DNA of 15,772 nucleotides from an uncultured Blautia sp. Lineage in GTDB: Bacteria > Bacillota > Clostridia > Lachnospirales > Lachnospiraceae. The translations under genes were made by a program, and so were the position numbers. A model generated the notes under the pieces. That model saw only the letters and a program-made list of their open reading frames with translations. It did no database searches and had not been told where the DNA came from. Of the stretch, positions 1 through 15,772 are shown piece after piece (position 1 is the first letter of the stretch; each line of letters opens with the position of its first letter). The stretch covers positions 1-15,772 of the forward strand of contig NZ_CAKRNY010000064.1 in the NCBI RefSeq assembly GCF_934371575.1. The letters are read 5' to 3'.

Positions 1-59
1 CTAACCGTCATTCCTGCTGCTATGATACGTTTTACCCATCTATTTTTTCTTAATGCCAT
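1..59 (-). CDS. Start of an exported protein (partial, runs off the window)
   Basis: An ATG at 57-59 opens a frame that continues past the window edge. The 19 visible residues begin MALRKNRWVKRIIAAGMTV: a basic stretch followed by the start of a hydrophobic run, as in a signal peptide or membrane anchor. The start overlaps the last 20 bases of the upstream secreted-protein gene in another frame, which suggests translational coupling in one operon. An AAGG lies about ten bases before the ATG, a weak ribosome site. The family cannot be named from this much. It could be another SipW-dependent surface protein or an envelope protein. Confidence 0.55.
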   Translation of the reverse strand, partial: MALRKNRWVKRIIAAGMTV

Positions 60-987
60 TTTCTTCAACCTTTTCTTCAAAAGTAACTGTCACCAATTTT
101 TCCAAATCTGCCCAGGTTTCTGCATCTATTTTCTTCTCTGGGTTTCTGTAAAACTGAAACTGAACTGCTGTGGTTGCACCGTCAACATTAAAACTGTAAG
201 AGCCTGTCACCTGCTTGCCATTCGTCGTCCATTTACTGAGCTGCAGACTTTCTGGCCAGGTCATCGTCACTCTTCCTGCTCCATTTCCTGAGATCTCATA
301 ATTAAATGCATCATAATCAGCTGGTGTACGTCCATTTGCCTGAGAATCAAGAAAATGTCCGGTCCAGCTTTTTACAGATTCATAATCTGCAAAAGAGATC
401 ACAGCTGCCAGCTTCTGTGAATTTACTGCCTCTACGGACTCACTCGTTGGTTCCGCAACAATCTGGATTTCTATTTTATTTTTCAATTCAGCAGGTAATT
501 CAAATTTATATTTATTTTCGCTGGCTTTTCCCGCCTTTAACTCCTGCGAAGTCAGCGTACACTCACCATTGGCATTAAATAATAGACTATCATTTATCCT
601 GATATTGGTAATACTTTCCGGAAGCTTTCCCCCATCCATGGCAATCAGATTTGCCTGTACTGTATACGTGATATCCTTAGTATTATAAAGAGATTCATCT
701 CCCCAGGCATAGTTGCATACTTTAACCGTGAATGTATTCTTATCCTCTTCTTCTGAAAGAGTTATACGTCTAATGGAATAGTTATTGTCCGTTAAATTTA
801 ACAGTGTCAAATAATTTGATCCAAACATCGTATCACTTCGCCGCTCTGTGGATACCACTCGTTTTACACTATTAAAACTGGTATATGCCGCAAAACTCCC
901 AGATACGATAAGAATCAGCATTCCAATACTGAAAATCCCAGCCGCCACCCTATATTGCTTTATCCATTTCCATATTGTCTCTTTCAT
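40..987 (-). CDS. Secreted, membrane-anchored protein with SipW/camelysin-like N-terminus, function unknown
   Basis: The protein is 315 residues. It has a basic N-terminus (about 1-13) and one strong hydrophobic segment (about 14-35) ending GSFAAYTSF, which resembles the G-[ST]-x-A-[YW]-x-[TF] junction of SipW-processed TasA/CalY proteins. The rest is a soluble, Ser/Thr/Asn-rich, probably beta-rich extracellular region with no cysteine pattern or catalytic motif that I recognise. The tail is charged and ends in lysines. The start is supported by GGAAAGG seven bases before the ATG and by a good promoter further upstream. The next gene overlaps its end. A role as surface or matrix protein, or as a minor subunit beside a TasA-like fibre protein, is inference. 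It could equally be a generic single-pass exported protein. Confidence 0.7.
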   Translation of the reverse strand: MKETIWKWIKQYRVAAGIFSIGMLILIVSGSFAAYTSFNSVKRVVSTERRSDTMFGSNYLTLLNLTDNNYSIRRITLSEEEDKNTFTVKVCNYAWGDESLYNTKDITYTVQANLIAMDGGKLPESITNIRINDSLLFNANGECTLTSQELKAGKASENKYKFELPAELKNKIEIQIVAEPTSESVEAVNSQKLAAVISFADYESVKSWTGHFLDSQANGRTPADYDAFNYEISGNGAGRVTMTWPESLQLSKWTTNGKQVTGSYSFNVDGATTAVQFQFYRNPEKKIDAETWADLEKLVTVTFEEKVEENGIKKK

Positions 988-1058
988 TCTAAACCTTTCC
1001 TGCTTATCAGTGGGATCCTACGATTTTGGATCTTCTTACGTACAAATAATTTGGGTTT

Positions 1059-1087
1059 ATTCTAACATAAAGAAATCCATTTTTCAA
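1059..1087 (-). promoter_or_regulatory. Sigma-A-type promoter for the secreted-protein gene
   Basis: On the minus strand TTGAAA (1082-1087) and TAGAAT (1059-1064) are separated by exactly 17 bases. Each matches consensus at five of six positions. The predicted start lies about 65 bases before the ATG at 987. Confidence 0.6.
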
Positions 1088-1366
1088 TAATTTCATTTTT
1101 CATTCTATCTGGATATGCGATCAAAAAAGTCTGTAAATCGACTTATCATTTCACATTTTACCCACATCTAAAAATACATATTTTTGTATTATATATGTTA
1201 TATCTTGGTGTATATTTCAAAGACTGTTAGTATATTTTTGGACAATTACCATTTAATTCATTCAATCTCACATAAAAACTATAAGATTTTTATGCGAAAA
1301 TATATTCTTTTATAATATTTATTATTCTATATTGCATTTCTTGTTAATGATGTATCTAGTTGTACA
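1088..1366. other. AT-rich stretch with no recognisable gene
   Basis: I see no open frame with a ribosome site, no tandem repeat and no tRNA-like fold here. The base composition is strongly AT. It separates the secreted-protein promoter from coding remnants on its right and may itself be eroded sequence. Confidence 0.5.
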
Positions 1367-1441
1367 CTAATCGTATTCATTCATATTTTCTTTCAAAGCG
1401 TAGACAAAATCTGCAAATGTCTTGTCAGCTTGTTCCGTTTT
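1367..1441 (-). pseudogene. Orphan coding tail, unidentified
   Basis: A frame of 24 codons between two stops reads, in part, ADKTFADFVYALKENMNEYD and then TAG. The composition is protein-like (amphipathic, acidic end), but the frame has no start and cannot extend further. It lies directly after the reverse-transcriptase remnant, in a different frame. It may be the surviving C-terminus of a small gene or a frameshifted piece of a larger one. I cannot name the family. Confidence 0.25.
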
Positions 1442-1532
1442 TTAACTCAGACTGGATTCCAGTCAGATATCGGTTTATTTCCTTTTTCTCTATATCCTCG
1501 ATTGTGATTCCATCAACTCCGCTAGAACCATA
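1425..1532 (-). pseudogene. Fragment of a group II intron reverse transcriptase/maturase
   Basis: The minus-strand frame contains SSGVDGITIEDIE, then RYLTGIQSELKNGT, then a stop. This matches the conserved N-terminal part of group II intron reverse transcriptases (the pattern ...G-x-x-G-[IV]-D-G-[MI]-[ST]-[IV]-E-..., followed about 25 residues later by L-x-x-G-T-Y). Only about 35 codons survive. No catalytic YADD box, maturase domain or intron RNA domain V is visible nearby, so the element is dead. Its 5' side runs into the terminator of the toxin operon, suggesting that a deletion or insertion joined the two. Confidence 0.55.
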
Positions 1533-1562
1533 AAATCCCTCAGAAATGTTCCGAGGGATTTT
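1532..1562 (-). terminator. Intrinsic terminator of the toxin-antitoxin operon
   Basis: A perfect 10-bp stem pairs AAAATCCCTC (1532-1541) with GAGGGATTTT (1553-1562) around an 11-base loop. It lies just after the PIN toxin stop codon. The stem's own A/T ends supply the T run in both directions, so it may act bidirectionally. Confidence 0.75.
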
Positions 1563-1566
1563 TCTT

Positions 1567-1977
1567 TCAATTAAATTTCTTTAGCCATTCATCAGGTTCT
1601 ATAGCTGACACCACAGAAGTCGCAAAATCTGCTGTATTTCGAGTAATTATATAATTTGCCGATACTTCCTCAGCACATCTATCCTGCAAACAATCTTCAA
1701 AATCTTTGAAGTTATCCATTTTGATAGCTCTCATGACTGCTTCCTGAGATGCAGACGCTACTTTTAGAATTTTGCAGATCTTTTCTAACCATGTTCTTCT
1801 TGTCTCTACCGGAACTTTTCTGAGAATGTACCACAGATTAGGCAAAGAGTGAAATGCCATATATCCCTCTGCTTCTCCAGATGCACATTTCTCCATCACA
1901 TGCAACGCAGAATCGTAAAACGGTTCTCTTGCAACAAGAAAATCAATAATTACATTCGTATCAATCAATACTACCAT
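1567..1977 (-). CDS. PIN-domain ribonuclease toxin (VapC-like)
   Basis: The protein is 136 residues when started at the ATG at 1977. It opens with LIDTNVIIDF, the signature first strand of PIN nucleases. Acidic residues fit the metal site: D6, D95 (in FEDCLQD) and D117 (in TRNTADF). Known family members are Mg-dependent RNases that cut tRNA, rRNA or mRNA and are held inactive by the cognate antitoxin. The frame is open 24 codons further upstream, but AGAAGGG just before the ATG at 1977 and the fact that PIN proteins begin at this strand decide the start. The gene overlaps the antitoxin gene by 17 bases, typical of coupled pairs. Function as a toxin is by family and is not tested here. Confidence 0.85.
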   Translation of the reverse strand: MVVLIDTNVIIDFLVAREPFYDSALHVMEKCASGEAEGYMAFHSLPNLWYILRKVPVETRRTWLEKICKILKVASASQEAVMRAIKMDNFKDFEDCLQDRCAEEVSANYIITRNTADFATSVVSAIEPDEWLKKFN

Positions 1978-2230
1978 ATTTTTCCCTTCTTGCTGCTTCC
2001 AGCTCTGCATCCGGATCAAAGTTATCCGGCAAATATTTTTTTGCTTCATTTCTAGTAGCTACCAGTTCTTTAAACGCCTGCATTTTTTCATCTGGTTTCT
2101 GAGACGGATAAATAACACTGGTATATGTTTTCTTTGGTATTAATCGCTGAATCACTTCAATCAGAAAGCCTACATTATCATCGGACATATCCTGAATCAT
2201 CTGAACAGCCTGCTCCTGTAACATAGTCAT
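1961..2230 (-). CDS. Antitoxin paired with the PIN toxin
   Basis: A small protein of 89 residues lies directly upstream of, and overlapping, the PIN gene. The N-terminal half (about 1-35, containing QEQAVQMIQDMSDDNV) looks helical, with the sequence style of small antitoxins of this group. The C-terminal half is charged and probably disordered until it folds on the toxin (PDNFDPDAELEAARREKYG). A GTG nine bases upstream could also start translation, but AAAGGCGGTG gives best spacing to the ATG at 2230. No clear HTH or ribbon-helix-helix signature is visible, so DNA binding and autoregulation are inferred from position only. Confidence 0.7.
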   Translation of the reverse strand: MTMLQEQAVQMIQDMSDDNVGFLIEVIQRLIPKKTYTSVIYPSQKPDEKMQAFKELVATRNEAKKYLPDNFDPDAELEAARREKYGSID

Positions 2231-2283
2231 ATGATACACCGCCTTTCCTTATCATTTTATGCAAATCATTTGTTCCTACTTTA

Positions 2284-2312
2284 ATTATAACTGCTTTACA
2301 CCTGTTTCTCAA
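2284..2312 (-). promoter_or_regulatory. Promoter of the toxin-antitoxin operon
   Basis: On the minus strand TTGAGA (2307-2312) and a perfect TATAAT (2284-2289) are 17 bases apart, about 50 bases before the antitoxin start. It lies outside the left copy of the 43-bp repeat, so the pair has its own promoter regardless of what happens to the element beside it. Confidence 0.75.
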
Positions 2313-2402
2313 TCAATATTTTCCCTGTATTAATCCTACTACTTTCTTCGACGAATTTTTTTGCCGTTATAGCTAATTATTTTTTCGTAAATCTACTCTG
2401 CT

Positions 2403-2445
2403 GCATAACAAAATGAGAAAAAACTGACGAGAAAATAATAGCAAA
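2403..2445 (+). repeat. Left copy of a 43-bp direct repeat (candidate att site)
   Basis: This copy matches 11231-11273 at 40 of 43 positions in the same orientation. Key blocks are GCATAACAAAAT at its left and CTGACGAGAAAATAATAGC at its right, the latter identical in both copies. It lies 28 bases after the stop of the second kinase gene and about 90 bases from the toxin-operon promoter. It contains ATG AGA AAA AAC TGA on the plus strand, a possible start followed quickly by a stop. Confidence 0.8.
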
Positions 2446-2473
2446 TCATACTATACTTTACTTACCCTTCATC

Positions 2474-5242
2474 TCACCGTATAGCTGAAAGAATGGTTTT
2501 CTTAACCTTTTCTGCATCAACAGGCTTTGCAATATGTCCGTTCATACCTTTTTCAAATGCTTTTTTTCTGTCTTCCTCAAATGCATTGGCGGTCATAGCT
2601 ATGATCGGAATACCGGCTTTTTTCTTATCTGCCAGCCTTCTGATTGCCTGAGTTGCCTTATATCCATCCATGTTCGGCATCTGGATGTCCATAAGGATCA
2701 GATCGTAAGTACCTGCCGGTTTCTGCTCCATCCTTGCCACACATTGAACTCCATCCTCAACACGATCAACCATAAGTCCCATATCCTCCAGGATAAACTC
2801 CGCGATTTCCGCATTCAGATCATTATCCTCAGCCAGTAGAACATGTTTTCCGCTGATCCTGTTTGTTTCCTCTGTATCCGGGGACGGATCCGTATCCTGC
2901 TCGTAGTAAACCTTATCAGCAATCCTGTATTCCATGATAACTGTAAATTTGCTTCCTTCTCCCAGCTTACTTTTTGCTTTAAGGCTTCCGCCCATCATAT
3001 CTACATATTTCTTTATGATCGGCATTCCCAGTCCTGTTCCCGCAACCTTTCCAGCTGTTGTATTTCGTTCCCGGGCAAAAGCCTCAAACAGGGATGGCAG
3101 GAATTCTTCACTCATTCCGATACCTGTATCAATTACCTCAGTCTGTATCCGCACATAGTCTTGCCTGTCACAGCCAAGCTCTGCGATCCTTATGGTAACC
3201 GTTCCCCCTGAAGCTGTATATTTTACCGCATTACTGATCAGATTGAGGAAAACTTCCCTGTTCTTTGTCTCATCGCAGATTACATGTTCATGCTGCACTT
3301 TATACTCCATCTCAAGGTGAATACCCTTTTTCTCCGCTTCTGCCTGAAAAATTTTGTAAACTCCCTGATAAATATCTCTGATCTTCACATAATTTTCATC
3401 CAGTTCCATCTTACCACTTTCAATCCGAGCCATGTCCAGCACATTATTGATAATAGACAACAGCAGATTTCCGGACTGTTCCATCTTCTCCTGATAATCC
3501 AGAAGCTTCGGATCTGTCAGTTCCCTTTTCATCAGCTCACTGTATCCCAGCAGGGCATTCATCGGTGTCCGGATATCATGTGACATATTGAAAAGGAAAT
3601 CTGATTTGGCAGCATTGGCCTTTTCTGCCTGAATCTGGGCTTTTCTTGCTTTCATCATCAGATAAACTATAATCAGTATAATTACCAAGGTCACACTCAC
3701 AAAACTAATAGAAACCACCCGTAGATTATCCTTAATATAATCTGCCAGAGTGACCTTTCCCGGTGTGTTTTCATATACGGAAAACAGGCTTGAAAGTCTG
3801 GAAGCAGACAGAGTCTGAATGGTTTTATTCAGGATATTCATTAATGTTGTATTTTCCCTGGTGACTGCAAAACAGGAATCGCCGGATTTTGTAAGAAAAA
3901 TGCTGTGCGTTTTGCTGTCCTCCAGCGTCTTTAATGACTGTCCTGCCTTCACAACAAAGCAGTCTGCCTCACCACTGTGAACTGCCTTCTCAACCTCATC
4001 AGATGAATCATATTCCTTTATTTTCCAGAAAGGATAATTAAAAGAAATATACCACTTCCCCAACAGGTTATTCTTGCTCACTGCCACTGTATTCTCTTTA
4101 TTTTCGTCAAACTTCTTAACATCGGTAATTACTGCAATATTGACTTCAAAAACAATATTTGACAATATAATATCGTTCTGCTCAGCCTCATATGGATTCT
4201 GATTCATATGAAAAATCATATCAATCCTGTTATCCTTTAATGCCTGCAGCTCTTCCTCCTGGGAATCAAAGCCTGTCAGCTGAAATTCTATTTTCTTTTT
4301 CCCCAGACAGTCGGAAGCCAGACTGATATAATCGTTAATAATCCCTACCGGTTCCTCTGACTCTGCATCCACCAGGCTGACACCCACATCATTTTTCAGA
4401 TATCCAATCCTGACTGCTCCATGCTGTTCCAGCCAGTTCTGCTCCTCATCCGTAAGAATTTCAATGGGATTTGCTAAGAGGTACCTCTTATAAAGATCTT
4501 CTTTATAAAAAGGATTCTCCTTTTCAATCTTCTGCATTGCCTGATCCAGTTCTTCTTTCAGATCCGGACGTTTTTTGCTGACTGCAAAATAATTATAGGA
4601 GCCGCCGATCAGAAGAGCAGGAGAAATGTTGTCTCTTTCCCACTGTGGAGATTCATTTACAACAAATCCGTCAATTTCCTGTTTTTGTATTTTCTGACGG
4701 GCATCATTTGTACTGGTAATATCAACCTTCTGTGTGTCTACTCCATGACTTTTCTCCCACTCATAGAACCGTCTGGCAGAAAGTGTATCTGGCATCACCC
4801 CGATTCGCTTTTCATTCAATGTAGTCAGATCCGAAGCGGAAATATCCGTATCAGAAGGATTTATATAAAGGTAATACTTATCTTCGCCCATAGGCAGTTC
4901 TGAAAAGAGCATGGAAGCGGAACGTTCCTCTGCATAGGAAATACCTCCCATCAGATCGATTTCTCCACTCTTCAGCATGTTCATCAGTTCTGCCCAGCTT
5001 CCCTCCACATATTCATATTTCCATCCTGTATGCGCAGCCACTGCCTGCTGATATTCGTAACTGTAGCCTCTCTTCTTACCGTCTGGTCCTGTGGTATTAT
5101 AGGTTCCTTCATACCAGCCTACTCGGACTGTCCGGTTTTTCGCTCCCTCTGCAGATACTGAAAAGGGAAGCACAGTACTATATAAAACAAGGCATAATAA
5201 AATGCAGATATATCTCTGTACATTTATCTTAAACTTTTTCAT
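2474..5242 (-). CDS. Membrane hybrid histidine kinase with two periplasmic-binding-type sensor domains (BvgS-like layout)
   Basis: The protein is 922 residues. A signal peptide or anchor spans about 8-31. Two solute-binding (SBP_bac_3/PBPb) domains follow at about 37-255 and 272-490, then a transmembrane helix at about 508-531. The HisKA domain has the H box NMSHDIRTP (H555), and the ATPase has the N box NLISNAVKYT, G1 DTGIGM (from 705) and G2 GTGLGM (735-740). A receiver at about 799-920 has acidic residues E805/D806, the phospho-acceptor D852 in LMDIQMPNMDG and K906. The extracellular pair probably binds an amino acid or similar small ligand. No HPt or DNA-binding output is attached, so phosphate must pass to a partner elsewhere. 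GGAGAGAG precedes the ATG, and the gene follows the other kinase by 51 bases in one operon. Confidence 0.9.
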   Translation of the reverse strand: MKKFKINVQRYICILLCLVLYSTVLPFSVSAEGAKNRTVRVGWYEGTYNTTGPDGKKRGYSYEYQQAVAAHTGWKYEYVEGSWAELMNMLKSGEIDLMGGISYAEERSASMLFSELPMGEDKYYLYINPSDTDISASDLTTLNEKRIGVMPDTLSARRFYEWEKSHGVDTQKVDITSTNDARQKIQKQEIDGFVVNESPQWERDNISPALLIGGSYNYFAVSKKRPDLKEELDQAMQKIEKENPFYKEDLYKRYLLANPIEILTDEEQNWLEQHGAVRIGYLKNDVGVSLVDAESEEPVGIINDYISLASDCLGKKKIEFQLTGFDSQEEELQALKDNRIDMIFHMNQNPYEAEQNDIILSNIVFEVNIAVITDVKKFDENKENTVAVSKNNLLGKWYISFNYPFWKIKEYDSSDEVEKAVHSGEADCFVVKAGQSLKTLEDSKTHSIFLTKSGDSCFAVTRENTTLMNILNKTIQTLSASRLSSLFSVYENTPGKVTLADYIKDNLRVVSISFVSVTLVIILIIVYLMMKARKAQIQAEKANAAKSDFLFNMSHDIRTPMNALLGYSELMKRELTDPKLLDYQEKMEQSGNLLLSIINNVLDMARIESGKMELDENYVKIRDIYQGVYKIFQAEAEKKGIHLEMEYKVQHEHVICDETKNREVFLNLISNAVKYTASGGTVTIRIAELGCDRQDYVRIQTEVIDTGIGMSEEFLPSLFEAFARERNTTAGKVAGTGLGMPIIKKYVDMMGGSLKAKSKLGEGSKFTVIMEYRIADKVYYEQDTDPSPDTEETNRISGKHVLLAEDNDLNAEIAEFILEDMGLMVDRVEDGVQCVARMEQKPAGTYDLILMDIQMPNMDGYKATQAIRRLADKKKAGIPIIAMTANAFEEDRKKAFEKGMNGHIAKPVDAEKVKKTILSAIR

Positions 5243-5293
5243 ATAACTCTCTCCAAATTATTTCAGGGCTTCCATCACACATCCAGGAATCAA

Positions 5294-8200
5294 TTACAGC
5301 CAGTTTTCCAAAACATCATTCAGCTTATTCATATCCAGCGGTTTTGCAATATGCCCATTCATTCCTGTGTTTTTGGCCAGCTGTACATCTTCCGCAAAAG
5401 CATTGGCAGTCATGGCAACAATCGGCAATTTTCCCTGTTCACCTGGAAGGCTTCTGATTGCTGCGGTTGCCTCATAACCATTCATGACAGGCATTTGGAT
5501 ATCCATAAAAACAAGATCATACAAGCCTTTCGGAGAAGCCTCCACTTTTTCAACTGCAATTTTCCCATTTTCTGCTGTTTCCACTTCTGCCCCTGTCATC
5601 TGCAGAATTTCAACAGCAATTTCTCTGTTCAGCTCATTGTCCTCGACCAGCAGAATCCTTTTTCCTGAGTAATCTGCTTCTGACAGCTCATCCAGATAAT
5701 TTCTTGCTGTTTTTTCTTTTCTGCCTGAAGTAAACTGCCGCAGCGTTGCTGTCAGCCGGGAGCGGAACAGTGGTTTTGCAATAAAAGCATCTACACCTGC
5801 AGCCTTTGCTTCTTCTTCGATCTCACTGAATTCATAAGATGTCAGTACAATGATGGTAATCTCTTTCCCGATCCGTTTCCGGATCTGTCTGGCAGTTTCT
5901 ATGCCATCCATATCCGGCATCTTCCAGTCCAGGATAACGGCAAAGTAATCGCTTCTCTGCTCATGACGTGCATAACAGCGCTCAACGGCTTCTCTGCCAG
6001 AGAGAACCCATTCGCCTGTAATCCCAATCTCCTTCAATGTGGCAACTGTGCTTTCACAGCATGTCTTATCATCATCCACAACCAGAACCGGCAGATTCAT
6101 CAGATTTTTATCCTGTTCTTTTTCTTTTTCCTGAAGTTCCAGATAAATTGTTACCGTGATTCGTGTTCCCTTATGCAAGGTGCTTTCCACCTTAATATTA
6201 CCATTCATCAGGTTCACAATATTTCTGCTGATTGCCATTCCCAGACCCGTTCCCTGAATCTTGGTTGTCCGGTGGTCATCTGCGCGGCTGAAAGGATCAA
6301 ACATGATTTTCTGAAATTCCGGTGACATACCGATTCCATTATCCTCAATCGTAAATTCATAGCATCCAAGTTCTGAAAATCCATTTGGCTTTTCCTCTAT
6401 AGAAAAAGTAATATTCCCACCATCTGGTGTATACTTGATCGCATTACTCATCAGATTCACAAACACCTGCTGGATCCTCAGGCTGTCACCACAGACATCC
6501 TCATGTTCAATGTGATTAATGTGTATATCAAAATTGTGTTTATGTTCATCAATCACCGGTTTTGTAAGTGTAATAAGGTTATCCACCAAATCTGGCAGAT
6601 TGAAATCCTCCTGTGCCAGCGTCATTTTTCCGCTTTCAATACGTGCCATATCCAGCACTTCATTGATCAGTCCCAGCAGATGACGGCTTGATTTTGTAAT
6701 CTTGCTGAGACATTCAATAACTCTGTCCTGACTCTCAATATTTGCTCCTGCGATTGCTGTCAGGCCCACAATGGCATTCATCGGTGTCCGGATATCATGG
6801 GACATATTGGAAAGGAATTCTGTTTTCGCACGATTCGCATTTTCTGCAGACCGGTAAGCTTCTTTCAGTGCCTGGCGGGATTCAATCTCTGCTTTCTTCT
6901 CCTGGGTCACATCCATGGATGCCACCAATACTTTTACCAGTTTTCCAGTTTTCCATTCCAAGGGAATGTAAGAAGCGATTTTATAAGTCTTTTCATCCAG
7001 GCTGCAGTACTCAAACTTATAAATATCATTTTCACTTTTCAGATTCTTCCGGATATTTTCCGGGGCTATCAGGATATCCATAGCTTCCAGCGGTTCCAGT
7101 GTCTTATACTTATCAAGAACCTGCATCTGAAAATCATGATAAAATCCCAGAGGTTTATATATCATCTGTCCATTCAGATTGTAGAATTCATATCTGTCAT
7201 TTTCCAGATCACAGACAACAAAGCGGTCAACCAGACGCACAATGCTCTGGATCAGCTGCTCCATGGAAGCATTGTCCGCTGCCATCTGCAGATGCCGTGC
7301 GCTCTCCACCTTTGCCTCCGTAATGTCACGCAAAAAAATCATGGCATATTCTGAATCCTCAATCTCACCGCGTATGATCACGTTGCGGACCCATCGTTCT
7401 TCTCCATCCAGAGTGATTCGACACTCCAAAGATAATTCGGTTTCCAGACCCTTCAGCTTTTCCGCAATATAACTGCGGTCGTAAAAAGAGGATACCGCCT
7501 TCTTATCTGTTTCCACAACATAGGAATCTACAAAATGCCGGATCAGTTCATCCCAGGTACGGCTCTGTTCAAAAACTGTCATCAGGGACGGTTCAACCTT
7601 AAAGGTATCAAAAGTGTTCGCCTCCAGATTCACATAATACTCGCACAGATCTGTTTTCGTGAAAGCCCGGTGGAAAGCAGCAGACTTTTGTGCCTGCATG
7701 GCTTCTTTTTTCTCTGCATCAATGTTTATAAAAATCCCGGCAATCCTGCTGGCAGTACCATCCAACCGGCGTACCACTTCTGCTGATGTCCGAAACCACT
7801 GGTAATGATGATCCTTCATTCTCAGACGATACTCTACCTGGTATTTTATCTGGTTCGTCTTATCCGCAATTGCAGCATGAAGCTGTGCCATTACTCTTTC
7901 TTTGTCCTGTGGATGCAGAAGGTCTGACCAAGATTCCAGTTTATTCGGAAAATCCAGGATGTCATGATATCCAAGCATTTTTCGGAACTCATGGCTCCAG
8001 TTTGCTTTCACAATCTCACTGTTTTCATCACATTCAAAATACCAGAAGCCGGAATAGATAGCCTCATTGATCAGTGTCAGATTTACATGATCCCAGTTGA
8101 CCCGTACAGACATAACCCAGATCTGTCTGCCTGCTTCATCTGTCGCATCCTCTTTATAAAGCCATACATTTTTCACTGTACCATCCGCAGTAAGGATCTG

Positions 8201-8500
8201 CGCTTCCCCTGCTCCGTGAAGCTGTAAAAAACGATTCCGATCCAGTATATCTTCCTCGTTATAAAAGAAATTTTTCAATGAGCCTTTTGTCTGTTCCATA
8301 AAGGTATCGAATGTATGTCCTGTACTATGTAACAGCAGATTACTCACAGACAAAACAGACAGGTTTTGGTCATAATATCCTGTTATTATACCTACCCCGC
8401 CATTATTTTCCAGTGTTTTCTGTACGACCTGCGACATGACCTGTGTCTGTCCCAGCACATTCTCATCTAAAGAATAGATTTTATCTTCATAATTTTCCAT
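5294..8500 (-). CDS. Cytoplasmic PAS hybrid histidine kinase with two receiver domains
   Basis: From the ATG at 8500 the protein has 1068 residues and no transmembrane helix or signal peptide. An N-terminal PAS-like region spans about 1-140. A PAS_3 domain follows at about 148-262 (WYFE..., LLHPQDKERV), with further PAS-like segments at about 278-397 and 415-533. The HisKA domain carries SNMSHDIRTP (H568). The ATPase has N box NLMSNAIKYT, G1 DNGIGM (720) and G2 GTGLGM (750-755). Receivers lie at about 804-925 (D858 in LDWKMPDMDG) and 947-1066 (D1000 in FMDIQMPVMNG). The frame is open 31 codons further up, but GGAGTGAGG lies before the ATG at 8500 and the longer form would overlap the terminator hairpin. 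It is the first gene behind the c-di-GMP riboswitch and promoter, so its expression is likely set by c-di-GMP. Co-transcription with the membrane kinase is likely. Confidence 0.88.
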   Translation of the reverse strand: MENYEDKIYSLDENVLGQTQVMSQVVQKTLENNGGVGIITGYYDQNLSVLSVSNLLLHSTGHTFDTFMEQTKGSLKNFFYNEEDILDRNRFLQLHGAGEAQILTADGTVKNVWLYKEDATDEAGRQIWVMSVRVNWDHVNLTLINEAIYSGFWYFECDENSEIVKANWSHEFRKMLGYHDILDFPNKLESWSDLLHPQDKERVMAQLHAAIADKTNQIKYQVEYRLRMKDHHYQWFRTSAEVVRRLDGTASRIAGIFINIDAEKKEAMQAQKSAAFHRAFTKTDLCEYYVNLEANTFDTFKVEPSLMTVFEQSRTWDELIRHFVDSYVVETDKKAVSSFYDRSYIAEKLKGLETELSLECRITLDGEERWVRNVIIRGEIEDSEYAMIFLRDITEAKVESARHLQMAADNASMEQLIQSIVRLVDRFVVCDLENDRYEFYNLNGQMIYKPLGFYHDFQMQVLDKYKTLEPLEAMDILIAPENIRKNLKSENDIYKFEYCSLDEKTYKIASYIPLEWKTGKLVKVLVASMDVTQEKKAEIESRQALKEAYRSAENANRAKTEFLSNMSHDIRTPMNAIVGLTAIAGANIESQDRVIECLSKITKSSRHLLGLINEVLDMARIESGKMTLAQEDFNLPDLVDNLITLTKPVIDEHKHNFDIHINHIEHEDVCGDSLRIQQVFVNLMSNAIKYTPDGGNITFSIEEKPNGFSELGCYEFTIEDNGIGMSPEFQKIMFDPFSRADDHRTTKIQGTGLGMAISRNIVNLMNGNIKVESTLHKGTRITVTIYLELQEKEKEQDKNLMNLPVLVVDDDKTCCESTVATLKEIGITGEWVLSGREAVERCYARHEQRSDYFAVILDWKMPDMDGIETARQIRKRIGKEITIIVLTSYEFSEIEEEAKAAGVDAFIAKPLFRSRLTATLRQFTSGRKEKTARNYLDELSEADYSGKRILLVEDNELNREIAVEILQMTGAEVETAENGKIAVEKVEASPKGLYDLVFMDIQMPVMNGYEATAAIRSLPGEQGKLPIVAMTANAFAEDVQLAKNTGMNGHIAKPLDMNKLNDVLENWL

Positions 8501-8537
8501 TTTATAAAAAGCCTCACTCCGTCTCATTTTTGCATAC

Positions 8538-8571
8538 AAAAAGGACACCTGCCAAAATCTGCCAGTGCCCC
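8538..8571 (-). terminator. Riboswitch-associated intrinsic terminator in the kinase leader
   Basis: On the minus strand GGGCAC (8565-8570) pairs with GTGTCC (8543-8548). Further imperfect pairing inside (TGGCA against GGCAG-type bases) is followed by TTTTTG. It lies between the c-di-GMP aptamer and the kinase start, 38 bases before the ATG, and can only serve to stop leader transcripts. Inner mismatches make it a moderate terminator. Confidence 0.6.
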
Positions 8572-8596
8572 TACTGTATCTCTTTATTACCACATA

Positions 8597-8646
8597 TCCA
8601 TATCATACAAAAGTTATCGGAATCTCTTCCGTTTTAAACATATGGA
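8597..8646 (-). promoter_or_regulatory. Alternative helix competing with the riboswitch P1 stem
   Basis: The minus-strand sequence TCCATAT (8640-8646) includes the 3' half of aptamer helix P1. It is perfectly complementary to ATATGGA (8597-8603) further downstream. The two pairings exclude each other. The alternative one encloses a small hairpin CGGAA-GAGA-TTCCG (8618-8631). This is the arrangement expected of an expression platform that reports ligand binding. How it couples to the terminator is not settled from sequence. Confidence 0.4.
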
Positions 8647-8746
8647 AATAGCAGTAACCGGCTGACATGGTCAAACTTTCTGACTTTAGCCCCTTCTGGC
8701 TTTGCGTCCCTGCTTTTCAGCAAGTTTGCCTTTAAATAATTTCCAT
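8642..8746 (-). promoter_or_regulatory. Cyclic di-GMP class I riboswitch (GEMM-I) aptamer
   Basis: The minus strand shows the conserved GEMM-I parts in order. AAAGGCAAAC is followed by a short hairpin GCT-GAAA-AGC with the typical GAAA tetraloop, then the highly conserved GGGACGCAAAGCC, then GGGGCTAAAG, then a stem and CATGTCAGCCGGTTAC. The ends pair as a perfect 8-bp P1: ATGGAAAT (8739-8746) with ATTTCCAT (8642-8649). In this family c-di-GMP sits between P1, P2 and P3, and the tetraloop docks into P3. The RNA lies between a promoter and the PAS kinase gene, with a terminator downstream, so it most likely controls transcription of the kinase operon, often as an OFF switch in clostridia. A 64-codon open frame over this region is incidental. 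Confidence 0.92.
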
Positions 8747-8760
8747 TTTTTCCAAAAATA

Positions 8761-8789
8761 AAAATACCACGAAGTTTTTTATACGTCAA
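8761..8789 (-). promoter_or_regulatory. Promoter of the riboswitch-kinase operon
   Basis: On the minus strand TTGACG (8784-8789) is 17 bases from TATTTT (8761-8766). The predicted start, about 8754, falls just before the first base of aptamer helix P1, which is what a riboswitch leader needs. The -35 box and spacer overlap the final codons of the recombinase remnant. Confidence 0.6.
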
Positions 8790-8938
8790 TATTGTTGGAT
8801 AGAAAACCTGTATTTTTTTCAATACCATCCCTGTACACCACCCGAATGTCCTCTTTACTATGCACCACCACGTGGTCGATCTGCCTGATAAAAATTCATT
8901 CCGTCATCTGAGCAATGCCCAGGGCTTCTGCCCGTCAT
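8779..8938 (-). pseudogene. Remnant of a third large serine recombinase (internal deletion)
   Basis: An ATG at 8936-8938 overlaps the stop of the preceding recombinase as ATGA, the usual coupling in such tandem sets. Its frame (MTGRSPGHCSDDGMNFYQ...) ends after 26 codons. In another frame, 8895-8779 reads IDHVVVHSKEDIRVVYRDG... and ends in a proper stop. That is the typical C-terminal strand pattern of a recombinase after its coiled coil. So the first codons and the last roughly 38 codons survive, while the catalytic domain and everything between is gone. The gene is certainly non-functional. That the two pieces are from one gene is inference. Confidence 0.6.
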
Positions 8939-10242
8939 GTAGGAAGCCCCTTTGTCTTCGCCGGAGAACCAGTACGGTTTGCTGCATGTCGGGCTTTCCT
9001 CTCTGGTGTCCATGATGCTTTCTGTGCGGTATGCTCCCAGTGCTGGGTAACCTCTGTGCCATCCTTCAGGTGAAAAAGCAGTTCGTGCGCTCCCCTCACC
9101 GTGATGGATTCCACTTTATCAAAGAAAATATCCTCTTCAAATTCAGAAATGTCCAGCACTATTTCACTGGCTTCCATGAGTTTTGCTTCCGGAATATTCT
9201 TGGAAGCACATCGTCTGTACTTTTCGGCTTTCTTTCCTGTACAGACCCAGGTCGGACGCTTTTTCCCAATCTCACTGGTATTCCAAAGCTGCCTGGTGTA
9301 GTGCCTTCCGCAGCAGCCGCAGATCACCTTCATCGTAAAAGGATATTTCTTGCCTGTGTGGTTGTAGGGAAATCGTCCCATCTCTTTATTCCGGGCAAGT
9401 TTCTCCTGCACCTGTTCAAATGTACCCATGTCAATGATTGCCTGGTGGGTGTCCTGTACAAAGTACTGTGGAAGTTTCCCTGTGTTCATCACTTTCTTTT
9501 TGGAAATCGGATCCTGGATGAAAGTTTTCTGAAGAAGGGTATTACCTGTATAAGTGATATTTCGCAGGATATTGCCGACCGCACTGACGGAGATTGGGTT
9601 TCCATTGATAGATGTGATGCCCTCTCCGATCAATTCCTCTGCTATTTTCATATGGGAACCGCCTGAAAGGAAATTTGCAAAAATCCGCTTGACCACCTCG
9701 GCTTCTTCAGGTATCACAGTCAGTTTCCCATCTACCCAGTGATAGCCGAAGGTTCTGCGTCTTGTATTTCCGACTCCATTCTGGAAAGCTTTACGAATTG
9801 CCCACTTTATATTTTCGCTGATGGATTCGCTTTCTGCCTGTGCCACCGATGCCATAAGTGTCAGCAGCAATTCTCCTTCCTCAGTCAAAGAATCTATATT
9901 CTGTTCCTCAAACCGTACAGAAACACCAAGCCCCTTTAAATATCGGACTATCCGGAGTAAATCCAGCGTATTTCTTGCAAACCGGCTCACCGATTTTACA
10001 AGAATCAAATCGATTTTTCCGGCTTCGCAGTCACTTATAAGCCTGACAAAATCTTCTCTTCTTTTTATGTCGGTTCCAGAGATTCCGTTGTCTTTATAAA
10101 TTCCCGCCAGCTCCCATTCTGCATTTTCACGAATCTGTCTCCGGTAAAAATCTTCCTGCGCTTGCAAAGAATGCTGCGTTTCTTTTGTCTCTTCCGATAC
10201 TCTCACATACGCTGCGGCTCTCAGCTTTTCGTTATTTTCCAT
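8935..10242 (-). CDS. Large serine recombinase with zinc ribbon
   Basis: The protein is 435 residues. The resolvase-type catalytic domain (about 7-150) has the nucleophile S16 in AYVRVS, the SVSRFARNTLD motif (about 84-93) and the ESESISENIKWA helix. A recombinase DNA-binding domain follows at about 160-270. A zinc beta-ribbon has C308, C311, C334 and C345. The coiled-coil part after it is short, and the tail ends in a basic stretch. Such enzymes cut att sites with a Ser-DNA link and exchange strands by subunit rotation, giving integration, excision or inversion. Its start overlaps the end of the upstream recombinase by 11 bases. It is followed at once by a third, ruined recombinase. Confidence 0.9.
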   Translation of the reverse strand: MENNEKLRAAAYVRVSEETKETQHSLQAQEDFYRRQIRENAEWELAGIYKDNGISGTDIKRREDFVRLISDCEAGKIDLILVKSVSRFARNTLDLLRIVRYLKGLGVSVRFEEQNIDSLTEEGELLLTLMASVAQAESESISENIKWAIRKAFQNGVGNTRRRTFGYHWVDGKLTVIPEEAEVVKRIFANFLSGGSHMKIAEELIGEGITSINGNPISVSAVGNILRNITYTGNTLLQKTFIQDPISKKKVMNTGKLPQYFVQDTHQAIIDMGTFEQVQEKLARNKEMGRFPYNHTGKKYPFTMKVICGCCGRHYTRQLWNTSEIGKKRPTWVCTGKKAEKYRRCASKNIPEAKLMEASEIVLDISEFEEDIFFDKVESITVRGAHELLFHLKDGTEVTQHWEHTAQKASWTPERKARHAANRTGSPAKTKGLPT

Positions 10243-11188
10243 ATCTGGACTCTCTTTTTTTCAATTCATCCTGTACTCTCTGAAACATCTCTGTATCAAT
10301 GATTGCTTCATGATTCCCAACAATATAGTATTGAGGAACTTCGCCCTCGTTTTTACGCATTTCCCGATCAAGAAAGTCTCTGGAATACCGTTTCTGAAGC
10401 AATGCATCACCTCTGTATTTTTCATTTTGCAAAATATTTTTTACTGTTCGCCCATTCCAGATTTGCAATCCATAGGGTGTGGAAATTCCTCTTTTTGTCA
10501 GTTCAGCAGCAATTCCATAAAAGGAATATCCATCCAAAAACATCCGGTAAACCATCTGTACCGTTTTTGCCTGTTCCAGGTTCACCAGCAGTTCTCCGTT
10601 CGCGCCACGATCATATCCAAGGAAATGTCGAAACGGCACAAATACTTTTCCGTTTTGAAAAGCCTTGCGCATTCCCCAACGTGTATTTTCGGAAATGCTG
10701 CGGCTTTCTTCCTGTGCCAGAGAGCTCATGATTGTTATCAGAAGTTCTCCTTTTGCATCAAAGGTCCAGATGTTTTCCTTTTCAAAATAACACTCAACTC
10801 CATGCTCTTTCAGCTGACGAATTGCAGTCAGACTATCTACTGTGTTTCTTGCAAAACGACTGACTGATTTCGTTATGATCAGGTCAATTTTACCAGCAAT
10901 AGCATCCTCGATCATCCGCTGAAATTCCATCCGTTTCCGTGTAGATGTACCCGTAACGCCTTCTTCAGCGTACATCCCGGCAAAGCTCCAGTCTGTCCGT
11001 TTTTCTATATATTCCATATAGTAATGAACCTGTGCTTCATAGCTCGTCTGCTGGCTTTCTTTATTGGTACTTACTCTGGCATACGCCGCCACACGACGTT
11101 TATTCTTCTCCTGCCCATTTTCTGAATTACGATTCTCCCGTGCCGGAATCACTATCACTTTTTTCGCTTTTTTTGTTTTCTCTGTCAT
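10232..11188 (-). CDS. Serine recombinase lacking the zinc-ribbon region
   Basis: From the ATG at 11188 the protein is 318 residues. The catalytic domain has S40 in AAYARVS, SVSRFARNTVD (about 108-118) and ESRSISENTRWGMRKAFQNG. A recombinase DNA-binding domain covers about 185-290, and the chain ends at KKRESRYGK with no zinc ribbon or coiled coil. The frame is open 52 codons further up, but AGGAAGGAAC lies just before 11188 and the extension would run back through the repeat. It is probably the first gene of the recombinase operon. It may work with its neighbour as a mixed complex, one supplying the zinc ribbon that the other lacks. The absence of a zinc ribbon could also mean loss of independent activity. 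Confidence 0.87.
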   Translation of the reverse strand: MTEKTKKAKKVIVIPARENRNSENGQEKNKRRVAAYARVSTNKESQQTSYEAQVHYYMEYIEKRTDWSFAGMYAEEGVTGTSTRKRMEFQRMIEDAIAGKIDLIITKSVSRFARNTVDSLTAIRQLKEHGVECYFEKENIWTFDAKGELLITIMSSLAQEESRSISENTRWGMRKAFQNGKVFVPFRHFLGYDRGANGELLVNLEQAKTVQMVYRMFLDGYSFYGIAAELTKRGISTPYGLQIWNGRTVKNILQNEKYRGDALLQKRYSRDFLDREMRKNEGEVPQYYIVGNHEAIIDTEMFQRVQDELKKRESRYGK

Positions 11189-11229
11189 AATACGTTCCTT
11201 CCTTCTTCTGTGAAATCTCTTGCAAATAC

Positions 11230-11258
11230 AGCATAACAAAATAAGAAAAATCTGACGA
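11230..11258 (-). promoter_or_regulatory. Probable promoter of the recombinase operon, inside the right repeat
   Basis: On the minus strand TCGTCA (11253-11258) is 17 bases from TATGCT (11230-11235). The -10 is preceded by TG one base upstream, an extended -10. The predicted start is about 35 bases before the recombinase ATG. Almost all of it lies inside the 43-bp repeat, so recombinase binding to that site could repress its own operon. Confidence 0.45.
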
Positions 11259-11273
11259 GAAAATAATAGCGAA
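11231..11273 (+). repeat. Right copy of the 43-bp direct repeat (candidate att site)
   Basis: This copy matches 2403-2445 at 40 of 43 positions, with differences at the 13th, 21st and 41st bases. It lies between the recombinase operon and the TasA/CalY-like gene, whose open frame begins inside it just after an in-frame TGA (11253-11255). Confidence 0.8.
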
Positions 11274-11285
11274 ACAAAGGTTGCC

Positions 11286-12218
11286 ATGGTATGCGTTGCC
11301 GCTGTAGCGCTGGGATCAAGTACGTATGCTTGGTTTGTGAACAATGCAAGAGTAACAGCTACTGACGTTAGCGTAACTGCATCAACAGCTTACTCACTAC
11401 TTATCTCAAAAGATAAGAACACATGGGGAACTACGGAGGCTTTAAATGGAACAGCAGTAAATTTAATTCCAGCATCTACTATCGGTGAAAAGAATGATAC
11501 TACTGGAGCTTTGAAATTTGTAACTGATACTGCATGGACAGGAAACTATGCATCCACATTCAAGGAGGTTGCAAGTAGTGATTCTGTAAATGTTACTACT
11601 ACAACTGGTACTTCAGTTACAAGTAAGTATTTTTACACAGATACCGTATACTTGAAATCTGCGCAGGCTGCTAAGCTTTATCTCGATAAAACAGGAACCG
11701 GTATTGGAACAACCACTAATGGCAATGTTGCAACCAAACAGTTTGACGCAACAGATTTAACAGCACAGCAGAAAGCAATGTTAAATACATTGCGTGTAGC
11801 ATTTGTTGTAAAAAATGAGACACAGAATACAGCAGCAGCTACATATGTTTATCAGTTAGTAGCTGATGGCACTGGAGCAACACATTACAATACAACAAAA
11901 GACAGCACAACAGCGGATATTGATGGTGTAAAAGGAGCAGTAGCAGTTGACGGTACACCAACAAAATTTACTAATTTTGCAACAAATGAAGTTCCTGTTA
12001 TCACAAGTAAAATGGCAACAGGATCACAGGCTGGATACGCAACTACAACTGACGCAGAATCATTGGGAACTGTAGCGGCTAACGATGTTGTTAAGGTAGA
12101 TGTATATGTTTGGATGGAAGGTTGCGACTATGATGTAAACTCAACAAACCTTGTTAATTTCCAGGAAGCAGCTATTAATGACATGATGTTCGGCTTCTGT
12201 ATTGGACAGGCTAACTAA
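11286..12218 (+). CDS. TasA/CalY-like secreted matrix or fibre protein, N-terminus cut at the element junction
   Basis: The protein is 310 residues from the ATG at 11286. A hydrophobic stretch ends GSSTYAWFVNN, the hallmark SipW-type signal-peptide end, and is followed by a Thr/Ala/Asn-rich, lysine-poor extracellular region typical of TasA/CalY fibre subunits. Homologs normally have a basic start before this core. Here the frame continues upstream as ETKVA and RENNS, but meets TGA inside the 43-bp repeat. AAAGG five bases before 11286 could still start a product without the basic region. It would then be poorly exported. I see no strong plus-strand promoter between the recombinase start and this gene. 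It is therefore either a 5'-truncated gene, perhaps silent, or one with an unusual start. It is the only plus-strand gene that I accept here and is followed by a strong terminator. Confidence 0.75.
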   Translation: MVCVAAVALGSSTYAWFVNNARVTATDVSVTASTAYSLLISKDKNTWGTTEALNGTAVNLIPASTIGEKNDTTGALKFVTDTAWTGNYASTFKEVASSDSVNVTTTTGTSVTSKYFYTDTVYLKSAQAAKLYLDKTGTGIGTTTNGNVATKQFDATDLTAQQKAMLNTLRVAFVVKNETQNTAAATYVYQLVADGTGATHYNTTKDSTTADIDGVKGAVAVDGTPTKFTNFATNEVPVITSKMATGSQAGYATTTDAESLGTVAANDVVKVDVYVWMEGCDYDVNSTNLVNFQEAAINDMMFGFCIGQAN

Positions 12219-12250
12219 TTTACATAAGGCAATAATTTCATAGTTATAAA

Positions 12251-12290
12251 AATTCCCTCAGAAGGTTGTGGCTTCTGAGGGAATTTCTTT
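12251..12290 (+). terminator. Intrinsic terminator after the TasA/CalY-like gene
   Basis: A perfect 14-bp stem, AATTCCCTCAGAAG (12251-12264) with CTTCTGAGGGAATT (12272-12285), closes a 7-base loop and runs into TTCTTT. It begins 33 bases after the stop codon. Confidence 0.88.
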
Positions 12291-12391
12291 GATCCAAATT
12301 GTCATAAAAATAAAATAAAGTTCCTGTCGACTGCATTGTGCATATGTAATTCCTGCATAAGTTGAATTCTCGCGTGGTATATCCTACTTTC

Positions 12392-12415
12392 AAAAAACAA
12401 GGATGACATATCCTT
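12392..12415 (-). terminator. Terminator of the three-gene unknown operon
   Basis: On the minus strand AAGGAT pairs with ATCCTT (12410-12415 with 12399-12404) around a 5-base loop, followed by G and TTTTTT. It lies about 30 bases beyond the stop of the coiled-coil gene. The stem is short but the T run is good. Confidence 0.55.
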
Positions 12416-12445
12416 TTTCACAGCCTCATTATTCTTTCAATCTCA

Positions 12446-13951
12446 TTAAAATGCCTTCTTGATAGTGGTTCTCGCATTATTCTTTCCACAATGTCCTTTA
12501 TCACTCGGGGTGCTGGCATAAATAATTGTATATCGATCATCACCGTAATATTTTACTTTCTGATGATCTGACTGATCAAAAATAAAACCAATATCTTCTA
12601 AGCTTTTCTTTAATTTTGGTGTCATTCCACTATAATTGCTGAGTAAATGTTTTGCCTCTTCTGCTCTTTGTTCACCTATTGCTTCATAGTTATTAGCATT
12701 CAAAATATCTGCCAATACATCGTATCTTCTTGTTCTTGTCTCTGTGGCAGATAATTCTTTTTTTACAGCAGACAATACAAAGTCCTTTACCTCTCCAGGA
12801 TAAAAATCATCCTCATCCCCGGCAATTAAAACAGGGACATCCGTCATAGAGTCCAATTTGGCTCTTAACCAGCTTGTTTCATATTCTTTCTTTTGAAGTT
12901 CAGAAGTTAGCCTTTCAATTTCAGAATCTTTCTTCTGCATATCACCTTCAAAGTCATCCAAGATTCTATCCGCTTCTGCTTTTGCCTCTTTCAAAGCCTG
13001 CTGTCGCATACTTTCCTTCGTTTGATTCAAGTCCGACTTGAGAGCAAGTAACTCATAAAGAGCCTTTCTTCGTCCAGCTTCTGCTTCTACATTTTCTTCT
13101 CGTTTACAGGCTAACCGATCCTGCAGTATTGCATTATTTACTCCAAACCACGTATACAGCGTTCCTACCATCTGAGAATTATTATACTGCATAACTGTTC
13201 TCGTTACTTTATCAGAAAGAATACGATCGATGCCCTCGGACATTCTGTACAGATATCTTCTATGCCCGATTGCAGGATTTGGATGATATATTCCAATCGC
13301 ACCGTAATATTCGTTTTTGCCGTCACATAATTCTTTTAATTTACGGTTTGTGCAATTTGTCTCTTGTACCAAAACATGAGCTACACCTTTTAATTCTTTG
13401 GCCAATTTATTAGCATCTACCGGGTCCTCATCATAAAAGGTTTTCGTAATAATTACAACTGGTAATTTGTATCTTGCTGTTCCATTAATAACATTAACAA
13501 TCAAATCAATATTTTCTTCATCGATAATTAATGGTGTACGCCGCACTTCAAGAATATCATCTTTCAGAATATAGCCTCGATCAATTAACATAGAAATAAA
13601 AAAAGGCGTGAAGAATTTTGTATCAACATTTAATGCCTCTTCAATATAACAACGATCCAGTCTTACTGCCATTTTCATTTCCGAAAAATTCATAATATAA
13701 TCTGTATCCCATACAGCTCCATCTGACTCTCTCTTTTCAAAACGAACTGCAATTATATTTTTATTTCTATATTCTTGAATTTCTAAGCATTTATTCTCAT
13801 CTTCATAGCGAACATTTCTTTCACCATTCCACTCAATGCCTGATATAACACTATCTGGATGACCTTTTTTATTCCACTCAATCACTAAATTTATAAAATC
13901 ATCTTTTGTCAGTTTTTTGTCAATTTCAAGGATGGTTGAAAATAATAACAT
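12446..13951 (-). CDS. Large coiled-coil protein of unknown function, last gene of the Xre operon
   Basis: The protein is 501 residues and soluble, with no signal peptide. The N-terminal part (about 1-250) is mixed alpha/beta, with hydrophobic strands such as LPVVIITKTF (163-172) and AHVLVQETNC, and GAIGIYHPN (217-225). A long charged coiled coil spans about 272-370. After a hinge, a small C-terminal domain (about 440-501) reads LKKSLEDIGFIF...KVKYYGDDRYTIIYASTPSD..., with a rhythm like the HicA/dsRBD-like RNA-binding fold. That likeness is weak. I do not recognise the whole protein. AGAGGG precedes the ATG. The gene follows the small 135-residue gene by about 95 bases containing a hairpin. 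Its position behind an Xre regulator beside decayed toxin and intron pieces would fit a defence or mobile-element control module, which is inference. Confidence 0.75.
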   Translation of the reverse strand: MLLFSTILEIDKKLTKDDFINLVIEWNKKGHPDSVISGIEWNGERNVRYEDENKCLEIQEYRNKNIIAVRFEKRESDGAVWDTDYIMNFSEMKMAVRLDRCYIEEALNVDTKFFTPFFISMLIDRGYILKDDILEVRRTPLIIDEENIDLIVNVINGTARYKLPVVIITKTFYDEDPVDANKLAKELKGVAHVLVQETNCTNRKLKELCDGKNEYYGAIGIYHPNPAIGHRRYLYRMSEGIDRILSDKVTRTVMQYNNSQMVGTLYTWFGVNNAILQDRLACKREENVEAEAGRRKALYELLALKSDLNQTKESMRQQALKEAKAEADRILDDFEGDMQKKDSEIERLTSELQKKEYETSWLRAKLDSMTDVPVLIAGDEDDFYPGEVKDFVLSAVKKELSATETRTRRYDVLADILNANNYEAIGEQRAEEAKHLLSNYSGMTPKLKKSLEDIGFIFDQSDHQKVKYYGDDRYTIIYASTPSDKGHCGKNNARTTIKKAF

Positions 13952-13996
13952 TCTTTTCCCTCTTTATCTACTGTAAAATTAAAGTTTATTGGTGCT

Positions 13997-14029
13997 ACGC
14001 TGACAACTAATATTACAGATACTCAGCGT
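13997..14029 (-). repeat. Inverted repeat between the second and third genes of the Xre operon
   Basis: ACGCTGA (13997-14003) and TCAGCGT (14023-14029) can form a 7-bp stem around 19 bases. There is no T run after it, so it is more likely an mRNA processing or stability element, or a protein site, than a terminator. Confidence 0.35.
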
Positions 14030-14046
14030 CTAATAAAATCACAACA

Positions 14047-14454
14047 TTATGCTCTTATACGATACTCTTCCAAATTGATAATTTTGTCATTTCCTGATTT
14101 TTCTTCTTGGCTAATATCCGACTTGTCCAAAATCTTCGAATCACAAACTACTCCACTTTTTTGCTTTCTCCACATGTCCCATTTTTCAGAAAAATACGGA
14201 TATATCTTCTCATCAGTAAAACGCTTTAATGCTGGTAATGCAATTGAAAATGTTAAAGCACCTGCCACATCAGCTACGAATCTTACCCCTTCTATTTTTA
14301 ACATCTCCAGGAATTCATTATTCTCCTTATATTTTGGCTGATCAGGATGGAAATTACCTTTCTTGCTTCTAAATCCATTGTTATCAATAGCTCTTCCAGA
14401 TTTCAAATCTTCATATGCTTCATCAGAAAAAATTGCAATCATCTTTTTTGCCAT
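14047..14454 (-). CDS. Small protein of unknown function, middle gene of the Xre operon
   Basis: The protein is 135 residues. The N-terminal half is polar and charged (SDEAYEDLKSGRAI...NNGFRSKKGNFHPDQPKYKEN). A moderately hydrophobic stretch at about 57-76 (VRFVADVAGALTFSIALPAL) could be an amphipathic or short membrane helix. An aromatic/basic stretch (YPYFSEKWDMWRKQK) and an acidic tail follow. I recognise no family. GGAGGG lies seven bases before the ATG, a good ribosome site. It follows the regulator gene by 32 bases, so the two are one transcript. Together with the regulator's hydrophobic tail, the possible membrane stretch hints at a membrane-associated complex. Confidence 0.7.
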   Translation of the reverse strand: MAKKMIAIFSDEAYEDLKSGRAIDNNGFRSKKGNFHPDQPKYKENNEFLEMLKIEGVRFVADVAGALTFSIALPALKRFTDEKIYPYFSEKWDMWRKQKSGVVCDSKILDKSDISQEEKSGNDKIINLEEYRIRA

Positions 14455-14486
14455 TCAATACCCTCCACTTATATAATTACTGCTGT

Positions 14487-14963
14487 TTATTTTCTTTTGT
14501 CTGTAACTGCCTTAACTAACCATTCAATTACTCCGTCAATCATCGCAAAACCAATTGTACCTATCATAGCTCCGGTAATAAGCCCCATTGCAATAGCTGC
14601 GTTCGTAAGTTCTTTTGAAACTTCTTTACGGCTTGTTGTCCCAGCTAAAATTGATGGCGTAATCATATTTGCTTTTGTTAAAAGATCCTCGCGTTCATCT
14701 TCGTCATAATTTTCAGGATGGTCCACAAATACATCCAAAATCAAACGGAGCATATCTGTATCTTCGGGGTGTTGACGAATTTCAACATCAAGACTACTTC
14801 GAATTGCAATGTATTGAGCCTTCGTCAGTTTGTTTCTTTTTCCCTCCAGATTATTGACTGTCTGCCTACTAACTCCAATTCTTTCTCCAAACTCCTCTGC
14901 ACTCCAGCCTACAGCTCTACGAATCAATAACATATATTCCTGAAGTCTTTCTACTTCATTCAT
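14487..14963 (-). CDS. Xre-type HTH protein with a hydrophobic C-terminal segment
   Basis: The protein is 158 residues from the ATG at 14963. The N-terminal part (about 5-60) is a Cro/CI-type helix-turn-helix with the recognition region IGVSRQTVNNLEGKRNKLT. An acidic linker (about 66-95) follows, then a Gly/Ala-rich hydrophobic segment at about 121-150 (AIAMGLITGAMIGTIGFAMI...), long enough for one or two tight membrane passes, and a basic end. A GTG three codons upstream is possible, but GGGAGG is best spaced to 14963. A perfect promoter -35 and a palindrome over the -10 lie just upstream, so it probably represses its own operon. A membrane-tethered or membrane-sensing repressor is inference. 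Confidence 0.82.
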   Translation of the reverse strand: MNEVERLQEYMLLIRRAVGWSAEEFGERIGVSRQTVNNLEGKRNKLTKAQYIAIRSSLDVEIRQHPEDTDMLRLILDVFVDHPENYDEDEREDLLTKANMITPSILAGTTSRKEVSKELTNAAIAMGLITGAMIGTIGFAMIDGVIEWLVKAVTDKRK

Positions 14964-14983
14964 GCCTCTCACCTCCCATATGT

Positions 14984-15016
14984 TAATATATTATCGTTTG
15001 TAAAAGATTTTGTCAA
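14984..15016 (-). promoter_or_regulatory. Promoter and likely operator of the Xre operon
   Basis: On the minus strand a perfect TTGACA (15011-15016) is 17 bases from TAATAT (14988-14993). A 10-bp perfect palindrome TAATATATTA (14984-14993) covers the -10 box, a natural site for autorepression by the HTH protein encoded next. Confidence 0.65.
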
Positions 15017-15071
15017 TCATTATTTCCTGCCATCATGTTTTTTGAACATTTCATAAAAATAGTCCTGGAAA

Positions 15072-15245
15072 TCACTCGAAATTAATTACAAGTTTACTCT
15101 GTTCACATTGAATTTGCACTTGATTTCCTGGTTCAAAATCGTATTCTTGTAACTATTTTCTCTATAATCGAATCTGAGGGACAAGAACACGCTTTTTCCT
15201 ACAATGCTAAAAACCATCTGGATATTTTTCTGATATTTTGTTCAA
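15072..15245 (-). pseudogene. Broken SymE-like toxin gene
   Basis: In one minus-strand frame, 15200-15072 reads KKRVLVPQIRL, stop, RK, stop, LQEYDFEPGNQVQIQCEQSK, LVINFE, stop. This follows the SymE family layout (P-x-[IL]-R-L-x-G-K-W-L-x-x-x-G-F-x-x-G-x-x-[VI]-x-[VI]-x-x-x-x-x-x-L-[VI]-I), with TAG in place of the W before LQE and a second TAG after IRL. The frame extends upstream to about 15245 through one more stop. SymE proteins are AbrB-fold toxins or RNA-affecting proteins. With three stops this copy is dead. It lies next to the promoter of the Xre operon. Confidence 0.6.
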
Positions 15246-15291
15246 ATGGTCCCCTTGGTTTATTTTCACTAGAATAATCATTTCGTTCGAA

Positions 15292-15319
15292 CAATAAAAT
15301 ACCACCAGTTATCTGGTGG
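15292..15319 (-). terminator. Intrinsic terminator, minus strand
   Basis: A perfect 7-bp stem, CCACCAG with CTGGTGG (15302-15308 with 15313-15319), has a 4-base loop. On the minus strand it runs into TATTTTATT. It would end transcripts coming from the right, although no clear gene is visible there. Confidence 0.55.
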
Positions 15320-15772
15320 CTTCTCCAAGTTATAGACACATTCCCTTTTTCTGTGGTTTTTTGAATGCTGTTAAATTATCAGATGAAGATATATACCCTC
15401 TAAGACGCTGAGAATTAAATCTTTCTATGCTGATCTTATGAAGTTGTACTCATCTCTGTATTCATTTACATAGAAAACCGTGAAAACTCTGATTAAATCA
15501 GAAGCTCAACTTTACAAAGAACAGAATCCCCTTCTTTTTATCCTGGTATGGGATTCTTCTGAATGCCTTGCAAGCTTGTTTTTGTTTACCATTTTCACAA
15601 GGAAGATAATAAGCATACGTGTATGCGGTGGCTTTCTACAGATTATCATAATGCACTTTGCTTTCATATGATATCCTGCTGTTTTCGCATATTGTATTTC
15701 TCCCTTCTGAAGTTCTCTTTTCAGTTACATGACTATACCAGAAGTCGGGAAAATAGCAATTCATCAGATGTA
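15320..15772. other. About 450 bp without a convincing gene
   Basis: Short open frames occur on both strands (about 50-63 codons), but none has a good ribosome site together with protein-like composition. A minus-strand stretch of about 46 codons (around 15485-15625, containing AYTYAYYLPCENGKQ) looks somewhat protein-like but lacks a start, so it may be another gene remnant. A ribosome-like AGAAGGGAGA (minus strand, near 15710) precedes only an 8-codon frame. I see no repeat array or RNA gene. Confidence 0.4.

Follow-up and report, generated by a model that had tools for sequence, protein, structure and literature searches.

What kind of structure is the 8.9-kb block that lies between two copies of a 43-bp direct repeat in a contig from an uncultured Blautia sp.? 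The first-pass annotation of the 15,772-nt stretch that was analysed (the window) described a compact element of recombinases and c-di-GMP-controlled kinases. Its account of the content holds: between the repeats lie only REC2, REC1, a c-di-GMP-I riboswitch, KIN2 and KIN1 (Table 1). Its account of the edges holds in part. The gaps to the repeats are indeed short, at 28 bp from the KIN1 stop (2474) and 42 bp from the REC2 start (11188), but the gene that the right repeat borders on its outer side is truncated at its 5′ end and is not intact. No mobilisation or replication gene was recognised between the repeats, although a directionality factor might be too small to notice, and the window has no recognised phage structural gene. 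No near DNA match for the window was found among plasmids, and three phage records match 1–2% of it, all within REC2.

Table 1. Features of the window, with the basis of each call.
Feature	Positions	Strand	Basis or remark
PILIN (our own label), secreted fibre-type protein, 315 aa	40..987	-	native neighbour of the fibre locus
PIN-domain protein, probably the toxin in a toxin-antitoxin pair	1567..1974	-	PF13470, E=9.7e-16
Left 43-bp direct repeat	2403..2445	+	repeat search, consensus scan, chance estimate
KIN1, hybrid histidine kinase, 922 aa	2474..5242	-	two SBP_bac_3 sensor domains, HisKA, HATPase_c, receiver
KIN2, hybrid histidine kinase with PAS and two receiver domains, 1068 aa counted from the conserved ATG	5294..8500	-	domain search
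Intrinsic-terminator-like hairpin and U run	8538..8571	-	between aptamer and KIN2; -13.5 kcal/mol
c-di-GMP-I riboswitch aptamer, RF01051	8650..8740	-	71.2 bits; gathering score 35
Promoter-like TTGACG / TGGTATTTT	8761..8790	-	5′ of riboswitch; conserved in 9 aligned sequences
Debris of recombinase C-terminal tail, in-frame stop	8818..8931	-	ends where KIN2-unit homology begins in G269/G445 (8816-8818)
REC1, serine recombinase, 435 aa	8935..10242	-	Resolvase, Recombinase, Zn_ribbon_recom
REC2, serine recombinase, 318 aa, no zinc ribbon	10232..11188	-	Resolvase, Recombinase
Right 43-bp direct repeat	11231..11273	+	repeat search, consensus scan; similar motif before L004 REC2 homologue
Leaderless TasA-like fibre body	11280..12218	+	begins inside signal-peptide code (GTTGCCATGG)
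Portion of an intergenic repeat sequence (392 bp in G108)	15635..15772	-	window ends within it

Is the repeat more than an accident of composition? As claimed, the two copies share 40 of 43 bases and point the same way. By chance, 6.6e-12 such pairs would be expected under the base composition of the window and 9e-5 under the AT-rich composition of the repeat itself, and a 40-base consensus allowing up to three mismatches occurs at two places only in the window and in none of 200 shuffles, which rules out a chance origin. The first-pass annotation had also named wide occurrence outside this context as a point that would count against a mobile element. No such occurrence was found: 397 genomes in the family to which G108, the closest relative found, belongs lack the repeat core, as do 181 fetched loci, and an exact 19-mer has no match in IMG/VR. 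These searches gave no sign of a widespread repeat family, and a repeat seen nowhere else searched fits sites created by one insertion. The repeats are most likely the recombination sites of REC2, because one copy directly precedes REC2 and a motif resembling it (29 columns, 24 matches, equalled in 0 of 200 shuffles) lies directly ahead of REC2 homology at locus L004 of another genome. In 78 viral loci, the sequence ahead of the first recombinase gives no significant match to the motif (best score 26; null maximum 28, null 99% 23). The attL and attR sites of large serine integrases usually have only a few bases in common, which makes a repeat of 40/43 unusual for enzymes of this class.

Both recombinases match PHROG family phrog_95 (4e-120 for REC1, 5e-112 for REC2), and their Resolvase domains are matched over nearly full length. 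REC1 holds all three expected domains (resolvase, recombinase and zinc ribbon), and its relatives include both short forms and 560-aa forms. Among 120 relatives listed, 73 are 385–445 aa long and just 24 are 525–569 aa; short forms such as REC1 are common in the family, REC1 need not be decayed, and the view of it as a decayed gene was dropped because the counted relatives are mostly of similar short length. Behind REC1 lies debris of another recombinase's tail (8818–8931). REC2, by comparison with relatives of about 512–527 aa, is truncated and ends ahead of the zinc ribbon that they have, which makes self-mobility doubtful. An IMG/VR scan with REC1 confirmed no relative.

The paired phrog_95 serine recombinases of gut Firmicutes phages (e.g., NatCom_9287) resemble REC1 and REC2 in being neighbouring genes of both types. 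They differ in order, since the window has REC2 then REC1 whereas 41 of 80 IMG/VR loci have a REC1-type gene followed by a REC2-type gene (24 of the 80 have two REC2-type genes), and the window differs further in its shorter REC2 and in having no recognised phage structural genes. SCC elements, with ccrA and ccrB, likewise carry two adjacent serine recombinases beside a direct repeat. CcrB is indeed the best NCBIfam match for REC1 and REC2, but at 123.4 and 112.2 bits against a cut-off of 900. SCC inserts at the 3′ end of rlmH, whereas the right flank here is a fibre gene, and no rlmH-type methyltransferase family was found among the ten window proteins scanned.

What do the kinases contribute? 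The riboswitch copy is a full Rfam match and, like the c-di-GMP-I riboswitches of Clostridia, comes with a promoter-like sequence and a terminator-like hairpin; the hairpin is conserved in all nine aligned sequences, the window included. The promoter-like sequence may act as a promoter, and c-di-GMP probably regulates KIN2 by attenuation through the hairpin. An RF01051 aptamer precedes KIN2 at all five KIN2 loci scanned (L103, L127, L128, L131 and L132), and in genomes G269 and G445 part of the aptamer has been lost. The window copy differs from the known clostridial riboswitches in standing before a hybrid histidine kinase whose neighbourhoods vary. With the best four candidates per genome considered, riboswitch-KIN2 loci (90–92% DNA identity, bounds about 5280–8818) occur in at least 8 of 64 related genomes and KIN1 loci (88–89%, unit bounds 2492–5263) in at least 4 of 64. 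Three genomes have both kinases, on separate contigs in two and ~527 kb apart in one. KIN1 and KIN2 as inseparable cargo are ruled out by these separate loci. Plasmids offer only KIN1 relatives below 60% identity among the 5000 records listed, and an IMG/VR scan with KIN1 confirmed none.

The two kinase units nonetheless abut at a clean boundary (5263/5280) in the window, even though they are separate loci in other genomes, and the recombinase debris terminates where KIN2-unit homology starts. Among eight KIN2 genomes, searched through the best four candidates per genome so that the absence is a soft one, no REC1 match lies beside the riboswitch. However, the REC1 relative P0251 is joined straight to KIN2 promoter sequence: in G445 and G269 the DNA just before the riboswitch encodes its last 12 residues. 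Because P0251 ends in this sequence, the link between REC1 and KIN2 recurs.

The right flank ties the block to a fibre gene. The body that begins at 11280 is 95% identical to the intact protein P0001, in which MKKENLGSVKALKKQLGAA precedes the junction. In VIA-align, the TasA fibre 8aur ranks first for P0001, and TasA and SipW-dependent matrix fibres count among the closest known systems; PDB sequences searched with the fibre profile yielded only aldolases (E 0.052), and an IMG/VR scan with the fibre alignment confirmed no relative. Since the right repeat adjoins a leaderless gene, excision and joining of the flanks would restore no gene. The missing leader half is found nowhere else in the window with a 22-residue query, so the picture is not that of a fibre gene split by a simple insertion. 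On the left, PILIN matches no Pfam or NCBIfam family; it is 66.6% identical over 303 aa to a protein of G108 (L106:14568-15470), encoded 173 bp from a REC1 remnant. The PIN-domain protein may pair with the reading frame at 1961–2239, which overlaps it.

Leader and body reassort in this fibre family, which has no name. Pairs with identical leaders have bodies less than 50% identical in 54 of 73 cases, and pairs with bodies at least 60% identical have leaders below 80% in 112 of 220; for a control block directly after the leader, none of 21 pairs identical in that block has bodies below 50%. In the G001 genus, six genomes resemble one another more closely in the 5′ UTR (78–87%) and leader (68–94%) than in the body start (49–69%) and 3′ flank (51–67%). 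In that genus's loci L222–L227, together with L228, Rfam gave no riboswitch hit in the fibre 5′ UTR. Leaderless copies break at the same leader point in the window and at L106 of G108, and nearby at L004 and L007. Among the four leaderless copies with DNA sequence, three have a phrog_95-type recombinase or its remnant close at hand, compared with 0 of 13 intact genes in fetched flanks (Fisher p=0.006, post hoc and from few loci). At L004 the leaderless gene sits behind a REC2 homologue; in G108 the leaderless copy, the REC1 remnant and the PILIN orthologue stand in a row.

How did this arrangement arise? The reading that we tentatively favour sees the block as a serine-recombinase element, by now partly worn, which sits at a TasA-like fibre gene's leader junction and has picked up two signalling units. 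A phrog_95-type element carrying REC2 and REC1 would have landed inside the signal-peptide code of the fibre gene and left a leaderless body on its right side, and riboswitch-KIN2 and KIN1, circulating as separate units, would have become joined behind REC1. That these recombinases produced the junction in the fibre gene, and that the steps came in this order, is inferred. Self-excision at present is unlikely. It is improbable that unrelated rearrangements assembled the repeat, recombinases, kinases and truncated fibre gene, with the repeat a leftover duplication: the clean kinase boundary and the place where the debris ends would suit such a history, but the motif at L004 and the second REC1-KIN2 join in P0251 speak against it. 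The proposal of the first-pass annotation, that the element can be excised now at its repeats and so move or silence its signalling input, is unlikely too. The direct repeats beside recombinases with nearly complete Resolvase domains, the common short form of REC1, the repeat's absence from all else searched and the recurring REC1-KIN2 link all speak for it, whereas the REC2 truncation, the lack of a recognised mobilisation or replication gene and the kinases' separate loci elsewhere speak against it. Transfer or shut-off of the whole input by excision is not supported: REC2 lacks its zinc ribbon, the kinases were found apart in relatives, no REC1 was found beside the riboswitch there among the best four candidates per genome, and the flank is leaderless.

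A rather doubtful alternative is that the locus is a switch of the shufflon kind, in which REC2 and REC1 recombine the conserved signal-peptide sequence and join silent bodies to one expressed leader. The window would then hold one silent body, the expressed gene would lie beyond its right end in the opposite orientation, and the kinases would be a regulatory passenger. Shufflons and invertible pilin loci, such as R64 pilV with Rci and Moraxella Piv, likewise join a common 5′ part to alternative bodies that have no start, and the start-less bodies broken near one leader position in the window, L106, L004 and L007 match that arrangement. So do the reassortment of leaders and bodies against a normal control block, the greater likeness of 5′ UTR and leader in the G001 genus, the inverted leaderless copy at L007, convergent to an intact gene, and the flip of the leaderless copy relative to REC1 and PILIN between the window and G108. 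The differences from shufflons are the serine recombinases, the signal-peptide breakpoint and the TasA-like fibre, and switching is only a candidate reading here. No inverted site pair is among the repeats listed for the window (a partner would fall outside it), no expressed leader is seen in the window, and recombinases of this type are absent from all seven fetched G001-genus loci and from the L007 contig. Bodies could also be reshuffled by homologous recombination or horizontal exchange, with no need of these enzymes, and assembly of metagenomes can fuse paralogues at common leaders.

What would this mean for gut Firmicutes? It is possible, though on balance doubtful, that they practise serine-recombinase-linked fibre switching, in which a host-specific promoter and leader is combined at a fixed signal-peptide site with interchangeable TasA-like bodies that cross species, here coupled to a riboswitch and kinases. 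Among the titles and abstract openings listed, none describes leader/body switching of TasA-like fibres or riboswitch-controlled kinases on a recombinase element, and PMC11892184 contains none of six terms sought in it. The kinase block would also be an unusual instance of a second-messenger sensor module adjoining recombinases. If the proposal is true, the physical coupling of the recombinases to the riboswitch and two kinases could let matrix-fibre identity and matrix signalling alter together in the source strain. If the fibre family swaps bodies under a fixed leader, this would be a little-recognised route by which gut Firmicutes alter their biofilm surface, and it would bear on phage resistance, immune recognition and strain tracking.

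The first-pass annotation proposed an 8.9-kb element, bounded by a 43-bp direct repeat, that could move or excise. The repeat itself holds up: its two copies match at 40 of 43 positions on the same strand, and a random match was rejected computationally. Nor does the repeat prove widespread, since a 27-base core is absent from 397 genomes in the family to which G108, the nearest relative found, belongs (up to 3 mismatches allowed), and a 19-base core is absent from IMG/VR (exact search) and from 181 fetched loci. A repeat-like 29-column motif with 24 matches occurs at L004, a locus in a related genome, ending no more than 50 bp from the start of REC2 homology; its score was reached by 0 of 200 simple block shuffles. 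The motif is oriented like the window repeat relative to the leaderless fibre gene, and oppositely relative to the recombinase. Across 78 viral loci, a test for such a motif gave no significant result. Judged from sequence, the 43-bp repeats are probably REC2-type sites. Between them, the minus strand reads REC2, REC1, riboswitch, KIN2, KIN1.

Features of the contig, in window order
Feature	Position	Strand	Size or score	Description
PIN-domain gene and 92-aa gene	1567-2239			Overlapping, outside left repeat; 92-aa gene without significant family match
Repeat, left copy	2403-2445
KIN1 unit	2492-5263	minus		Hybrid kinase, two solute-binding sensor domains
KIN2 unit (riboswitch included)	about 5280-8818	minus		PAS hybrid kinase, two receivers
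c-di-GMP-I riboswitch		minus	71.2 bits
Recombinase-tail debris	8818-8931			Behind REC1; in-frame stop
REC1		minus	435 aa	Serine recombinase
REC2		minus	318 aa	Serine recombinase
Repeat, right copy	11231-11273
Leaderless fibre gene	11286-12218			Front end missing
Protein gene	within 12446-14972	minus	501 aa	Resembles candidate defence family HEC-07 (PADLOC E=2.9e-11)
Protein gene	within 12446-14972	minus	135 aa	No match
HTH regulator	within 12446-14972	minus
Intergenic repeat, piece	15635-15772			Window ends within it

Both recombinases match PHROG phrog_95 (4e-120 for REC1, 5e-112 for REC2). Searching IMG/VR with REC2 gave 411 loci. In the 80 best of them, the recombinase genes are for the most part adjacent and overlapping, and median lengths are 596 aa for REC1-type (45 frames) and 527 aa for REC2-type genes (114 frames). 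A REC1-type gene precedes a REC2-type gene in 41 of these 80 loci, whereas the window has REC2 first; 24 of the 80 carry two REC2-type genes. REC2 ends short of the zinc ribbon, into which a 512-codon frame at L004 runs on. Most of the nearest full-coverage relatives of REC1 have 560 aa, with an additional tail. Among the matches listed, however, 73 of 120 have 385-445 aa and 24 of 120 have 525-569 aa. The short form seen in REC1 is thus a common one with no evident decay, and its reading as a decayed gene was dropped.

How did the kinases arrive? Both were surveyed across one related genus (64 genomes), with at most four candidates scored per genome, making absences soft. The KIN2 unit occurs in 8 of the 64 (90-92% identity) and the KIN1 unit in 4 (88-89%). 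Of the three genomes with both, two have them on different contigs and one about 527 kb apart. The eight KIN2 loci lie in five distinct neighbourhoods, and in G108 the KIN2 homologue, at 1.6 Mb, is about 0.5 Mb from the fibre locus. By these sequence comparisons, KIN1 and KIN2 circulate as separate units. With REC2-REC1-riboswitch DNA as query, none of the eight KIN2 genomes showed a REC1 next to the riboswitch, a soft absence given the four-candidate limit. P0251, a REC1 relative (92%, 61 contigs), ends C-terminally in KYTDFLSNIIDV, and KYTDFLSNIIDV is coded 12/12 directly upstream of the KIN2 riboswitch in the related genomes G445 and G269; this match counts against separateness of REC1 and KIN2 in related genomes. 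The window's recombinase debris stops at 8818, and KIN2-unit homology starts at 8818 (G445), 8816 (G269) and 8791 (the remaining six).

Rfam finds the riboswitch in all five KIN2 loci scanned. A hairpin (-13.5 kcal/mol) with a U run sits between aptamer and KIN2 and, with promoter-like sequence, is kept in 9/9 aligned sequences (window counted). We infer that c-di-GMP would control KIN2 via a terminator, turning it either on or off. In G269 and G445 (L103, L131), the aptamer before KIN2 lacks its 3' part, scoring 42.4 and 40.9 bits where the remaining scanned KIN2 loci reach 69-77, a case of natural decay in one riboswitch.

The right repeat adjoins a truncated gene of the TasA-like surface-fibre family. 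In P0001, 95% identical to its product, leader MKKENLGSVKALKKQLGAA (the signal-peptide front end) precedes VAMVCVAAVALGSSTYAWF; window homology begins at GTTGCCATGG, the upstream frame runs into a stop, and no piece of a leader turned up elsewhere in the window. G108 shares this junction (L106:13129); beyond it come a remnant of REC1 (33 aa, 69.7%) and an orthologue of the secreted fibre-type protein PILIN. At L004, the 512-codon REC2-homologous frame (62% identical) has a leaderless copy some 0.45 kb behind it, and a second recombinase in that genome, 45% identical to REC1, adjoins a TasA-like cluster. Tandem repeats of 166 bp at L004:1652-2107, about 80% like those at L246:7345-8275 on another contig of that genome, lie between recombinases and TasA-like genes in both places. 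At L007 the leaderless copy is inverted and convergent with an intact gene, and no REC1/REC2-family recombinase is on the contig. Right behind that copy (L007:11566-11690) is a C-terminal scrap resembling, by eye, another fibre body, which suggests repeated rearrangement there. A REC1/REC2-family recombinase or remnant is near 3 of 4 leaderless copies versus 0 of 13 intact genes, as far as the fetched and sometimes short flanks of the latter reach (Fisher p=0.006, post hoc, the more distant L008 left out). Fibre relatives with DNA are rare and mostly remote (5/397, 19/297 and 14/138 genomes in three larger searches).

Leaders and bodies (the remainder) appear to reassort across the family. The family search gave 474 proteins and listed 120 of them; the comparison kept the 94 that have 30 or more residues up to AWF and dropped the other 26. 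Among these 94, bodies are <50% identical in 54 of 73 identical-leader pairs (4371 pairs in all), and leaders are <80% identical in 112 of the 220 pairs with bodies at least 60% identical. A leader-length control block directly after AWF follows the body (correlation 0.69 versus 0.27 for the leader), with 0 of 21 identical-block pairs having bodies <50%. Some high-body, low-leader pairs are explained without a swap by one slowly diverging group, P0031-P0063, and assembly chimeras are possible because the sequences are mostly metagenomic. Single-genome loci of the G001 genus agree with reassortment: in six of seven fetched (G798 left out; no alignment background), identity is 78-87% in the 5' UTR, 68-94% in the leader, 49-69% at the body start and 51-67% in the 3' flank. 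A looser comparison including G798 places its UTR at 75-83% identity to those of the other six. The drop among the six loci is one-sided and is better explained by a leader junction than by exchange on both sides. Among the 120 listed proteins, the leader is complete in 92. Another 11 start at the internal Met, an effect that gene calling could have by itself; foreign residues precede VAM in 2, the break falls directly before AWF in 9, and 6 are truncated in other ways. At L222-L227, a long 5' UTR (some 360 bp ahead of the fibre gene; 78-87% conserved across six genomes) has no Rfam match and is possibly a regulatory RNA.

Other neighbours deserve mention. The gene pair outside the left repeat is a probable toxin-antitoxin pair, and three genes separate the leaderless gene from the intergenic repeat. 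The latter has two copies in G108 (392 bp, 94%), three matches in G445 and one partial in G269, some adjoining riboswitch-KIN2 or TasA-like genes.

What, then, is the block? The evidence on balance favours a partly worn element over the currently active mobile one of the first-pass annotation, which is improbable. Assembly of repeat, recombinases, kinases and truncated fibre gene by separate, unrelated events is at least as improbable. Counting the lengths of REC1 relatives slightly raised both of these and slightly lowered the worn element. Our tentative preference, a little short of an even chance, is nonetheless a serine-recombinase element, partly worn, which lies at a fibre-cassette junction and would have collected two signalling units. 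The boldest reading, rather unlikely, is that a recombinase-driven fibre switch may be coupled to c-di-GMP sensing.
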